NCBI RefSeq assembly: GCF_001886815.1
Contig: NZ_CP018099.1
Location: 2,788,501 to 2,852,500 of the forward strand
Origin: Caldithrix abyssi DSM 13497
GTDB taxonomy: Bacteria; Calditrichota; Calditrichia; Calditrichales; Calditrichaceae
Direction of reading: 5' to 3'
DNA length: 64,000 bases
The translations under genes and the position numbers were made by a program. Positions 1-64,000 of this stretch are shown here, one piece after another. Under the pieces are notes generated by a model that made no database searches, was not told the origin of the DNA, and worked only from the letters and a program-made list of their open reading frames with translations. Positions within the stretch are counted from its first letter, which is position 1; every line of letters begins with the position of its first letter.

Positions 1-424
1 AAGGGTCTGTCTCTTTAAATGAACCGTTTTCAATGGATCCGTACACCTCGTCGGTCGAGATGTGTAAAAATCGTTCAATGCCGTACTTTTTGGCGGCTTC
101 CAGCAGTACAAAGGTACCGCGAATATCGGTATCAATAAAAGCGCCGGCCTCATGAATGGAGCGATCCACATGAGTTTCCGCGGCAAAATTGACCACGGCG
201 TCCACATTACTCATCAAATTATCGACTACTTTTTCATCGCCAATGCTGCCATGGTAAAATAAATAGCGGGGATCTTTTTCCAGATCGGCCAGATTTTCGC
301 GATTACCGGCGTAAGTCAGGGCGTCGAGTACAATGATCCGATAATCGGGATATTTGTTCAGCATATAACGCACAAAATTAGAGCCTATGAATCCTGCTCC
401 ACCGGTTACCAGAATGGACTGCAT
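1..424 (-). CDS. rfbB: dTDP-glucose 4,6-dehydratase, N-terminal part (cut by window edge)
   Basis: This is the amino-terminal ~141 residues of an extended short-chain dehydrogenase that converts dTDP-glucose to dTDP-4-keto-6-deoxyglucose, an early step of dTDP-rhamnose and other deoxysugar synthesis for surface polysaccharides. The NAD-binding GGAGFIGSNFVR glycine motif lies at about residues 8-19, followed by LDALTYAGNRENL, NFAAETHVDRSI and the STDEVYGS segment that carries the catalytic acidic residues. The ATG at 424 follows a strong AAGGAGGAAG ribosome site. The active-site YxxxK and the carboxyl half lie outside the window. The closely related dTDP-sugar or UDP-sugar epimerases are less likely because THVDRS and STDEVYG are typical of RfbB. 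Confidence 0.9.
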   Translation of the reverse strand, partial: MQSILVTGGAGFIGSNFVRYMLNKYPDYRIIVLDALTYAGNRENLADLEKDPRYLFYHGSIGDEKVVDNLMSNVDAVVNFAAETHVDRSIHEAGAFIDTDIRGTFVLLEAAKKYGIERFLHISTDEVYGSIENGSFKETDP

Positions 425-647
425 TTAGCTTCCTCCTTTACAGAAATAAATTTAAATTAGCGAAGATTTATTTACTTTGAATAAACCAAACCTCTTTTTG
501 AATTTAGCGGAAAATTTAAAAAAGGGCAAAAAAATGAGCTCAATTAATGCGGGTGCTTAAAATTTTGTTAACGAGGAATTAATTTTTTAACTTACATACC
601 GGATAAAAACAGGGATAAAGATATTCAAAACACAAACGAGGTAAACG

Positions 648-1118
648 ATGAATTTATTTAAAGCGCTCCCTTTTTTCTTTGTCGTATTTCTGACATTCGT
701 TTCTTGTGAGGAAGACAAAGGCACAGATATTGACATCATCGAATATAACGATATAATCATCACGCTTGACAAGGGCACCTACAAGCCGGAAGAATCGGCT
801 CACCTGACCATCCATAACAACACTGACAAGGATCTGGTGTTGCTCAATTGCGGAACCAGTCCGGGCTTTGATTTGCAAAAGCGCATTGTTGGCAAATGGA
901 ACAATGTCTATTTACTGGAATGTCCGGCCATTGGCCTGCCCTTTGAAATTTTAGCCGGGGATAAAAAGGAATTTGACATTGCGCTGCCGCCCTTAACCTT
1001 AAAACCGTCTGAAGTGGAAGGCGAATATCGCTTGCTGCTGTGGTTAAAGGATAAGCAATCGGATCAATTTCTGGAGCAAAGCGAACGAGCAACCGACTCC
1101 TTTAGAATGACCAATTAA
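648..1118 (+). CDS. Small lipoprotein with a beta-sandwich-like domain
   Basis: The product is 156 residues long. It begins with a short lipoprotein signal peptide (hydrophobic stretch, then FVSC with the lipidated Cys at about residue 20), so it is probably anchored in an outer or inner membrane facing the periplasm. The mature part has the alternating pattern of an Ig-like beta sandwich (segments such as GTYKPEESAHLTIHN and EVEGEYRLLLWLKD), reminiscent of BsuPI-type or DUF-type domains, but I do not recognise a specific family. A GAGGTAA ribosome site precedes the ATG. It stands alone between rfbB (opposite strand) and a repeat array, so context says nothing about its role. Confidence 0.6.
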   Translation: MNLFKALPFFFVVFLTFVSCEEDKGTDIDIIEYNDIIITLDKGTYKPEESAHLTIHNNTDKDLVLLNCGTSPGFDLQKRIVGKWNNVYLLECPAIGLPFEILAGDKKEFDIALPPLTLKPSEVEGEYRLLLWLKDKQSDQFLEQSERATDSFRMTN

Positions 1119-1139
1119 AGGCAGGATGTGCGGGAATAT

Positions 1140-2510
1140 CAGCCCCCTTGAGGGATTTTATTTTTTGCCAGGATGAATGCACATCGTCTTCCAACAAGCT
1201 CCGCCAGAAGGGATGATGAACAGTTATTCAGATGTCCCTACGGGACATTTTTTCATTTGTGTGGTTTCACTTTTCCCGGCAGTGAACTGCCGCGTTATTC
1301 TCAAAAATCCCTGCGGGATTTAATTTTTTACAAAAAGAATTTAACACATCTACAGGGCATTGCCTTCCGAAGGCCAATAATTACGTCCCGGAGAGACAGC
1401 CGACAATAGCCCGTCGTTTCATCAGAGGGAGAAAATACACCAGAACAAAAAACCAGTCCCGCAGGGACGATTCAAAATAGCCCGTCGTTTCAACGGCGGG
1501 GAAAATGTACAACCCCAACCGCCAATCCCGTCCCGGCAGGGACGGTTGAACCATGGTGGCAGGTATTCAAATTGAGTGCTTGTCCTTTGTTCCCGGCAGT
1601 GAACTGCCGCGTTATTCTCAAAAATCCCTACGGGATTTATTTCTTACCTCAACAAGAATTTGACATATCTACAAAAATTTCACACTACGTAACGCCATTG
1701 AATCCGTCCCGTCAGGGACGATTGAAAATAGCCCGCCGTTTCAACGGCAAGGAAAATGTACACCGCTAACCGCCAATCCCGTCCCGGCAGGGACGGTTGA
1801 AACAGGGCGGAATGGTAATGCAATTGTCCCTACGGGACATTTTTTCATTTGTGTGGTTTCCCTTTTCCCGGCAGTGAACTGCCGCGTTATTCTCAAACAT
1901 CCCTACGGGATTTAATTTCCCCAAACGAAAATTCGACATATCTATATGAATTTACATTCCGTACGGCCAATAATTACCTCCCGGAGAGACGGCCGACAAT
2001 AGCCCGTCGTTTCATCAGCGGGAGAAAATACACCATAACAAAAAACAGTCCCGGAGGGACGATTGAAAATAGCCCGCCGTTTCAACGGCGGGGAAAATGT
2101 ACAACCCCAACCGCCAATCCCGTCCCGGCAGGGACGGCTGAAACAGGGCGGAATGGTAATGCAATTGTCCCTACGGGACATTTTTTCATTTGGGTGGTTT
2201 CCCTTTTCCCGGCAGTGAACTGCCGCGTTATTCTCAAACATCCCTACGGGATTTATTTTTTACCTCAACAAGAATTTGACATATCTACAAAAATTTCACA
2301 CTACGTAACGCCATTGAATCCGTCCCGTCAGGGACGATTGAAAATAGTCCGCTGTTTCAACGGCGGGGAAAATGTACAACCCCAACCGCCAATCCCGTCC
2401 CGGCAGGGACGGCTGAACCATGGTGGTAAGTATTCAAATTGAGTGCTTGTCCTTTGTTCCCGGCAGTGAACTGCCGCGTTATTCTCAAAAATCCCTGCGG
2501 GATGTTTGGA
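1140..2510. repeat. Palindrome-rich repeat array 1
   Basis: About 1.4 kb of non-coding sequence is made of repeated blocks, each a string of short palindromes: TGTCCCTACGGGACA, CGGCAGTGAACTGCCG, ATCCCTACGGGAT, CCGCCGTTTCAACGGCGG and CGTCCCGGCAGGGACG. The CGGCAGTGAACTGCCG block recurs five times (near 1275, 1592, 1867, 2208 and 2459), with uneven spacing of about 250-340 bp. Open frames inside it just translate the repeat and lack ribosome sites. It is the same family as the arrays near 38 and 41 kb, but less regular. Confidence 0.85.
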
Positions 2511-2568
2511 ACAGGCCTACAATGACAAAATAGCCGCTGGCTGAGTGAACGAGTCGCTTACCTGTGTT

Positions 2569-3993
2569 TTACAAAGTCATTTCGCGCGCAGTCTGCTTAA
2601 TGAACTGCCAGGCCTGCTGCACATGTTTTTTCTGCAAATAGGTCTGGCCGGTTACCATGCGCAAGGTGTATTTGCCTTGCACGCGCGTGTGCGTCAAAAA
2701 CAGCCTGCCCGAAGCGTTTAATCTTTGCAAAAGAGCCTGATTGATTTCATCCAGTTTTTGTTCATCGCTTACCGCAGGCGGATGATAGCGGAAGCAGACC
2801 AGATTCAACGTGCGCGGCGCCATCATTTCAAAATCGTTTTGCCCTTTGATTTCCTCTTCCAGCCCGGCGGCCCATTGCAGGTGATTACGCAGGATTTGCC
2901 GGATGCCCTCCAGACCAAAACTGCGCAAAACAAACCACAATTTTAACGCCCTGAATCTCCTGCCCAGTTGAATGCCCCAGTCGCGGTATTCCTTTACTCT
3001 GCCCCGCGTACTGGTCTTTAGATATTCGGGCAAAACAGACATGGTGCGCAGTAATGCCTGGCGATCTTTAACGTAGTAGGCCGAGCAATCAAAATGGGTG
3101 AACATCCATTTATGGGGATTGAACACAAAGCTATCGACCTGTTCTACGCCCTCAATCATCCAGCGGTATTCTGGCAAAAGCAAGGCCGTTCCGGCAAAGG
3201 CAGCGTCCACATGCAGCCACAGGGCATATCTGGCGCAAATGGCGGCAATGGGCTTTAAAGGATCGATGGCTGTAGTGCCGGTGGTTCCCAGTGTGGCCAC
3301 AACGGCCAGTGGCTTCTTCCCCGCCTTCAGATCCCGTTCAATGGCCTTCTCCAGAGCGGAAGGATCCAGGCGTAATTGTTCGTCAACCGCCACCTTTACC
3401 AGATTTTCCTTTCCAAAGCCGCCCAGCATAACAGCCTTTTCAATGGAAGAATGGGTTTCTGTGGAGCAGTAAACGCGCAATGGAGCAAAGGGAGCCATCC
3501 CCCGTTCGTTGGCGCTAAACTCAGAATACCTTTCACGAGCCGTGAGCAGGGCGACCAGAGTTGAAGTGGAAGCCGTGTCCTGGATTACACCCTCCCACTG
3601 CGGCGGAAGCCCCATGGCCTTCTTAAGCCAGTCCATGACGCGTTCTTCCAGTTCGGTAGCCGCCGGAGAGGTTTCCCATATCATGCACTGCGCTGCCAGA
3701 GTGGCGGTAAGCATCTCTGCCAGCAGCGACGGATAGCTGGCATTGGCTGGAAAATAGGCGAAAAAGTTCGGACTTTGCCAGTGCGTCATGCCCGGTAAAA
3801 TGATCTGTTTGAAATCTTCAAAAACGGTTGAAAAATCTTCGGCCTTTTCCGGCGCCTCCTGCGGCAGCTGGTTCAATATCTCTCCGGGCTCAACCTGTGA
3901 TTTAACCGGAAAATGTTCGATATTTCGATAATAATCCACCATCCAATCGACCAGTTGGTGTGCAAATTTCTGAAACTCGTCTAAAGTCATCAT
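2569..3993 (-). CDS. Pyridoxal-phosphate-dependent amino acid decarboxylase (group II, aromatic/tyrosine type)
   Basis: A 474-residue group II decarboxylase, the family of aromatic-L-amino-acid, tyrosine, tryptophan and histidine decarboxylases, expected in the cytosol. The PLP-binding lysine is in the NPHKWM motif (about residue 295), the cofactor-contacting aspartate is in HVDAAFAG (about 263), and the ring-stacking histidine is in TETHSSIEKA (about 181). The length matches the ~480 residues of the aromatic decarboxylase branch. The frame opens with TTG at 4005, but tandem ATG codons at 3993/3990 are the likelier start. It is monocistronic, between a repeat array and a divergently unrelated lipoprotein gene, so the substrate (Tyr, Trp, Phe or another) cannot be fixed from context. 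Confidence 0.85.
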   Translation of the reverse strand: MMTLDEFQKFAHQLVDWMVDYYRNIEHFPVKSQVEPGEILNQLPQEAPEKAEDFSTVFEDFKQIILPGMTHWQSPNFFAYFPANASYPSLLAEMLTATLAAQCMIWETSPAATELEERVMDWLKKAMGLPPQWEGVIQDTASTSTLVALLTARERYSEFSANERGMAPFAPLRVYCSTETHSSIEKAVMLGGFGKENLVKVAVDEQLRLDPSALEKAIERDLKAGKKPLAVVATLGTTGTTAIDPLKPIAAICARYALWLHVDAAFAGTALLLPEYRWMIEGVEQVDSFVFNPHKWMFTHFDCSAYYVKDRQALLRTMSVLPEYLKTSTRGRVKEYRDWGIQLGRRFRALKLWFVLRSFGLEGIRQILRNHLQWAAGLEEEIKGQNDFEMMAPRTLNLVCFRYHPPAVSDEQKLDEINQALLQRLNASGRLFLTHTRVQGKYTLRMVTGQTYLQKKHVQQAWQFIKQTAREMTL

Positions 3994-4074
3994 CGTTAGC
4001 CCCAATTAAGTTTATTAATTTACGTTCCATCCGTTTTCAAAAACTTCGCCTTCTGCATGACGCTCGCAATTTTT

Positions 4075-4205
4075 TTTGTAATCTGGTACCACAAAAATAA
4101 GCCGCTTTTTATCCAAGCTACAAGATTTCTCTCCCCCGCTCCTGCCAGAGATCGAAATGACCAATCGCGCTTTAAAGAGTAGAATCATCCTTCAAACGCC
4201 TACCT
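4075..4205. repeat. Dispersed intergenic repeat with imperfect CCCGC/GCGGG-type palindrome
   Basis: The segment GATTTCTCTCCCCCGCTCCTGCCAGAGATCGAAATGAC (quoted only to identify it; its core is ATCGAAATGAC) has relatives near 8375, 15830, 42300, 44033 and 59175. At the better-preserved sites it contains CCCGCCTGGGCGGG or CCCGCCCGGGCAGG followed by ATCAGAATGACA or ATCGAAATGACA. It is an intergenic repeat family rather than a gene. Confidence 0.55.
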
Positions 4206-4213
4206 TTAGAACC

Positions 4214-5380
4214 TCAATCCACTTCCAAAATCACCTGCTGGATTTTTTCAGAGCCTGTTTTAAGCTGTCGCGTAATTTTTTTACCATTATTAATGACTTC
4301 TACCGTCAATACCGCGCCGGGCGGCGCTTTAAATGTCAACACATCATTCAGATCGCTGCGTTCGCCCCTGGAGCGTCCGCTGGCAATGAGCGTTTTTCCG
4401 GAAAATAAGCGAACGGGCAGGGCCAGCCGTTGTCCGCTTTTTCGGTCGAGCACTTTAATGCGCAATGCAACGTTTTGGCCCTGGAGTTGCGATGGTGTCC
4501 GCGAATAGCGATCGGTTACATCAATGGCGTAAAGATAATCAACGGCGGGGGCAAAAAAATCCGGAAATTGAAGCGCCGTTTTTTTGTACGACACAGCGTA
4601 AATGCGGTATTTCCAGTCGCGCTTATTGGCATGGCCGGCAATATCTACGAACCACGTTTCATCCAGGGGGCCCGGTTCGCCGGCGCCGATAAAATGCCAG
4701 CCGTTGTCCCATATTTCTACCCAGGAGTGATTGCCGCTGTCATCGTACCACATGGGCGCACTGACGAAGCGCGCAGGAACAGACACCGCCCGACAGGCGT
4801 CAACAAGCAAAATGGAAAGTCCGGTGCAACTGGCCATACCGGCTTCGATGGATTCAAAAGGACTTTGATCGGCTTTGGGTCTTTTGGTGGAATAATGGAC
4901 GTCGAGCATATCCCAGATTTTTTCATTTAAAATAACGGCCGCCTCGCCCGGCGAGCTTGCGTTTTTCACCAGAGAAAGAAATCTCTCGTAAAATTGTTTA
5001 CGCCAGTCGTCGCGCCGCTCATGGATACTGGCATAAGGCAAAACATAATTAAAAAATATGGAATCCGGCAGCCGATCCCCCCACGGCGCCACCTTACGCG
5101 CCTGATAGGCGTATTTAATATTCTCAATCAAAAATTCCGGACTTAATGATTGCAGATCCCTTTGAGGCATGTAAGCCAGTAAAAAGGCCGCGCCTTCCAT
5201 TTCCTGGCCTTTACAGGCCTTTAAAAATTCCAGCAGGGCGCGTTGATTTTCTCCGGCCCGTTGCAGCGCCTGTTGCACCGCCGGAAGATACGCTACCGGC
5301 ACACGATTCAATGGATCGTTGTTGCAAGACCAGCCAATCAAAAAAAGGATAAAAACAAAATACACTTTCGTGGTTTTCAT
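4214..5380 (-). CDS. Transglutaminase-like lipoprotein
   Basis: A 388-residue exported protein. The start at 5380 (MKTTKVYF) is chosen over the upstream frame opening because a GAGG ribosome site precedes it and because it yields a proper lipoprotein signal with the lipobox Cys at residue 19 (IGWSC). The transglutaminase/protease-like core has the catalytic Cys in MASCTGLS (about 185), His in GNHSWVEIW (about 218) and Asp in WFVDIAGH (about 246), the usual C-H-D triad. The last ~110 residues look like beta-rich domains. Such proteins are thought to act as peptidases or cross-linking enzymes at the cell surface. It lies just upstream of, and on the same strand as... no partner is obvious; the neighbouring hexosaminidase gene ends 40 bases before it and could be co-transcribed. 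Confidence 0.75.
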   Translation of the reverse strand: MKTTKVYFVFILFLIGWSCNNDPLNRVPVAYLPAVQQALQRAGENQRALLEFLKACKGQEMEGAAFLLAYMPQRDLQSLSPEFLIENIKYAYQARKVAPWGDRLPDSIFFNYVLPYASIHERRDDWRKQFYERFLSLVKNASSPGEAAVILNEKIWDMLDVHYSTKRPKADQSPFESIEAGMASCTGLSILLVDACRAVSVPARFVSAPMWYDDSGNHSWVEIWDNGWHFIGAGEPGPLDETWFVDIAGHANKRDWKYRIYAVSYKKTALQFPDFFAPAVDYLYAIDVTDRYSRTPSQLQGQNVALRIKVLDRKSGQRLALPVRLFSGKTLIASGRSRGERSDLNDVLTFKAPPGAVLTVEVINNGKKITRQLKTGSEKIQQVILEVD

Positions 5381-5419
5381 CGAAAACCTCGTTCGCATCG
5401 TTTTGTATAAACGCGCACC

Positions 5420-7105
5420 TTATTGAAGCTTTTTGTTTAGTTCAATTAACTCGCCTACATTGCCGCGAAAGTAATTGACGCCCATCGCATACAGGTGGCC
5501 GTAAAATCCCTGCAAACGGCTGAGGAAATCAAACCAGTTTTTCTGTTCCTTATTCGTCCACACCACTTCGGCCAGAGCGCAGGCTCGCGGAAAGGCCATA
5601 TACTCCACCTCTTTTTCATTGTCCATGTACTCGGTCCAGACATTTCCCTGGGCGCCTAAAATATAACGCGCTTCTTCTTCGGTCAGCTCTTCGGGAACCG
5701 GCTCGTAAAAATAGACTTTTTGCAAGGGTAAAAATCCGCCGATGGCCAGCGGTTGGGTGGCGGGATCCGCCTGATAATAATCAAAGTAACAGTGGCTGGT
5801 GGGCGTCATAATCACATCGTGGTGCTGCCTGGCAGCGGCAATTCCGCCCTTTATCCCTCTCCAGCTCATTACCGTGGCCTGCGGGGCCAATCCGCCTTCC
5901 AGGATTTCGTCCCAGCCAATGATGTAGCGATTTTTGCTCAGTAAAAAATTTTCAATTCGGTGAATAAAATAACTCTGTAGTTCATGCTCATCTTTTAAGC
6001 CTTCTTTCTTCATTCGCGCCTGGCATTTCGGACACGTTTTCCAGCGATCTTTAGGACATTCATCGCCGCCAATATGGATGTACTTGCCGGGAAATAATTC
6101 CGCCACTTCGCTTAACACATCTTCTAAAAATTGAAACGTTTTTTCATTTCCGGCGCAATAGACATCTTTAAAAATCCCCCAGCGATCGGCCACTTGGTAC
6201 GGGCCGCCTGTACATCCTAATTCCGGATAGGCGGCCAGCGCGGCGGATGAGTGGCCGGGCATTTCAATTTCCGGCACGATGGTCACAAACCTTTTTTGCG
6301 CATAGGCCACAATTTCACGGATTTCATCCTGGGTGTAAAAGCCGCCGTAAGGTTGGCCATCGTAAATATAAGGTTTTTTGGAAGCATGGGTGGTTATGGT
6401 TTGCTTGCGAAAGGCGCCCACCTGGGTGAGTTTGGGGTACTTTTTGATTTCGATGCGCCAGCCCTGATCTTCGGTTAGATGCCAGTGGAAATAATTCATC
6501 TTTTGTAAGGCCAGTAAATCGATGTACTTTTTAATAAACGACACGGGAAAAAAGTGACGGCCTACATCCAGATGCATGCCGCGATACACAAAGCGCGGCC
6601 CGTCTTCAATTTCCACGCAGGGCAGGCTCCACTCAACGCCCTCCACCAGATCGCGACTCTCAATGGCGTAAGGCAAAAGCTGCCGCACGGTTTGTAATCC
6701 ATAAAAAAGGCCGCGGGCGTTTGGCGCCGTAATTTCGATTTTATCGGGATCGACCGTTAAACGATAACTGCCGTCCTTGCCCTTCACCTGCTCATCAATT
6801 TTAAGGATAAGGACATTGCTTTGCGCATCCGGCGCTTCTTCGAAGGCAAAGCCGGTGGGAACGCCAAACTGCTGACGCACATAATCGACCAACCCCGCCA
6901 GTTTTTCGTCCTGACCGACAATCGCCAGTTTCGTATCAGAATTTAAGTTGAAATTACCATTTTTTTCGGTCAGTTTTTGCGGCTTGGGAATGATTGAATA
7001 TCTGGCTGTCTCAATTTTCAATTGCGAAGGTCCTCCACAGTTGATGATAAGAAATATAAAAGCAAACATCAACAGCAAATGTTTTACGGATAATTGAAAT
7101 TCCAT
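5420..7105 (-). CDS. Beta-N-acetylhexosaminidase, GH20 lipoprotein
   Basis: A 561-residue glycoside hydrolase family 20 enzyme that removes terminal GlcNAc/GalNAc from glycans such as chitin oligomers or glycoproteins by substrate-assisted catalysis. The start at 7105 follows a strong AAGGAGG site and gives a lipoprotein signal with Cys at residue 23 (LIINC). An N-terminal GH20b domain (about 35-165) precedes the TIM barrel, with RGMHLDVGRHFF, NYFHWHLTEDQGWR and the catalytic Asp-Glu pair in HIGGDECPK (about 348-349). The aromatic active-site segment is visible as VMSWRG. Export and lipidation suggest action on glycans at the cell surface. The transglutaminase-like lipoprotein lies directly downstream on the same strand. 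Confidence 0.93.
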   Translation of the reverse strand: MEFQLSVKHLLLMFAFIFLIINCGGPSQLKIETARYSIIPKPQKLTEKNGNFNLNSDTKLAIVGQDEKLAGLVDYVRQQFGVPTGFAFEEAPDAQSNVLILKIDEQVKGKDGSYRLTVDPDKIEITAPNARGLFYGLQTVRQLLPYAIESRDLVEGVEWSLPCVEIEDGPRFVYRGMHLDVGRHFFPVSFIKKYIDLLALQKMNYFHWHLTEDQGWRIEIKKYPKLTQVGAFRKQTITTHASKKPYIYDGQPYGGFYTQDEIREIVAYAQKRFVTIVPEIEMPGHSSAALAAYPELGCTGGPYQVADRWGIFKDVYCAGNEKTFQFLEDVLSEVAELFPGKYIHIGGDECPKDRWKTCPKCQARMKKEGLKDEHELQSYFIHRIENFLLSKNRYIIGWDEILEGGLAPQATVMSWRGIKGGIAAARQHHDVIMTPTSHCYFDYYQADPATQPLAIGGFLPLQKVYFYEPVPEELTEEEARYILGAQGNVWTEYMDNEKEVEYMAFPRACALAEVVWTNKEQKNWFDFLSRLQGFYGHLYAMGVNYFRGNVGELIELNKKLQ

Positions 7106-7189
7106 CTGGGCCTCCTTTTTTCCAGTGTTCTTTCGTTTAAAAAACAAACTAATTAAAAATTCAAAATTGTGAAAATTTTTTTCGTGAAC

Positions 7190-7475
7190 ATTTGAGAAAA
7201 ACTTGATTTCAATCCACCAGATAATTTATTTTGAGTAGAAAATTTCCTTCGTAAGATCGATCTCGCCATTCCCCATGGCGGGATGCGAAAATTTTTTTGA
7301 TTCTGAAGTGTTTGATTGGTTGAATGGTTGAATGGTTGAATGGTTGAATGGACAATCTGCAATTCTTCTGTTGTTTCAACGGTGGAAGTATGTGCTTTTC
7401 GCAGTTCGCACTGATCTACACAGATGCTTTTATTTCTATCTGCGCAATCTGCGCCAAAAAAATTGTTTGCGGCTG
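7190..7475. repeat. Dispersed intergenic repeat with GTTGAATG octamers
   Basis: This intergenic stretch carries about four tandem copies of the octamer GTTGAATG (7317-7350). It is preceded by a CGAAAATTTTTTTGATT segment and followed by a module resembling TTCTATCTGCGCAATCTGCG. The same order of modules recurs near 9180, 22810, 28920 and 29110. No ribosome sites or plausible coding frames are present. Confidence 0.75.
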
Positions 7476-7514
7476 TGCTGCCTTGGAGTTAAACTTTAGT
7501 GAGGTGACCTTGCC

Positions 7515-8315
7515 ATGCGTCTGATCAAATTAAGCGCTCTGATTTTGCTTCTACCTTTTCTCCTACAGGGACAGTGGCAAAAAATAGCCGACGGTTTGTA
7601 TTTAGGGCGTTTTACATCACCTGAAATGAAAGCCGCCAAAGCGTCTAAAATAACGATTGTAAAAATCAACCCCGGCAAATTTCAATTCAAATTATTAAGC
7701 GTTTCACAACTGAACCACCGCCCTCTTACCGCCCGGCAATGGGCAAAACGCTATCGACTCATTGCGGTTACCAATGCCGGCATGTTCGCCACGGATTTTA
7801 AAACGCATGTGGGATACATGAAAAATTTTGAGCACATCAACAATTCACAGATCAACCATTATCGTTCGGTCGCGGCCTTTAATCCTTATGATTCCGACAA
7901 ATTTCCATTTATGATTTTTGATCTGGAGCGCATTTCATTTGATCAGATTCTTAAAGATTATCAATGCCTGATTCAAAACTTACGCCTGATCCGCAAACCG
8001 CGTGAAAATCGCTGGAAGCCGCAATCACGACGCTGGTCTGAAGCCGCTCTTGGCCAGGATAAAAACGGCAATGTATTGTTAATTTTTAGCCGCGCTCCTC
8101 ATTCCATGTACGAGTTCAATAATATCTTACTAAGCCTGCCTATCGATCTGGTGTGCGCGCAACACCTGGAAGGCGGACCGGAGGCCTCTTTGTTTTTTAA
8201 ATATGGGGATGTGGAACTGCGTTTAATGGGCAGTTACGAAACGGGGTTTAATGAAAACGACGACAACACGCAATTCTGGCCGCTTCCTAATGTTTTAGGC
8301 GTAACGCAAAAATAA
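7515..8315 (+). CDS. Exported phosphodiester glycosidase (NAGPA)-like protein
   Basis: A 266-residue protein with a cleavable signal peptide (about residues 1-19, ending LLQGQ). The mature region resembles the NAGPA/YigE-like phosphodiester glycosidase domain: an ITIVKINPGKFQFKLLS strand, the AVTNAGMFATD motif, and the conserved EGGPEASLFF near the carboxyl end. In characterised relatives this fold removes GlcNAc from phosphodiester-linked sugars; the substrate here is unknown. A GAGGTGA site is placed upstream of the ATG. It is flanked by repeats upstream and a separate membrane-protein gene downstream. Confidence 0.7.
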   Translation: MRLIKLSALILLLPFLLQGQWQKIADGLYLGRFTSPEMKAAKASKITIVKINPGKFQFKLLSVSQLNHRPLTARQWAKRYRLIAVTNAGMFATDFKTHVGYMKNFEHINNSQINHYRSVAAFNPYDSDKFPFMIFDLERISFDQILKDYQCLIQNLRLIRKPRENRWKPQSRRWSEAALGQDKNGNVLLIFSRAPHSMYEFNNILLSLPIDLVCAQHLEGGPEASLFFKYGDVELRLMGSYETGFNENDDNTQFWPLPNVLGVTQK

Positions 8316-8536
8316 CCGGTTATCAAACATGAGTTCGCTCTAAAAATCGTGGTTTGTCATTTCTCTCCCGCCCTGACGGAAGAGAATTTTCTCACTTCAA
8401 TAAAAACCGACTAACTTTTAAAAGATTTCCCCGTTGAAATGGAAAAAATACCTTATTAGCGTAAACTCAAACAATATTTGCCTAAATGCCGTCTAAATCT
8501 TACTTTTTAGTAGTTTGATTCAATAGCGAGGTAAAA

Positions 8537-9130
8537 ATGACCACTCATACAAAAACGCAATGGATCTATTTGATACTGGTAGCCATTACCTTTGTCGGCG
8601 GCTATTTGTTCTTGCGCTCGGCTTATCTTATTAGTAGCGATTTCCCCTTTACTCAGGAAATTATTCTGGTTTTTCTGGGGACCATCGCCACCATTGTAAT
8701 TACCGCCTTATTGCTGAATAAGCAAACCGAAGTAGAGTTAAAAAAAGAAGAAAACATTAAGTACATTGAGCTCAAAACCAATTTTTACGTACAGTTTCTG
8801 GACTATGTGGAAGAAATGCTTTCCAAGCCCACTATAAGCGAAAAAGATTTTATGCGCTTACGGGCATTGACGCATAAATTGTCTCTGGTTTCCAGCGAAC
8901 GTTTTCTGGAACAGTATCGCAACTTTTTGAATGTCTTTTTAAAGAGTTCGGAAGATAAACACTTTTCGGAAATGGACATTGATGAAATTTCCAGCGAACT
9001 GGCCAGGCTCTGCCTTGAAATCCGCCATGACCTGCTTAGCGAGTCCGGCACGCAAAAAATTCCTTTGACCCAACGCGTTAGCAAAGTAATTTTAAACAAC
9101 ACGCGCGTTTTAAAGAGAAAACCAAAGTAG
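8537..9130 (+). CDS. Two-TM membrane protein with cytoplasmic helical domain, function unknown
   Basis: A 197-residue protein with two hydrophobic segments (about 9-28 and 40-60), then a charged, helix-prone region of ~135 residues (VELKKEENIKYIELKTNFYVQFLDYVEEML). A good GAGGTAA ribosome site precedes the ATG. The architecture (TM hairpin plus soluble coiled domain) is seen in several uncharacterised families. I do not recognise it and propose no function. Confidence 0.6.
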   Translation: MTTHTKTQWIYLILVAITFVGGYLFLRSAYLISSDFPFTQEIILVFLGTIATIVITALLLNKQTEVELKKEENIKYIELKTNFYVQFLDYVEEMLSKPTISEKDFMRLRALTHKLSLVSSERFLEQYRNFLNVFLKSSEDKHFSEMDIDEISSELARLCLEIRHDLLSESGTQKIPLTQRVSKVILNNTRVLKRKPK

Positions 9131-9159
9131 GCCGGGGCGAGGCGGAGGAAAGGTTTAGC

Positions 9160-9480
9160 CGTTTAGAAATTTAGTGGTTTAGAATACTTCCTTCGTAGAA
9201 TCTAGTCCCGACCTGGCGGGATTCGAAAATTTTTGTGCTGCTGGATTGGTTGATTAGTTGAATGGTTGAATGGTTGAATGGTTGAATAGAAATTTACAAA
9301 TGCGCAAACATTGAACATCATTGGAGAAAAATTTCCAACGAACAGTTCTTCCCACTCTTCCAGAATCTTTTTCTTGGAAAGGGGGTGAAGGAAAGAAAAA
9401 ATTTAAAAAAATACATTGTCTTTGACTTTCGGGACAGCCCCAGGGAAGGGGGGGCAAGGGGTGAGGACCAGCGCCGGCAA
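9160..9480. repeat. Dispersed intergenic repeat with GTTGAATG octamers
   Basis: The gap between the membrane-protein gene and the RND pump gene holds the modules seen near 29110-29320 in the same order: an ACTTCCTTCGTAGAAT-like start, CGAAAATTTTTGTGCTG, four or five GTTGAATG octamers (9247-9290), TGAACATCATTGGAGAAAAA and TTTCTTGGAAAGGGGGTGA. It is a ~200-bp dispersed element, not a gene. Confidence 0.75.
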
Positions 9481-9499
9481 TCCCTACCCCCAACTCGCC

Positions 9500-12400
9500 T
9501 TACAATTTTTCCCACCAGACTCGCACCTTATCGCCCACCTGTTCAAAAATAACGTACATCACAGGAACGATGACCAGCGTCAGCAAGGTGCTGGTGGTCA
9601 GACCGCCGATGACCGCTCTGGCCAGCGGCGCCCAGTTTTCCGATCCGCTGCCCACTTCAAGCGCCAGGGGAACCATGCCTAAAATGGTGGTCAGGGCCGT
9701 CATCAAAACCGGACGCAAACGCACCTGGCCGCCTTGTTCGACGGCTTCGTACAGTCCCTTTCCCTGCTGGCGCAACTGGTTGATGTAATCCACCAACACA
9801 ATACCGTTGTTGACCACAATGCCCACCAGCATGACGATGCCCACCAGCGCCATTACGCTAAGGGTGGTGCCGGTGATAAACAGCGCCCACAAAACGCCGA
9901 TGATCGAAAGCGGCACGGTAAACATGATGATGAACGGATCGAGCAGCGATTCGAACTGTGAGGCCATGATCATGTACACCAGCAAAATAGCGGCAAAAAA
10001 GGCGATAGTCAGGTAAAAAAACGACTCCTGCTGATCTTCCGCCGTTCCGCCAATCACCACCTGAAATTCCGCGGGAACGTTCAGCTCATCAATCAGGGAG
10101 CGAATAATACGCACCGCGCTGGAGAGATCGATATCCGAAAGCTCGCAGCCAACCGAGACAAAGCGTTCCTGATTTTCGCGGTAGATGGTCGATGGCGCAT
10201 CCGTCTCTTCTATGCGCGCCACCTGCTCCAGGGGTATCATTTTGCCGCTGAAGGTGGGAATAAGCAAATGTCGCAATGATTCTTTGCTGTTACGGAATGG
10301 CCTGTCCAGTTGCACCAGAATATCATACTCGTCGCCGGACTCACGGAAGCGTGCCGCCACCTTGCCCTGAATGGCTGTGGAAATGATGTCGGCCACCAGC
10401 AAAGGCGAGAGTTTTAAATCGTTCAGCCGACGCACATCGGGAATGATCCGTATTTCCTGGCCCCCTTCTTTCATATTGAGATCGATATCCACCAGGCCGG
10501 GAATTTTTTCCATTTTTTCCTTGAGTTGTTCCGCTAATTGCTTTGCCTGATGCAGATCATGTCCGAAAAACTTCACCTCAATGGCGCGGTCGGTGGAAAT
10601 CATTCCCTGCTGAATGATTTGATAGGTGATGCCCGGAATTTGATCCAGCCGTTTACGCAGCGCGTCTTCAATTTCCATTTGCGAACGGGAACGTTCCTCC
10701 ATGGGCGTTAAGCGAATGCGCAGGTTGATCGCTTCGCTACCGGCGCCCCCAAACAGAGCAAAGATGCCTTCTCCTGAGCCAAAGATAGCCAGCACGTCGC
10801 TGGCCTCCGGAATCTCCTGTTTTATGATATTTTCCAGTTGTAAAACAGTTTTACGCGTTTGATCGAGCGGCGTGCCTTTTTCGCGCAAAATAGTTAAAGC
10901 AATAAATCCCTGATCCGATTTGGGCAGAAACTCACCGCCAATGAAATTAATCAATGAAAGAGATGTTAAAAACAATACGGTGGTCAGGCCAATCACCACC
11001 GACTTGTGGCGCAAAGCCCAGCGTAAAAGCGCCATGTAGCGTTGCGTAAGACGTTGGAGAAGAAGCGTCACCCAATTTTTAAATCTGGCCAATCTGATTC
11101 TGGTCATCTCGGCTTCTGTCTTCAGCAGGCGGGCGCTGAGCATGGGCACCAGGGTCAGGGCGATCATTAGAGAGGCAAATAAACTAAAGGCAATGGTAAC
11201 CACCATGTCGTTGAATAATTCGCCGGCAATGCCCGGCACAAACAGCACGGGCAAAAACACGCCGATGGTCGTTAAGGTAGAGGCGGTAATGGCCATGGCC
11301 ACCTCGGAGGCGCCGTTGTTGGCGGCCGCCGAACGCTCCTGGCCCATTTCTCTGTGTCGGTAGATATTTTCCAGCACCACAATGGAATTATCGACCAGCA
11401 TACCGATGGCCAGCGCCAGACCAGCCATGGAAATGATATTTAAAGTTAAATTGGCCAGCATCATCACGGCAAAGGTCGAAATCACTGAAACCGGTATGGC
11501 CAGGCCCATGATGATGCTTCCGCGGAAATTGCGCAAAAAGAAATAGATCACAGCAAAGGCAATGATAAAGGCCAGAAAGGCCGTGTCGCCAAGGTTGCCA
11601 ACCGAACGTAAAATATAGTCCGACTGATCGTACACAATTTTTAGTTCAACATCTTCGGGCAAGAATTCTTTCATTTCTTCCACAGCCTGACGCACATTGC
11701 GGCAGGCCTGCACGGTGTTGGCGTCCGACTGCTTAAAGACGCGCATGTAAACGCCCTGGTTGTAATTGACGCGCACGTCGCTGCGCAGTTCTTTAAATCC
11801 ATCTTCGACTGTGGCCACGTCTTTTAAAAGGAGCGGACGCCCTCGTTCATATTTTAAGACGACCTGTTTTAAGCGGTCAAGCGACTTAAATTCGCTGGCA
11901 ATGTGCAAATTAAAATTGGTTGTTGAGGTTTCAATGCTTCCGGCCGGTAGCAATCCGCCCGCCGAACGAATGGCGCGTACCACATCGACCGGCGAAAGAG
12001 TGTGAGCCGCCAGCTTAACCGGATCGAGCCGCACATTAATCTGCCGCTCCAGGCCGCCCTGGGTTTCTACGGTGGCCACGCCTTCCACGCGTTCCAGCAA
12101 AGGTTCAATCCGATCTTCGCCCAGCTGACGCAGTTCGGCCGGGCCCATGGTGGGCGAATTGATCAAAATAAAATTGATGGGCATCATGGAAGGATCAAAG
12201 GCAAAAGTCAACGGTTCGCTGGCTTCTTCCGGCAAAAAATCGCGCACCAGATCGATGCGTTTACGCACGTCATTTTCGGCTTTGTCAATATCGGTACCCC
12301 AGTCGAATTCCAGCAGGGTAAGGCAAACGCCCTGACTGACCTGCGAAGAAACTTTTTTAACGTTTTTGGTGGCCGAAACAGCCTCTTCGATGGGGCGGGC

Positions 12401-12589
12401 AACCAGGTTTTCCATGTCCTGCGGGCCGATACCGGAATATTCGGTTATGATGCCGACCACCGGAAAATCAATATCCGGGAACAAATCCACTTTAAGCTGT
12501 GAGAACGAGAACAAAGCAAAACCGATGATGATCAAATAGATCATGCTTAAGGTAATGCGTTTTTTTATGGAAATTTCGACTAATTTCAT
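9500..12589 (-). CDS. RND-family efflux transporter (HAE1/AcrB-like inner-membrane pump)
   Basis: A 1029-residue resistance-nodulation-division pump that exports hydrophobic or amphipathic compounds using the proton gradient, working as a trimer with a periplasmic adaptor and an outer-membrane channel. The first transmembrane helix (about 10-27) is followed by the porter domain with FPDIDFPVVGIITEYSG, then a block of five helices including GLALAIGMLVDNSIVVLENIYRH with the proton-relay aspartate, and the second half repeats this plan (MLVGIVVNNGIVLVDYINQLR). Length is normal. The ATG follows a GGAGAG site, 43 bases after the adaptor gene, completing a tetR-tolC-adaptor-pump operon. Substrate cannot be told from sequence; sequence style is HAE1 rather than heavy-metal (CusA) type. 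Confidence 0.95.
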   Translation of the reverse strand: MKLVEISIKKRITLSMIYLIIIGFALFSFSQLKVDLFPDIDFPVVGIITEYSGIGPQDMENLVARPIEEAVSATKNVKKVSSQVSQGVCLTLLEFDWGTDIDKAENDVRKRIDLVRDFLPEEASEPLTFAFDPSMMPINFILINSPTMGPAELRQLGEDRIEPLLERVEGVATVETQGGLERQINVRLDPVKLAAHTLSPVDVVRAIRSAGGLLPAGSIETSTTNFNLHIASEFKSLDRLKQVVLKYERGRPLLLKDVATVEDGFKELRSDVRVNYNQGVYMRVFKQSDANTVQACRNVRQAVEEMKEFLPEDVELKIVYDQSDYILRSVGNLGDTAFLAFIIAFAVIYFFLRNFRGSIIMGLAIPVSVISTFAVMMLANLTLNIISMAGLALAIGMLVDNSIVVLENIYRHREMGQERSAAANNGASEVAMAITASTLTTIGVFLPVLFVPGIAGELFNDMVVTIAFSLFASLMIALTLVPMLSARLLKTEAEMTRIRLARFKNWVTLLLQRLTQRYMALLRWALRHKSVVIGLTTVLFLTSLSLINFIGGEFLPKSDQGFIALTILREKGTPLDQTRKTVLQLENIIKQEIPEASDVLAIFGSGEGIFALFGGAGSEAINLRIRLTPMEERSRSQMEIEDALRKRLDQIPGITYQIIQQGMISTDRAIEVKFFGHDLHQAKQLAEQLKEKMEKIPGLVDIDLNMKEGGQEIRIIPDVRRLNDLKLSPLLVADIISTAIQGKVAARFRESGDEYDILVQLDRPFRNSKESLRHLLIPTFSGKMIPLEQVARIEETDAPSTIYRENQERFVSVGCELSDIDLSSAVRIIRSLIDELNVPAEFQVVIGGTAEDQQESFFYLTIAFFAAILLVYMIMASQFESLLDPFIIMFTVPLSIIGVLWALFITGTTLSVMALVGIVMLVGIVVNNGIVLVDYINQLRQQGKGLYEAVEQGGQVRLRPVLMTALTTILGMVPLALEVGSGSENWAPLARAVIGGLTTSTLLTLVIVPVMYVIFEQVGDKVRVWWEKL

Positions 12590-12632
12590 TGTCTCTCCAT
12601 TTCGTTATTTCCATCTTTCGCCAAAAGAAAGA

Positions 12633-13739
12633 TCAATACGCTTCCACCACTTTTGTCTTCTGCCCGTCTTTAATCATCCGTTGTCCCACAACAATCAGAG
12701 AATCGCCAAAGCTTAAGCCCTGGACAACTTCGATGCGGTCGCCGGCGCTTAAGTTGGTACGGACTTCGGTCTGCGCCGCCCTTCCCTGCTTTACGACAAA
12801 AGCGTAGTATTTACGGTGGGCGGTGGGTTTGCCGGTTTGTGGATCCACACGCACACTGGTTTGCGAAAGAATGGCGTTATCCGGAACCACCACCGTCCGG
12901 CGACGGACCTGCAATTCTATTTTGAACAGTCCGTACAAACCAGAGGTTAAAAGGCCGTGTTCGTTGGGGAAAATGGCTTCCACGGCAACCGTGCGACTGG
13001 TCGGATCAATGGCCCGGTCGATTCTAATAACCTGGCCCGTAAATTCCTTTCCGGCCTGCGCGGGGAAGTGAGCGTAAACCTTTTGGCCGACCTTTAAACG
13101 ATGGTAATAACTATCGGGAATGTAGAGTTTGGCCTTCATTAAATCGGGATTAATGATTTTAACCACCGGTTGTCCGGCGGCCGCCATCTGTCCCACATCA
13201 AAATAGACGCTGCCTACCAGACCGTCAAACGGCGCTTTAATCAGGCTGTGCTCAAATTGTTCGCTGACCTGAGCCAGGTTTGCTTCCATTTGCCTTAAAG
13301 CGGCTTCGGCTTCCTGCATGGCGGCCTGCATTTGCTGCCACTGCTGTTGGCTAATGGCCTGTTGTTTGTACAGGCGTTGATACCGTTCAAAATCTTGCTT
13401 CACCTTTTGATAACGCGCCCTGGCCGAAGCAAGCGCCGCTTCGGCCTGCTTTTTAGCCTGCAGCACCATGGAATCGTCCAGGCGAACAATAACCGCCCCT
13501 TTCCGCACCTTACTGCCCACGGGCTTTACGATTTCTTTTACCTCTTCCGAAAGCCGACTGTACACCAGAGCGTCATTACTGGCCTGCAGACTGCCGGTAA
13601 TCTCAATAAAGGTCCGAATGGAATCGGGCTTTATAACCAGCACACTGACGGGAACGGCCCGTTCAGCGCTTTGCTCTGTTTTCTTCTGGCAGGCAAATAA
13701 AAAAGCCAGCAGCATGAACCAGATAATCGTTTTCTGCAT
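12633..13739 (-). CDS. RND efflux periplasmic adaptor (membrane fusion protein), lipoprotein
   Basis: A 368-residue AcrA/MexA-type adaptor that bridges the inner-membrane pump and the outer-membrane channel. The start at 13739 (MQKTIIWF) is preferred because it follows GGAAGGAGA, gives a lipoprotein signal (FLFAC, Cys about residue 17), and avoids overlap with the tolC gene. The order is barrel-sandwich/lipoyl half (SEEVKEIVKPVGSKVRKGAVIVRLDD), an alpha-helical hairpin rich in Gln and Ala (AEAALASARARYQKVKQDFERYQ), the second lipoyl half (LIKAPFDGLVGSVYFDVGQ) and beta-barrel domains. It is the third gene of the efflux operon. Confidence 0.93.
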   Translation of the reverse strand: MQKTIIWFMLLAFLFACQKKTEQSAERAVPVSVLVIKPDSIRTFIEITGSLQASNDALVYSRLSEEVKEIVKPVGSKVRKGAVIVRLDDSMVLQAKKQAEAALASARARYQKVKQDFERYQRLYKQQAISQQQWQQMQAAMQEAEAALRQMEANLAQVSEQFEHSLIKAPFDGLVGSVYFDVGQMAAAGQPVVKIINPDLMKAKLYIPDSYYHRLKVGQKVYAHFPAQAGKEFTGQVIRIDRAIDPTSRTVAVEAIFPNEHGLLTSGLYGLFKIELQVRRRTVVVPDNAILSQTSVRVDPQTGKPTAHRKYYAFVVKQGRAAQTEVRTNLSAGDRIEVVQGLSFGDSLIVVGQRMIKDGQKTKVVEAY

Positions 13740-13755
13740 GATCGTTCTCCTTCCC

Positions 13756-15102
13756 TTAATTTTCCGTACCATTGGACTGCCAGAGCCAATGAAGCTTACC
13801 AAGGGCTTTAAGCAATTTAAGCTGGGCGATGTTGTAGTCAAAAATGCCTTTACGGTAACGCGCCTCTGCGTCTGTAAAAGCCGTTTGCGCGTTCAACACT
13901 TCTACCTGCGTGCTTACGCCTTCTTTGTATGTAAGGTTTGCCAAACGCAACGTCTCTTTAGCTTCTTCAAAAGCCTGTTTTAAGCTTTTTAAATTTTGCT
14001 TACTCAAGCGGAATTGATTCCAATTGTTTTTTACTTCCAGCATGATGGTTCGTTTGAGCAGCTCTTTTTGATAGGCGGCCTTCCGCTTTTGAATAACGGC
14101 CTGCTGCCATTCCAGCACACGCTTTCCGCCTTCAAACAGCGGCCACTGCAGGGAGATAGAAGCCGACTTTGCCCTGGTGTAGTCTTCTGATTTTACCGCG
14201 GCGGTTTCCAGAAAGGCCTGATGCTGCACACTGGCGGCAGCCACAATTTGCGGTAAAAATCGCGAGCCCGCTAACCACTCCTTCTGGCCCCCGATCTGAA
14301 GCTGATGTTCCAGGCTTTTCAAATCCGGACGACTCTCCTGCGCCATCTGCTGTAACGCCGTTAACTCGAGTTCTTTTAACGGCCCCAAAAAATCTTTTTC
14401 TGCCAGACTATCCAGCACGACCACGGAATCGTGCACGCTGATATTTAAAATATATTTTAGATTTTCTTCGCTCATGCGCAGTGCATTTAAAGCCGATGTA
14501 ACGGCGGGAATGGTTTGAGAAAGCTTTGATTGGGCCCGTAAAAAATCCAGCTGCGATGCGGCTCCCGCTTCGTAAAACTTTTTAACCTGCTGGAAATTGG
14601 CCCGGGCCGCCTGCTGCGCCCTGCGGCTGACGGCTAATAAATCGCGGCTTAAGATGACCTGAAAATAGGCTTCGATGGCTTTTAAAACGATCTCTTCTTC
14701 TTTGCCCTTCAACATCTGCAGCAGCGACTTCCGGGCGTGATTTTGAATCTTTAAATTTACAATGCGCGCGCCTCCCAGAAATAGCGGATACTGCGCCTGC
14801 AGGGCATGCGTAAAATTGTACTTTGTGCCGATGCGAAACTGGTTGCCCATGAAGACCAGCACCGGCAGCTCCACATTGTTTACGGCCTGAAAACTGTAAT
14901 TTAAAGTGGGTAAAAAATCACTCATGGCCCTGTACACATTCAATTTTTGATGGTTTACATCCTGGCGCAACATGTGGAGTTCCAGATTTTGCCGCATTCC
15001 TAATTCCATTACCTGATCCCAGCTTAAAGCGATGATATCGCCGGAAACGCCCATTTTAAGGATGCAAAAAATCAACGATATGGTAATGACCGTTTTTCTC
15101 AT
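13756..15102 (-). CDS. TolC-family outer membrane efflux channel
   Basis: A ~448-residue TolC-like channel with an N-terminal signal peptide (about 1-22). It has the twofold repeat of long amphipathic helices and short beta hairpins typical of outer-membrane efflux proteins (RQDVNHQKLNVYRAMSDFLP in the first half, YKEGVSTQVEVLNAQTAFTDAEARY in the second). The frame opens at 15108, overlapping the tetR stop codon, but the AGAGAGG site is better spaced for the ATG at 15102. Overlap with tetR and 16 bases to the adaptor gene indicate one transcript. Confidence 0.92.
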   Translation of the reverse strand: MRKTVITISLIFCILKMGVSGDIIALSWDQVMELGMRQNLELHMLRQDVNHQKLNVYRAMSDFLPTLNYSFQAVNNVELPVLVFMGNQFRIGTKYNFTHALQAQYPLFLGGARIVNLKIQNHARKSLLQMLKGKEEEIVLKAIEAYFQVILSRDLLAVSRRAQQAARANFQQVKKFYEAGAASQLDFLRAQSKLSQTIPAVTSALNALRMSEENLKYILNISVHDSVVVLDSLAEKDFLGPLKELELTALQQMAQESRPDLKSLEHQLQIGGQKEWLAGSRFLPQIVAAASVQHQAFLETAAVKSEDYTRAKSASISLQWPLFEGGKRVLEWQQAVIQKRKAAYQKELLKRTIMLEVKNNWNQFRLSKQNLKSLKQAFEEAKETLRLANLTYKEGVSTQVEVLNAQTAFTDAEARYRKGIFDYNIAQLKLLKALGKLHWLWQSNGTEN

Positions 15103-15104
15103 AA

Positions 15105-15725
15105 TCATCCTCTCTTTTTGGGATTCAAAAACAAATGTTTTTGCCAGAAATCAAACACGCGCTGTAAATTTTCATCCGAAAAGGCGGCTTCTTCCTGGAA
15201 AACAAATTTGCGCATGCTCAGGCCGTTTAAGGTGCCCAGAATCGTCTGCATCAACATTTCCAGGTCTTCATCCGGCGCAATGTAGCCCTGCTCCTGCCCC
15301 TGCACAAGGATGGCGCCAAACTCATCTAACAAAGGCAACATCAAGGTTATCATTTCCGCCCTTACCTTCTCTGTTGTAGAAAACAGATGAAGCATGGCAT
15401 AAAATCTAAAAAAATGAGGGTAAGTTTCCACGAAATACTTTCTTCCGTAAAGCAGCCCGCGTATTTTTTCCAGAAAATCTGTTTTGCAATCGACATAATC
15501 TTTACGTACGGTCTGTACGATTTGTTGCGTGAAGCGGATCATTTCCAGAATCAAAGTTTCTTTGTCTTTAAAGTAATAATAAAGCGTGGGCTTTTGAACG
15601 CCAACCGCTTCACAAATCTGCCGGATGGAGACTCTTTCGAAGCCGTAGTTGGCAAACAGTTCGGCAGCGGCCTGGAAAATGCGATTTCTGGTATCTTCTG
15701 ATTTTGCATTGGAAAGGTTGTTCAT
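15105..15725 (-). CDS. TetR/AcrR-family transcriptional repressor of the efflux operon
   Basis: A 206-residue regulator with the TetR helix-turn-helix at about residues 12-58 (RIFQAAAELFANYGFERVSIRQICEAVGVQKPTLYYYFKDKETL has the family pattern, core TLYYYF). The remainder is the helical ligand-binding and dimer domain. It is the first gene of the efflux operon and its stop overlaps the tolC start. A matching palindromic operator lies 17 bases upstream, so it probably represses itself and the pump until a ligand binds. Confidence 0.92.
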   Translation of the reverse strand: MNNLSNAKSEDTRNRIFQAAAELFANYGFERVSIRQICEAVGVQKPTLYYYFKDKETLILEMIRFTQQIVQTVRKDYVDCKTDFLEKIRGLLYGRKYFVETYPHFFRFYAMLHLFSTTEKVRAEMITLMLPLLDEFGAILVQGQEQGYIAPDEDLEMLMQTILGTLNGLSMRKFVFQEEAAFSDENLQRVFDFWQKHLFLNPKKRG

Positions 15726-15741
15726 GATACGACGCCCTCTT

Positions 15742-15757
15742 TACCTACCGGTCGGTA
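15742..15757. promoter_or_regulatory. Probable TetR operator upstream of the efflux operon
   Basis: TACCTACCGGTCGGTA is a 16-bp imperfect inverted repeat centred on ACCGGT, with two mismatched positions. It has the look of operators of AcrR-type TetR proteins. It abuts the proposed -10 element, so binding would block transcription of tetR and the pump genes. The assignment to this TetR is an inference from position. Confidence 0.65.
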
Positions 15758-15785
15758 TATTACAAATTATTTTTTTCGAAATCAA
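15757..15785 (-). promoter_or_regulatory. Predicted sigma-70-type promoter of the efflux operon
   Basis: Read on the minus strand, TTGATT (15785-15780) and TAATAT (15762-15757) are separated by exactly 17 bp, each matching four of six consensus positions. The -10 box touches the palindromic operator, and the TetR start codon lies about 32 bp downstream. Confidence 0.5.
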
Positions 15786-15979
15786 GAGTTTTTATTTGCA
15801 GAACAAGAATCCCTTGATTGTTTGAGCGTCATTCCGAACGGAACGTAAGCTTCAGTTTCGAGAAATCGGGACGGAGCGAAGATCAGCCCAGGAAATCCCC
15901 AGCTTGTTTAAAAGGGATTCTTCGTCCCTTTTTCATTGGTCTATTGCCCTGCCCCATTTCTCACTGTAAATTTATTTAC

Positions 15980-16966
15980 ATGAAGGCGCAAGAACCATCA
16001 TACCTGGCGTTGTACCGCAGCGGCGAATTGCAACAGCGCGTTGAGCGGCTCAATGCGTTGTTAACAAGCTGTACGGTTTGTCCCAGAAACTGCCAGGTCA
16101 ACCGACTTGACGACGAGCAGGGATTTTGCCTGACCGGGCGCCATGCTTACGTGACCTCCATTTGCGACCATCACGGCGAGGAACCGGTTCTTTCCGGCTA
16201 CCGCGGCTCGGGCACGGTCTTTTTTGGCGGCTGCAACCTGCGCTGTGTCTTTTGTCAGAACTATCAAATCAGTCAGCGACCTTCATATTTCAAACAATTC
16301 GAAATGACCGGCGACGAACTGGCCCGCCAGATAGTCGCCCTGCAAAATAATCTGGGCGTTCACAACATTAATTTTGTTTCGCCTTCCCATGTGGTTCCGC
16401 AAATGGTAGAGGCCATTTTCAAAGCCGTACTGCTGGGCCTTAAAATCCCCATCGTTTACAACTCCAATGGCTACGATTCGCTGGAAGCTATTCGCCTGCT
16501 GGAGGGCATCGTCGATATTTACCTGCCCGATTTTAAATATTTTTCTGACGATTCTGCCTGGCAGTATTCCGGAGTAAAGGATTACCTGCCGCGCGTTCAG
16601 GCGGTTTTAAAAGAGATGTACCGCCAGGTGGGCGACCTGCAGGTTGATGAACACGGCGTGGCCGTAAAAGGTCTGATCATCCGTCATTTAATATTGCCTA
16701 ATGACCAGGCCGGTTCTGAAGAAGTACTGGAATGGATTGCTCGCGAGCTTTCTCCCGCAGTGGCGGTCAGTCTGATGGCCCAGTACTATCCCACGCACAA
16801 GGCATCGCGTTATCCTTTGATTTCACGGCGCATCCGTTATGGAGAATACCGCCGCGCGCTGGATAAGATGGAATCCCTGGGTCTGACCTCCGGTTTTGCC
16901 CAGCACATGGACGCGCCGGAACATTACCGGCCGGATTTTGAAAAAGACGGTCATCCATTCGAATGA
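15980..16966 (+). CDS. Radical SAM protein of the PflA-like/YgiQ-adjacent 'AmmeMemoRadiSam-type' group
   Basis: A 328-residue radical SAM enzyme resembling pyruvate-formate-lyase activating enzyme. The SAM cluster motif is CNLRCVFC (Cys 85, 89 and 92). A second Cys group precedes it (CTVCPRNC at 31-38 and GFC at 50), which may bind another metal centre, as in the uncharacterised PflA-like group often found as a stand-alone gene. The ATG at 15980 is used because the longer frame runs through a dispersed repeat. No glycyl-radical substrate gene is adjacent, so the target protein is unknown. Confidence 0.82.
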   Translation: MKAQEPSYLALYRSGELQQRVERLNALLTSCTVCPRNCQVNRLDDEQGFCLTGRHAYVTSICDHHGEEPVLSGYRGSGTVFFGGCNLRCVFCQNYQISQRPSYFKQFEMTGDELARQIVALQNNLGVHNINFVSPSHVVPQMVEAIFKAVLLGLKIPIVYNSNGYDSLEAIRLLEGIVDIYLPDFKYFSDDSAWQYSGVKDYLPRVQAVLKEMYRQVGDLQVDEHGVAVKGLIIRHLILPNDQAGSEEVLEWIARELSPAVAVSLMAQYYPTHKASRYPLISRRIRYGEYRRALDKMESLGLTSGFAQHMDAPEHYRPDFEKDGHPFE

Positions 16967-17029
16967 CGATAAGAGATTCGAGCATTGAATAACCAGGGCC
17001 GCACAGCCGCAAGTTTTTTTCACGCCGAT

Positions 17030-17103
17030 TGCAGAGTGTCCATTCAACTATTCAACCATTCAACTATTCAACTATTCAACCATTCAACCAATCAACCATA
17101 CAA
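17030..17103. repeat. Octamer minisatellite (ATTCAACY)
   Basis: About eight tandem copies of the octamer CATTCAAC/TATTCAAC, the reverse complement of the GTTGAATG repeats found elsewhere in the window. They lie between the radical SAM gene and the convergent URO-D-like gene. Confidence 0.85.
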
Positions 17104-18114
17104 TCAATCCGCGTATGCCATAAAGGCCTGGTAAATGGCGCGAATATTTTCCAGCGGCACGTCCGGCCCGATTTCCGCGCAGGCAATCAGTCCGCCCTGC
17201 GATGTGCCCAGATGTTTAAACAAATGGCGAACATGCTTCTCCACCGCCCGCGGGGTTCCGAAGGGCAGAATATGCTGGCTATCCAGTTCAGTCCTGAAGC
17301 AGACCTTACCTGAAAAATCCCGCCCCAGTTTTTCCGCATCCATAATCGTACACTGGCAGTGGAGCACATCCACGCCCAGGTCGAGCAAGTCCGGGATAAT
17401 TTCCATGATGTAGCCGTCGGAGTGAAAATGGACGTCCACTCCCCTGTTTTTGACCTTTTCGAACATGGTTTTGTAAACGGGTTTAAAGAAATCCCGCCAT
17501 AATTGCGGTTCGATCATCAAACTCTTTTGAGCGCCCCAGTCGTCGATAAACTGCAGACCGTCGTATTGGGCGGCCAGCAATTTGTCCAGCCAGCGCAAAT
17601 TGTAGGCCAGCAAATCCTCTCGCAGACGATACACTTCCTGCGTTTTAAAAGCCAGGTCCATCATCAGGTTTTCCGCGCCGCGCAATTGTTGCATCCGTTC
17701 AAAAAAAGAAAGCCATCCGCCCAGGGCGTAAGTTTTCAATCCATTACAGATTTCTCCGGCGTATTGATGAATCTGGTAATAGCCGATAACCGGCTCCGGC
17801 CATTGATAGGACGGGTAAGCTCCCCAATCGCTCAAGGGGAATTCCACGGGTATGCCATAGCTGCCCGCGTTTTCCACCTGCCACAAGACCCCGAATTCGT
17901 CGTAGTGTTTTCCCTTTTGAAATCTGTCCGGCAACTTTTTCTCGCTGAGCTCTGCCGACGGCCGCCAGCCGAAATCGTCTGGAAGCGGCTTTAACACCTG
18001 GTTTAAAGAGGTACCGTACTTAACTTGCACGGCGGGCAAAATGGCGTGCATGACAGGCATGCGATCCGGCGAGGCAAAACGAATGGCGCGTTTTACACGC
18101 TCCTGACTGGGCAT
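17104..18114 (-). CDS. Uroporphyrinogen decarboxylase-like (URO-D superfamily) protein
   Basis: A 336-residue URO-D superfamily TIM barrel. Members either decarboxylate uroporphyrinogen or act as methyl transferases to and from corrinoid proteins. The start at 18114 (MPSQERVKRAIRF) has an AAGG ribosome site. The barrel shows RMPVMHAILP, a DDWGAQKSLMIEPQLWRDFFKP segment and FHSDGYIMEIIPDLLDLGVDVLHCQC, with His/Cys residues of the kind that hold Zn in methyltransferase-type members. True HemE features are weak, so a methyltransferase or another catabolic role is more likely. It is the last gene of the minus-strand group that also carries the dehalogenase-like protein. Confidence 0.75.
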   Translation of the reverse strand: MPSQERVKRAIRFASPDRMPVMHAILPAVQVKYGTSLNQVLKPLPDDFGWRPSAELSEKKLPDRFQKGKHYDEFGVLWQVENAGSYGIPVEFPLSDWGAYPSYQWPEPVIGYYQIHQYAGEICNGLKTYALGGWLSFFERMQQLRGAENLMMDLAFKTQEVYRLREDLLAYNLRWLDKLLAAQYDGLQFIDDWGAQKSLMIEPQLWRDFFKPVYKTMFEKVKNRGVDVHFHSDGYIMEIIPDLLDLGVDVLHCQCTIMDAEKLGRDFSGKVCFRTELDSQHILPFGTPRAVEKHVRHLFKHLGTSQGGLIACAEIGPDVPLENIRAIYQAFMAYAD

Positions 18115-18145
18115 TTCTATTTCCTTCGGAGAAGTACGCATTTCA

Positions 18146-19000
18146 CTATTGTTTTTGCCATTCAAGGACGGTTAAAACCGGAAAATGATCTGAAACAAAG
18201 AGACCATTGCTCTTCAGCGGCCGAAAATAATGCTGCCGCACTTTAAAATGACCGCTGCAAAAGATGTGATCGATAATAAGCGGTTTTTCAGTTTTCCCGA
18301 AAGCGTTGAAGGTTTGCTTTCCGCCGCTGTGCGCGCTTTGTGCAGCAAAAAAGGTGTCCGTTAAGGGCAGCGCTTTATTTTCGGTAAAAAGTCGATAAAC
18401 CGCGCTTTGTTGCTCGCTATTAAAATCGCCCATCACAATCAGCGGTTCATCCTGCGCATACATTTTACTCTTCTGCAAAATAATTTTTGCCGCCTGTAAA
18501 CGAGCGGAATCGCTAACGTGCGAAAAATGGGTGTTAACAACCCAAAGCGCACGGCCGGCCCTGATATCAAAAAGACGCACAAGGGTCATAATGCGCGGCA
18601 ATACGGCCCCTTTTCCAATGCTGCCCGGAACGTCCGGCGTTGGAGACAACCAGAAGGTTCTGGCAAAACACAGCAAAAAGCGGTCCTTACGGAAGAAAAT
18701 CGGCGAGAATTCTCCGGCAATCTGTCCGTCGTCTCTGCCCACGCCGTAAAATTGATATTGCGTCATTACCGAATCCAGAAACTGCAATTGATGAAACTGC
18801 GCCTCCTGAAAGCCGGCAATGTGCGCTCTCTCTTCCTTTAAAAGTCGAGCCACCAGAGCCTTACGATTTACCCAGGCATTCAGGCTGTCTTTGGGATTGT
18901 CATATCTTACATTCAAAGTCATCACCTTAAAAGACAGGTCTGGTTGTTGCCCGAACAGGTTTACAACAAAAATGATGAGCACAAAAGTATGGCGCAACAT
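18146..19000 (-). CDS. Exported endonuclease/exonuclease/phosphatase (EEP) family protein
   Basis: A 284-residue EEP-fold metal-dependent phosphodiesterase or phosphatase. The start at 19000 follows GAGGGAAC and gives a signal peptide ending near LFGQ. The conserved motifs are all visible: MTLNVRYDN, AGFQEAQ (metal-binding Glu), VVNTHFSH, VMGDFNSE, IIDHIF and SDHFPV. Export suggests a role on extracellular or periplasmic phosphodiesters, phospholipids or nucleic acid. It begins one base after the creatininase-family gene ends, so the two are co-transcribed. Confidence 0.85.
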   Translation of the reverse strand: MLRHTFVLIIFVVNLFGQQPDLSFKVMTLNVRYDNPKDSLNAWVNRKALVARLLKEERAHIAGFQEAQFHQLQFLDSVMTQYQFYGVGRDDGQIAGEFSPIFFRKDRFLLCFARTFWLSPTPDVPGSIGKGAVLPRIMTLVRLFDIRAGRALWVVNTHFSHVSDSARLQAAKIILQKSKMYAQDEPLIVMGDFNSEQQSAVYRLFTENKALPLTDTFFAAQSAHSGGKQTFNAFGKTEKPLIIDHIFCSGHFKVRQHYFRPLKSNGLFVSDHFPVLTVLEWQKQ

Positions 19001-19001
19001 T

Positions 19002-19796
19002 TTAACGGTTCCCTCTGGGTTCTCTGTTTTGATAGGGAAAATCTTCGTCAAGCGGACTGTTGGCCAGTTCAATTAAAAACTCCGTTATTCGCTGGCAAAT
19101 CACCTGTAAATACCGCTTGCCTTTTTCCGCGCTGGCTTTCGACGGGTCGCCAACGGCGCAGTGATCGTTCAGTTTAGAAAATTGTCGGCTGGTATAGGCC
19201 CAGCCTTTGTTCAACGCCTCAAAGCGGAACGGCCTGGCCTGACCGTTTCCCGCGTTTTTTGTTTGCACCAGCTCGGGAAAAAGATGCAGGGCAACAGAAG
19301 TCTCCAGCTCGCCCGCGTGATCGTCAACCTTTTCGAAAATTTCATGGTAGCGATCGCTGCCCACCTGCCACCAGTTGATCAAAAAGAGATGCAGCGGTTG
19401 TTCGAACTGCAGTTGACGAATAAGCGGCTTAAAGTCATTCCCGCCGTGCCCGTTGAGCAGCACCATCTTTTTGATGCCGTGATGAACAAGGCTCAAAGCC
19501 AGATCGCGCACCAGCGCATCCAGGGTAGATTGGCGCACGTGCATGACCAGCGGAAAATCCATCAGGTTGCTGTCAACCCCGTACGGCAGCGCTGGCAAAA
19601 GAAGGACCTTTTGCGTCGCCTCCCAGGCCTGCCGTACGCAACGCCTGGCTACTTCGCTGGTGTGGAAAAAATCCTGCCCGTAAGGCAAATGCCGATTGTG
19701 CGCCTCAATGGCGCCAATGGGTAATACGGCAACTTCGTATTGATTTTCTTGGGCCATGGATAGGTTAATCTGCGTTAAATCAAAAGGCTGGTTCAT
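19002..19796 (-). CDS. Creatininase-family amidohydrolase
   Basis: A 264-residue metal-dependent hydrolase of the creatinine amidohydrolase/MftE family. The metal-binding pattern is seen in PIGAIEAHNRHLPYGQD (Glu, His, His, Asp) and LLNGHGGND. A GAGGAA ribosome site precedes the ATG. The substrate is unknown: relatives act on creatinine, formylaminopyrimidines or a mycofactocin-type peptide. It sits between the microcompartment vertex genes and the EEP gene on the same strand. Confidence 0.82.
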   Translation of the reverse strand: MNQPFDLTQINLSMAQENQYEVAVLPIGAIEAHNRHLPYGQDFFHTSEVARRCVRQAWEATQKVLLLPALPYGVDSNLMDFPLVMHVRQSTLDALVRDLALSLVHHGIKKMVLLNGHGGNDFKPLIRQLQFEQPLHLFLINWWQVGSDRYHEIFEKVDDHAGELETSVALHLFPELVQTKNAGNGQARPFRFEALNKGWAYTSRQFSKLNDHCAVGDPSKASAEKGKRYLQVICQRITEFLIELANSPLDEDFPYQNREPRGNR

Positions 19797-19916
19797 GTTT
19801 GTTCCTCAATTTTTTTGAACATGGAACGGCGTCAGCAGGCTGGAAATGATTTTGCCGTTGAATGTTCCCTGTCGGTTAGGATTTTAACAGCAACGCGCAG
19901 GAGCAATCAACCAAAC

Positions 19917-20192
19917 TTATGCTCTTTTGTGAATGTCATCGATGATCGCAATAACAATAGTACGCACAGGTTGACGCCGTTCAAACTTCAGCTCTTCTGT
20001 GGTGGAGTTTCCTTCGGACATGATTAACACGCGGTCGCCAATACCCGCATCCACGGTATCCACCGCAATTATGGTTTCCTTTTCTTCGTTCCCCTGCCAA
20101 TCAATGGGTTTAACCAGTAATAATTTTTTATTTTCGTAAGCATGGTGTTTTTGCGTGGCGACCAGGTTGCCGATGACTTTGCCGATGATCAT
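19917..20192 (-). CDS. Bacterial microcompartment vertex protein (EutN/CcmL, BMC-P)
   Basis: A 91-residue pentamer-forming shell protein that caps vertices of bacterial microcompartments. The family pattern is clear: MIIGKVIGNLVATQKH at the start, a KLLLVKPID strand, the central IAVDTVDAGIGDRVLIMSEGNS loop and a terminal VIAIIDDIH. Its start overlaps the stop of the preceding paralogue by four bases (ATGA), so the two are translationally coupled. It is the last of three vertex genes in a row. Confidence 0.93.
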   Translation of the reverse strand: MIIGKVIGNLVATQKHHAYENKKLLLVKPIDWQGNEEKETIIAVDTVDAGIGDRVLIMSEGNSTTEELKFERRQPVRTIVIAIIDDIHKRA

Positions 20193-20467
20193 TTTGCATC
20201 CCTCTTAATTTGCAAATGATCGACAATGCCAACGATGGTAACGTCGCTGGGAATCATCCGATCTTCAAAAGGCACCGTTGCGTCTCCGCCTCCAACCCAG
20301 TAAATAAGGTCCCCTTCTCTGGCGCCTACCGTATCTACGGCTATCACCGGCATGCCCAGTGGTTCGTTTGCTTCATTAACCGTTTGCATGATGTAAAGCG
20401 TGGTTCCCTCTAATTTAGGGTCTTTAACAGATGCCCATATTTTACCAATGACTCTGCCAAGACGCAT
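20189..20467 (-). CDS. Bacterial microcompartment vertex protein (EutN/CcmL, BMC-P)
   Basis: A 92-residue vertex protein, starting at 20467 (MRLGRVIGKIWAS), one base after the stop of the previous paralogue. The longer frame would overlap that gene. The family loop is IAVDTVGAREGDLIYWVGGGDA and the last strand is VTIVGIVDHLQI. It differs from its two neighbours in most surface positions, so the three are not a recent duplication and may serve separate vertices or hetero-pentamers. Confidence 0.93.
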   Translation of the reverse strand: MRLGRVIGKIWASVKDPKLEGTTLYIMQTVNEANEPLGMPVIAVDTVGAREGDLIYWVGGGDATVPFEDRMIPSDVTIVGIVDHLQIKRDAK

Positions 20468-20468
20468 T

Positions 20469-20786
20469 CTATTTTGTCCTGCTTTTTTGTTCTTTGTGAT
20501 GTTTTTTAAAAAGAATCTTTCCGTGCATTTCCAGAGAATCCACAATGGCAACGATGCTGGTATCGGTAGGCACGTTGCTCAATTTTTCCGACTGACGGGC
20601 TGAACTGCCGCGTACAATGATCACCACTTCGCCTTCGCCGGCGCCAACAGTATCCAGGGCTACAAAATATTTGTTGGTTTCCGACAGGTCCGGTTCCAAC
20701 AATTGAACCAGAAGCAATTTGTAACCTTCCAGCCGGTTGGATTTGGCTGTGGCCACCACATGTCCTTCTACGCGCGCTAATTCCAT
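20469..20786 (-). CDS. Bacterial microcompartment vertex protein (EutN/CcmL, BMC-P)
   Basis: A 105-residue vertex protein. It carries the MELARVEGHVVATAKS start, the VALDTVGAGEGEVVIIVRGSSA loop and the VAIVDSLEMHGK end of the BMC-P fold, followed by a basic tail of about 15 residues (FKKHHKEQKSRTK) that the paralogues lack. It is the first of three coupled vertex genes, and lies 158 bases after the dehalogenase-like gene. Confidence 0.93.
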   Translation of the reverse strand: MELARVEGHVVATAKSNRLEGYKLLLVQLLEPDLSETNKYFVALDTVGAGEGEVVIIVRGSSARQSEKLSNVPTDTSIVAIVDSLEMHGKILFKKHHKEQKSRTK

Positions 20787-20944
20787 CGCATTTTCCTTTT
20801 CAATTTTTCATCTGGTTAAAAATACTCAGCAAGCAAATTGAGCGCAAATATAGTTTTGATACCCTTCCGTGCCGACCGCCCAAAAGAACGCCGTTTGTTC
20901 TGCAATTCTCTGTGAAATACGCGTGAAGCACAGGGCTTTCTTTT

Positions 20945-22282
20945 TCAGAAATTTTTTCCTCGGTTGAAACGGCCGTAAAGCACGTCGTCCATTTTCAGGG
21001 CCAGGTAGCGAGCGACGACATTCCTTTTGATCAGCGTTCTCACCAGCCCGTGCATTATGTTGTCCGGATGAGAATAGGGGCACACTTTGATGCAGCGGGC
21101 GCAATCGGTTCCGACCGTACACCAGTAACTAAAACAGGCTTCATGATTGATCTTCCATCGTAACCCGACTGCATCATATTGACGATCTTCGTAAGGGATA
21201 GCTTTCGCCGGGCAACTTTCCGCGCACTTTTTACATTTACGGCAAAAATCGATGACCGAACGGTCGGGTTGGTAGCGATCTGTCGCCAGCGGCAGGTCGG
21301 TGGTAACCACCCCGATGCGCACTCTGGGGCCGAGTTCTGGCGTCATAAGCAGGCCCATTCGCCCCAGCTCTCCCAAACCGGCATCGCGCGCCACCAGCGG
21401 GCAGACCACCTGGTAATTGCCGTCGATGTGCGCCCGGGCTTCATACCCCAGGCGCCCAATAAACTGCGTTAATTTAACGGCCAGCATGCCGGCTCTCAGG
21501 TATTGATCGGCCGATTCCAGAATCGTGGGCGACTTTGGCGCAAAATCCACCATGGTTTTATTCATTTCCACCGTAAAAGCAATGGCAAATTCGTGTTCCC
21601 GGTAAATTTCGGCTCCGTAGGGTTCCTGCCGCCCCCGATGACTGTAAAGATGATAATCCCTTAGCAAGGTAAAGCCCACCGAATGCGCCCCGGAACGCGT
21701 CAGCCAATCTTTAATAAATGCCGTCGCCACCGTCGGTTCAATTACTTTTTTTTCAGCCGACGGATTGGTCTGAACATGGGGATGAAAATACTCCACTGTG
21801 TCAAAGCTGGCTTCTGCCGCGGAAAAATACAATGGATGGTAAAACCTGGCCTTTGGATTTAATAAGCCGGGTTTTCGGCGCCACGCATCGTCGATTTTCT
21901 TCTTTTGCGGATGGTTTCGATAATATGCTTCGAAACGCTCACTGCCTGGTTTTAAACGCCGTCGGCTGAACATGATATCGCGTTCGTCGTAGCGCAAAGT
22001 CGGGGTTGTTGAAAGAGCGATTTTTTTTGAGGCCGGATCATAGGGCAGCAAAAGGACGATGATACCCAGCAAGGGAAATATCAATAAAAAAACGATTATC
22101 AGCGTAGAAATGATTTCTGGCTTTAAAGCAAAAAGAAAATAAGGCGTAGAAAACAGGAAGGCAAAGACCATAAAAAGCCGGCCGGCTCTGCTTTCATCTT
22201 CCCTGAAAGAAATGCCGGCAGCAAACAGAAGTGCCGCAAAAACAAGACTTCCAACGATTCCAAAAATCCACTGCACAAGCAT
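20945..22282 (-). CDS. Membrane-anchored reductive-dehalogenase-like iron-sulfur protein
   Basis: A 445-residue protein with three hydrophobic segments at the N-terminus (about 3-25, 35-53 and 57-80), then a soluble domain resembling the RdhA-like/epoxyqueuosine-reductase-type cobalamin-binding core (LARDAGLGELGRMGLLMTPELG is replaced here by CPLVARDAGLGELGRMG). Near the carboxyl end are two ferredoxin-type clusters: CRKCKKCAESCPAKAI and CTVGTDCARCIKVCPYSHP. The TAT signal of true respiratory dehalogenases is absent and the TM helices come first, so it belongs to the membrane-bound RdhA-like group of unknown substrate. It heads the operon-like group with the three BMC vertex genes. Confidence 0.75.
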   Translation of the reverse strand: MLVQWIFGIVGSLVFAALLFAAGISFREDESRAGRLFMVFAFLFSTPYFLFALKPEIISTLIIVFLLIFPLLGIIVLLLPYDPASKKIALSTTPTLRYDERDIMFSRRRLKPGSERFEAYYRNHPQKKKIDDAWRRKPGLLNPKARFYHPLYFSAAEASFDTVEYFHPHVQTNPSAEKKVIEPTVATAFIKDWLTRSGAHSVGFTLLRDYHLYSHRGRQEPYGAEIYREHEFAIAFTVEMNKTMVDFAPKSPTILESADQYLRAGMLAVKLTQFIGRLGYEARAHIDGNYQVVCPLVARDAGLGELGRMGLLMTPELGPRVRIGVVTTDLPLATDRYQPDRSVIDFCRKCKKCAESCPAKAIPYEDRQYDAVGLRWKINHEACFSYWCTVGTDCARCIKVCPYSHPDNIMHGLVRTLIKRNVVARYLALKMDDVLYGRFNRGKNF

Positions 22283-22589
22283 TCTCTCATTTTAAGCAAC
22301 TTTTAGTAAAGATAAAAAAAGTTTAAGAAAGCCACAAACCGATTAGGCAAAATCTTTTTAATTCAAGAATCCGTTAGACGGTACGCCCAAAAATCAACCA
22401 ACGCCATTTTGAAATCAACTGTTTTTGCTTAAAAATGATTACGGATGCTTCCTCTCCAAAATTTTATTGCTTTGGTCTAAAAACTTTTTTATTATCTTTC
22501 TGATAATCTACAGGCGTTCTACCATTACAAAGGGCTTTATTTCGAAGCATTCATTTTAATATCACTCCCATTAATCGAAAGGATTAAAT
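22283..22589. other. Intergenic gap, divergent promoter region
   Basis: This ~300-base AT-rich gap separates the divergent dehalogenase-like and TM2 genes and should hold both promoters. I see no repeat, RNA gene or clear promoter in it apart from the AAAGGA ribosome site of the TM2 gene. Confidence 0.5.
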
Positions 22590-22802
22590 ATGAGTGACAA
22601 AAAAATTCTTCCAACGTTTCTTTTATGTTTCTTATTTGGCGTTTTTGGCGCCCATCGCTTTTTTGTGGGAAAAATCGGCACCGGCCTGCTGCAGTTAATC
22701 ACCATTGGCGGCCTTGGAATCTGGGTTCTGGTCGATCTAATCATAATCATCACCGGCTCTTTTACGGATAAGGAAGGCAAAAAGATCGTTGAATGGACTT
22801 AG
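22590..22802 (+). CDS. TM2 domain membrane protein
   Basis: A 70-residue protein that is a complete TM2 domain: a first helix with FLFGVFGAHRFFVGKIGTG (the conserved GxHRFYxG-type motif), a turn, and a second helix ending VLVDLIIIITGSF. Such proteins occur in many phyla without a settled function. An AAAGGA site precedes the ATG. Confidence 0.85.
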   Translation: MSDKKILPTFLLCFLFGVFGAHRFFVGKIGTGLLQLITIGGLGIWVLVDLIIIITGSFTDKEGKKIVEWT

Positions 22803-23300
22803 GATACTTCCTTCAAAAAATGTAATGCCTTAGCGTGAGAAAATTTTTGTGCTGTTTTAAAAACTCATCCCCCGTCGATGGATTGGTTGAATAGTTGAAT
22901 AGTTGATTAGTTGAATGGTTGAATGGTTGAATAGGTAGTCTGTCATTTCAAACCTGTTTCTGCAAATGTGGTGAATTCCTTCACCGTTGGAAAAGGGAAA
23001 AGTGTGTAACAGTTTAAGGGCCCTCCGCTCTGTCTTTACTAATTTCAATTTATGGGCTAAGGGTCTGCAGAGAAATCTCTATCAACGTTGGAAACAATCT
23101 TTCAGGCTCAGCATCCCCCACTCTCAGACTTTTATTCCTGGAAAGGAGGTGAGGGCTACCACATGGTTGAATGGACAGTCTGCAATTCTTCTGCTGTTTC
23201 AACGCTGGAGGTATGTGTTTTTCACTGATCGCGCTGATTTACACAATTTTTTTATTTCTGTTTGCGAGTATCTGCGCAATCTGCGTGAAAAGAAAATTAC
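22803..23300. repeat. Dispersed intergenic repeat with GTTGAATG octamers
   Basis: The segment begins with GGATACTTCCTTCAAAAAAT, continues with AGAAAATTTTTGTGCTG, CTCATCCCCCGT, several GTTGAATA/GTTGAATG octamers (22880-22935), TCATTTCAAACCTGTTTCTG and TGTGGTGAATTCCT. It ends with a TCTGCGCAATCTGCGTGAA module (23270-23290). 28910-29060 is nearly identical over ~140 bases. No gene is visible. Confidence 0.75.
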
Positions 23301-23301
23301 T

Positions 23302-23538
23302 TGAATGTCCCCCAAAATTTCAAACAAAGACCTTATAATCGATTGATATTTAAGGAAATAAAATAGCTGAATGTATGAAAAACTCACTCCATTTCCCCGC
23401 CTTGCTCTGTGAGTCTTTTTGCAAAGAGAGGGGGAAAAGAGCATACCTAACGTGTTAGTAAGTATGAAATTAGGGGGTGAGTTGTAAAAATAATTTTAGA
23501 AAAAATATTGTAATCTTAAAAAATTTGGGGGACATTCA
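23302..23538. mobile_element. MITE-like element with TGAATGTCCCCC terminal inverted repeats
   Basis: A 237-bp segment is bounded by inverted repeats TGAATGTCCCCCAAAATTT (left) and AAATTTGGGGGACATTCA (right). The flanks are 15-bp direct repeats, GAAAAGAAAATTACT (23287-23301) and GAAAAGAAAACTACT (23540-23554), differing at one position. The interior has no credible gene. Terminal repeats plus a flanking duplication point to a non-autonomous transposable element, though such a long duplication is unusual. Confidence 0.65.
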
Positions 23539-23612
23539 GGAAAAGAAAACTACTCATTGATTAATGCTGTAAATTTCCATATTTTTCATCATTCCAGAAC
23601 TGGAGCAACAAC

Positions 23613-24803
23613 GTGAAAAAATTAATTCTAATTTTATTGCTTGGCCTGGCCTGTTTTTGGGAACCTGCCATGGCATCTGACAGCAACGTTCCCGGGGCAT
23701 TTAAAACATCGGATGGCATCTTTTACCTGGATCTTCCGCCGCGAGCGGACAATGCGCCCGGCGGCGCACAATTTGCCCGGGAAATTGCCGGACTCAACCT
23801 GGCCGAGCGCGAGACAGCCATCGTTAAAGCCTTTCTTGCTGGAAATGTGCCTTCTTTTTCCCGTAAATTACGGCCCTTAACCTTTAGGCAAACTCTGGGC
23901 TCTAATTCTTACACCGTTGTTATTTTCCCTGTATGCGACTACCTGGCCATTGGATCGGATGAGGATTACCTGTACATTCCGCTGACGCCTTCCACTGCGC
24001 AATATCTGGCAGAGCGCATGCATTGTTCCATGCCCACCCAAAAACTGGTTGACATCATCTACAATAAGGCAGGAATTAAATTACGGCCCCAGCCCATCCC
24101 ACCTTCGGATCAAATGACCACCGTGCCGGTTTTCATGCAGCACACCGATTCTGTTAAACAGCAACTGGGCGAAATGGGCTATGATCGGACGGCCGACAGT
24201 CTAATCGCTGGTCATAAGAAAGATATCATCATCTCCAACAAAATTTACAGCCCGGACAGAAATTATGAGCGCGTGGTTATTTACGGCTGGCACAGGAGCG
24301 TTAACGACCCCATCCAACCGGTTTACAACGGCCATTCCGCACAATATGCCGATTATTCTCACGGCGTACGCCTGATATGGAATACCGTTTTAATCAACGG
24401 CGATTCTTCCAGCTTTCGTGAGATTTTAAAAAACAGTCAACTGGCGGGATTACTAAGCAGCGAAGGCGTCATTACCAGGCCTTATTATCCGCCCAGCGAT
24501 CTTTTTACCTCCATGGGAAGTCTATTAAATAGCTCGCCATCTCAGTTTATTCTCTTTCCAAATTATCCGAATCCCTTTAACGGAACAACCACCCTTTCCT
24601 ACCGTCTAAAGCAGTCCACGCCTGTTAATCTGAGTATTTACAATGCAAAGGGCGAAAAGATCGCCACGCTGATTAACCAGTTTCAACCGGCGGGTGAATA
24701 CCGGCTTCAATGGAACGCCGCCACTTTTTCAAGCGGTTGCTATTTTTACCGTCTTTCGAGCGCTTCGTTTTCTCAAAGCCGGAAGATGTTAATGATAAAA
24801 TAA
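23613..24803 (+). CDS. Secreted protein with C-terminal Type IX secretion sorting domain
   Basis: A 396-residue protein with a signal peptide (about 1-21, ending EPAMA) and a typical T9SS/Por sorting domain over the last ~80 residues (FPNYPNPFNGTTTLSYRL, LSIYNAKGEKIATL, GCYFYRL, MLMIK). The middle ~290 residues are unrecognised and have two or three Cys. The start codon is GTG, eight bases after TGGAG. It would be exported through the outer membrane and either released or attached to the surface. It stands alone, just after the MITE-like element. Confidence 0.82.
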   Translation: MKKLILILLLGLACFWEPAMASDSNVPGAFKTSDGIFYLDLPPRADNAPGGAQFAREIAGLNLAERETAIVKAFLAGNVPSFSRKLRPLTFRQTLGSNSYTVVIFPVCDYLAIGSDEDYLYIPLTPSTAQYLAERMHCSMPTQKLVDIIYNKAGIKLRPQPIPPSDQMTTVPVFMQHTDSVKQQLGEMGYDRTADSLIAGHKKDIIISNKIYSPDRNYERVVIYGWHRSVNDPIQPVYNGHSAQYADYSHGVRLIWNTVLINGDSSSFREILKNSQLAGLLSSEGVITRPYYPPSDLFTSMGSLLNSSPSQFILFPNYPNPFNGTTTLSYRLKQSTPVNLSIYNAKGEKIATLINQFQPAGEYRLQWNAATFSSGCYFYRLSSASFSQSRKMLMIK

Positions 24804-24922
24804 TTCATCAAAAAAAGACTTTTATCTCAATAAAAAATCATAAGCAGGCTTGCCAAACTGCTTTTCTTCAAATGCTGAAAAGAGTATGGCCTGTTTTTAT
24901 TTTCAGGGAAGCATAAAGCTTT

Positions 24923-25636
24923 TTACATGGGGCCAAGATTTATATTCGTTACCAAAGGCGTACTCAGAATTTTAAATAAAATAATCGAGTCGATGGTGAA
25001 GCCGATTAAAAATCCGGTAAGGGCGTAATGACTTTTTTTACGGTAGTAGATTCGCCTGATATCGTTCCAGGCAATGCGTAGAATTCTGCCATCTTTTATT
25101 TCCACCTTTAATTCGGATCGTAAAGGAACCTGCCATTTAGTTAACAGCCCGGGCAGCGAATCGCCCGACCACTGAAATTCGTTCCAGCGCATGACGAAAA
25201 TTTGACGGTAGGGAAAGCGTAAAGTTTTTCCGCTTACAGGAAGTCGAATCCACACGCCGCTTTTATCCCATCCTTCAAAAAGCGCCCGTTCCGTCAACTT
25301 GCTGCGGTAAATCAATGTCAGAGTGTCATTCAACGCGGGCAGCCGGTTTTCAGCGGGCTGTTTTGTAAGAAAGCGGTTATAGGCCTTTCCATAGATTTCC
25401 CGCGGGAGCGTTTCCACCGCCCGCAATTTTCCGTTAATCAGCGAATCGTTTTGCAGCACGATTTGCAATTTTTGCCCCGCAAGCAAAAATCCGCTATCCT
25501 GATCTTCCGGCTTGATTTCAAGCGTCTCGTTTTTTTGCATGACCAGCCCGATGCCCAGTCCTACCATAGCGCAACGACTCAACAAAAAATTGCTCAGCAA
25601 ACACAAAACCATTAAATAAATTTTTTTACGTGCCAT
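24923..25636 (-). CDS. Lipoprotein-like protein of unknown function with a C-terminal TM segment
   Basis: About 237 residues, starting at 25636 (MARKKIYL) after a GGAG site. The signal region ends LLSRC, a lipobox-like Cys at about residue 22. The body is beta-rich with short repeated strand-turn units (LRFPYRQIFVMRWNEFQW, GRILRIAWNDIRRIYYRKK), and a hydrophobic segment lies near the end (YALTGFLIGFTIDSIILFKIL). I do not recognise the family and infer only envelope location. Confidence 0.55.
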   Translation of the reverse strand: MARKKIYLMVLCLLSNFLLSRCAMVGLGIGLVMQKNETLEIKPEDQDSGFLLAGQKLQIVLQNDSLINGKLRAVETLPREIYGKAYNRFLTKQPAENRLPALNDTLTLIYRSKLTERALFEGWDKSGVWIRLPVSGKTLRFPYRQIFVMRWNEFQWSGDSLPGLLTKWQVPLRSELKVEIKDGRILRIAWNDIRRIYYRKKSHYALTGFLIGFTIDSIILFKILSTPLVTNINLGPM

Positions 25637-25814
25637 CGTTTTCTCCATCCCATAAATGTTTACATTATAAAAGCTCACTCAAAAAAGGTATTTTTTAATG
25701 TTCGAGCGAGAACACCCTTTAAAAAACAGATCGTTTTTATTGGAGTTACAAGATTTTTTTCTCCTTACTTTTTACGACCTGAAATGTCTAATCTTTAAAT
25801 GCTTTGCCCTTTAT

Positions 25815-26924
25815 TCAGGCAACCATGGGCACCTCTCTGATAAGTCGCCCTTCAATGCGACAAAAGATGGCTTCAAGACTCGGGCCGGTAATGGTCAAAC
25901 CATGATTTTTCAATCCAACAACGGCGCAGGCGGGATTATCCGTACGCCGCAGCAAAGAGACCACTTCTCGCGCCAGTTCGATGGTGCCGCAGGGATAATT
26001 TTGTTGCGTGCCGCAAACATTTTCCATCCAGGCGTGGATGTGTACAATGGCGCCCACCTCAGGGAATTCACGGTAAATTAAGGCGTGTTCAACCGCATCC
26101 ACCGACACGCGGGCTTTTGGATCGTAATCGGGCGGCACGCTTATCAATATCACGCCTTGCGCTTCATCCACGCCTTTAACAAGCAAAACATCCTGTCCAA
26201 TACGCCCAATGTGTCCCTTATCAATGCCGCGCGCCGTCATCCAGAAGGTCCGTTCGTTTAATTGGGGGATGGTTTCGCGAGCGCTTAGATTCCCGTAACT
26301 TAAGCCCTTTACCTGAAAAAGGCGGTAGAGATGTTCAATGTCCTCTTCGGTAAGAAAGCGTTTTAGCGGAAAGGGAGCGGGCAAAACGCCCAGTTCGTCC
26401 AGCTTTTTTCCATGGCGCTGAATCTGATCCACCACGGCCGACTGCTTCCAGTAGGCGCGCGGTAAATCTACTGAAAAGCTATTAGCAATAGCCAGATGCG
26501 CGCCAACGATGGGCAACATCTTGCGATAGATGGCTGGCGCGTCGAAATCGGCAGAATAGAATCCGGCTTCGGGCGTGGTAAAATAAACACGAGCGGGCGG
26601 CAGTTGAACAGATTCCATAAGACCCTTCTTTTGCGGAACAATACAGATGAGCAGGTTCGATAAGGTGCGCACCAGCATCCGGTAGCAAAGGGTCCGCAGG
26701 TCTGCGCAGCATTTTTGCAACACAACAACCGACACCACAAAAATGGCCCGGGACCTGCGCCGATAGATCTGCGGTGAATCGATATCGGTCACATTCAGCA
26801 CAAATTTAGCCTCATCAGGATCAGAGGTGCGGGAATGTCCTTCTTTCTCCCATTGGCGAACAATTTGCGCACAATAGGCGTCGCGCAACCGTTGTTTGTC
26901 ATTTTGGTAGATCATGAATTTCAT
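25815..26924 (-). CDS. Class II aldolase/adducin-domain protein with a long N-terminal extension
   Basis: A 369-residue protein. The C-terminal ~175 residues are a class II aldolase/adducin fold: GNLSARE, a Zn-ligand pair in IVHIHAW and a third His in LKNHGLTITG, as in fuculose- and rhamnulose-phosphate aldolases. The first ~190 residues do not match the aldolase and are unrecognised. An AAGGAG site precedes the ATG, and the start overlaps the stop of the methyltransferase gene (ATGA). It is the last gene of a three-gene operon with the lipid kinase and methyltransferase. Substrate is uncertain. Confidence 0.75.
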   Translation of the reverse strand: MKFMIYQNDKQRLRDAYCAQIVRQWEKEGHSRTSDPDEAKFVLNVTDIDSPQIYRRRSRAIFVVSVVVLQKCCADLRTLCYRMLVRTLSNLLICIVPQKKGLMESVQLPPARVYFTTPEAGFYSADFDAPAIYRKMLPIVGAHLAIANSFSVDLPRAYWKQSAVVDQIQRHGKKLDELGVLPAPFPLKRFLTEEDIEHLYRLFQVKGLSYGNLSARETIPQLNERTFWMTARGIDKGHIGRIGQDVLLVKGVDEAQGVILISVPPDYDPKARVSVDAVEHALIYREFPEVGAIVHIHAWMENVCGTQQNYPCGTIELAREVVSLLRRTDNPACAVVGLKNHGLTITGPSLEAIFCRIEGRLIREVPMVA

Positions 26925-27682
26925 GGTTTACTCCTTTTTATGCGTGATAAAAAAGGGGAAGGCCCCGAAAGTCCGATTCGCACATGCAGGTAGGTCCACA
27001 AACCAACCGCCGGCAGGCCGATCAACAGGGCATGCCACAGATTGTGCGTCCGGGCGCTGAACAGAAAACCCGGGATAAAAAGCAGATATAAGGCGTTGTG
27101 CATTAATCCGTCGCGATTAATAATGAATTCTCGGCGGGCTGTGGCAAGTTGTTTTAGCGCACGCCGCCCCGGGAAAAGACGGTTTACCTGGCTGGCATAA
27201 CGCTCAAAAGAAGCCCCATGCGAGCGTTGCAGGGCCTGTTCTTCATAACGAATAATCTGGTGGTAGTGCAGCCAGAGCAGGAACGGCATCAATAAACCGA
27301 CGTGCGGCAAAATTAGAGCAAATCCTGCAAAAGCGATTAAATCGGAAAGATAAATGGGATTGCGCACCAGCCGGTACGGCCCGGCTATTACCAGACCATC
27401 GCTCTGCACGGCAAAACGCATCATCCGTCGGGAGGTTAACAAACTTCCCGCCCACATGCGCAACAGTGAAGCGGCCGCCATGAATACGGAAGCCAGCAAG
27501 TAGGCCAGAGTTGTGGCCGAACTTGCGCTTAACCCAAACCATCTTCCTACGACGGCAGCGCAAAGCGGCGATTTTGGATAAAAGGCAAAACTAATAGCGC
27601 AGATCAACGCCACGATTAAAAAAGAAACAACAATCCGCAGCTCAAACTCCCAACGACGCCATGTTTCTTTTAGACTTAACAT
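26921..27682 (-). CDS. Isoprenylcysteine/phospholipid methyltransferase-family (ICMT/PEMT) membrane protein
   Basis: A 253-residue integral membrane protein with five or so hydrophobic segments. The SAM-binding core of the ICMT/PEMT family is present: GPYRLVRNPIYLSD followed by a helix and a terminal YEEQALQRSHGASFERYASQV motif. Such enzymes methylate lipid or isoprenylated substrates in the membrane. It starts 17 bases after the lipid kinase stop and overlaps the aldolase start, so the trio is one operon. Confidence 0.82.
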   Translation of the reverse strand: MLSLKETWRRWEFELRIVVSFLIVALICAISFAFYPKSPLCAAVVGRWFGLSASSATTLAYLLASVFMAAASLLRMWAGSLLTSRRMMRFAVQSDGLVIAGPYRLVRNPIYLSDLIAFAGFALILPHVGLLMPFLLWLHYHQIIRYEEQALQRSHGASFERYASQVNRLFPGRRALKQLATARREFIINRDGLMHNALYLLFIPGFLFSARTHNLWHALLIGLPAVGLWTYLHVRIGLSGPSPFLSRIKRSKP

Positions 27683-27699
27683 GAGGATTCCCCCTTATT

Positions 27700-28704
27700 T
27701 TAAGGCACCGTTACCGTAAGCGCAGAAGGCAACGCCTCCACCGTCAGCGGCAGGCTTCCTAAAATCTCGCCATCTGCGGCAATCGGCGCTTTGTGCGAAC
27801 TTAGCAAGGCCACACGCCGCACGCGGTAAAAACTAAAAGCGCCTTTCATGCCATGTTTGCCCGTGTAAATAGAAGGAAAATTACGCAAACGTTGCAAAGC
27901 GCTCTGATCGTGAATGAGCAATACGTCCAGTTGTCCATCATCCAGAAGGGCTTTCGGCGCCAGTTGCATTCCCCCGCCGGTAAAGGCGCCGTTGGCAATC
28001 ACCACGCCCAGAACTTGAGCCGTAACAGAATAAGCGTCGTTAAGACGTAACCTGATCTTAAAAGAGGGTTGACGTAGCGCCGTGCTTAAGGCCGTAAAGC
28101 CAAATCCCACTCGTCCTCCCAGTTTTTTGGTTTTAAAAGAAAGATTTTGCACCACATCGGCGCCCAGCCCAATCTGGCATTCATTTACAAACAGACGGCG
28201 TTGCCATTGTTTTTCTTCATCTAAAAAGATAGCCCTGGCCAGATCAATTCGCCGTTTTTTGCCCTGGCAAATCACCGTCCATTGCGCCGGTAAGGCGCGC
28301 GGTAACCCCAAACTTTGCGCCAGGCCCTGGCCCGTACCGCTGCTTAAAATTCCCAGGGAAATTTCCTCGAGGCATGTTTGATGGTTGGCCAAAAGACCGT
28401 TGACTGTTTCTTGAATGGTTCCGTCTCCTCCCATTACCACGATCTTTTTACTGCCCTGTTCAACTGCCTGCCGCGCAATAAGCGTTGCATGCCCGGCAAA
28501 ATCAGTAATGGTAAAGGTCAACTCGTCGGGCCAGGTGTTTTGTAGAACCTTTAACAATCGGAGCCAGCGTCCACGCGTTCGCCCGGCCGCCGATGCCGGA
28601 TTAATGATGCAGTGGATTTCAGCAAAACGCTTTTCTTCTTTTTTAGATTTTTGCCGATCTCTGGGAGTAAACGTCCAGTACTCGCTTTTGTACTCTTTTA
28701 ACAT
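27700..28704 (-). CDS. Diacylglycerol kinase family (YegS/DgkB-like) lipid kinase
   Basis: A 334-residue lipid kinase of the DAGK catalytic-domain family. The start at 28704 (MLKEYK) is preferred over the earlier ATG because AAAGGAG lies just upstream. The nucleotide motif is VVMGGDGTIQETVNGLL (about 90-106), followed by SSGTGQGLAQSLGLP, and the second domain shows ANGAFTGGGMQLAPKALLDDG. It probably phosphorylates diacylglycerol or a related lipid, linking with the membrane methyltransferase next to it. Confidence 0.88.
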   Translation of the reverse strand: MLKEYKSEYWTFTPRDRQKSKKEEKRFAEIHCIINPASAAGRTRGRWLRLLKVLQNTWPDELTFTITDFAGHATLIARQAVEQGSKKIVVMGGDGTIQETVNGLLANHQTCLEEISLGILSSGTGQGLAQSLGLPRALPAQWTVICQGKKRRIDLARAIFLDEEKQWQRRLFVNECQIGLGADVVQNLSFKTKKLGGRVGFGFTALSTALRQPSFKIRLRLNDAYSVTAQVLGVVIANGAFTGGGMQLAPKALLDDGQLDVLLIHDQSALQRLRNFPSIYTGKHGMKGAFSFYRVRRVALLSSHKAPIAADGEILGSLPLTVEALPSALTVTVP

Positions 28705-28719
28705 TTTTTCTCCTTTCAA

Positions 28720-29480
28720 AACGCTGTAGCAACAATTTTCAATTTTAATGCCAGATATTTTTTTTGCTTTATTTTTTAGAATATCAATGAGTTAGCATGG
28801 ATTGGAGAATATTTGGTTCAGACTAATTGCGTCTAATTTATCAGACAGGTGTCTGATTTTGTTTACACAAAGTGGTTTAAAATAGTTACATTGTAAGACC
28901 TTTGCAGCCACAACATGAACGAAAATTTTTGTTCTGTTTTAAAGACTCATCCCCCGTCCATGGATTGGTTGAATAGGTGATTAGTTGAATGATTGAATGG
29001 TTGAATGGTTAGTCTGTCATTTCAAACCTGTTTCTGCAAATGTGGTGAATTCCTACCACCGTTTATGTAGGGGCGAAGGATTTCCAAGGACAATTCAGCG
29101 CTGGTAAGCATTAATCTTTAGGATACTTCCTCCAAAAAATGTAATGCATTTGCGTGCGAAAATTTTTGGGCTGTTGGATTGGTTGAATAGTTAATTAGTT
29201 GAATGGTTGAATAGAAATTTATAAATGCGCAAATATTGAACATCATTGGAGAAAAATTTCCAACGAACAGTTTTTCCCACTTTCTCAGACTTTTTTCTTG
29301 GAAAGGGGGTGACGGCAATTGAAACTATTTTTAATTTAAAACATTCTTTGCGCTCTTTGTGACTTCTCTGGGCTCTCTGTGGTCGCTTAAATTCCTGCGG
29401 GAATGTTTTTGCTTGCTGCTATGATGTACTAGGATTAAAAATTAAAAATTACGAATTACGAATTACGAATTAGGAATTAG
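28720..29480. repeat. Cluster of dispersed intergenic repeats
   Basis: The ~950-base gap after the lipid kinase holds two partial copies of the octamer-bearing repeat. 28920-29060 closely matches 22845-22985, and 29110-29320 matches 9170-9400 with GTTGAATG octamers. The end has an AATTACG heptamer run (29440-29480). 29481-29667 shows nothing I can identify. Confidence 0.7.
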
Positions 29481-29667
29481 GAATAGTAGAGTGCCGGTTT
29501 GCTAAGCTTGCGTCATACATGTTAAATAATTTTCTGCGATTATTGGCGAAGTTGCGGGAAAATTACTATGCACGTGTTGCGGTTGGTTTGGGTTGCGGCT
29601 GTGCTGACCTGGATAAAAAGCTCCTGAATCTTTTGACAGCAGCGACAAGCTTAAGAAAACGCGCATC

Positions 29668-30016
29668 TCATTTTTCAGTTTCAATCTTCAATTCTTTAAT
29701 CAAACGGTTTAAATAAGTGCGTTGAATGTGTAATATTCTGGCTGCTTGCGACTGATTGCCATTAACGCCCTGTAAAATGCGTTGCAGGTATCTGCGCTTG
29801 AAGCGCGTCAACGCCGTTTGCAGATCGGTTGGCGCAAATAAAGGGTCTTCCTGCATCGGCGCATCGGATTTTAAAAACGGAAAGTCCTCTTCGCTCAATT
29901 GCCATGTGTTACACATGGCGACCGCCCGTTCCAGTGCGTTGCGCAATTCCCGAATATTGCCCGGCCAGGGATAGCGCAGCAGTTTTTCCCGTAGCGACGG
30001 GCTGTAGTTCAACTTG
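29668..30016 (-). pseudogene. C-terminal fragment of the NtrC-type response regulator, cut off by IS1634-like element
   Basis: The frame has the end of a sigma-54-type activator: LREKLLRYPWPGNIRELRNALERAV (quoted in parts, it is the conserved PWPGNIREL motif of AAA+ activators) and a Fis-type helix-turn-helix, GNQSQAARILHIQRTYLNRLI. It lacks its own start and is the missing tail of the gene at 31896-32922, from which it is separated by a 1.88-kb insertion sequence. Confidence 0.85.
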
Positions 30017-31895
30017 AGTTTGACAGTTGTATGGAACATAATTCCTTTATTATTATTAAGTTAGTTTAATTTCATTTTCGTTAAGTTGTCACTACAAAGA
30101 TAAAAGCGTTGGCTTGCTGCTGCCTATCTCCTGAAATATTTCCAATTGTTCGCCATGCACTCTGGATAATCCTTTACGACGTCTCCCTTCATTTTCCCAT
30201 TCTACAACCACGACTCGACGCAGGCTCTCCATAGCACGCTGCCAACTTAATTTTATGCCACTCAAACGCTTCTCAAACAATACCGCCATCTGGAATGCAA
30301 GAAAACATACCATCACATGAGCCCTGATACGCTTCTCTGTCCAATGAAAATTGGGACGTAAATTCAAACTATGCTTTAATTCGTAAAAACCATGCTCCAC
30401 ATATTTTAAATCTTTATAGCGCGCTATGAGTTCTGATTTACTCAGGTCATGAGCATTGCTTATCACTATAAACCAACCGTCGCTCTTTTCTTCTTCTGAT
30501 AATACCTCATCTTGCTTATGAATCTCTATCGTATCTTCTGTTAATTCAACATTAAAGAAACGACTTAAACGTTTTCTTGATAATACACTCTTTATTTGAT
30601 GATATTTATCTTCTGTGTTTATTTCCTTTTTCTTAATCTCTTCTGACAGCTCTAAAAATTCATTAATACGATTGATGCGATTTTTATAGCGCTTTAATGC
30701 CGTGGCGGCATTGTAACTGGCCACATAACGAAGTTTTATCTTTTCCTTTTTACCATCTTTTGACTTGATTTCACGCTCCGTTAGGCGCTCATAGATCGTC
30801 TCACCAGTCGCCTCTTTATGCGCATTGGCTTCTTTTATAACCGATTTGGCATCCTTGCTCTGACGAACACTCTCTCCAAGAATAAACTCATAACCTTGTT
30901 GGATTAAATGCCAGAGATTGTCATTGCTTAATAAACCTTTGTCTGCCACCAGCTGGATATCTTTTACCTTAAATCGCCTGCGAATATCATTGAGCATCTC
31001 TTGCAAGGTAGAGCGATCAGCCTTATTGCCAGGGAAGACGTAATGGGCTATAGGAATACCATCTCCGGTCATCACCACGCCAATTACGATCTGTTCTCTA
31101 TCTCCGCGGTGGTCACGACTATAACCAAACTGACGAATATCGCCTTCTACCAATGAGTTTTCGGCTTCAAAGTAGCTTGATGTTAAATCATAAAAACAAA
31201 CCTTTAGATCCTGATTAAACAGATCTAGTAAACGATTAGCAAGTTGGGTTTCAATCTTTTCCTTATGAGCTATTAGAAAATCCATCGCTCTTAAAAGATA
31301 CTCATAACGAATGTCGTCTTTGTTGATACCCGGAATATAAACGGTTTCTAACCAGGTGAGTAGTTTTAGTTTGGAAGAAGGATCATCCAGGCGGTTAAAT
31401 ATCAGACTTTTTAAATGAGCTTCAAGATCAAACTTTATTCCGCTTTTTTCCTTTTGCCTGGCAATAATCTGGCTCATTTTAAGCTCTTTCCATAAATGGA
31501 CAAGCGCCCAGATTTGACCGAAGGCCTTGACATTATCAATATTGCTATCTAAGTCCTGTAAAGTTAACCCCTTAGCCCTTAAAAGTCCGTTGATAAGCGT
31601 GTCTACGTCTTTTTTGATGAATTTGTCGGTAGGGCCTAAATGCAGCAAGATTCGATGGCGTACTTTTCCATTTGAGTCTCTGTAGGACTCAGCGATTTGT
31701 AAAGTCTCATGGACTTTGTTATTTCTTTTGGATCGACTTACCTTAACAAACATAGAATGAATATAATAATAAAACGATTTGATAGCAAATAAAAAAAGCA
31801 CGCCTGCATAGACTACAAAGAAATTGAAACAGAGAAACTTAATTATATGTTTTTTTTGATTTGGCTTTGAAAAATTTGGCGTTAACTGTCAAACT
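30017..31895 (-). mobile_element. IS1634-like insertion sequence
   Basis: A 1879-bp element whose ends are the 12-bp inverted repeats AGTTTGACAGTT (30017-30028) and AACTGTCAAACT (31884-31895). It holds a single intact transposase gene and splits a sigma-54 response regulator gene. No target-site duplication is evident: the flanks are CAACTTG on one side and GGGGGTT on the other. Confidence 0.88.
30092..31753 (-). CDS. IS1634-family transposase
   Basis: A 553-residue DDE transposase, counted from the start at 31753 (MFVKVSRSKRNN). The sequence style is that of IS1634: VKVSRSKRNNKVHETLQIAE at the N-terminus, LVADKGLLSNDNLW around a catalytic acidic residue, and the HWTEKRIRAHVMVCFLAFQM motif near the carboxyl end. 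It appears intact, so the insertion could be recent and possibly active. Confidence 0.88.
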   Translation of the reverse strand: MFVKVSRSKRNNKVHETLQIAESYRDSNGKVRHRILLHLGPTDKFIKKDVDTLINGLLRAKGLTLQDLDSNIDNVKAFGQIWALVHLWKELKMSQIIARQKEKSGIKFDLEAHLKSLIFNRLDDPSSKLKLLTWLETVYIPGINKDDIRYEYLLRAMDFLIAHKEKIETQLANRLLDLFNQDLKVCFYDLTSSYFEAENSLVEGDIRQFGYSRDHRGDREQIVIGVVMTGDGIPIAHYVFPGNKADRSTLQEMLNDIRRRFKVKDIQLVADKGLLSNDNLWHLIQQGYEFILGESVRQSKDAKSVIKEANAHKEATGETIYERLTEREIKSKDGKKEKIKLRYVASYNAATALKRYKNRINRINEFLELSEEIKKKEINTEDKYHQIKSVLSRKRLSRFFNVELTEDTIEIHKQDEVLSEEEKSDGWFIVISNAHDLSKSELIARYKDLKYVEHGFYELKHSLNLRPNFHWTEKRIRAHVMVCFLAFQMAVLFEKRLSGIKLSWQRAMESLRRVVVVEWENEGRRRKGLSRVHGEQLEIFQEIGSSKPTLLSL

Positions 31896-32922
31896 GGGGG
31901 TTCAACAGAGGCTTGCCCAATTCCCGGCAAAATTTCTGCAGAAAAAAATCGAACAATTCCGGAATATCCTCCGGACGCTCGCGCAGAGGCGGAATTTCCA
32001 CACGCACCACATTGATGCGAAAATACAGGTCTTCCCGGAAGCGTCCCTGTTCGATTTCCTGTTGCAGGTTGCGGTTCGTAGCACAAATGATCCGCACATT
32101 GGCGCGCAGCGTTTTTGTTCCGCCCACCCGCTGGAATTCGCCGTATTCAATAAAATGCAGTAATTTAGCCTGCAACGTTATGGGCAGCTCGCCGATTTCA
32201 TCCAGAAACAGGGTGCCGCCGCGAGCCAATTCCACTCGCCCTTCTTTTTGTCGCACGGCCCCGGTAAAAGCGCCTTTTTCATGGCCGAACAGATCGCTGT
32301 CCAGAAGCTGGTCTGACAGGGTGGCGCAATTGACGTAAACAAACGGTGCCTCACTACGAGGACTGTTCTGATGGATATAATAGGCCAGCAGGTGCTTGCC
32401 CGTTCCTGTTTCGCCGCTAATGAGCACGGTGGTATTGCCCTGAGCCACCGCCTGACTTTGCTTAATAACCTCCTGCATTTTGCGGCTCTGCCCGATGATC
32501 ATCTGGCGTTGATTTTCCCAGTCTAATTCTAATATTTTCAATCGTGTACTTAACTGCTTGTGGGTCTGTACCTTTTGCAAGCGGAGCAAAAGATGATCGG
32601 GATCCAGCGGCTTGGTTAAAAAATCTTCCGCTCCCTGTTTAATGGCCGTAACCACCTCCGGGATACTACCGTAGCCGCTGAGTAGAATGATGGTTGTTTG
32701 CGGAAGTTTATCCCTTATTTCAGGTAGTAAATCCAGACCGCTGCCGTCAGGTAGTTTTAAATCCAGCAATAGAATATCCGGCGCAAAAGCGCTGACCGTG
32801 CTCCGCGCTTCTGTCAGGGTTTGGGCTTGTTCGACGGAGTAGCCATTCCTGGAAAGAAAAGCGGCCATCTCATCGCTCAAAAGTGTGTCGTCGTCAACGA
32901 TTAAAACTTTGATTTTCATCAT
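31896..32922 (-). pseudogene. NtrC-type sigma-54-dependent response regulator, N-terminal part (IS-interrupted)
   Basis: About 342 residues remain of a regulator that should be ~460. The receiver domain has the phospho-acceptor in ILLLDLKLPDG (Asp about 54). The AAA+ domain has the Walker A GETGTGKHLL, the sigma-54-contact loop EKGAFTGA and the Walker B GGTLFLDEIGELP. The frame runs into the insertion at FCRELGKPLLNPQ and loses the last part of the AAA+ domain and the DNA-binding helix-turn-helix, which lie beyond the element at 29668-30016. It starts 22 bases after its partner kinase gene. If translated, the product would probably lack DNA binding. Confidence 0.85.
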
Positions 32923-32944
32923 ACGCCCTTTCATTGTTCCGTTC

Positions 32945-35356
32945 TTACGGGGCCGGAAAGGAGAGCAAAAACGTCGTTCCGCTTCCTTTTTGCGATTCGA
33001 TTTGCACCTCGCCGTTCATGAGTTCGGTAAATTGTCTGACGATGTAAAGCCCCAGATGAAATCCTTCGCCAGGGCGGGGCGTCTGCCTGGAACGGAAAGG
33101 TTCAAAAGCTTCCTTAATTTGAGCGGACGTCATTCCGCCCGCCTGATCGCGGATTTCGATCTTAACGCGCCGCTCACTTCGCCGCAAAAACGATCGGCCT
33201 TTGATGTGAATGGTTTTACTCGGAGCGGAAAACTTAACGGCATTGCTCAAAATGTTCAGAAAAATTTCTTGTAAAAACTGTGGATCACCGAGCACGCGCA
33301 ACGATGGCGGTAAATCTTGCCTGACGTTCAATCTCTTTTTTTCTATGGTCTCCTGCAAAATGTCCAGCGTTTCCCCAACAATCGATTGAATGGTAAGCGG
33401 AGTCAGCTGCAGGGACAACTTACCTTTTTCGATTGCGGAAAAGGCGAGCAGACTCTGAATCAGATTTTGCAAACGCCGCACCTGGTTTTGAATTTCTAAG
33501 GCGGAGCTCTGCCAATCGTTTTTTCCCTCATTGAGCGCATGCGCCAGATTTTTTAATTTAAAAAGAATGGCATTGAGCGGCGAACGCAAGTCGTGCGCCA
33601 CTTCGGCCACCAGCAAACTTTTCCAGGCGTTAAGTTGTTCCGCTTTTTCGCGCTCCAGGGCTTCACGCAGATAATTTTCCATAAAGGCGATTTTTTCGAG
33701 CTGCGCAGAGGCGGCCGCAGCCATCTGACTGGCCAGGTCCAGGTCTTCCTTCCAGAAGCGCTGGCCGGAACGTTTTTCGCCCAGTAACCAGCCGCTCTGC
33801 GCATTGAGCGCAATTAAAATCAAATACCGTTCGGGCAATGGCGCCCCGGCGAAACGCAATCCCGATTCCAGGCGCTCCCTTCCGGACGGATGGATAAATA
33901 TCCGACCGCGTTCACCATCGGGCTGTGAGCGAAACCATTCCAGAAATTGCGTCGCTTTTGCGATCTCTTCACCGCCAGAGACGGGGCCCTCTTTTTCCAC
34001 GAAGAACGTCTCTTGCTTTTCAACCGGCACGGCCTTTTGAAAGGCGCGTTCCAGTTCCTGTAACACCTGCCCCTTTTCTAAAAGCCGTTCCAGCCCGGCC
34101 ATAAAAGACCTGAGCACCTGAAAACGATCGTATTTTATGCGATAAAATTGACGATCCACCTGATTTTGAACGCGCGTTTTAAGCGGATTAAAGATCAATG
34201 CAATAAATAACGCGGCCAAAGCTGAGGCCAGCGGCGAATGGAGCGAAAAACGATTCAAAAAGAGCGCCGAAAGCGCCAGCGCGGTTAGCAGGTAAATAAT
34301 CATTAAACTGAACAACACAATAGAATAGATCAGACTGCGCGAGATGACAATTTCGATATCAAACAAACGATGGCGCAAGATGGCGATGGCTACAGTTATC
34401 GGAATAAAGAGGATGGCCAGATTGGCGATCCATTCCGGCGTCAATGGCGAAAATCCAAAAATTTGCGGCAAGTTCCACAAAAAAATAAACGGAAAGCTGC
34501 CCCAGAACACGCCCCACAACACCCAATGAAGCTTACGACGATGCTCGGGATTTTCCTGACGCAGCAGATTGCGGATCAACTGAATGAGGGCAAACAGCAT
34601 TATGGCCAGAATGATGAAGCGAAACAGGCGGTAGATCAGATAGAATTGATCGACCGTGGCCAGTGAAAAATCAAATGTCTGGCGCAGAAAAAAAAGGATG
34701 AGCGGTAGCGAAAATAACGCCGCCGCAACAAGGATGCGTTGGACATGAACTTTTACCTCCGCCATTGAAACATCAAATGCGGGAAAATAGTTGCTGAACA
34801 GACAAAAGGTCAAAAAGGCCAGTGGATAACTTAAAAAGTACAACGAAATCAGCGGCAAAGAAAGCGGCAGGGGCAACTGAATGCCTCCCCAGTTCATGAT
34901 GATGATGAAACCAAAAAGAAATCCTGAATAGGGGAACAACCGTTCTGCGCTATTTTCGCGATTCCACCAGATCAATCCGCCGATTACAAAAAAAATGGCG
35001 CCAATAAAAAAATTAAGAAAAAGATGCCAAAAACCATAATACGAAGTCAATTTAACCTGTTGCACGCCGTCGCCTTGCAAACGAAGCGTAACCGTATCGC
35101 CAATTTTTTTTCTATTAATGACGGCATTTGCCTGGTAGATATGTTCCACCGCGTAATGGTCCAGACTGCTTATCAATTGGGGAGCAAAGCTGCCTTCCTG
35201 GCCCTTCCCTGCTGCAGGATACAGGTAAACGCCCTGATCGGTCTCTTCCATTGACATGGGCAACGCGGGGCGTTGTGAGGTATTGTAAAGGCCCGTGAGC
35301 GCCAGAAGAAAATAAATGAAAATACCAATTATAAAAGTTTTTTCAGGGAATTGCAT
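32945..35356 (-). CDS. Membrane-bound sensor histidine kinase
   Basis: An 803-residue kinase. The ATG at 35356 follows GAGG. The N-terminal half has a signal-like helix (about 5-23) and several membrane helices (about 110-380), followed by a GAF-like region and a coiled segment. The catalytic part shows the H-box VAHDLRSPLNAILF, the N-box EIFLNILSNAVKFS, and G-boxes DQAGGM and GEGFHLGLYIV. It should phosphorylate the sigma-54 regulator encoded next to it; since that gene is broken, its signalling output may be lost or diverted. Confidence 0.9.
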   Translation of the reverse strand: MQFPEKTFIIGIFIYFLLALTGLYNTSQRPALPMSMEETDQGVYLYPAAGKGQEGSFAPQLISSLDHYAVEHIYQANAVINRKKIGDTVTLRLQGDGVQQVKLTSYYGFWHLFLNFFIGAIFFVIGGLIWWNRENSAERLFPYSGFLFGFIIIMNWGGIQLPLPLSLPLISLYFLSYPLAFLTFCLFSNYFPAFDVSMAEVKVHVQRILVAAALFSLPLILFFLRQTFDFSLATVDQFYLIYRLFRFIILAIMLFALIQLIRNLLRQENPEHRRKLHWVLWGVFWGSFPFIFLWNLPQIFGFSPLTPEWIANLAILFIPITVAIAILRHRLFDIEIVISRSLIYSIVLFSLMIIYLLTALALSALFLNRFSLHSPLASALAALFIALIFNPLKTRVQNQVDRQFYRIKYDRFQVLRSFMAGLERLLEKGQVLQELERAFQKAVPVEKQETFFVEKEGPVSGGEEIAKATQFLEWFRSQPDGERGRIFIHPSGRERLESGLRFAGAPLPERYLILIALNAQSGWLLGEKRSGQRFWKEDLDLASQMAAAASAQLEKIAFMENYLREALEREKAEQLNAWKSLLVAEVAHDLRSPLNAILFKLKNLAHALNEGKNDWQSSALEIQNQVRRLQNLIQSLLAFSAIEKGKLSLQLTPLTIQSIVGETLDILQETIEKKRLNVRQDLPPSLRVLGDPQFLQEIFLNILSNAVKFSAPSKTIHIKGRSFLRRSERRVKIEIRDQAGGMTSAQIKEAFEPFRSRQTPRPGEGFHLGLYIVRQFTELMNGEVQIESQKGSGTTFLLSFPAP

Positions 35357-35549
35357 GTTACCATTCCTCGTCTTCAAAATTTAAGATAAACTGAGGGGAA
35401 AACAAAATTTTCACTGTCTGATTTTTTTGATGGAAAATAAGGAGAAAGATCAAAACGATAGTAACAATCTTCTTCCTGGCAAAAAAACTTTATCCCATGT
35501 GCACAAGGAGATCAGGAATTTACAGAAAAGAAGATACTCTCGACCAATT
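35357..35549. other. Intergenic, nothing recognised
   Basis: An AT-rich gap upstream of the kinase gene that probably contains its promoter. I found no convincing element in it. Confidence 0.4.
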
Positions 35550-35738
35550 TTAAAATAGGTTCTCCTGATATCTTTGTGAAGAATAAAGTGTTATCGGGAT
35601 TTTACGCAGATTTTTGCGGCACTTCATTTCAATTGATAATATTTCTCCATTCCTCTGAACGAGAAAAGCAATTTCCGTTTTATATTTGGTGTACCAGAAA
35701 AGTACTTTGAGATATTTTCTTTTCAGCCCTTTTTGCAC
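35550..35738 (-). pseudogene. Relic of the C-terminus of a COG1373/DUF4143-type ATPase
   Basis: The 62-codon frame contains VLFWYTKYKTEIAFLVQRNG and EILSIEMKCRKNLR, which match the pattern at the end of DUF4143 ATPases (FWRTNHGAEVDLLIEK and IVEIKV in the intact gene at 36505). It has no upstream domain or ribosome site and so looks like a decayed gene end, on the opposite strand to the neighbouring ATPase. Confidence 0.65.
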
Positions 35739-35797
35739 AAGTCATCGCTGTCGCTGCGTAAAACCAGCGGCTGAAAATTATCGACAGTAACATTGCG

Positions 35798-35920
35798 CAA
35801 ACCGGAAAGCCCACCCTGATCAATGCCTTTTTGACGCCCCCCTGGAAAATTAATTTACTCTGGACAGAAAACTTTCAGAAATATTCAAAATTTCCCCAGC
35901 AATTCAGATTGATTCTTTAA
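35798..35920 (+). pseudogene. Relic of the N-terminus of a COG1373-type ATPase
   Basis: Forty codons read QTGKPTLINAFL, then WKINLLWTENFQKYSKFPQQF, and stop at TAA. They match the intact ATPase at 36505-37662 almost residue by residue (QTGKTTLIHTLF and WEINLLWTENFLKYSKFPQQF), including the Walker A lysine. Nucleotide identity is very high over ~75 bases. It is a truncated duplicate of the start of that gene, 0.8 kb upstream. Confidence 0.85.
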
Positions 35921-36316
35921 TATTTTTTAAACGTCGTCTTTCGTTTTGCTCTGAGAAATACTCCGGGCAATTCCAGTACCTGGGCTACAACTACGCCTTC
36001 TTCTTCCTGTTATCTTACTGCACATTATTTCGTTGTCGTTTTCTCTGTTTGATTTTAATTAACCACCCTGCCCTTAAAACTATTTTCTTTTCCCTGAAAT
36101 TCATTCGTACGTGACGGATCCGCCACTCCCCTCTTTAAATTCACAACAATAAATGGGCAGGATTTGATTTTGGCAGTTCTTTATTTATTTTTTCAATAAC
36201 GTAAAAAACCACACTAATGCTTTTCCAACGGACAAACGCAACAATTTGCGTTAGAGCCCAATATTCAAATGACGTCCGATGGTCACTAAAAAAAACTTAC
36301 TATTTTGGGAGATGTG

Positions 36317-36343
36317 TTCAATAATAGCATTACTATTATTGAA
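36317..36343. promoter_or_regulatory. Perfect 11-bp inverted repeat upstream of an ATPase gene
   Basis: TTCAATAATAG, a five-base CATTA loop, and CTATTATTGAA form a perfect dyad 160 bases before the ATPase start. It could be an operator or transcript hairpin, but the AT-rich composition weakens the case. The rest of 35921-36504 shows nothing I can identify. Confidence 0.35.
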
Positions 36344-36504
36344 AAGAACATAAAACGAAATCAAGTAAAAGTAAATTTTCAAACTTACTCCCGAAACCTT
36401 TACAATGATTCCATCTTTAAATCGCAAAACTAATTCCGTTTCTATTTTGCATTTTGCTTTGTTTTTATTTATATTGTTACAAGTTTACCGTACAGTTTTG
36501 CAAC

Positions 36505-37662
36505 ATGATAAATAGAATCATTACTTTACCCAAATCTTCGTTTTTTCTTTTTGGGCCCAGACAAACTGGAAAGACCACCCTGATCCATACGCTTTTTAAA
36601 GACCACATTTGGGAAATTAATTTACTGTGGACAGAAAACTTTCTGAAATATTCAAAATTTCCCCAGCAATTCCGCTTGGAAGCCATAGAAAAAATTATAA
36701 AAGAAAAAATCCGGTACATCTTTATTGATGAAATTCAACGTATCCCTTTATTGTTAAACGAAGTACACTATTTAATTGAAGAATTTCCGGGTTGTCAATT
36801 CATAATGACCGGATCAAGCGCTCGCAAGTTACGTCGTGGGGGCGTAAACCTGTTGGCCGGACGCGCCCTCGAGAGGCAACTTTTTCCCTTCACTTACCAG
36901 GAGATTAAAGAATCGATGAACCTGGAAGACCTATTAAAATATGGTTCGCTTCCCCCTTTATTAGAAAAAAACGACACAGAAAAAAGAGAAATTTTGAATG
37001 CTTACGTGAATACCTACCTCCGCGAAGAAATTCAGGCCGAGGGCATTGCCCGAAATATTGGCGGTTTTTCACGTTTTTTAGACGTGGCCGCTTCTCAATT
37101 TACCGAACTGCTGAATTTTAATGCCATTGCCCGCGATTGCGCGCTTCCGGTGCGCACCGTCCAATCGTATTATGAAATTCTGGAAGATACTTTAATTGGG
37201 TTTCGACTATTGCCCTGGCGTAAAAGTGTGCGCAAGCGTTTGAGGGCGCATCCTAAATTCTATTTTTTCGACAATGGCGTGACCAACGCACTGAACGGTA
37301 TGTTAACGAGTTCGCTTGCAGGAGCCATTAAAGGGAAACTGTTCGAGCAATTCGTCATTCAGGAGGTTTACCGCTTCAAACATTACCTGCAAAGCGAGGC
37401 CAATTTGTTCTTCTGGCGCACCAATCACGGAGCGGAAGTTGATTTGCTTATCGAAAAGCACAGGCAAATAAAATACATTGTAGAAATAAAGGTATCGACC
37501 ATTATCACCGGAGCGCATCTTTCCGGCATTCGCGCTTTTCATGAAGAAAATCCTGACGTTCCAGCCTACATTGTAGCGCCCGTGGACCAACCGTATGAAT
37601 TGGAAGGTGTTAAAATTTTACCCTGGCAACACTTCGTACTTAATCTGGAAAACTTTCTTTAA
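36505..37662 (+). CDS. AAA-family ATPase with DUF4143 domain (COG1373 type)
   Basis: A 385-residue predicted ATPase. The start at 36505 (MINRIITLPKS) is set by homology to the family. Walker A is GPRQTGKTTL (about 15-23), Walker B is IRYIFIDEIQRIP, and the sensor-like MTGSSARKLR follows. The C-terminal DUF4143 region shows LREEIQAEGIARNIGGFSRFL, RAHPKFYFFDNGVTNAL, GKLFEQFVIQEV and the nuclease-like end FWRTNHGAEVDLLIEK. These proteins are common and highly duplicated in some genomes; their function is not established. It lies beside a relic copy of itself. Confidence 0.85.
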   Translation: MINRIITLPKSSFFLFGPRQTGKTTLIHTLFKDHIWEINLLWTENFLKYSKFPQQFRLEAIEKIIKEKIRYIFIDEIQRIPLLLNEVHYLIEEFPGCQFIMTGSSARKLRRGGVNLLAGRALERQLFPFTYQEIKESMNLEDLLKYGSLPPLLEKNDTEKREILNAYVNTYLREEIQAEGIARNIGGFSRFLDVAASQFTELLNFNAIARDCALPVRTVQSYYEILEDTLIGFRLLPWRKSVRKRLRAHPKFYFFDNGVTNALNGMLTSSLAGAIKGKLFEQFVIQEVYRFKHYLQSEANLFFWRTNHGAEVDLLIEKHRQIKYIVEIKVSTIITGAHLSGIRAFHEENPDVPAYIVAPVDQPYELEGVKILPWQHFVLNLENFL

Positions 37663-38039
37663 TAGAAAGAATTATTTGCTCACTTGAAATTCAAACAAGC
37701 TCTTTGAATTCTTCTATGGTTAGAACTACCGGCCGGATGAAGATTTGAAAAATTCATTTGGCCATTGCCCGCTGAGAGAAATGACAATTCTTCGAAGCGA
37801 TGCATTCATTTGCCCCGGGATGATATGATTTTTCATCGCGCGATCTATTTCATAATCGACTTTAAAAAATACAGAAAAAAACGCCGTCTTGAAATCCGTG
37901 GTAAATGGCTTACCCATCAACCTCTAAGATCTATTCTTAGATGGAAGAAGGAACCAGCTCATTATGCGCTTTTAAATGTTCCTGGTACAGTTTAATGGTT
38001 TCTTTAATTCTTTAAGTTCTCTGCTCTTTTTTTACGAAA
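37663..38039. other. Gap with no recognised gene
   Basis: The stretch between the ATPase gene and the repeat array contains short frames on both strands without ribosome sites. A minus-strand stretch around 37730-37920 reads like a degraded protein, but I cannot place it in a family. Confidence 0.4.
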
Positions 38040-38965
38040 TACAGGATTTTATTTTTCCTCAACATTAATTTGAAATATCTCCTGAAACTTACACTACGGG
38101 CCGGCCAATGAATCCGTCCCGTATGGACGTTTGAGAATAGCCCGTCGTTTCAACGGCGGGGATGATGAACCGAATCAAATCACAATCACGTCCCGTGGGG
38201 ACGGTTGAAAGAGGGCGTAATGGTAATTCAGTTGTCCCTAAGGGACATTTTTACGTTTTGTGTGGTTTCCCTTTTCCCGGCAGTGAACTACCGCGTTATT
38301 GTCAATAATCCCTACGGGATTTAATTTTTACTCCAACAAAAATTTGCCATATCCACAAAAATTTCACATTACGTACCGCCAATGAATTCGTCCCGTATGG
38401 ACGTTTGAGAATAGCCCGTCGTTTCAACGGCGGGGATGATGAGCCAACCACACAAAATCACGTCCAGTAGGGACGACTGAAACTGGGCGGGATGGTACTT
38501 CAGATGTCCCTACGGGACATTTTTACATTTGTGTGGTTCCCTTTTCCCCGGCAGTAAACTGCCGCGTTATTCTCAACAATCCCTACGGGATTTAATTTTG
38601 CCAAACAAGAATTTGCCATATCTACAAAAATTTTACATTACGTACCGTCAATGAAACCGTCCCGTGAGGGACGTTTGAGAATAGCCCGTCGTTTCAACGG
38701 CGGGGAAATACGATCCCCAAACCTAAATCCCGTCCCGTGGGGACGGTTGAAAGAGGGCGGGATGGAAATTCAGATGTCCCTAGGGGACATTTTTTCATTT
38801 GTGTGGTTTCCCTTTTCCCGGCAGTGAACTGCCGCGTTATTCTCAACAATCCCTACGGGATTTAATTTTGCCAAACAAGAATTTGCCATATCCACAAAAA
38901 TTTCACATTACGTACCGCCAATGAATCCGTCCCGTATGGACGTTTGAGAATAGCCCGTCGTTTCA
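38040..38965. repeat. Palindrome-rich ~271-bp tandem array 2
   Basis: Three to four units of a non-coding repeat. The CCCGGCAGTGAACTGCCG/TAAACTGCC block is at about 38276, 38547 and 38817, spacing 271 and 270 bp. Each unit carries the palindromes TGTCCCTACGGGACA, CGGCAGTGAACTGCCG, ATCCCTACGGGAT, CGTCCCGTATGGACG and CCGTCGTTTCAACGGCGG in fixed order. The array stops inside the last palindrome, at CCGTCGTTTCACCAGC, where the next ATPase cassette begins. Confidence 0.88.
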
Positions 38966-39164
38966 CCAGCACGCTATTTTTTGATTTTATGTCAATAAAT
39001 TAACATAAAAACTTGGTTGCAGCTCGAAGATCACACTTAATAAAATCAATCCGTTCGTACCTTATTTAATAATTATTGAAGGATCCCATCACGGAATTTG
39101 CTTTTCCAACATCACATACTTATATTTGTACATATTTAAAGTTAAACTTAAAATTTGTACAATA

Positions 39165-40334
39165 ATGGACTACATTCCTCGACAACTGGGAAAATTAGCG
39201 CTACAACTTAGCCAGCAATATCCGGCGATAACCATCACAGGACCCAGGCAATCCGGAAAGACCACACTGGCGCGTAGGTTATTTCCAAAAAAACAATACA
39301 TTAGTCTGGAAAATCCCGATGTGCGCGAAATGGCTACCTTCGATCCCCGTGCCTTTCTAAAAACAGTGGAAACGGGCGCCATTCTGGATGAAATTCAACG
39401 GGCGCCGGAATTGCTTTCCTATCTTCAGCAAATTATCGACGCTTCTACTGAAAAGGGTAAGTACATCCTGACCGGAAGCAATCAGTTTTCGTTATTAAAC
39501 ACCATTTCCCAATCTCTGGCAGGGAGAACGGTTCTCCTTAAGTTGTTGCCATTTTCCCTGACAGAAATAGCCGATTACATCCGGAGCTTTTCCAGCGATG
39601 ATCTCATGTATCACGGCTTTTTCCCGGCCATTTACAAAGAATCCTTAAATCCTACCTTATTCTATCGCAGTTATTACGAAACATATATTGAACGCGACTT
39701 GCGGCAGGTGACTCAGGTGAAGGATTTATTATTGTTCCAGAAATTTATTCGCTTATGCGCCGGGCGCATCGCTCAAACGTTTAATGCCAATCAACTGGCT
39801 AATGAAGTGGGCGTAAGCGTTCCCACTATTAAATCATGGCTTTCGATTTTACAAACCTCGTTCATTCTATTTTTACTGCCTCCCTATTTTGAAAATATCC
39901 GAAAACGGTTGATTAAGTCTCCCAAATTATATTTTTACGATGTCGGACTGGCGGTCTATTTACTGGGCATTGACAATCCGTTGCAATTAACGCGCGATCC
40001 TTTACGCGGCGCTTTATTTGAAAATATGGTCATCGCGGAATTGCTTAAGGCGCGATTTAATCGGGGCCTGGATGCCAATTTTTATTTTTATCGGGATCAT
40101 CATCAGAATGAAGTCGATGTGGTTTTTAAACAGGGAAGTTCATTTACCATTGCCGAGATCAAATCGGCGCAGACCTTTTCCCGACATTTTTTAAAGGGAT
40201 TGCACTATTTTCAGAAATTATTTCCCGACCGCACGATCCAGAAATTTTTGGTTTACGACGGAGAAATCGAGCAGCAAGTTGAAGGGGTTCAGGTGTTGAA
40301 TTTTAGAAGCCTATCTGAAGGTCTGCTATTTTAG
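39165..40334 (+). CDS. AAA-family ATPase with DUF4143 domain, embedded in the repeat array
   Basis: A 389-residue predicted ATPase starting at 39165 (MDYIPRQLGKLAL). Walker A is GPRQSGKTTLARRLF (about 23-30), Walker B is GAILDEIQRAP, with LTGSNQFSLL as sensor. The DUF4143 part shows YYETYIERDLRQVTQVKDL, KLYFYDVGLAVYLLG, GALFENMVIAELLK and a nuclease-like YFYRDHHQNEVDVVFK followed by AEIKSAQTF. It belongs to a different subgroup from the ATPase at 36505, so it is not its recent copy. No ribosome site is visible before the ATG. It lies between two tracts of the 271-bp repeat. Confidence 0.87.
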   Translation: MDYIPRQLGKLALQLSQQYPAITITGPRQSGKTTLARRLFPKKQYISLENPDVREMATFDPRAFLKTVETGAILDEIQRAPELLSYLQQIIDASTEKGKYILTGSNQFSLLNTISQSLAGRTVLLKLLPFSLTEIADYIRSFSSDDLMYHGFFPAIYKESLNPTLFYRSYYETYIERDLRQVTQVKDLLLFQKFIRLCAGRIAQTFNANQLANEVGVSVPTIKSWLSILQTSFILFLLPPYFENIRKRLIKSPKLYFYDVGLAVYLLGIDNPLQLTRDPLRGALFENMVIAELLKARFNRGLDANFYFYRDHHQNEVDVVFKQGSSFTIAEIKSAQTFSRHFLKGLHYFQKLFPDRTIQKFLVYDGEIEQQVEGVQVLNFRSLSEGLLF

Positions 40335-40429
40335 AGAGCGCCTTTGGGAGCTTTATTTTAATGTAATGAACGTTCGTTTAAATTTAATGATCCTATCCTG
40401 GAGAGGGGATTGAAAAATAAAGGCAGGTC

Positions 40430-41885
40430 ATTCAGATGTCCCTACGGGACATTTTTACATTTGTGTGGTTTCCCTTTTCCCGGCAGTAAACTGCCGCGTT
40501 ATTCTCAATTATCCCTACGGGATTTAATTTATACCAGACGAGAATTCGACACATCTACAGGAATTTTACACTCGAAACGTCAAATTAATTTCGTCCCGGC
40601 AGGGACGTTTGACAATAGCCCGTCGTTTCAACGGCGGGGATGATGAGCCAACCCATCCAAAATCCCGTCCCGTGGGGACGACTGAAACTGGCGGAATGGT
40701 AATTCAGTTGTCCCTACGGGACATTTTTACATTTGTGTGGTTTTCCTTTTCCCGGCAGTGAACTGCCGCGTTATTATCATAAATCCCTACGGGATTTAAT
40801 TTTGCCAAACAAGAATTTGCCATATCTACAAAAATTTTACATTACGTACCGTCAATGAAACCGTCCCGTGAGGGACGTTTGAGAATAGCCCGTCGTTTCA
40901 ACGGCGGGGAAAATGCACCGAACCAAATCACAATCCCGTCCCGTGGGGACGGTTGAAAGAGGGCGGAATGGTAATTCAGTTGTCCCTACGGGACATTTTT
41001 ACATTTGTGTGGTTTGCCTTTTCCCGGCAGTAAACTGCCGCGTTATTCTCATCAATCCCTACGGGATTTAATTTTTACTCCAACAAAAATTTGCCATATC
41101 AACAAAAATTTCACATTACGTACCGCCAATGAATCCGTCCCGTATGGACGTTTGAGAATAGCCCGTCGTTTCAACGGCGGGGATGATGAGCCAACCACAC
41201 AAAATCACGTCCAGTAGGGACGACTGAAACTGGGCGGGAGGGTACTTCAGATGTCCCTACGGGACATTTTTTCATTTGTGTGGTTTCCCTTTTCCCGGCA
41301 GTAAACTGCCGCGTTATTCTCATCAATCCCTACGGGATTTAATTTTTACTCCAACAAAAATTTGCCATATCAACAAAAATTTCACATTACGTACCGCCAA
41401 TGAATCCGTCCCGTATGGACGTTTGAGAATAGCCCGTCGTTTCAACGGCGGGGATGATGAGCCAACCACACAAAATCACGTCCAGTAGGGACGACTGAAA
41501 CTGGGCGGGAGGGTACTTCAGATGTCCCTACGGGACATTTTTTCATTTGTGTGGTTTCCCTTTTCCCGGCAGTAAACTGCCGCGTTATTCTCAATTATCC
41601 CTACGGGATTTAATTTTGCCAAATAAGAATTTGCCATATCTACAAAGATTTAACACTATGTACTGCCAATGAACCCGTCCCGGCAGGGACGATTGAGAAT
41701 AGCCCGCTGATTCATCGGCGGGAAAAGAAGCCCCCCAAACCAAAATCCCGTCCCGTGGGGACGACTGAAACTGGCGGGATGGTACTTCAGATGTCCCTAC
41801 GGGACATTTTTACATTTGTGTGGTTTCCTTTTCCCCGGCAGTAAACTGCCGCGTTATTGTCAATAACCCCTACGGGATTGGTATT
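40430..41885. repeat. Palindrome-rich ~271-bp tandem array 3
   Basis: Six units with remarkable regularity: the CGGCAGT(A/G)AACTGCCG block is at about 40479, 40751, 41023, 41294, 41565 and 41834, spacing 272, 272, 271, 271 and 269 bp. Units at 41023 and 41294 are almost identical over more than 200 bases, showing recent duplication. Hairpin stems are conserved while loops vary: the CGTCCC/GGGACG pair encloses GGCA or GTGA, and other copies are GTCCC-GTG-GGGAC and CGTCC-CGTAT-GGACG. Short frames inside have no start signals and are not genes. Confidence 0.9.
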
Positions 41886-42067
41886 TTTGCAAATTTCATC
41901 CCATAGGATCGGGATCAGAATGCCACCTACAATTTAAGTCTAATTAAAGCCAGAAAAGGCATCGATTAAAAATTTTTCCATTAAACAAAATACACAAAAT
42001 TCCACATTTTGTTTACCATAATAAACCCATTAATTCTATTGTAAAAGTTTTCTTAATCTAAAGGACA

Positions 42068-42116
42068 CTTGATCTTTAATCTTTAATCTTTAATCTTTTA
42101 ATCTTTATTCTTTAAT
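42068..42116. repeat. Heptamer tandem repeat (ATCTTTA)
   Basis: About five or six copies of ATCTTTA with small variations follow the array. The rest of 41886-42321 is AT-rich and contains a dispersed repeat at 42250-42321 (GAAGAATCCCCAGGTGCC region) in which the next insertion sequence sits. Confidence 0.7.
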
Positions 42117-42321
42117 TTTACCTCCTATCTCTCCCTGTTCTACCCGTTCTTGCGGTTCATTCCGTATTTATTTTCCCCTGCAAACCTTTCCATTTTCCTC
42201 TTGCTTTTTGTCTGCAATTTGTTAATTTATGGTGTACGTTTGTTTACTTTATGGCGTTTGAGCGCAGCGGAGTGAAGAATCCCCAGGTGCCACAGGCTTT
42301 GAGATTCTTCTCCCGCCTGGG

Positions 42322-44026
42322 AGGCTGTTGCAAATTCAGTTTGAGTAAAATTCAAAAAATTTGTAAATTCTGGGCGACAGATAAAACAAGTAATAACAAA
42401 GGAATTCCATGAGTTTTATTACTTATAATCGCTCACAAATGAATCTCTTTGGCTATAGTGTGGAAGATTTTGCCAGAGACGATCCAAAGAGTCGATTTGT
42501 AGTGGAGTTGGTTTCGCGCCTTGATTTAAGTGCACTTTATTCCCGTTATAGTTCACAAGGCGGTGATTCTTATGCCCCAGACATGATGCTTGCCTTATGG
42601 TTTTATGCTTATAGTAACGGCATTACCAGCACCCGTAAGCTGGAGGAATTGTGTAAATATGATACGCGCTACATTTATATCACTGGGAATCAGCATCCGG
42701 ATCATAGTACATTAAGTCGTTTTCGCAAGGCACATTTGGATTTATTAGACCAATATTTTGTAGAGATACTTTTAATTGCCCAGGCCGAAGGCATAAGTAG
42801 TTTCAACCAGATAGCCATAGATGGCACGAAAATCAAAGCGCACAGCAGTAAGCGTCATGGCTACACTGAGGATCAATTAGACAAACGTATAGAGAAGTTA
42901 AGAGCAGAGATCAAGCAATACATGCAGCGCTGTAATTTTGTAGAACAGGGGGCCACGGATGAATTAGATTTAGAAACTCTTCGAGCGGAGAAAGAACGGC
43001 TTGAGCGCTTAGAGAAAGAGATATTAGAACGTAAAGCCCAATTGAAAGAGCGTAAGAAACAGCTCAAATCAGAACACCGTTCAAGACATCAAATAAATGT
43101 AAAAGAGCCGGATGCCCGCATGATGCCTTCGGTGGATGGACCGGGCTATAACGCACAATTAGGCGTAGATATGTCCAGTCATTTAATAGTAGCTCATGAA
43201 GTCGTAAGCCAGCCCAACGACCAGGGTCAATTCATACCGATTCAAGAACAAGTAGAGAAGAATCTTGGTTCAGATGATAAGCGATCTTACACGGCCGATT
43301 CCGGTTATCACAATAGCACAGACCTAAAAGAATTGGAAGAAAAGCAGATTGATGCCGTAATAGCCGATCCCCAGTTATCCAATCGTTCGATAAAGGAGAC
43401 ACCAACCTCCAAGGAAGAATTGCAAAAAGAAGAAAGAAAACTAAAACGAAGTGATTTTGTGTATCATGAACAGGGAGATTACTATGAATGTCCGACGGGT
43501 AAGAAGCTTTTTCCAGTTGAGAGAAATAGCGAACGGATCGTATATCGTTCCAATGATTGTCAGGATTGTCCCTTAATTAATTTATGCATTTCCAGTAAAA
43601 AGAAAGTTAAGCAAATCCATCGTTCAGTTAATGAGAGTTATTGCGAACGTATGGCGAAAAAGTTACAAACTTCAGCGGCGCAGGAACGACTAAAAAAGCG
43701 TTCGGTGACAGTTGAACCTGTTTTTGGTAACTTGAAGCATAATTTAGGCTATCGTGGATTTTCCTTATCTGGTCTTAATAATGTTCGTAGTGAATTTACG
43801 TTAATGTGTATTGGGCATAATATTAATGTTCTATTTAAAAATATGTTAGGGAAACGTTTAGCAGCGTTTATAACAGCATCACAAGAAAAAGATGATCTAT
43901 TAATTTTATTTTCAAAGAATATTTTGGCGTTTTTAATTCTATATTTTGCCCAACGCTTAAGAATGAGAAAAAAATATCAATATCGGAGAATATAAGCATT
44001 AATTCCTCCCCCCCATGCAACAGCCT
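42322..44026 (+). mobile_element. IS1182-like insertion sequence
   Basis: A 1705-bp element with terminal inverted repeats AGGCTGTTGCA (left) and TGCAACAGCCT (right), flanked on both sides by the six bases CCTGGG. Removing it restores CCCGCCTGGGCGGG, the near-palindromic core of a dispersed repeat found elsewhere in the window, so the target is a hairpin-like sequence, as reported for this IS family. It contains one transposase gene and ends 91 bases before the DnaE start. Confidence 0.9.
42409..43995 (+). CDS. IS1182-family transposase
   Basis: A 528-residue transposase, preceded by AAAGGA. The start domain has RSQMNLFGYSVEDFARDDPKSR and the DDE core has IAIDGTKIKAHSSKRHGYT and the later YTADSGYHNSTDLK. 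A coiled, Lys/Glu-rich insert spans about 155-225. The Cys motif CQDCPLINLCISS precedes the terminal VEPVFGNLKHNLGYRGF. The gene appears intact. Confidence 0.9.
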   Translation: MSFITYNRSQMNLFGYSVEDFARDDPKSRFVVELVSRLDLSALYSRYSSQGGDSYAPDMMLALWFYAYSNGITSTRKLEELCKYDTRYIYITGNQHPDHSTLSRFRKAHLDLLDQYFVEILLIAQAEGISSFNQIAIDGTKIKAHSSKRHGYTEDQLDKRIEKLRAEIKQYMQRCNFVEQGATDELDLETLRAEKERLERLEKEILERKAQLKERKKQLKSEHRSRHQINVKEPDARMMPSVDGPGYNAQLGVDMSSHLIVAHEVVSQPNDQGQFIPIQEQVEKNLGSDDKRSYTADSGYHNSTDLKELEEKQIDAVIADPQLSNRSIKETPTSKEELQKEERKLKRSDFVYHEQGDYYECPTGKKLFPVERNSERIVYRSNDCQDCPLINLCISSKKKVKQIHRSVNESYCERMAKKLQTSAAQERLKKRSVTVEPVFGNLKHNLGYRGFSLSGLNNVRSEFTLMCIGHNINVLFKNMLGKRLAAFITASQEKDDLLILFSKNILAFLILYFAQRLRMRKKYQYRRI

Positions 44027-44116
44027 CCTGGGCGGGATCAGAATGACATTTCAGGATGAAAGGGATTCTTCGCTGCGCTCAGAATGACACAAGCAGCAAA
44101 AAAAAGAATGCGAACC

Positions 44117-47100
44117 ATGAACACTTTTGTGCACCTGCACACGCACAGTTATTACAGTTTGTTGGACGGCGTGCCCTCGCCCGAGGAGCTGGTCATCGCC
44201 GCTAAAAAAGCCGGTTTTAAAGCCCTGGCCTTAACCGACCACAACGCCCTGTACGGCGCGGTTACCTTTTACCAGGTCGCCAGAGACTACGGCCTGAAAC
44301 CGATCATTGGCGCGGAGTTGACCATGAACGACGGCTTTCCTCTGCTCTTTCTGGTGCAAAACGAAACCGGTTACCGCAATCTGTGCCAGCTCATTTCCAT
44401 CGGTCGTTTGCGCGGCGGGCATGGCAAATTCAAATTAACCTACAACGACCTTAAACCGCTGACTGAGGGCTTGATCGTCCTTTCCGGCGGGCACAAGGGA
44501 AAAATTTACCACCTGCTCCGCAAACGGCAGATCGATCAGGCCCTGCTGGAGGTGCAGCGCTTGAAAAATCTGTTTGCTAAAAATTTTTACCTGGAAATGC
44601 AGCATTTTTCCAATCAGGACCTGCTGGTCAACCTGCGCCTGCGCGACATCGCCGCTGAAACTAAAACCGAACTGGTGGCCACTAACGACGTACACTTTAA
44701 TTCAGCTAACGACTGGTACCTGCGCCGTATTCTGCACGCCATCGATGCCAACGGCACGCTGGAGCAGGTGACCACCGCCGGCACCTCGCAACAGTATTTG
44801 AAATCGGCTAAAGAAATGCAGGCCCTGTTCAAGGCCTTCCCCACCGCCCTGGCCAATACGCAAAAAATCGCCCGACAGTGCGCCTTTGAATTTCAACTGG
44901 GCAAGCCCATCTTTCCTTCCGTTGAAATTCCCCAAGGCGAAAGCAGTTTTTCCTATTTGTGGAAGCAGTGCTTTGCGGGCGCCAACGAACGCTACCAGCC
45001 CCTGACGCCGCAGGTGATCAAACGTCTGGAATTTGAACTGGAAACCATCCATCAACTGGGCTTTGCCGAGTATTTTTTAATTGTGAAAGACATTGTGGAT
45101 TTTTGCCGGCGCGAACACATTCCCTGTGTGGGACGCGGATCGGCAGCCGATAGCCTGGTGGCTTACGTGTTGGGCATTACCCAGGTGGACCCCATCCGTC
45201 ACAACCTGTACTTTGAACGCTTTCTCAATCCCCAGCGCAGCGATCCGCCGGATATCGACTTAGACATCTGCTGGAAGAACCGCGACCGCGTGCTCAAATA
45301 TGTGTACGACCGCTTCGGTCACAAGCGCACGGCCATGATTTGCACCTTTAACACCTTTCAGAACCGTTCGGCCCTGCGCGATGTGGCCAAAGCCTACGGC
45401 CTGCCCGAAGACGAGATCGCCAAAATTACCAAGTACCTGCCCCACCGGCACATCGATCAGATCGAAGAAGCGGTCAACACCCTGCCCGAGCTTAAAGAAC
45501 TGCGCTACAACCTGACCATGTACGAAGAGATCATGCGCATTGCGCGGCGCATTGCCGATTTTCCGCGCCATCTGTCCATCCATCCCGGCGGGGTAATCAT
45601 CGCGCCGGATCAGATCACGCGCCACGTGCCGCTGGAGGTCGCCGGTAAAGAGATCGTCATTGCGCAGTACGACATGTATTCCATTGAAAAGCTGGGGCTG
45701 GTTAAAATGGATTTGCTGGGCGTGCGTTCCTTAAGCATCATCACCGATTGCCTGAAATCGATTAAGGAACGGCACGGCAACGACCTGCAGCAGCTTAAGG
45801 CGCAACTTTTGCTCAAAAAAAGCGCCGAGCTTTCACCGCTGGATTTGCGCACCATTCCCGAGGACGATCCGGAGGTTACCGCTTTCATTCGTTCCGGCCG
45901 CACCATGGGCTGTTTTCAACTGGAGAGTCCGGCCATGCGCGGGCTGCTGCGAAAGATGCAGATCGAAAGCGTGGACGACGTAATCACCGCAGTGGCGCTC
46001 ATTCGTCCCGGCGCCTCGGGCAGCGGCATGAAAGAGGTGTACATCAAACGGCGCGCCGGACTGGAAAAAACCGCCTACGTGCATCCTTCTCTGGAAGAAC
46101 CGTTAAAAGAAACCTATGGCGTGATTATCTACCAGGAACAGGTGCTCCGGGTGGCGCACGCCGTGGCCGGGTTGTCGCTTGGTCAGGCCGATATTTTACG
46201 GCGCGCTATGACCAAGTCGCGCACCAAAAAAGAATTTTTGGCCATGCGCTCGTCCTTTATTCAGGGCGCCCTGAACAAAGGACTGAACCAGAAGCAGGCC
46301 GAGACGGTTTGGCGTTTTTTAGCGCAATTTGTGGGCTACGGCTTTAACAAGGCACACTCGGCCACTTACGGCACCATCGCCTACCAGACGGCTTTTCTCA
46401 AGTACTATTTCCCGGCAGAATACATGTGCGCCGTGCTCAACAATCAGGGCGGCTTTTACCGTCGGGCAGCCTACGTGGAAGAGGTGCGGCGCCTGGGCAT
46501 TCCCCTGCTGCCGCCGGACGTGACGCAGTCACAGGCCGAATTCACCTGCGAGGGCGACGGCATTCGCGTCGGCCTTTCCACCGTATTCGAACTGAGCGCG
46601 CACACGGTGAAGCGCATCATCGAAGAACGGCAAAAAGCGCCGTTTAAGGATTTATTCGACTTTTTACGACGCACGCGCGCCGGCGAAAAAGAAACGCGTC
46701 ATTTGATTAAGGTCGGCGCCCTGAATGCCCTGTTGCCTAACGAGCCCAAACTGCTTTTGATGAATGAAATTTATTTTAAGAACAAAAAACACGTTTCGCT
46801 CAGCGCCTTTTTAAGCGAAGACGTGGGCCTGGCGCCTTACAATCGCTTTCAGAAAATTGTGAATGAACTGGAACTGCTGGACTTTGCCGTAACCGACCAC
46901 CCGCTCGCCCTTTGCGAGGATCAGATTGCCCGAATTAAACCGGTGTCCTCCTTGGAACTGGAACGGCACAAAAACAAGTGCGTGACCTTTGTGGGCTGGC
47001 TGGTGACCATGCGCCGCGTGCAAACCAAAAACAAAACCATGATGAAGTTTATTACCCTGGAAGACCGCGAAGGATTGGTAGAAGCCGTGTTGTTTGAAAA

Positions 47101-47302
47101 AGCTTACAAAAAGTACGGGCACCTGTTCAAAGGCTACGGACCTTATGTGGTAAAAGGCCGCGTACAATCACGATTACCGGGTGAAGCCAATTTGCTGGTG
47201 GAGGAAGTGGAAGCTTTGCCATTGGAAAAGAAAAAATTGGAAACGAATTCGAATTCATCGATTAAATATGAGCAAATCATGTTCCCGTATTTTCAAAATT
47301 AG
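44117..47302 (+). CDS. DNA polymerase III alpha subunit, short DnaE2/DnaE-like form
   Basis: A 1061-residue C-family polymerase, start at 44117 (MNTFVHLHTHSYYSLLDG). The N-terminal PHP domain has HLHTHSYYSLLDG and ALTDHNALYG with metal-binding His residues. The palm catalytic aspartates are in PPDIDLDI (about 381 and 383). The fingers region has GYGFNKAHSATYGTIAYQ, and an OB-fold lies near the end (VTFVGWLVTMRRVQTKNKTMMKFITLED). The length is nearer the DnaE2/ImuC-type (error-prone) enzymes than the ~1160-residue replicative DnaE, but imuB or lexA genes are not adjacent. The IS1182-like element lies 91 bases upstream and may have replaced its promoter. Confidence 0.85.
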   Translation: MNTFVHLHTHSYYSLLDGVPSPEELVIAAKKAGFKALALTDHNALYGAVTFYQVARDYGLKPIIGAELTMNDGFPLLFLVQNETGYRNLCQLISIGRLRGGHGKFKLTYNDLKPLTEGLIVLSGGHKGKIYHLLRKRQIDQALLEVQRLKNLFAKNFYLEMQHFSNQDLLVNLRLRDIAAETKTELVATNDVHFNSANDWYLRRILHAIDANGTLEQVTTAGTSQQYLKSAKEMQALFKAFPTALANTQKIARQCAFEFQLGKPIFPSVEIPQGESSFSYLWKQCFAGANERYQPLTPQVIKRLEFELETIHQLGFAEYFLIVKDIVDFCRREHIPCVGRGSAADSLVAYVLGITQVDPIRHNLYFERFLNPQRSDPPDIDLDICWKNRDRVLKYVYDRFGHKRTAMICTFNTFQNRSALRDVAKAYGLPEDEIAKITKYLPHRHIDQIEEAVNTLPELKELRYNLTMYEEIMRIARRIADFPRHLSIHPGGVIIAPDQITRHVPLEVAGKEIVIAQYDMYSIEKLGLVKMDLLGVRSLSIITDCLKSIKERHGNDLQQLKAQLLLKKSAELSPLDLRTIPEDDPEVTAFIRSGRTMGCFQLESPAMRGLLRKMQIESVDDVITAVALIRPGASGSGMKEVYIKRRAGLEKTAYVHPSLEEPLKETYGVIIYQEQVLRVAHAVAGLSLGQADILRRAMTKSRTKKEFLAMRSSFIQGALNKGLNQKQAETVWRFLAQFVGYGFNKAHSATYGTIAYQTAFLKYYFPAEYMCAVLNNQGGFYRRAAYVEEVRRLGIPLLPPDVTQSQAEFTCEGDGIRVGLSTVFELSAHTVKRIIEERQKAPFKDLFDFLRRTRAGEKETRHLIKVGALNALLPNEPKLLLMNEIYFKNKKHVSLSAFLSEDVGLAPYNRFQKIVNELELLDFAVTDHPLALCEDQIARIKPVSSLELERHKNKCVTFVGWLVTMRRVQTKNKTMMKFITLEDREGLVEAVLFEKAYKKYGHLFKGYGPYVVKGRVQSRLPGEANLLVEEVEALPLEKKKLETNSNSSIKYEQIMFPYFQN

Positions 47303-47409
47303 CGGGCAATCGGAATGATTTAAATTATTTTTCAGCCATGAAGTACGCTAACAGGTTTACATTGTACTAAACCAATTCAAAATTCAAAATTCATAATTCA
47401 TAATTTCTT

Positions 47410-47433
47410 AAGGCTCCCTTCCCTGAGAGCCTT
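47410..47433. terminator. Bidirectional terminator-like hairpin
   Basis: AAGGCTC and GAGCCTT form a 7-bp stem around a ten-base loop. It lies between the convergent dnaE-like and T9SS genes and is followed by TTTTCTG on the plus strand. Confidence 0.5.
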
Positions 47434-47442
47434 TTCTGAAAT

Positions 47443-48141
47443 TTATTTTACCAGCAACATCTTTTTCAAAAGTCGTTTTTTCCCTGCTCTTAACTCGTAA
47501 AAATACAATCCGCCGGAAACCGGTTGACCGCTTTCGTTTGTGCCATCCCAGTTAATTTGGTGATAACCTTTTGAAATATGCCCATCGATTAGCGTGCGCA
47601 CCTTTTGGCCGTTCATGGAATAAATATTAAGTTGTACATAGCCATCTTCCGGTAAGCCAAACTTAATGGTTGTATTGGGATTGAATGGATTAGGAAAATT
47701 ACCGCTTAGTTCCACTTTTTCCGGAACCTGAACGGCAATTGCGAATGTTTGGGATGATTGTTTGGCCAGAGCGCCGCCGCTAACATGCACTGAAAGAATA
47801 TTTGAAGTTGCCTGATCGCCATAAGAATCAGTAACGATACATTTTAAAGAAAAACTGTATGTTCTGGAAATGGTGATTTGCTGCTTATCCGGTCCGCTGG
47901 TTAAATACACCCACTGATTAGAGGGCGGAGCTAAAATGGTATTTCCTCCGTTTACTGAATATGGTTCCAGATCGTCCTTCCGTTCCCACCATTCGTAATC
48001 GGTGTAAGTCCCGCTGCCGCCGGAAGGATGTGCGGTGTAGGTACCACTTTGGCCAGAGTTGAGCGATGTTGGGCCGGTAATCGTTACTTCAAGAGGTTGT
48101 GGGGGAAATTGAGTGGGATCATTTATATACGTCTTTATGTT
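47443..48141 (-). pseudogene. Ig-like and Type IX sorting domains cut off from the beta-helix protein by an in-frame stop
   Basis: This is the carboxyl part of a secreted protein, in the same reading frame as the upstream 530-codon gene and separated from it by only one TAA. The open frame reads through a bacterial Ig/PKD-like region (PLEVTITGPTSLNSGQSGTY, then DSYGDQATSNILSVHVSGG) and ends with a T9SS sorting domain (GNFPNPFNPNTTIKFGL, VRTLIDGHISKGYHQINWDG, GLYFYELRAGKKR). No ribosome site or start codon is visible near its beginning, so it is probably either an inactivated tail or a read-through part of the larger gene. Confidence 0.8.
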
Positions 48142-49734
48142 TTAATAAAACCATCTTTCTCGCGCTGGAATTGATTGTGTAATGTTGTCATCGGGATGTA
48201 CTGCAGGTCCGCACGAAGGCCAGGAATAATTTCCATAAGATACATCTAAAAAATCGGGCCTCGAACTGTAATAATAAGAAATATCTTTCATTAAAAGATA
48301 AGGCCGCTCACCAGCAATATATGAATTGTTATGATTCCATGGATAATAAGGAATATTATCAATATACATTTCAAACCCATAAATATCAGTATCAGGAGTA
48401 TATTCATAACCTAAGGGGGGATAAACAAACGGATCACTGTTTGCATTGCCATTATTGCATCCTAAAATATTACAATGTTTCGCATTGAGTAACCCTATAA
48501 AATAAAGATAATTTTCATCATCATTGTAAACTATATTTCTTACAAAAGTGTTGAATGGGCCATTCATTCCATGTTCATCATCTGCTTTAATATATTCTAC
48601 ATTATTTTCTTCAAATAAATTTGAATATGGAAAATTACCATGAATACAGATATCAGCCCCTTGAATCGGATAATTCCATTCCTGTTCTCTTGAATAATTA
48701 TATGTAAAAACATTACAATTTGCACCTGCTTGAACAACCATTGAATGTCTTAACTTTCTAAAAATATTATTTTGTATAAGACAATTAGTTGTACTAAAAT
48801 TTAATACAACTCCATAGCCAAACCCACCATCGCCTTTAAAATTTGCATCGTTTAAATAACAACCACTCACTTCTATACAGGAAGAATATCTAATATCAAT
48901 ATGATGACGGCATGTATAATTAAATTGAACACCTTTAACCCAACAATTAACCGCATAAATAAAGAAAATATTTGAACCGGTAGCATTAGTTGTATATCCA
49001 TTATCATTTCTATTTATTGTTAATTTTTCAATCCCAATATTTTTAATAGTTTTTATTCTCCAAATTCTTAAGTTATTACCAAAACTATAATCTTTTGAAG
49101 CCTCATCTTTTAATTCAGCTGTATTCCCTTCAATATTAACTATTTGCGTTATTTGACCAATGCTGTGTTGAGCCCAGTCATCTGCTACTCCATGACTATA
49201 CTCACATAATCTAATCCAATCGCCAACATTTAAATTATTAATTCCATTCCCGCTTATAATTTTTTCACCTTTTTGAATCCCTGAATTTAAATAAATTGGA
49301 CCTAAATCTTGTTTTCCATAAATTTTAAAACAGTAATTATTTTTACCAACATAAAAATTTAATATGGTTTTATCTGACCCGTCTCCCTGGAAAATAATAT
49401 TACTATCATTACTATCTACATTTATAGAAATTGTATTATTAAATGTATAGCTTCCGGCTGGGAAATATATTATAGATACTCCATTAGCATTTTCAGCATC
49501 TTTTATTGCGTTTTTTATTTCACCATCAAAATTAGAATCATTATCATCTCTGTATTTTGGAGCTGTAACATCAAAAACATGATCCGCATTGATAGGGTTA
49601 TCCCAAATTAACCCAGCATTTGACCAGTTAACTCTACTTGATTCTGATATATGTCCCTGGTTATTCCATAAAGATTGCGCAACTAAATTAGAAAGTAATA
49701 TAATAAAAACATAAATTGATATTCTTGTTAACAT
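48142..49734 (-). CDS. Secreted right-handed parallel beta-helix protein, truncated before its sorting domain
   Basis: A 530-residue protein with a signal peptide (about 1-18, ending NLVAQ). The long body is rich in Asn, Ile and Tyr and reads like a parallel beta-helix, as in pectate lyases and carbohydrate-binding proteins: AENANGVSIIYFPAGSYTF, FQGDGSDKTILNFYVGK, KNIGIEKLTINRNDNG, YSSCIEVSGCYLND and QNNIFRKLRHSM. Its base composition is strongly AT-rich compared with the chromosome, suggesting acquired DNA. TAA at 48144-48142 ends the frame, but the same frame continues without stops into Ig-like and T9SS domains. The intended product would be ~763 residues. Confidence 0.75.
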   Translation of the reverse strand: MLTRISIYVFIILLSNLVAQSLWNNQGHISESSRVNWSNAGLIWDNPINADHVFDVTAPKYRDDNDSNFDGEIKNAIKDAENANGVSIIYFPAGSYTFNNTISINVDSNDSNIIFQGDGSDKTILNFYVGKNNYCFKIYGKQDLGPIYLNSGIQKGEKIISGNGINNLNVGDWIRLCEYSHGVADDWAQHSIGQITQIVNIEGNTAELKDEASKDYSFGNNLRIWRIKTIKNIGIEKLTINRNDNGYTTNATGSNIFFIYAVNCWVKGVQFNYTCRHHIDIRYSSCIEVSGCYLNDANFKGDGGFGYGVVLNFSTTNCLIQNNIFRKLRHSMVVQAGANCNVFTYNYSREQEWNYPIQGADICIHGNFPYSNLFEENNVEYIKADDEHGMNGPFNTFVRNIVYNDDENYLYFIGLLNAKHCNILGCNNGNANSDPFVYPPLGYEYTPDTDIYGFEMYIDNIPYYPWNHNNSYIAGERPYLLMKDISYYYSSRPDFLDVSYGNYSWPSCGPAVHPDDNITQSIPARERWFY

Positions 49735-49751
49735 TTTTTTTAACCTCCAAT

Positions 49752-50099
49752 TTAAAACTGCAATCCAAATAAAATATAAAAAGTATTTATTTTTGAATTT
49801 ATTGGTGTAATATTATCAAACCAATAGTTTTTATCATTATTTATTAGATATCTAACATCTAATAAATAATATAAATAATGTATTTGAAAACCAATATTTA
49901 ATAGAATATTAGAATTATTATTTCCAAAACCTAATTCTTGTAAAAATGAATAATCATATTTAAATGGTGAAGGATTATTTGGATCAAATACTTCTAAAAA
50001 TTTCTTCTTTTTATATTTTGTAAAATCTATTAATGGTATTGAATATGATGGGCCTGCATATAATGATACGAAATATTTTTTTGTTAATAAAAAATTATA
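49752..50099 (-). pseudogene. C-terminal fragment of an outer-membrane beta-barrel protein
   Basis: About 115 codons read YFVSLYAGPSYSIPLIDFTK, QELGFGNNNSNILLNIGFQ, YLLDVRYLIN and end FYILFGLQF before TAA. Alternating hydrophobic strands and a final Phe are typical of outer-membrane beta barrels of the FCB group. The amino-terminal part is missing: the frame meets the IS1380-like element and nothing recognisable as its start lies beyond it. It was AT-rich and probably co-transcribed with the downstream beta-helix gene. Confidence 0.65.
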
Positions 50100-51743
50100 C
50101 CTAAATTTCTAAAGTAAAAAATTTTAACAAAAAAATAGTATTGCCCTGTATTTACTAAGAGAATTATTTCCCCTAAATTTTAGAAAAATCTACCTAAAAT
50201 TGCCATTATTTTACTCAATTCTTTTTCATTAGACGATTTTTCCTGTTACGAAACATTGAATTGGACGTACCTCGCCCTTTTATTCTTTTTAAAAAAATCA
50301 GACACAAAATTTTTATGAATCTTTGTTAATTTCTTACGTAAAACTCAAGGCGTCTATTCTTGAATCTATTTTAGACCACCAGCTCTTGTAATAATAAGAA
50401 CTGTACATTCTTAGGTGTACTTGTCTGGCCGATTTGGTAATCTTTCCGGCTAATTGAATAAACCAGAGTCTAAAACTATGGGGCTCCTGGCGCCAGGCCT
50501 TCTCATCGGTTAATTTCCGAAACCAAACACTTATATTGTAAGCCAATACACTTAAAAGAAAAAATGTTTCATTTACCCAAAAATCTTTGGTCAAAATCAT
50601 ACCAGCATATAATTGATTTTTGACCGCCTCGATCCAGTTCTCGCTCTCTCCACGATCTCCATATAAATGATGTATATAAAGCGGGCTTTCTTCTATATTG
50701 GTGACATAACAAAAATAAGTATATTGTTTGTAAGGAAATAAACTGTCTTTTTCTACTATCTTCTCAAATTTACGTAACGCTACAAAACGTCTGGCCTTTG
50801 ACCAACCTTGCGCACGATAATAAAATTCGCTCATCTCCCAACCTTCTAATTCCGGAATTGATTCCCAATCCTGGTCCTTTAGTAGATGTTCCAGATTTTT
50901 TAACTTGACTTTGACTAAATATTGAATCTGGCCGGAGTAACTTTCTAATAGGCTCAGAACTTTGTCATTAAAAAAGCCACTATCGGCACGGACAATTAAA
51001 AATCTTATTTGCTTGACTATCATAGAAAGCACCTGTTTTAAAAAGGCATCCGCATTATTGGCGGTGTAGGCATCCCCAGGTCGAAGCCAGGCCGCAATAC
51101 ACTCTTTGGTACTGTTGAGAAAAGCTAATAAGGGATGGTAGCTACGTTTGCCTTTATGCCTGGGATTAAATCCTTTTTTTGCACCTTCTTGTTTGCCATA
51201 GACCGTCTGAACCGTAGAATCCAAATCCAATATATCACGCTTTGTATGAAGTCTTCTATGAATCTTATTAGACAGAAAACCAATGACTTCTATTAATTGA
51301 TTATTCTGACGAAAACTGAACTTTTTGAAACGATATCGGATCGTGTCAATATCCAAATGCCCATTGAGATCAAATAAGTGATGGATTAAAGGGTCTAAAC
51401 TAAAATGTTCGATTTTTAAAAGACGATCCATACCGCCGAGTAAACCAAGAATCATTATATTGAAAATTTGAGCCAATGAATATTTTTGATTATGTCTTCC
51501 CTCTATGGTAAGTTTGGTTTCTATTAGTTTATCTATCCCTAACTTTTTCATGAATTTGTAAATTGGATATAAGCCGGAATAATTAGTTAAATTGCCGCCT
51601 GTAAAAGAAGTTTTGACACTTTTATGATTATTTTTTATTTTCATCTACAAGGTGCTCCTTTCTTTTGTTTTTTTGTTTTTGTAACTAACTTAATTTACAA
51701 ATAATTGGAGCACCTTTCATCTTTTTTACATTAGAAATTTAGG
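50100..51743 (-). mobile_element. IS1380-like insertion sequence
   Basis: A 1644-bp element bounded by inverted repeats: left CCTAAATTTCTAAAGTAAAA and right TTTTACATTAGAAATTTAGG, with one mismatch over about 22 positions. It holds an intact transposase gene. It truncates an outer-membrane protein gene. No clear target duplication was seen, which suggests later rearrangement of the flank. Confidence 0.88.
50334..51644 (-). CDS. IS1380-family transposase
   Basis: A 436-residue DDE transposase. It shows the IS1380 pattern: TSFTGGNLTNYSGLYPIYKF at the start, ILDLDSTVQTVYGKQEGAKKG with the first catalytic Asp, FLIVRADSGFFNDKVL with the second, and YGDRGESENWIEAVKNQL with the catalytic Glu. It appears intact. 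Confidence 0.9.
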   Translation of the reverse strand: MKIKNNHKSVKTSFTGGNLTNYSGLYPIYKFMKKLGIDKLIETKLTIEGRHNQKYSLAQIFNIMILGLLGGMDRLLKIEHFSLDPLIHHLFDLNGHLDIDTIRYRFKKFSFRQNNQLIEVIGFLSNKIHRRLHTKRDILDLDSTVQTVYGKQEGAKKGFNPRHKGKRSYHPLLAFLNSTKECIAAWLRPGDAYTANNADAFLKQVLSMIVKQIRFLIVRADSGFFNDKVLSLLESYSGQIQYLVKVKLKNLEHLLKDQDWESIPELEGWEMSEFYYRAQGWSKARRFVALRKFEKIVEKDSLFPYKQYTYFCYVTNIEESPLYIHHLYGDRGESENWIEAVKNQLYAGMILTKDFWVNETFFLLSVLAYNISVWFRKLTDEKAWRQEPHSFRLWFIQLAGKITKSARQVHLRMYSSYYYKSWWSKIDSRIDALSFT

Positions 51744-51868
51744 TACTAATTTAAATTTTTAATCTTAACCAAACCAATCATCCCAACTTTTTACATTTAT
51801 TCTAACAAATCGAAAAATTTTAATATCAAAACAGAAAAATTTTAAATTTATTTTGGTAAGCAGAATAC

Positions 51869-51914
<46 letters not shown>

Positions 51915-52165
51915 TTGGTTGAATGGTTGAATGGTTGAATTTTAAAAGGCGTAATGGATTATTAAAAAATCGTTCAAAAAACAACAAGAAAAAAACTAAA
52001 AATCGTTTAAAAAGAATTTCTTGATTTTTCAACATCTTAAACATAAAAATTTGAGGTTCATTTTTGCTCATTGAAATTATACTAAAGATTGTAAAAAATG
52101 TCAAAAATTTTTGTGTATTTTTTCTCTATTTTTTTCGACCGCAACAAAATTAAACAATTGGCCGT

Positions 52166-52312
52166 TATGGGCTGGCTGGTGACTATGCGCCGTGTGCAAT
52201 CCCGCCTGACCACAATAAATCGGGATCTCCGCTTAGCTCCGACCGGCGAGGCCCATTTGCTGGTGGATGAAGTGGACGTTTTGCCATTGGAAAGGGAAAC
52301 GCTGGAAACAAC
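52166..52312 (+). pseudogene. Relic of the 3' end of the dnaE-like gene
   Basis: This segment encodes GWLVTMRRVQ, then SRL and TGEAHLLVDEVDVLPLERETLE, matching the end of the polymerase at 44117-47302 (GWLVTMRRVQ, VQSRLPGEANLLVEEVEALPLEKKKLE). The ~40 codons between the two blocks are deleted and replaced by a short unrelated sequence. The breakpoint is at a CGCGTGCAA-like motif that occurs at both places in the intact gene. A dispersed TCTGCGTAATCTGCGTGAA module (52375-52405) follows. Confidence 0.85.
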
Positions 52313-52319
52313 TGCGGAA

Positions 52320-52480
52320 GGTTTGTCGCTCGCCGATCACGCGGATTGACTCAGATTCTTTTAATTTTTTTCTTTCTGCGAGCATCTGCGTAATCTGCGT
52401 GAATTACAGAGCTTACAGGCCCGGACTGAAATTTTGCTGCTCTCCGATCGCGCAGATTTACTCCTTTCACCGAAGGTTGT
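52320..52480. repeat. Dispersed repeat module (CTGCGTAATCTGCGTGAA)
   Basis: Two copies of a TCGCTCGCCGATCACGCGGATT/CTCCGATCGCGCAGATT-type segment and a CGAGCATCTGCGTAATCTGCGTGAA module lie before hisH. Related modules occur near 7400 and 23220-23290. No gene is visible. Confidence 0.6.
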
Positions 52481-52583
52481 GAAATATTGGAGTTACAAGT
52501 TTTCTCTCTTCCTTCGAAATAACAAATCACCATTTTTAGAGCTAATTTATCTATTTTTAGCTCATGATCTATTTAATCCGTAC

Positions 52584-53168
52584 TTAACCTATTTCCAGAA
52601 AATTCTTCAATATCTGCTCTCCCACCTTTCCGCTTTTTTCCGGATGAAATTGTACGGACAAAAAATTATCTTTTTGCAAGGCGGCGCTAAACGGGAGGAT
52701 GTATTCGCTGCGGGCAATGGTAAAAGGACTTAGCTCGGCATAGTAGCCGTGCACAAAATAGACAAAACTTTCTTCCGGAACGCCGCGAAACAGCGGACCT
52801 TTTAAATTTGAAACGGAATTCCAGCCCATGTGCGGAACCTTGTCCTCCGGCGGAAATCGTTTAACTTCTACGGGAAAAATTCCCAGCCCCGGTGTGTCGT
52901 TTTCTTGCGAGTGCTGGCACAAAAGCTGCAAACCCAGACATATTCCCAGCACGGGCTGCTTCAATCGTCGCAGTATATCGTCTAATCCATGGGCTTTTAA
53001 ATAACGCATGGCCGTACTGGCCTCCCCTACTCCCGGAAAGATAACGCGGTCTGCATTTTGCAAATATGCCGGATCATCTGTCACCTGCGGCTCAATGCCC
53101 AGTCGCTGCAAAGCCAGGGTAACCGAATGAATATTGCCGGCGTTGTATTTGACAATGGCCACCTTCAT
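52584..53168 (-). CDS. hisH: Imidazole glycerol phosphate synthase, glutaminase subunit
   Basis: A 194-residue glutamine amidotransferase that supplies ammonia to HisF for making imidazole glycerol phosphate in histidine synthesis. The triad is Cys in LGICLGLQLL (about 77) and His and Glu in QFHPEKSG (about 175 and 177). The ATG at 53168 overlaps the hisB stop (TGATG), indicating coupling; GTG at 53171 is the alternative. The hisF partner is not in the window. Confidence 0.95.
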   Translation of the reverse strand: MKVAIVKYNAGNIHSVTLALQRLGIEPQVTDDPAYLQNADRVIFPGVGEASTAMRYLKAHGLDDILRRLKQPVLGICLGLQLLCQHSQENDTPGLGIFPVEVKRFPPEDKVPHMGWNSVSNLKGPLFRGVPEESFVYFVHGYYAELSPFTIARSEYILPFSAALQKDNFLSVQFHPEKSGKVGEQILKNFLEIG

Positions 53169-54259
53169 CACAACACCCCTTTTGTGCTGGGTATTTCCAT
53201 TCTTTCTGCATCACGCTTTACGGCCTGTTTAAGCGCCCTACCAAAGGCTTTAAAAACCGCTTCTATTTTGTGGTGCTCGTTTTCGCCTTTTACTTTTATA
53301 TGTAAGGCACATTTGGCGCTTTCGGCAAACGATTTAAAAAAATGCTCAAATAATTCCGTGGGCATATCGCCAATTTTTTCACGGCGAAATTTGGCCTTCC
53401 AGACCAGGGTGCTACGCCCGCAAAAATCAATGGCCACGCGGGCTAACGATTCGTCCATGGGCAACACAAAACCGTAACGTTGAACACCACGCATATCGCC
53501 CAGACCTTTACGCACGGCTTCTCCTAAAACCAGAGCGGTATCTTCCACCAGATGATGCTCATCCACGTGCAAGTCGCCCTGTAAAGTACCGCTCAAATCA
53601 AATCCGGCGTTTTTGGCAAACAATTCCAGCATGTGGTCAAAAAATCCAATACCGGATTGTAAAGCGAACATACCGTTACCATCAAGATTAAGCCTGAGTT
53701 CAATCTGCGTTTCTCTGGTCTTGCGTTCAACGGCAACCACGCGGCGCTTCAATTTCAAAAAGCGGTAAACCTCTCGCCAATCGGTTGTGCACAAATCCGC
53801 ATCAGGATTTGATTCTTCCGATAGGAATATGGCACGGGCTCCCAGATTTTTTGCCAGCCGCACATCGCTTTCACGATCGCCAATGACAAAGGAATTCGCC
53901 AGGTCGTAATCACCTTGCATGTAGTGCGTTAGCATGGCTGTGCCAGGTTTGCGTGTCGGAGCATTATCCTGCGGAAACGTCCGATCAATCAAAATGTCTT
54001 TGAACTCTATGCCTTCGCTGGCCAGAACGCGCAACATTAAATGGTGTACTGGCCAGAAGGTCTCTTCCGGAAAGCTCTGCGTTCCAAGCCCATCCTGATT
54101 GGTCACCATGACTAGTTCAAAATCAAGTTCCCGGGCAATTTTCTTTAAAGAAGAAATAACATTGGGTAAAAAATCCAATTTTTCAAATGAATCGATCTGC
54201 TCGTCTTCCGGTTCCTTAATGATGGTTCCGTCACGATCGATAAAAAGAACACGTTTCAC
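53168..54259 (-). CDS. hisB: Bifunctional histidinol-phosphatase/imidazoleglycerol-phosphate dehydratase
   Basis: A 363-residue fusion. Residues ~1-165 are a HAD-type histidinol-phosphate phosphatase (FIDRDGTII with Asp 8 and 10, [22 protein letters not shown]). Residues ~170-355 are the dehydratase ([60 protein letters not shown] with the metal-binding His pairs). The start is GTG at 54259 behind GGAGG. The bifunctional form is typical of enteric and some FCB bacteria. Confidence 0.95.
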
Positions 54260-54281
54260 AGTTACCTCCGGGGAGTTTTTT

Positions 54282-54312
54282 TAATTACGAATTACGAATT
54301 ACGAATTACGGA
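54282..54312. repeat. AATTACG heptamer tandem repeat
   Basis: Four copies of the heptamer AATTACG lie in the ~150-base gap between hisC and hisB. The same heptamer tract, or its reverse complement, occurs near 29440 and 59240. Confidence 0.8.
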
Positions 54313-54407
54313 TTTTGGGTAAGATGTGCCACGAAATCAAGCCAGTCATCGTTAAAATCCTTTTGCTTAAATTTTAATTCGTAATTAACTAATTCACAAT
54401 TCCTCTC

Positions 54408-55478
54408 TTAAACGCTTGCACATTTAAGCTCAAATTCTTCCAATCGTTCGATCAGTTTTCTATTCTCTTCTTCCGTGCCTACGGTAATGCGCAGGCAGTT
54501 TTCGCAGTGCAGTTGATTGGTCCGATCACGAACGATAATGCCGCCTTCCATCAAAAAGCGGTACGCCTCGCGGGCGCGCTCGAAACGCACCAGCAAAAAA
54601 TTGGCGTCCGACGAAAATACCTTTTGTACGATTTTAAGTTTTTCCAGATTTTCTTTTAACCAGCGACGCTGGGCTAAAATTTTAGCCAGCTGTTCGTTTT
54701 TTTGATCGACGTTTTCCAGCAGGTCAAGCGCCACCTTTTGAGTAAGACCGTTGACATTGTAGGGCATTTTAATCTTGTTTAACCAATGAATGATCTTCGG
54801 ATCGGCAAAAGCCATCCCCAGGCGAATGGTTGCGCTGCCCCATGCTTTGGAAAAGGTGCGCAAAACAACCAGATTCGGATATCGATTAATCAGGGACAAA
54901 ACGCTTTTATCTGGCGCAAAATCGATGTACGCCTCATCCACAATCACGATTTTTCCTGAATTTTCCAGAAGCCAGACAATGTCTTCCTGCGGAAAAACAT
55001 TACCGGTGGGATTGTTCGGCGAGCAGACAAAAACCAGTTTGACCTGGCCGCTTAACGTCCGCTCAACAACCTCCCGATCCATTTCAAAGTCGGGCGTCAA
55101 TGGCGCTTCCACCACTTTCAAATCATTAATTTGCGCGCTCACCGTGTACATGCCATAGGTCGGCGGCATGACCAACACCGCATCTTTTGCCGGTTGACCA
55201 AAAACGCGCAGCAGTAGATCGATGGCCTCGTCGCTGCCGTTGCCTAAAAAGATCTGTTCTGATTTCACACCTAACCAGGAAGCAATTTTCTCCTTCAACT
55301 TCTTCTGATAAGGATCGGGATAACGATTTAAAACGCTTTGCGTCAACGGAGCTCCATAAGCGTTTTCATTGGCATCCAAAAAGACCATGGCCGCGCCAGA
55401 AAACTCATCGCGCGCCGAGGTGTAAGGTTTTAGTCGTTTAATATTTTCTCTGACCAGTTTGTCCGGATTAAACGTCAT
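54408..55478 (-). CDS. hisC: Histidinol-phosphate aminotransferase
   Basis: A 356-residue PLP aminotransferase of histidine biosynthesis. The start at 55478 ([16 protein letters not shown]) is chosen because the longer frame is inside hisD. Key features are LDANENAYGAP near the start, LGNGSDEAIDLL, VCSPNNPTGN, DEAYIDFA and the PLP lysine in TFSKAWGSATIRLG. It overlaps hisD by 11 bases, so the two are coupled. Confidence 0.95.
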   Translation of the reverse strand: MTFNPDKLVRENIKRLKPYTSARDEFSGAAMVFLDANENAYGAPLTQSVLNRYPDPYQKKLKEKIASWLGVKSEQIFLGNGSDEAIDLLLRVFGQPAKDAVLVMPPTYGMYTVSAQINDLKVVEAPLTPDFEMDREVVERTLSGQVKLVFVCSPNNPTGNVFPQEDIVWLLENSGKIVIVDEAYIDFAPDKSVLSLINRYPNLVVLRTFSKAWGSATIRLGMAFADPKIIHWLNKIKMPYNVNGLTQKVALDLLENVDQKNEQLAKILAQRRWLKENLEKLKIVQKVFSSDANFLLVRFERAREAYRFLMEGGIIVRDRTNQLHCENCLRITVGTEEENRKLIERLEEFELKCASV

Positions 55479-56796
55479 TCCCTTCTCCGTTTTTGTTGTC
55501 CTTGGCAAGCAGTTTAGAAATTTTATCCAGCCGGATGGTAACCGCTCGCCTGTGCGCCTCCAGACCTTCGGCCTCGGCCAGTTCCATAATCGCGCGACCA
55601 ATGGCGCGTAAACCGCTTTCAGAAATCTTCTGGAACGAAATAACTTTCATGAAGCTTTCCAGCGACACCCCGCTGTAGCTAAACGCATAGCCATGGGTAG
55701 GCAAAGTGTGATTGGTTCCGGAAGCGTAATCGCCGGCCGCTTCAGGCGTCCATGGGCCAATAAAAACCGAACCGGCGTTAACCACTTTTTCCGCCAGCTC
55801 CTCGGCGTCTTCGGTAACAATGATCAAATGCTCCGGAGCGTAGGCGTTAGATAACTCAATGGCCTGTGCGCTATTTTCCACCAGAAAAATGCGAGAATTC
55901 TGAAACGCCAGCCGGGCGGTCTTGGCCCGCGGCAGAGTTTGCAGCTGCTGTTCAAGCGCTTGCTGAACCTTACTGATTAAGGTCTCGTCTGTTAAAATGA
56001 GCATCACCTGACTGTCAATGCCGTGTTCTGCCTGGGAGAGCAAATCGGCTGCAATAAAATCGGCATTAGCCGTGTGATCGGCAATAACGGTCACCTCCGA
56101 TGGTCCCGCAGGCAGGTCAATGCCCACGCCATCCATGCTCACCAGTTGTTTGGCCATGGTAACAAAGCGGTTGCCCGGCCCGAATATTTTGTACACAGAA
56201 GGAATGCTTTCCGTACCGTAAGCCATGGCGGCAATGGCCTGGGCGCCTCCGGCTTTAAAAACTTTTGTAATGCCCAGACTGCGCGCAATGTGCAAAATAG
56301 CCGGATGAACCGAAGCTTCTTTATTGGGCGGCGTACAGACAACGATTTCCCGGCAACCGGCAAGACTGGCCGGAACGGCCAACATCAAAAAAGTGGAGAT
56401 TAACGGCGCCGTGCCACCCGGAATGTAAAGCCCTACTTTTTCGATGGGCACCGCCTTGCGCCAGCACCATACGCCCGGCGAAGTTTCGATGTAATTTTCG
56501 ATGGGCTTTTGCGAACGATGAAATTTTTCGATATTAGATCGCGCCACATCGATCGCTTCTTTCAGTTTTAAAGAAAGACTGTCGCTGGCCTGCGCCCATT
56601 CCTCTTCAGAAACGGTCACCGAGTCCAGTTCGACCTTGTCGTAATGTCTGGCAAACTGGATCAGGGTCTGGTCGCCCTGTGTTTTTACATTATTGATGAT
56701 CTGAACCACCTTCTGGCGTAATTCTTCCTGATCCGTCTGCGGCCGCTTCAATAATTCCGGCCATTGCTCCTTTGCAGGATATTTAAATACTTCCAT
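55468..56796 (-). CDS. hisD: Histidinol dehydrogenase
   Basis: A 442-residue zinc enzyme that oxidises L-histidinol to L-histidine in two steps with NAD. Typical segments are [60 protein letters not shown] and the [16 protein letters not shown] motif with catalytic and Zn-binding residues. Length is normal. It starts with ATG after AAGG, 12 bases after hisG. Confidence 0.96.
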
Positions 56797-56808
56797 CTTT
56801 TTCCTTTC

Positions 56809-57663
56809 TTATACTATCATTTTTTCAATGGGAATAACCAGAATGCCCTGCGCCCCGTTCTGCTTTAGCCGCTCGATGATTTCCCAGAACTCTTTTTCGC
56901 GAATAACCGAATGTAACGAGCTCCAGCCCTCCTTTGCCAGGGGCATCACCGTCGGACTTTTCATGCCGGGCAAAATCTGGCAAATGGTTTCGATTTTCTC
57001 ATTGGGCACATTGAGCAAAATGTACTTGTAATCCTTTGCCTTGAGTACCGCTTTAATGCGGAAGATCAACTGTTCTAACAGGGCGCGTTTTTCGGCATCC
57101 ATCCCGGGATGGGCAATCAAAACCGCCTCTGAATGCAAAACCGTTTCCACTTCTTTCAGGCTATTGCTTAATAAGGTACTGCCAGTGCTGACAATATCAA
57201 AAATAACATCGGCCAGGCCAATGGAAGGAGCGATTTCTACCGATCCATTAATCTCATGAATCTCCGCCTGCACGTGGTTTTCCTGCAGATATTTTGATAG
57301 AATTCTGGGAAAGGATGTGGCGATTTTCAAACCATTTAAGTCTGCCAGCCCCTTGTAATCCATCTCTTTGGGAACGGCAATGCTCATCCGGCAGCGGGCA
57401 AACCCCAGACCTTCCACAATTTCCACTTCACGATCCTTCTCAAACACCACATTGGCGCCAACAATACCCACGTGGGCGATGCCGTCCGCCACACATTCCG
57501 GAATATCGTCGTCTCTTAAATACAAAATTTCAAGCGGAAAGGTACTGGAAACGGCCTTCAACTTTCCCTTACCACCGTTACCGATTTGAATTCCGCACTC
57601 TTCCAGTAACCTAAGCGTTTTCTCACTCAATCTTCCTGATTTTTGAACCGCTAATGTCAGCAA
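56809..57663 (-). CDS. hisG: ATP phosphoribosyltransferase, long form
   Basis: A 284-residue enzyme that starts histidine synthesis by joining ATP and PRPP. It is the long form (~285 residues with a C-terminal ACT-like regulatory domain, LLEQLIFRIKAVLKAKDYKYILLNVP in part), so a separate HisZ is not needed. Catalytic features include LAVQKSGRLSEKTLRLLE, VGIVGANVV and IVSTGSTLLSNSL (PRPP-binding). The start codon is TTG at 57663, with AGGGAG well placed. It is the first structural gene, preceded by a transcription attenuator. Confidence 0.96.
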   Translation of the reverse strand: MLTLAVQKSGRLSEKTLRLLEECGIQIGNGGKGKLKAVSSTFPLEILYLRDDDIPECVADGIAHVGIVGANVVFEKDREVEIVEGLGFARCRMSIAVPKEMDYKGLADLNGLKIATSFPRILSKYLQENHVQAEIHEINGSVEIAPSIGLADVIFDIVSTGSTLLSNSLKEVETVLHSEAVLIAHPGMDAEKRALLEQLIFRIKAVLKAKDYKYILLNVPNEKIETICQILPGMKSPTVMPLAKEGWSSLHSVIREKEFWEIIERLKQNGAQGILVIPIEKMIV

Positions 57664-57720
57664 CCTTGTCTCCCTTTCTTAAAAATGGTTAAACTTTAAA
57701 ACCTGACGCATTCATTCCCT

Positions 57721-57758
57721 AAAAACGAAAAAACCCGATTCGCAATGAACCGGGTTTT
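57721..57758 (-). terminator. Transcription attenuator of the his operon
   Basis: On the minus strand, AAAACCCGGTTC, a five-base loop and GAATCGGGTTTT form a 12-bp stem with one G-U pair, followed by TTTTTCGTTTTT-like uridine-rich sequence. It is a strong intrinsic terminator before hisG. Its TCATTGCG segment (57741-57748) is the exact complement of CGCAATGA at the end of the leader peptide gene (57793-57800), giving an alternative antiterminator. Confidence 0.85.
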
Positions 57759-57792
57759 CTATTTTACAATATTCAGACGTAATTTGCCGGCG

Positions 57793-57867
57793 TCATTGCG
57801 CTCCTTTAATAAAGGAATGATGAATATGACCACAATGTGTGTGATTTAATTTCTTGCGCACCGGCAT
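57793..57867 (-). CDS. hisL: His-rich leader peptide
   Basis: A 24-codon gene, ATG at 57867 and TGA at 57795-57793, encoding a peptide with the core NHTHCGHIHH: five His in ten residues. An AAAAAGG ribosome site lies just upstream. Ribosome stalling at the His codons when charged tRNA-His is scarce would leave CGCAATGA free to pair with the terminator, letting transcription reach hisG. When translation is complete, the ribosome at the stop codon covers that segment and the terminator forms. Confidence 0.85.
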   Translation of the reverse strand: MPVRKKLNHTHCGHIHHSFIKGAQ

Positions 57868-57895
57868 TGCCTTTTTCTCTCTTTTTTTGTGCTCA

Positions 57896-57924
57896 AATGT
57901 ACGGCAACTGAATAATTATGTCAA
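57896..57924 (-). promoter_or_regulatory. Predicted his operon promoter
   Basis: On the minus strand a perfect -35 TTGACA (57924-57919) and a -10 TACATT (57901-57896, four of six) are 17 bp apart. The -35 box overlaps the stop codon region of the threonine aldolase gene. The leader peptide start lies about 29 bases downstream of the -10. Confidence 0.65.
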
Positions 57925-58959
57925 ATATTTTTTTAATATGCGTTTTAATGTGTTTACAAAATTCTCGATATCCTGTTCGGTGGTGTCAAAGGAGGTCATC
58001 CAGCGCACCTCATGAGCGGCGGCATTCCAGATATAAAAAAAGTACTCTTTTTTCAAGGGCTCAATGATCTGTGGGGGCACCACGGCAAACACGCCGTTGG
58101 TTTGCACCGCTTGCGTTATCGTTATTTGCGGAATTTCTTTGATTCTTTCAGCAAGCATCTGCGCCATGCGATTGGCCTGACGCGCGTTTTTCAACCACAA
58201 ATCGTCTTTCAGGTAGGCATCAAATTGAGCGGCGATGTAACGCATCTTGGAATGTAATTGCATGCCCTGCTTACGAATATATTTAAAATCTTGCTGAAAA
58301 AGAGGATTAAAAATCAGCACCGCCTCGCCGAACATCAGGCCGTTCTTTGTGCCGCCAAACGACAGCACGTCCACGCCGGCATCCACGGTAAAGGACTTAA
58401 ACGGCAGATCCAGACAGGCCGCGGCATTGGCCAGACGGGCGCCGTCCATGTGCAAACGCATGTTGTTCGCCTTTGCAAAACGGGCAATGGCTTTAATTTC
58501 TTCCACGGTATAAACGGTGCCCATTTCCGTGGGCTGCGTAATGGATATCACCGCCGGCTGAACGTGATGTTCAAAGTTAAGCATGCTCAAAAAGGGCTCC
58601 AGTTGTTCAACACGTAGCTTTCCGTCTTTCGTTTTAATGGGCATTAATTTGCAGCCTGTGAATTTTTCCGGAGCGCCGCACTCGTCCACGTAAATGTGAG
58701 CGGTTTCTGCGCAGAGCACGGCCTGATAGGGCTTAAGTAAAACCTGTAAGCCGGTTACGTTGGCGCCCGTGCCGCCGTAAACAAAATAGACCCCGGTCTG
58801 CCCCCCAAAATGTTCTTTAAACCGTTCCGTGGCGCGCATGGTGTAAGGATCGTCGCCATAACCGATCTCATGGCCCACATTGCAGTCCTGCAGGGCCTTC
58901 ATCACTTGTGGATGTACGCCTGCATTATTGTCGCTGGCAAAACTGCGTTTTATTTCCAT
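57916..58959 (-). CDS. Low-specificity threonine aldolase (beta-eliminating lyase family)
   Basis: A 347-residue PLP enzyme that splits threonine or allo-threonine to glycine and acetaldehyde, or the reverse. It shows the SDNNAGVHPQVMKAL start, YGGTGANVTGL, the MDGARLANAAACLDL aspartate motif and the PLP lysine in SFGGTKNGLMFGEAV. Length and order are normal for the LtaE family. It stands before the his operon on the same strand but has its own upstream region. Confidence 0.9.
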   Translation of the reverse strand: MEIKRSFASDNNAGVHPQVMKALQDCNVGHEIGYGDDPYTMRATERFKEHFGGQTGVYFVYGGTGANVTGLQVLLKPYQAVLCAETAHIYVDECGAPEKFTGCKLMPIKTKDGKLRVEQLEPFLSMLNFEHHVQPAVISITQPTEMGTVYTVEEIKAIARFAKANNMRLHMDGARLANAAACLDLPFKSFTVDAGVDVLSFGGTKNGLMFGEAVLIFNPLFQQDFKYIRKQGMQLHSKMRYIAAQFDAYLKDDLWLKNARQANRMAQMLAERIKEIPQITITQAVQTNGVFAVVPPQIIEPLKKEYFFYIWNAAAHEVRWMTSFDTTEQDIENFVNTLKRILKKYLT

Positions 58960-58974
58960 AGTCGTTCCTCAGAT

Positions 58975-59300
58975 AGTTGAATGGTTGAATGGTTCACCGA
59001 ATGAATGGCGTTCCATTGCACGTGACCGTTCATTCTGACCGATTTATGATTTATGATTGACGGCCAGACGGGCCCCTCAGCCGGGCATTGTTCACTGCTT
59101 CACTACTCTTAATTCTTGAGTTCTCTCTAAAAAAGGTATTTTTTCCCATTCCAGCAAAGGCCCCTTTAAAAGATTTTTCTCCCGCCCGGGCAGGATCGAA
59201 ATGACAAGTCACGCTTCTTAGAACAAACTCATCCTTAATTCATAATTCATAATTCGTAATTCGTAATTCGTAATTGATATTCCCTTCCCCTAATTCTATT
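58975..59300. repeat. Intergenic repeats upstream of the threonine aldolase gene
   Basis: The gap contains two GTTGAATG octamers (58977-58993), a dispersed repeat with CCCGCCCGGGCAGGATCGAAATGAC (59180-59206, quoted in two parts) and AATTCGTAATTCGTAATT heptamers near 59240-59270. It may also hold a promoter for the aldolase, not identified. Confidence 0.65.
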
Positions 59301-59323
59301 TTAATTAAACATTGTTCAGGTCT

Positions 59324-59815
59324 TTAAAAATCCGTGTATTCGAGTAAAACCTTTACAATCCGTTCCAGCCCAATACGATCCGCTTCGCTAAAGCGCTTCA
59401 ACATGGGAGAATCGATATCCAGCACGCCCAGCATTTTTCCGTTTTTGATCATGGGCACAACGATTTCCGAATTGGAAGCGCTGTCACAAGCAATGTGCCC
59501 GGGGAATTGATGCACATCGTCAACGATGAGCGTTTTTTCCTTTTTAACGGCCGTGCCGCACACGCCGCTGCCCACCTTAATGCGCACACAGGCCGGCTTT
59601 CCCTGAAACGGCCCCAGCACCAGTTCATCTTCCCTTTTCAACAAATAGAAGCCAGCCCAGTTGATATTCTCCATAGAATAAAACAACAAGGCCGAAAGAT
59701 TGGCCATGTTGGCGATCGCATCGCGCTCATCTTCGACCATGGCTCTGGCCTGACGGTACAAAAGCTCGTAAAATACTTCTTTAGATAAATTCGCTAAATC
59801 TGGAACTTCGATCAT
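59324..59815 (-). CDS. Free methionine-(R)-sulfoxide reductase (GAF-domain fRMsr)
   Basis: A 163-residue GAF-domain enzyme that reduces free Met-R-sulfoxide, part of oxidative stress repair. The start at 59815 (MIEVPDLANL) follows GGAGAAACGAG. The three cysteines sit in KPACVR (76), GSGVCGTA (86) and GHIACDS (110), with the same spacing (10 and 24) as the catalytic Cys in E. coli fRMsr. MENINWAGFYLL is the family motif of the ligand pocket. Confidence 0.9.
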   Translation of the reverse strand: MIEVPDLANLSKEVFYELLYRQARAMVEDERDAIANMANLSALLFYSMENINWAGFYLLKREDELVLGPFQGKPACVRIKVGSGVCGTAVKKEKTLIVDDVHQFPGHIACDSASNSEIVVPMIKNGKMLGVLDIDSPMLKRFSEADRIGLERIVKVLLEYTDF

Positions 59816-60059
59816 CTCGTTTCTCCGTTCAATCAACCGCGAAAAGGTAAGAATGAATGGGCAAAGATGCAATTTTGATCCGGGGCCAGTCCATGCCAAC
59901 GTCGATTCTATTTTCGTTTTGTTGGTTAAAACGTCATATAGCGCCAAAAATCAGCCTGATATTCCAGGGCAGCGCAGCCGTAACCAAAAAACATTTTTGC
60001 AGGGGGATAAGCAACCACTGAGGGCGCAGAGAAGTCACAAAGTGCGCAAAGAATGTAAA

Positions 60060-60960
60060 AATTAAAAATAGTTTTTTATTGCTCGTAATTGCCCTCACCC
60101 CCTTTAATTCCCCCTCTCCCAGAATAAAAGTCTGGGAGAGGGGGAAGTTTCGCATGGCAGATTATTTCCAACGGTGTAAAGAACTCTCGCGCTGGTCAGT
60201 TTCGTGCAAAGGCGGGAAGAGGAGTGCCAGGCCGGCGACCATTCAATTTTGAACCAGGATTTACTTGATTTCGGGATTTCTAAGATTTGCTTTTTGTGGT
60301 TACGAAATTTCGCCTTAAATTTGAGTGCAAATTTACACGAGTGAAAAAAATCAAGTTAATCCTGTAATCATATTAATCAAGGTTCAAAAACTACCTCAAA
60401 ACCTCAAAACTCTTATACTCTTATACTCTTATACTCATACACTTTTTTTGCCCAAAGGTGGCAGGAAATGCCCGGAGTGGCCCTCTCCCCCTTTAATTCC
60501 CCCTCTCCCAGAATAAAAGTCTGGGAGAGGGGGAAGTTTCGCATGGCAGATTATTTCCAACGGTGTAAAAAATTCCGAGCTGGCCAGTTTCACGCAAAAG
60601 CAGGAAGAAATGCCAGGCTGGTAGCCAATTAAATTTGAACCAGGATTTACTTGATTTCGGGATTTCTAAAATTTGCTTTTTGTGGTTACGAAATTTCGCC
60701 TTAAATTAGAGAGCAAATTTACACGAATGAAAAAAATCAAGTTAATCCTGTAATCATATTAATCAAGGTTCAAAAACTACCTCAAAACCTCAAAACTCTT
60801 ATACTCTTATACTCTTATACTCATACACTTTTTTTGCCCAAAGGTGGCAGGAAATGCCCGGAGTGGCCCTCTCCCCCTTTAATTCCCCCTCTCCCAGAAT
60901 AAAAGTCTGGGAGAGGGGGAAGTTCTGTACGTGGACAGTTTTTCCCTAAGGTGTAATGGA
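60060..60960. repeat. ~387-bp direct tandem repeat with three strong hairpins
   Basis: Two full and one partial near-identical units follow one another: the CTTTAATTCCCCCTCTCCC segment begins near 60102, 60491 and 60877 (389 and 386 bp apart). Each unit contains a hairpin of CCCCTCTCCCAGA and TCTGGGAGAGGGG around ATAAAAG, an ATTTCGGGATTTCT segment, and a TTATACTC octamer run (three copies). Copies 1 and 2 differ by only a few per cent. No ribosome site is seen in any frame. Confidence 0.88.
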
Positions 60961-61054
60961 TACCTGCGTTCTAATGAATGATACGTCTTTGTGTCAGGAA
61001 TTTTCTGGGCAGGTCTCTTAGCCTGCAGAGTGGAATGAGGAATGACATTTTGGC

Positions 61055-61115
61055 CCCCATTCAACCATTCAACTAATCAACCATTCAACTAATCAACCAT
61101 CCAACTATTCAACAA
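61055..61115. repeat. Octamer minisatellite (ATTCAACY)
   Basis: About seven copies of the octamer CATTCAAC/AATCAACC, the same family as the tract at 17030-17103. They lie just before the DUF35 gene stop. Confidence 0.8.
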
Positions 61116-61166
61116 CGCCCTGCTTTGGCTTCCTGTGGATTGCATGGAACTTTTCCTCTCATTTGA

Positions 61167-61571
61167 TCAGTCCTGCCTGGTAAACAGCGGCCTGAACTTG
61201 TAGCCATAGACGATGGGGCCGGCATCGCCCTCTTCGTAGATTTTGCGCACCACCATTTCAACGGGCATGCCCACGGCCACTTCATCAACATCCACATCGG
61301 TCAATTGAGCCGTTACGCGCACGCCCTCCTCCAGTTCCACAATGGCCACCACATACGGCGCCTGCCCCTCAAAGCGATCGGAAGTCTGGTAGAGCAACGA
61401 ATGGCTGTACACTCTGCCGGTTCCCTTAAATCGGTAAGCGGACATAGAACGAGACTTACAGGCCGGACAGACGGCGCGCGGCGGAAAATATAGTTGGCCG
61501 CATTGCTCGCATTTTGCGCCTTGCAGATGATACCTTTGATTGCGCAATCGCCAGTAACGTGGTATATCCAT
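61167..61571 (-). CDS. DUF35 OB-fold/zinc-ribbon protein linked to HMG-CoA synthase and thiolase
   Basis: A 134-residue protein with a rubredoxin-like zinc ribbon (CEQCGQLYFPPRAVCPAC, four Cys at about 22-41), then an OB-fold (VYSHSLLYQTSDRFEGQAPYVVAIVELEEGVRVTAQLT). In archaea such DUF35 proteins bridge acetoacetyl-CoA thiolase and HMG-CoA synthase in one complex. It is the last of three same-strand genes (HMGS, thiolase, DUF35), separated by about 150-base gaps, so a conserved cluster rather than a tight operon. Confidence 0.9.
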   Translation of the reverse strand: MDIPRYWRLRNQRYHLQGAKCEQCGQLYFPPRAVCPACKSRSMSAYRFKGTGRVYSHSLLYQTSDRFEGQAPYVVAIVELEEGVRVTAQLTDVDVDEVAVGMPVEMVVRKIYEEGDAGPIVYGYKFRPLFTRQD

Positions 61572-61720
61572 GATTTTTTTCCTGTGATTTGTAAGTTAAA
61601 TTAACTGGACCTCATCTCGCACGAAACTCATAACGATTACTCGTTTCTCTCCCAATTTTGGGGAACAGGGATAAAGGGAACGAAGACCGAACGCCCCCTT
61701 TCCTTAGCTGCAGCGCTCGC

Positions 61721-62881
61721 TCAACTCTTCCCCTTCAGAATCGTGGTCACCACCGTTGCGCCTGTACCGCCGATATTCTGCGTCATTCCATAGCGCGGCC
61801 TGGCCACCTGAATGGCGGAAGGCGCCTCGCCGCGTAACTGCATGGTTGCTTCCACCACCTGGTAAATGCCGGTTGCGCCCACGGGATGTCCTCTGCCCTT
61901 TAAGCCGCCCATGGTACAGATAGGCAACCGACCGTCGATGGCAAAATAGCCATTGTCGGCATGCTTTAAGGCCTCCGTGGCGATCATAAAACCGCTGGCT
62001 TCAATGGACAGCGCGGTCATGATGCTAAAGGCATCGTGCGGTTCAAAAAAGCTGATCTCTCGCGGCGTAAGGCCTGCCGTTTTAAAGGCCCGTTGCGCGC
62101 TCATCTGAACGCCTTGCAACATAAGCAGGTTTTTCCGATCATGCAATGCAACACTATCCGTACCCACCTCGCAGGCCAGCACCTCCACAAGCCGCCGATC
62201 GTTCTTTTGTAATTCATCCAGCGGCGCCAGAATAACGGCGGCCGCCCCATCGGCAATGGGACTGGAATCGAGCAGATTGATGGGCTCGGCAATCATCTTT
62301 GCCTTCAGGTACTGTTCAACGGAAATCGGCTGGCGAAACATGGCATGGGGATTGTACTGCGCATTATGATGAGCCAACACCGGAAAATGAGCAAACGGCT
62401 CTTTGGTCAGCTTATGTTCAAACATAAAGCGTTGTTTGATCAGCGCATTCAGAGCCACAAAGGTCAGCCCCAGCGAAGTTTCAAAATCGGCGTCGGCCGC
62501 TGTGGCCAGCGCGCCGGTAGAATGCCATCCGGCGTGCTCGGTCAATTTTTCCACGCCCACCACGGCAACGCATTTTTTTTGTCCGCTGGCAATGGCCAGT
62601 ACGCCCTGCCTGAAAGCGGCAGCGCCGGAAGCGCAGGCGCCCTCCACTTTAACGGCCTCTATTCCGGCAAATCCGGCAAAATCGGCGATCAAAGCGCCCA
62701 GATGCTCCTGTTCGCTCAACACACCGCCCAACATGTTGCCCACATACAAACCGTCGATTTCATTGCGCTGGGCGTCGTCCAGCGCTTGCCACAGGGCGTC
62801 AACCGCCAGCTCGCGCAATGAACGATCCCAGTGTTCACGTACGGGCGTTTGCCCGATTCCAATAATCGCTACTCTCTTCAT
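61721..62881 (-). CDS. Acetyl-CoA acetyltransferase, archaeal-type thiolase
   Basis: A 386-residue thiolase of the kind encoded beside HMG-CoA synthase and DUF35 in archaea; it makes acetoacetyl-CoA from two acetyl-CoA. The nucleophilic Cys is in VEGACASGAAAF (about 83), a catalytic His is in GGLKGRGHPVGATGIYQ and a further active-site His is in FFEPHDAFSIM. The classic C-terminal Cys-GGG motif of bacterial biosynthetic thiolases is absent and the end is GGTGATVVTTIL, fitting the SCP-x-like archaeal branch. An ATG follows CAGGAA. Confidence 0.9.
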   Translation of the reverse strand: MKRVAIIGIGQTPVREHWDRSLRELAVDALWQALDDAQRNEIDGLYVGNMLGGVLSEQEHLGALIADFAGFAGIEAVKVEGACASGAAAFRQGVLAIASGQKKCVAVVGVEKLTEHAGWHSTGALATAADADFETSLGLTFVALNALIKQRFMFEHKLTKEPFAHFPVLAHHNAQYNPHAMFRQPISVEQYLKAKMIAEPINLLDSSPIADGAAAVILAPLDELQKNDRRLVEVLACEVGTDSVALHDRKNLLMLQGVQMSAQRAFKTAGLTPREISFFEPHDAFSIMTALSIEASGFMIATEALKHADNGYFAIDGRLPICTMGGLKGRGHPVGATGIYQVVEATMQLRGEAPSAIQVARPRYGMTQNIGGTGATVVTTILKGKS

Positions 62882-63032
62882 ATTCCTGCCATTGGTTTAA
62901 CGCTTTTTGATACCAACCCAAATAGATTTCATGGCGCCAATCCGGAACGCCGATAGAACAAAGGCAGCCATTAATCAAACTTAACCTCTTAAACTCCTGT
63001 ACACTTTCACCGTATTTGTCCCAATAAAGAGT

Positions 63033-64000
63033 TCAACTCTTCCGAATCTTATCACGAAAGCGCGCGTACTGACTGTAATCGATGAATCGGGCGCGCTCAA
63101 TGTAATTGGCGGTCAATGGCGCGCGGTTTCGTCGTTCAACGATTTTTTCGCTTACTTCAAAACAAAAGGCATCGCTGCCGGCGCCTGAACCAAAGCTGAC
63201 TGTCAGAATCAGATCGCCAGGGCGGGCCTCATCCAGAATGGCCGTTAAGCCCAGCATCGCTGATCCGGCATAGGTGTTACCAATCTGCGGAGCGAGTAAA
63301 CCCGCGTTGTATTGTTCCTGAGTAAAGCCCAGTTTTGCGGCGATCTTTTCCGGAAATTTTTGATTTGGTTGATGGAAGACGGCAAAGCGGAAATCTTGCG
63401 CTTTTAAGTTCAATGCTTCCATTAATGTGGCGGCGGCCGTCCCGATATGGTGAAAATAAGCCGGTTCGCCGGTAAAGCGATTGCCGTGCTCCGGGAATTT
63501 TTGATGATTGCGGCGAAAAAAATCGGGCGTGTCTGTTACGTAACTGTAGGCGCCTTTTAGAACGGCCAGCGCAATTTCTGCCGCGCCCATAATAAAAGCT
63601 GCGCCGCCTGCAGCCGCGGTGTATTCCAGCGCATCGCCCGGCCGCCCCTGGGCCGTGTCCATGCCAATGGCCAGCGCATAGTCGGCCATCCCGCTGCCCA
63701 CGTAGCCGATGGCGGCCTGCATGGCTTCGGTGCCCGCCTTGCAGGCAAATTCAAAATCACCGGCCGTGTTCGCCGGAGCAATGCCCAACGCCTGAGCCAC
63801 CACCGTTCCGCTGGGCTTGACCGCATACGGATGCGATTCGCTACCGATCCACACGGCGCGAATCTTTTGCGGTTCAATTCCCGCCCGCAACAAGGCGTTT
63901 TGCCCGGCTTCGATGCTCATGGTAATCGTGTCCTCATCTAAGCCTGGCACGCTTTTCTGTTTTACAGGTAATTGATTGCCCGTCTGCTCTCCCCGCCACA
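63033..64000 (-). CDS. Hydroxymethylglutaryl-CoA synthase, archaeal-type (5' end outside the window)
   Basis: The visible ~322 residues are the bulk of an HMG-CoA synthase that condenses acetoacetyl-CoA and acetyl-CoA. The open frame continues past the window edge ([16 protein letters not shown] precedes the first in-frame start-like codon), so the start lies outside. The catalytic Cys is in [13 protein letters not shown], and the catalytic His is in [14 protein letters not shown]-like internal ATG codons are not the true start. With thiolase and DUF35 downstream, it forms the archaeal mevalonate-entry set. Confidence 0.93.

Follow-up and report, generated by a model that had tools for sequence, protein, structure and literature searches.

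The tandem hairpin arrays of Caldithrix abyssi DSM 13497, built from a ~271-bp unit, are probably non-autonomous repeats of the REP/TIR type that belong to a family of Y1 (HUH, IS200/IS605-like, subclass 1.2) transposases, judging from comparison of their sequences across genomes. This assignment is drawn from two observations. First, copies of the hairpin module of the arrays flank 46 of 80 Y1 loci in an outward-facing orientation. Second, the same hairpin set surrounds a Y1 gene in relatives of the organism. The arrays have apparently been amplified in tandem in a genome that has no autonomous copy of the element. The ATPase gene that splits one of them is an occasional guest.

Organization of the arrays

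The window, a 64-kb stretch of the 4.98-Mb single-contig genome, contains two tracts that lie on either side of an AAA_14-DUF4143 ATPase gene (Table 1). TRF reports a tandem repeat with a period of 270 and 3.2 copies for the left tract (38104-38965) and a period of 271 and 5.3 copies for the right tract (40431-41879), in agreement with the unit profile, and the two tracts of one regular ~271-bp unit described in the first-pass annotation are upheld. That annotation counted five palindromes per unit; six hairpins are seen, in the order H1-H2-H3-H4-H5-H6, and the unit is near-identical to its own reverse complement, with H1/H6, H2/H5 and H3/H4 as inverted partners. The stems are CGTCC..GGACG (H1), CCCGTCG..CGGCGGG (H2), CGTCCCGTGGGGACG (H3), TGTCCCTACGGGACA (H4), CCCGGCAGT..ACTGCCG (H5) and AATCCCTACGGGATT (H6). 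Because the unit profile hits both strands of every unit, and because H3 and H4 form inverted arms, the unit is an inverted structure. A single strand of the array, folded as DNA, scores 4-5 sd better than dinucleotide shuffles.

The left tract breaks off within H2, directly after CCCGTCGTTTCA (position ~206 of the 271-base unit). The right tract restarts at unit position 1, such that ~65-73 unit bases are absent between them. This agrees with the earlier description of a tract that ends inside a palindrome and resumes ~73 bases on, in unit phase. Since a weak and probably decayed H3 hairpin lies to the right of the ATPase gene, the gene appears to sit between H2 and H3; the left tract halts in H2, and H4 follows the H3 remnant on the right. 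The proposal that the gene interrupts one original array is sustained. The stems are better conserved than the linker from H6 to H1, but homogenisation of the units accounts for part of this conservation. Two units of the right tract share 99% identity, and they match one left-tract unit at 95-96%; another right-tract unit is nearest (92%) to an array 680 kb away.

A profile search of the genome identifies six array sites of this unit type, and 113 module matches of the Acido-Lenti-1 type are found genome-wide with our model R1 (see below). One of these sites, the third tract in the window (1226-2505), went unmentioned in the first-pass annotation. A 428-aa DUF4143 gene interrupts the array at 3,677.5-3,680.7 kb, lying on the same strand directly after H2 and before H4; the two arrays are split at the same unit point. 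Another array (L034 6905-10142) consists of two tracts around a 730-aa T9SS-type gene, which lies between H2 and H5. A palindrome previously reported for Caldithrix abyssi (PMC5317091) has no exact copy in the window.

Several other repeats and mobile genes are present in the window. By TRF, an octamer related to TTGAATGG/CCATTCAA forms short arrays at 7304-7351, 9247-9287, 17040-17103, 22886-22934, 28966-29010, 51916-51940 and 61057-61113, and a 386-bp tandem duplication (2.2 copies, 94% identical; TRF) occupies 60091-60924. Three full-length DDE transposase genes lie at 30092-31801, 42409-43995 and 50334-51644 (PF01609, PF13751 and PF13701); one of the three lies to the right of the array at a distance of ~500 bp.

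Table 1. Positions of the array tracts, hairpins, module copies and ATPase genes in the window, and of the array sites in the genome.
Feature	Position	Strand	Description	Basis
Left tract	38040..38970	+	~3.4 units H1-H2-H3-H4-H5-H6 plus linker; ends within H2	unit profile, TRF
Right tract	40430..41902	+	~5.4 units, from just before H4 to after H6	unit profile, TRF
Third tract, same repeat family	1226..2505	+		unit profile; Acido-Lenti-1 above gathering
H3 and H4, inverted partners	40667..40722	+	20-nt arms, 90% complementary	
Probable decayed H3 hairpin, right of ATPase gene	40389..40431	+	weak	1-11/1000 shuffles score equally well
H1-H2, example	40592..40638	-		Rfam 25.7-28.4 bits, below 37-bit gathering; R1 50.8-52.6 bits
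H1-H2, further copies	38115, 38389, 38658, 40862, 41136, 41407, 41676	-		
H5-H6, example	40479..40524	+		R1 53.6-64 bits
H5-H6, further copies	38276, 38547, 38817, 40751, 41023, 41294, 41565, 41834	+		
AAA_14-DUF4143 ATPase gene	39165..40334	+	inside array; ORF open from 39126	DUF4143 4.6e-51, AAA_14 5.9e-29; PADLOC PDC-S01 3.8e-98
Second AAA_14-DUF4143 ATPase gene	36505..37662	+	~380 bp left of left tract, outside it	PADLOC PDC-S01
Array sites	window 1.2-2.5 kb; window 38.0-41.9 kb; 1,009.9-1,013.1 kb; 3,509.7-3,511.2 kb; 3,677.5-3,680.7 kb; 4,582.9-4,583.3 kb			unit profile

The hairpin module corresponds to Acido-Lenti-1

H1-H2 (read on the minus strand) and H5-H6 (read on the plus strand) both represent a single two-hairpin module, the Rfam family Acido-Lenti-1 (RF01687). 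The general layout is a hairpin, a CTATTNTCAA linker and a TCCC/GGGA hairpin; in H5-H6 these are a 20-nt hairpin, a ~12-nt linker of the form (C/T)TATTNTCAA and the short TCCC/GGGA hairpin. With the Rfam gathering score of 37 bits as the threshold for membership, copies within 38040-41885 fall below it, at only 25.7-28.4 bits, and two minus-strand copies in the window array at 1226-2505 reach it (42.3 bits at 1455-1500 and 52.6 bits at 2047-2092), the latter being the strongest copy in the genome. Another array of the genome has copies of 41.2 and 39.9 bits, above gathering, and a 51.1-bit copy is also present in the genome. The earlier suggestion that the system may be undescribed falls away, since its core module is already listed in Rfam and its kind is nearest to the REPtrons and TIRtrons.

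The training sequences of R1, our own module model, had been preselected for pairing, and the covariation counts of the model are thus not independent evidence. The first stem of the module varies on both sides across genomes. Counted for signs of a strand preference, wobble-pair oppositions number 27 A-C versus 20 G-T in a loose module set that includes many false members.

Association with Y1 transposase genes

In three Calditrichaceae relatives (G003, G007 and G011), an IS200-like transposase gene (Y1, HUH; subclass 1.2) is bordered directly by the hairpin set. The G011 locus is an array of H1-H6 modules split between H3 and H4 by a Y1_Tnp gene (150 aa; PF01797, 2.5e-25), and single Y1 genes in G003 and G007 lie between H1-H2-H3 and H4-H5-H6. 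The array unit corresponds to both flanks of such a gene joined without the gene.

Y1 loci were collected by protein alignment alone from a scan of 84,980 species genomes, which yielded 80 loci in many phyla. An R1 match lies within 300 bp at 46 of them, with matches on both sides at 27; the other 34 related loci have no R1 match within 300 bp. The module copies beside Y1 genes face outward and are inverted: upstream, the copy closest to the gene is on the minus strand at 39 of 40 loci (39:1, p 7e-11); downstream, the closest copy is on the plus strand at 32 of 34 (32:2, p 7e-8). Thirteen RsmE control loci in relatives show no R1 match above 20.5 bits. The independent Rfam model places Acido-Lenti-1 above gathering at 9 of 20 of these Y1 loci, where the copies adjoin the gene; the positive loci belong to Acidobacteria, Lentisphaerae, Planctomycetes and Calditrichota, and the Acidobacteria and the one Lentisphaerae contig among them represent the groups from which the family was described. 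Flanked loci cluster on the Y1 protein tree.

The subclass 1.2 signature, Y---Q--HH, is present in the Y1 proteins, where alignment A3 shows it as YINNQREHH together with a conserved C-terminus; the proteins also match transposase structures of the IS608 and ISDra2 types. TnpA-Y1 proteins of this subclass have been described as carrying that signature and a C-terminal extension, generally without the typical terminal structures of IS200 (Quentin et al., PMC6006769). The three Y1 genes of C. abyssi itself are located elsewhere than the arrays, and none is flanked by the module; in the tree, two are placed among mostly unflanked loci and the third forms a long branch. These genes are rejected as current drivers of the arrays, since no module lies beside them.

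The hairpin set also occurs in other repeats. In G007 it lies within DDE-type, MITE-like elements of about 300 bp (L370-L381, L369) that have their own TIR, CATAGGCGTCAACTTAA, and are bordered by short direct duplications of palindromic CCCGA..TCGGG targets; a TIR pair of the same kind is found on a Terriglobia contig (L288, 2817 and 3074). In G011, two subfamilies of ~520-bp dispersed repeats (L382-L387) have the order H4-H5-H6, a ~380-bp core and H1-H2-H3. Because of these two contexts, the idea that H1-H6 always form the outer ends of a mobile unit is contradicted, and other elements can carry the module as well. Tandem Acido-Lenti-1 modules with periods of about 66 to 130 bp occur beside Y1 genes in Acidobacteria, Planctomycetes and others (L303, L276, L277, L299).

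ATPase genes in the arrays

Both window ATPases match the PADLOC defence candidate PDC-S01 (3.8e-98 and 2.8e-64), a very common candidate defence family; experimental validation is described as pending for most such candidates (PMC12988326). The literature searched contains no link between the AAA_14-DUF4143 family and hairpin arrays, and the window ATPase has no PDB relatives by sequence. The genome encodes ten DUF4143 genes, two of which lie inside arrays and one of which adjoins an array; the other seven have no module nearby. The nominal probability of at least two of ten inside arrays is ~1.3e-4, a value computed after seeing the data. The two lie in two of the six arrays, at the same unit point and in the same orientation.

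The first-pass annotation had tentatively paired the array with the ATPase as a mobile or structural system. Its mobile component stands, through the Y1 transposase genes that the module flanks, and the ATPase as partner does not: among roughly 75 DUF4143 loci examined, strong modules lie near those of this genome and near one each in G001 and G007 only. There is no regular co-occurrence of arrays with DUF4143 ATPases across genomes, array loci of other class members rarely have a DUF4143 gene, and the array and ATPase are rejected as a general pair. The consistent partner is the Y1/HUH transposase. The over-representation of these genes in the arrays of this genome is unexplained.

It is quite possible, if short of probable, that the arrays are passive landing sites and that genes, mobile defence-candidate ATPases among them, insert into intergenic hairpin clusters. 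This concerns only how the ATPase arrived and is compatible with arrays of REP/TIR type. It is consistent with the variety of genes that interrupt arrays, two DUF4143 ATPases and one T9SS-type gene, and insertion sequences are known to enter REPs; a published precedent is the location of ISPpu9 within REPs of Pseudomonas putida (PMC8450116). Such insertion leaves the DUF4143 over-representation and the shared unit point unaccounted for, however.

Comparison of the 3,677.5-3,680.7 kb array with three congeneric genomes reveals empty sites. Its border genes, GSCFA and RsmE, are neighbours in G001, G002 and G003, with neither a module nor an ATPase in the intervening gap of about 164 bp, 81 bp and about 720 bp, respectively. 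Whatever their origin, the arrays could act as BIME-like elements in supercoiling or transcription termination, in line with their stable DNA hairpins, their intergenic position and the roles proposed for REPs (PMC3733652), but the arrays are patchily distributed and congeners have empty sites, which speaks against any essential role, and we consider such a function unlikely.

A dedicated system, in which the DUF4143 ATPase serves to maintain, mobilise or otherwise act on the array, is very unlikely. The shared unit point and orientation of the two array-borne genes, with the post hoc probability given above, would fit it, as would the best Acido-Lenti-1 locus of the congener G001, where the end of a DUF4143 gene lies immediately ahead of an H4-like hairpin in an array of ~320-bp period. 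Against it, most DUF4143 genes in the order, including the seven in this genome, have no module nearby; most arrays have no such gene; a T9SS-type gene fills the equivalent gap of another array here; and the consistent link is instead with the Y1 transposase. Finally, it is also very unlikely that the modules are transcribed small RNAs and the array an RNA-producing locus, in spite of the Rfam type of RF01687 (Gene; sRNA) and its flagging as a probable RNA when it was described from Acidobacteria and Lentisphaerae (Weinberg et al. 2010), since the modules lie on both sides of transposase genes, facing outward, and stand in tandem on both strands, neither of which a single sRNA gene needs.

Comparison with known systems

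The arrays are closest in kind to REPtrons and TIRtrons. Like the REPs, BIMEs and REPINs of REPtrons (RAYT), they are intergenic palindromes in inverted pairs, which there also occur in clusters and arrays, and the repeats adjoin a Y1 gene in relatives and at the flanked loci, although not in this genome. Unlike REPs, they have neither a GTAG nor a GGAG tag at the hairpin foot; the conserved foot here is (A)ATAGC, on the strand opposite to that of Rfam, and the unpaired tag beside the hairpin is AATAGC rather than GTAG. The transposases of the module-flanked loci differ too, in having the Y---Q--HH signature of subclass 1.2 (PMC6006769). In TIRtrons (TIRYT), known from Acidobacteria, a Y1 gene lies between long TIRs that are also dispersed as dimers and clusters, and the published TIRs have the motif GGGGWSAS (Di Nocera et al. 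2013, PMC3733652). The layout in G003, G007 and G011 is alike, with a Y1 gene between long inverted repeats that are also dispersed; here, however, the TIR is a three-hairpin set, and tandem arrays are formed at ~271 bp.

The likeness to Acido-Lenti-1 lies in the 46-nt two-hairpin module itself, of which several copies here and in relatives exceed gathering. In contrast to the sRNA of Rfam, this is a repeat that flanks Y1 transposase genes across many phyla and that in this genome forms part of tandem arrays. The window ATPases match the PDC-S01 profile, but that family is known as a candidate defence gene and is not tied to hairpin arrays in the literature searched.

A model for the arrays and its implications

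As repeats of a Y1 transposase family, the hairpins would be recognised and processed by the transposase on single-stranded DNA. A unit without the gene may once have been mobilised in trans; its amplification, together with its linker, into tandem arrays could be due to circle-type processing or to unequal recombination. The unit identities suggest that the arrays now exchange sequence with each other. The ATPase genes are presumably later guests that entered one unit between H2 and H3/H4. Their position is the part of the unit that holds the transposase gene in relatives, and the ATPase could have been carried there as cargo or have landed by chance. It is doubtful that Acido-Lenti-1 elements of subclass 1.2 Y1 transposases carry PDC-S01 ATPases as cargo where the transposase gene would otherwise lie, which would make the arrays a mobile or exchangeable platform for candidate defence genes.

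Assignment of the arrays to a Y1 transposase family would account for a striking family of tandem hairpin arrays. Acido-Lenti-1, a curated RNA family, would be reassigned from small RNA to transposase-associated repeat, and Y1 subclass 1.2, in which typical terminal structures have been described as generally absent, would gain a candidate DNA substrate. The ATPase link, if confirmed, would tie the arrays to a very common family of defence-candidate genes.

Follow-up and report, generated by a model that had tools for sequence, protein, structure and literature searches.

Organization of the interrupted gene

The window analyzed here, a 64,000-nt stretch of the Caldithrix abyssi DSM 13497 genome, carries on its minus strand a reading frame of 764 codons (49734–47443) that is interrupted only once before its end, by the TAA of codon 531 (48142–48144). 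Translation of all 764 codons bore out the preliminary description, in which this frame had been reported as open except at that one codon. The part upstream of the stop is referred to below as the passenger, and the features of the frame are as follows:

49744..49748, minus strand: GGAGG, likely ribosome-binding site, 9 nt upstream of the ATG (sequence reading)
48145..49734, minus strand: passenger ORF of 530 codons, N-terminal hydrophobic helix followed by a right-handed beta-helix, pectate-lyase-like (ORF, PF12708, structure model, Foldseek)
48142..48144, minus strand: TAA, nonsense codon 531 (translation; sense codon in the aligned relative L037)
48088..48141, minus strand: codons 532–549, after the stop but passenger-derived (identity to L037 over aligned residues; KTYI-like motif also in L038; low GC3)
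47446..48087, minus strand: native tail module, codons 550–763 (DNA identity to the congener G002, codon-position differences, Pfam/NCBIfam profiles, model strands)
about codons 549–652 and about codons 675–763, minus strand: within the tail, Ig-like strands and T9SS sorting domain, respectively (model and profiles)
47443..47445, minus strand: terminal TAA of the frame (translation)

In the Pfam search, the passenger matched PF12708 at 30.2 bits (cut-off, 27) over residues 64–127 only, and its AlphaFold2 model (pLDDT 75.8, pTM 0.83) is a right-handed beta-helix with a hydrophobic helix at residues 2–17 of the N-terminus. Along the whole frame, the AlphaFold2 models place, after the beta-helix, a short helix (523–529) and a poorly predicted linker; the Ig-like sandwich then starts at 549 and the sorting domain at 675. 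Both the profile match and the predicted fold are shared with right-handed beta-helix proteins of the pectate-lyase superfamily (PF12708; polysaccharide lyases, tailspike depolymerases, and alginate epimerases), and Foldseek found the model to resemble polysaccharide lyases and tailspike depolymerases in the PDB with E values down to 3.5e-13. In contrast to those proteins, the passenger has no sequence relative in the PDB, its query TM-scores are low (0.18–0.46 across the 50 matches listed), and its activity and substrate are putative. Proteins of this kind usually bind or cut sugar polymers, and the passenger is likely to be a polysaccharide lyase, a hydrolase, or a binding protein; conserved polar residues between 330 and 400 in A3 are no more than suggestive of a carbohydrate-active enzyme.

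The part following the stop matches PF13860 (41.1 bits) and PF18962 (28.8 bits; both cut-offs, 27), as well as TIGR04183 (28.8 bits; cut-off, 23), confirming that Ig-like and T9SS sorting domains lie downstream of the TAA in the same frame, as had been proposed. This tail runs for 232 codons without a stop, a state that is not due to chance: none of 2000 random sequences of the same length, generated with a first-order Markov model, was free of stops (mean, 10 stops), and the five remaining frames over the tail contain 11–14 stops.

With respect to secretion, the genome encodes SprA_N (PF14349; 110.3 bits, cut-off 27) at C1:3553396–3554700, SprA being the component of the T9SS translocon family that was searched for. 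In excerpts of the genome paper, no Bacteroidetes-type gliding machinery is reported, and the term "type IX" is absent from its main text (PMC5317091). Tail-like domains occur at 128 places in the C. abyssi genome, one of them itself FlgD-like, and elsewhere in the phylum the Ig-plus-T9SS tail is joined to several different passengers, for instance metallopeptidase-like and CHAP-like ones (names based on a reading of the sequences by eye). The gene is thus like a T9SS type A cargo (PF18962/TIGR04183) in having a tail above both cut-offs, an N-terminal hydrophobic helix, and a genome containing SprA and many tail domains; it differs in that its sorting domain is cut from the passenger by the TAA, the translated product lacking that domain. 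A literature search retrieved nothing on C-terminal domain shuffling in type IX secretion, on type IX secretion in Calditrichaeota, or on the window locus.

Junction between acquired and native DNA

It had been proposed that the DNA is AT-rich before the stop and has the GC content of the host after it. The composition step is real, but it is located near codon 556 rather than at the TAA. GC3 in 50-codon bins is 0.10–0.28 up to codon 550 and 0.36–0.52 beyond; at finer resolution, it is still 0.27–0.33 for codons 526–555, with the rise starting near codon 556, about 25 codons past the stop (0.27 in codons 541–555, 0.47 in codons 556–570, and 0.73 in codons 571–585). A comparable step was present in none of nine homologous genes profiled in the same way.

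The nearest homologue of the passenger, L037, is a single unbroken ORF of 750 codons in which beta-helix, Ig domain, and T9SS tail follow in the same order. It is found on a MAG contig labelled Thiotrichaceae, i.e., another phylum, a label that is doubtful for a T9SS protein. Identity to L037 is 330/518 over passenger residues and 9/15 for codons 532–549, falling to 71/179 for codons 550–763. Because codons 532–549 still align with the passenger of L037, the codons immediately after the stop belong to the passenger. The tail, for its part, resembles one in the congener G002 (78% DNA identity, 80% protein identity), the DNA match starting exactly at 48087, and the differences between the two fall mostly at third codon positions (27/23/85 by position). 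The drop in identity to L037, the start of the G002 match, and the rise in GC3 agree in placing the junction at codon 549/550 (48087/48088 of the window) or just after it, native DNA starting there as judged by sequence comparison. Consequently, the TAA lies inside acquired DNA and not at the junction. Fusion of an acquired passenger to a native secretion module, as suggested in the preliminary description, is supported by the similarity of the tail to that of G002 and by the absence of the passenger from all three congeners searched, with the point of fusion corrected to codon 549/550.

The passenger is present in 4 of the 98 genomes in the search of relatives, including C. abyssi itself, where it is single-copy; its homologues are mostly on short MAG contigs. 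Three of the five other copies in the phylum (L033, L034, and L036, all from other Calditrichota) are fragments or frameshifted, and it seems that either the passenger decays often after arrival or these MAG contigs are faulty. A phage or plasmid origin was rejected: comparison with phages and plasmids gave no match, and viral contigs gave only matches at 23–27% identity.

Nature and age of the stop codon

The reading favored here, with a probability of roughly 0.7, is that of a chimeric gene for a T9SS-exported beta-helix protein, inactivated by one nonsense mutation. Every one of the 26 homologues extending as far as a conserved PAxxR-type motif goes on for 13–515 residues beyond it, compared with 3 in the window gene; 5 of the 31 loci were left out of this count as truncated, short, or local-only matches, and 2 of the 26 (L056 and L060) carry frame breaks of their own. 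Together with the unbroken frame of L037, which has a sense codon at the corresponding position, these extensions support the earlier suggestion of a nonsense mutation following the fusion, and the sequence comparisons indicate that the stop is most likely a lesion.

It is least probable, among the readings weighed, that the TAA is the natural end of the passenger and is followed by an independent gene encoding the tail. Upstream of the stop the beta-helix is modelled in full, and two short homologues without a sorting tail, L038 and L040, terminate soon after the PAxxR-type motif, but the first 18 codons past the stop resemble passenger sequence, no Shine-Dalgarno-like sequence precedes any of the nine in-frame start codons downstream of it, and the tail shows no N-terminal hydrophobic stretch by eye, leaving it without a route to the T9SS. 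A natural end at the TAA was rejected on the 26 homologues that read on and on those post-stop codons, and the same survey of start codons makes an independent start for the tail, named earlier as an outcome that would overturn the proposal, unlikely. A tail-less form of the passenger may nevertheless work, given L038 and L040.

The condition of the tail bears on the age of the stop. Its profile score of 2.48 per site equals the maximum among 32 intact tails (2.48), and it differs at just 1 of 25 strongly conserved positions. With the tail thus undecayed, the stop probably arose recently, as far as sequence can date it. The G002 tail is an orphan with its own stop, with no open passenger and with AT-rich, stop-filled DNA upstream; it scores 2.21 and has two changes at conserved positions, as many as are found in several intact tails. 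The history of the tail may therefore have included periods without a passenger, as in G002. This raises the alternative, considered unlikely, that the chimera never worked, the passenger having fallen in frame by chance beside an orphaned tail and the TAA being part of a dead junction. The orphaned state of the G002 tail, another orphan tail in the C. abyssi genome (C1:4385341), and the broken state of most passenger copies elsewhere in the phylum agree with such an origin. Against it, the junction falls where a passenger would naturally give way to the Ig domain, frame and domain order being those of L037, and retention of all but one of the strongly conserved positions would not be expected after long disuse.

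An undecayed tail would be equally expected from functional read-through, which counts against the nonsense-broken reading. Programmed or regulated UAA read-through yielding a small exported fraction is further favored by the predicted position of the stop in a flexible linker past the last helix, where decoding it would probably be harmless to both domains. Read-through of TAA is, however, rare in bacteria. RNA downstream of the stop folds no better than shuffled sequences (z 0.94), and a TAA-split passenger was found in none of 19 other short tail frames of the genome (the 19 shortest open tail frames besides the window gene, the other 108 places having open frames of at least 462 aa). Read-through at this codon is accordingly regarded as highly improbable, and genome-wide TAA read-through was rejected on the lack of a second TAA-split tail among the 19 short frames inspected. 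Nor is there a slippage-prone repeat at the stop; runs of five or six bases occur elsewhere, with the frame intact there. The read-through or phase switching that had been envisaged thus finds no support: the stop is a substitution-type nonsense codon, with the frame undisturbed, no slippery repeat, no notable RNA structure, and no recurrence among the frames inspected.

Among the short tail frames inspected, the only other one split by one stop is that of a redoxin-like protein with a T9SS tail (L097, 4754 onward; about C1:4181253), in which an in-frame TGA falls at a CxxC motif (GYS-U-PFC). SelB scores over its cut-off in this genome; the TGA most likely encodes selenocysteine, and the sequence probably specifies an exported selenoprotein.

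A one-base sequencing or assembly error at codon 531 is improbable. One assembly is the sole source of the sequence, and a TAA is a single base from several sense codons, but errors of 454 sequencing are mainly indels, while the frame is undisturbed on either side of the TAA. Moreover, according to an excerpt of the genome paper, the Caldithrix abyssi LF13 genome was determined at about 81x Illumina and 31x 454 coverage with base correction by Illumina reads (PMC5317091).

For the nonsense-broken chimera, the following course of events is proposed. An AT-rich beta-helix passenger would have been acquired horizontally, entering at the dnaE 3′ end, and would have been fused in frame to a tail that the genus already possessed, the fusion point being the natural start of the Ig domain and the result a working Sec- and T9SS-dependent cargo protein; a recent substitution would then have turned codon 531 into TAA. 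The predicted 530-residue product would retain inner membrane crossing and beta-helix folding, would have lost T9SS export, and would be periplasmic, the tail not being made. The broken gene itself is ordinary, another horizontally acquired secreted protein inactivated by a nonsense mutation. It also illustrates cleanly, in a natural setting, how T9SS cargo can arise: a foreign passenger is attached, at a domain boundary, to a sorting tail already in residence.

Possible cargo exchange at the 3′ end of dnaE

The window gene is located in an AT-rich island at the dnaE 3′ end; an IS1380 copy adjoins the gene, and across the island lies another dnaE 3′ end, a degenerate one:

44084..47302, plus strand: dnaE-type DNA polymerase III alpha gene, its 3′ end bordering the island
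47375..47434, plus strand: 60-bp repeat in the interval from dnaE to the tail gene; G001 has it twice, in both cases immediately ahead of a T9SS cargo gene
50086..51757, minus strand: IS1380-family insertion sequence; transposase 50334–51644, terminal inverted repeats within 50086–50121 and 51722–51757
52159..52309, plus strand: second, degenerate copy of the dnaE 3′ end, 83–86% identical to 46983–47026 and 47180–47244 (alignment)

The island is therefore flanked by a duplicated target-gene 3′ end (46983–47244 in dnaE and 52159–52309). Among ORFs of 80 aa or more, the island (47303–52158) contains only the passenger, the tail, and the IS1380 transposase, with no ORF of the size of a site-specific recombinase or integrase. 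The transposase matches NF033539 at 313.5 bits (cut-off, 180), and the element is 99.7% identical to a copy near C1:145000. A run of GATA tetranucleotide repeats lies at about 51871–51911, between the IS1380 copy and the second dnaE 3′ end.

In the congener G001, the same dnaE is followed by three T9SS cargo genes and more dnaE 3′ ends. A 434-bp block comprising a dnaE 3′ end, the 60-bp spacer, and a T9SS tail occurs there twice (L136, 4315–4746 and 9512–9945) at 94.5% identity, and beyond it the DNA identity of the two cargo genes drops to about 42–45%. At their C-termini the two cargo proteins can still be aligned across 198 residues at 54%, a large part of which is the shared tail, and this alignment indicates that the G001 passengers are not wholly unrelated there. 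The repetition of one block under differing cargo suggests exchange of passengers at this locus. In G002, where a dnaE 3′ end lies close to a contig edge, the DNA immediately after it corresponds to what lies beyond the cargo in G001, and this looks like an emptier site. Within C. abyssi, a second region (L073, C1:4378000–4396000) lacks dnaE itself and has degenerate dnaE 3′ ends among T9SS cargo, an orphan tail, and IS fragments:

L073 5336–5538, 6621–6732, 8843–9120, and 12703–13016: degenerate dnaE 3′ ends interspersed with the other elements

Four more distant family members gave one T9SS tail, about 4.4 kb beyond dnaE, with L138 covering about 570 bases beyond dnaE, a weak sign from sequence that the array is confined to the genus.

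Collectively, these features make the dnaE 3′ end look like a hotspot at which AT-rich T9SS cargo inserts. More tentatively, and with the balance of probability against it, the Caldithrix dnaE 3′ end could be a T9SS cargo-exchange array, in which foreign passengers are captured before the block of dnaE end, 60-bp spacer, and Ig-T9SS tail, and recombination within the block swaps them; the window gene would be one such swap, since silenced by its stop. In the excerpted account of polymorphic secreted proteins and CDI/Rhs orphan modules (PMC3150448), a conserved delivery part, exchangeable cargo, and nearby orphan remnants are described, and the window locus resembles those systems in all three. 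It differs from them as so described in that its conserved part is the C-terminal T9SS tail plus the dnaE 3′ end, no toxin/immunity pair was identified, and exchange is putative. This dnaE-end locus, where passenger grafting seems to have been repeated, is a more interesting lead than the broken gene.

A second transposase gene (42409–43995), presumably IS1182-like, lies directly before dnaE, and a copy of its 3′ part, 99.4% identical, is located at 2755–3793 of L073.
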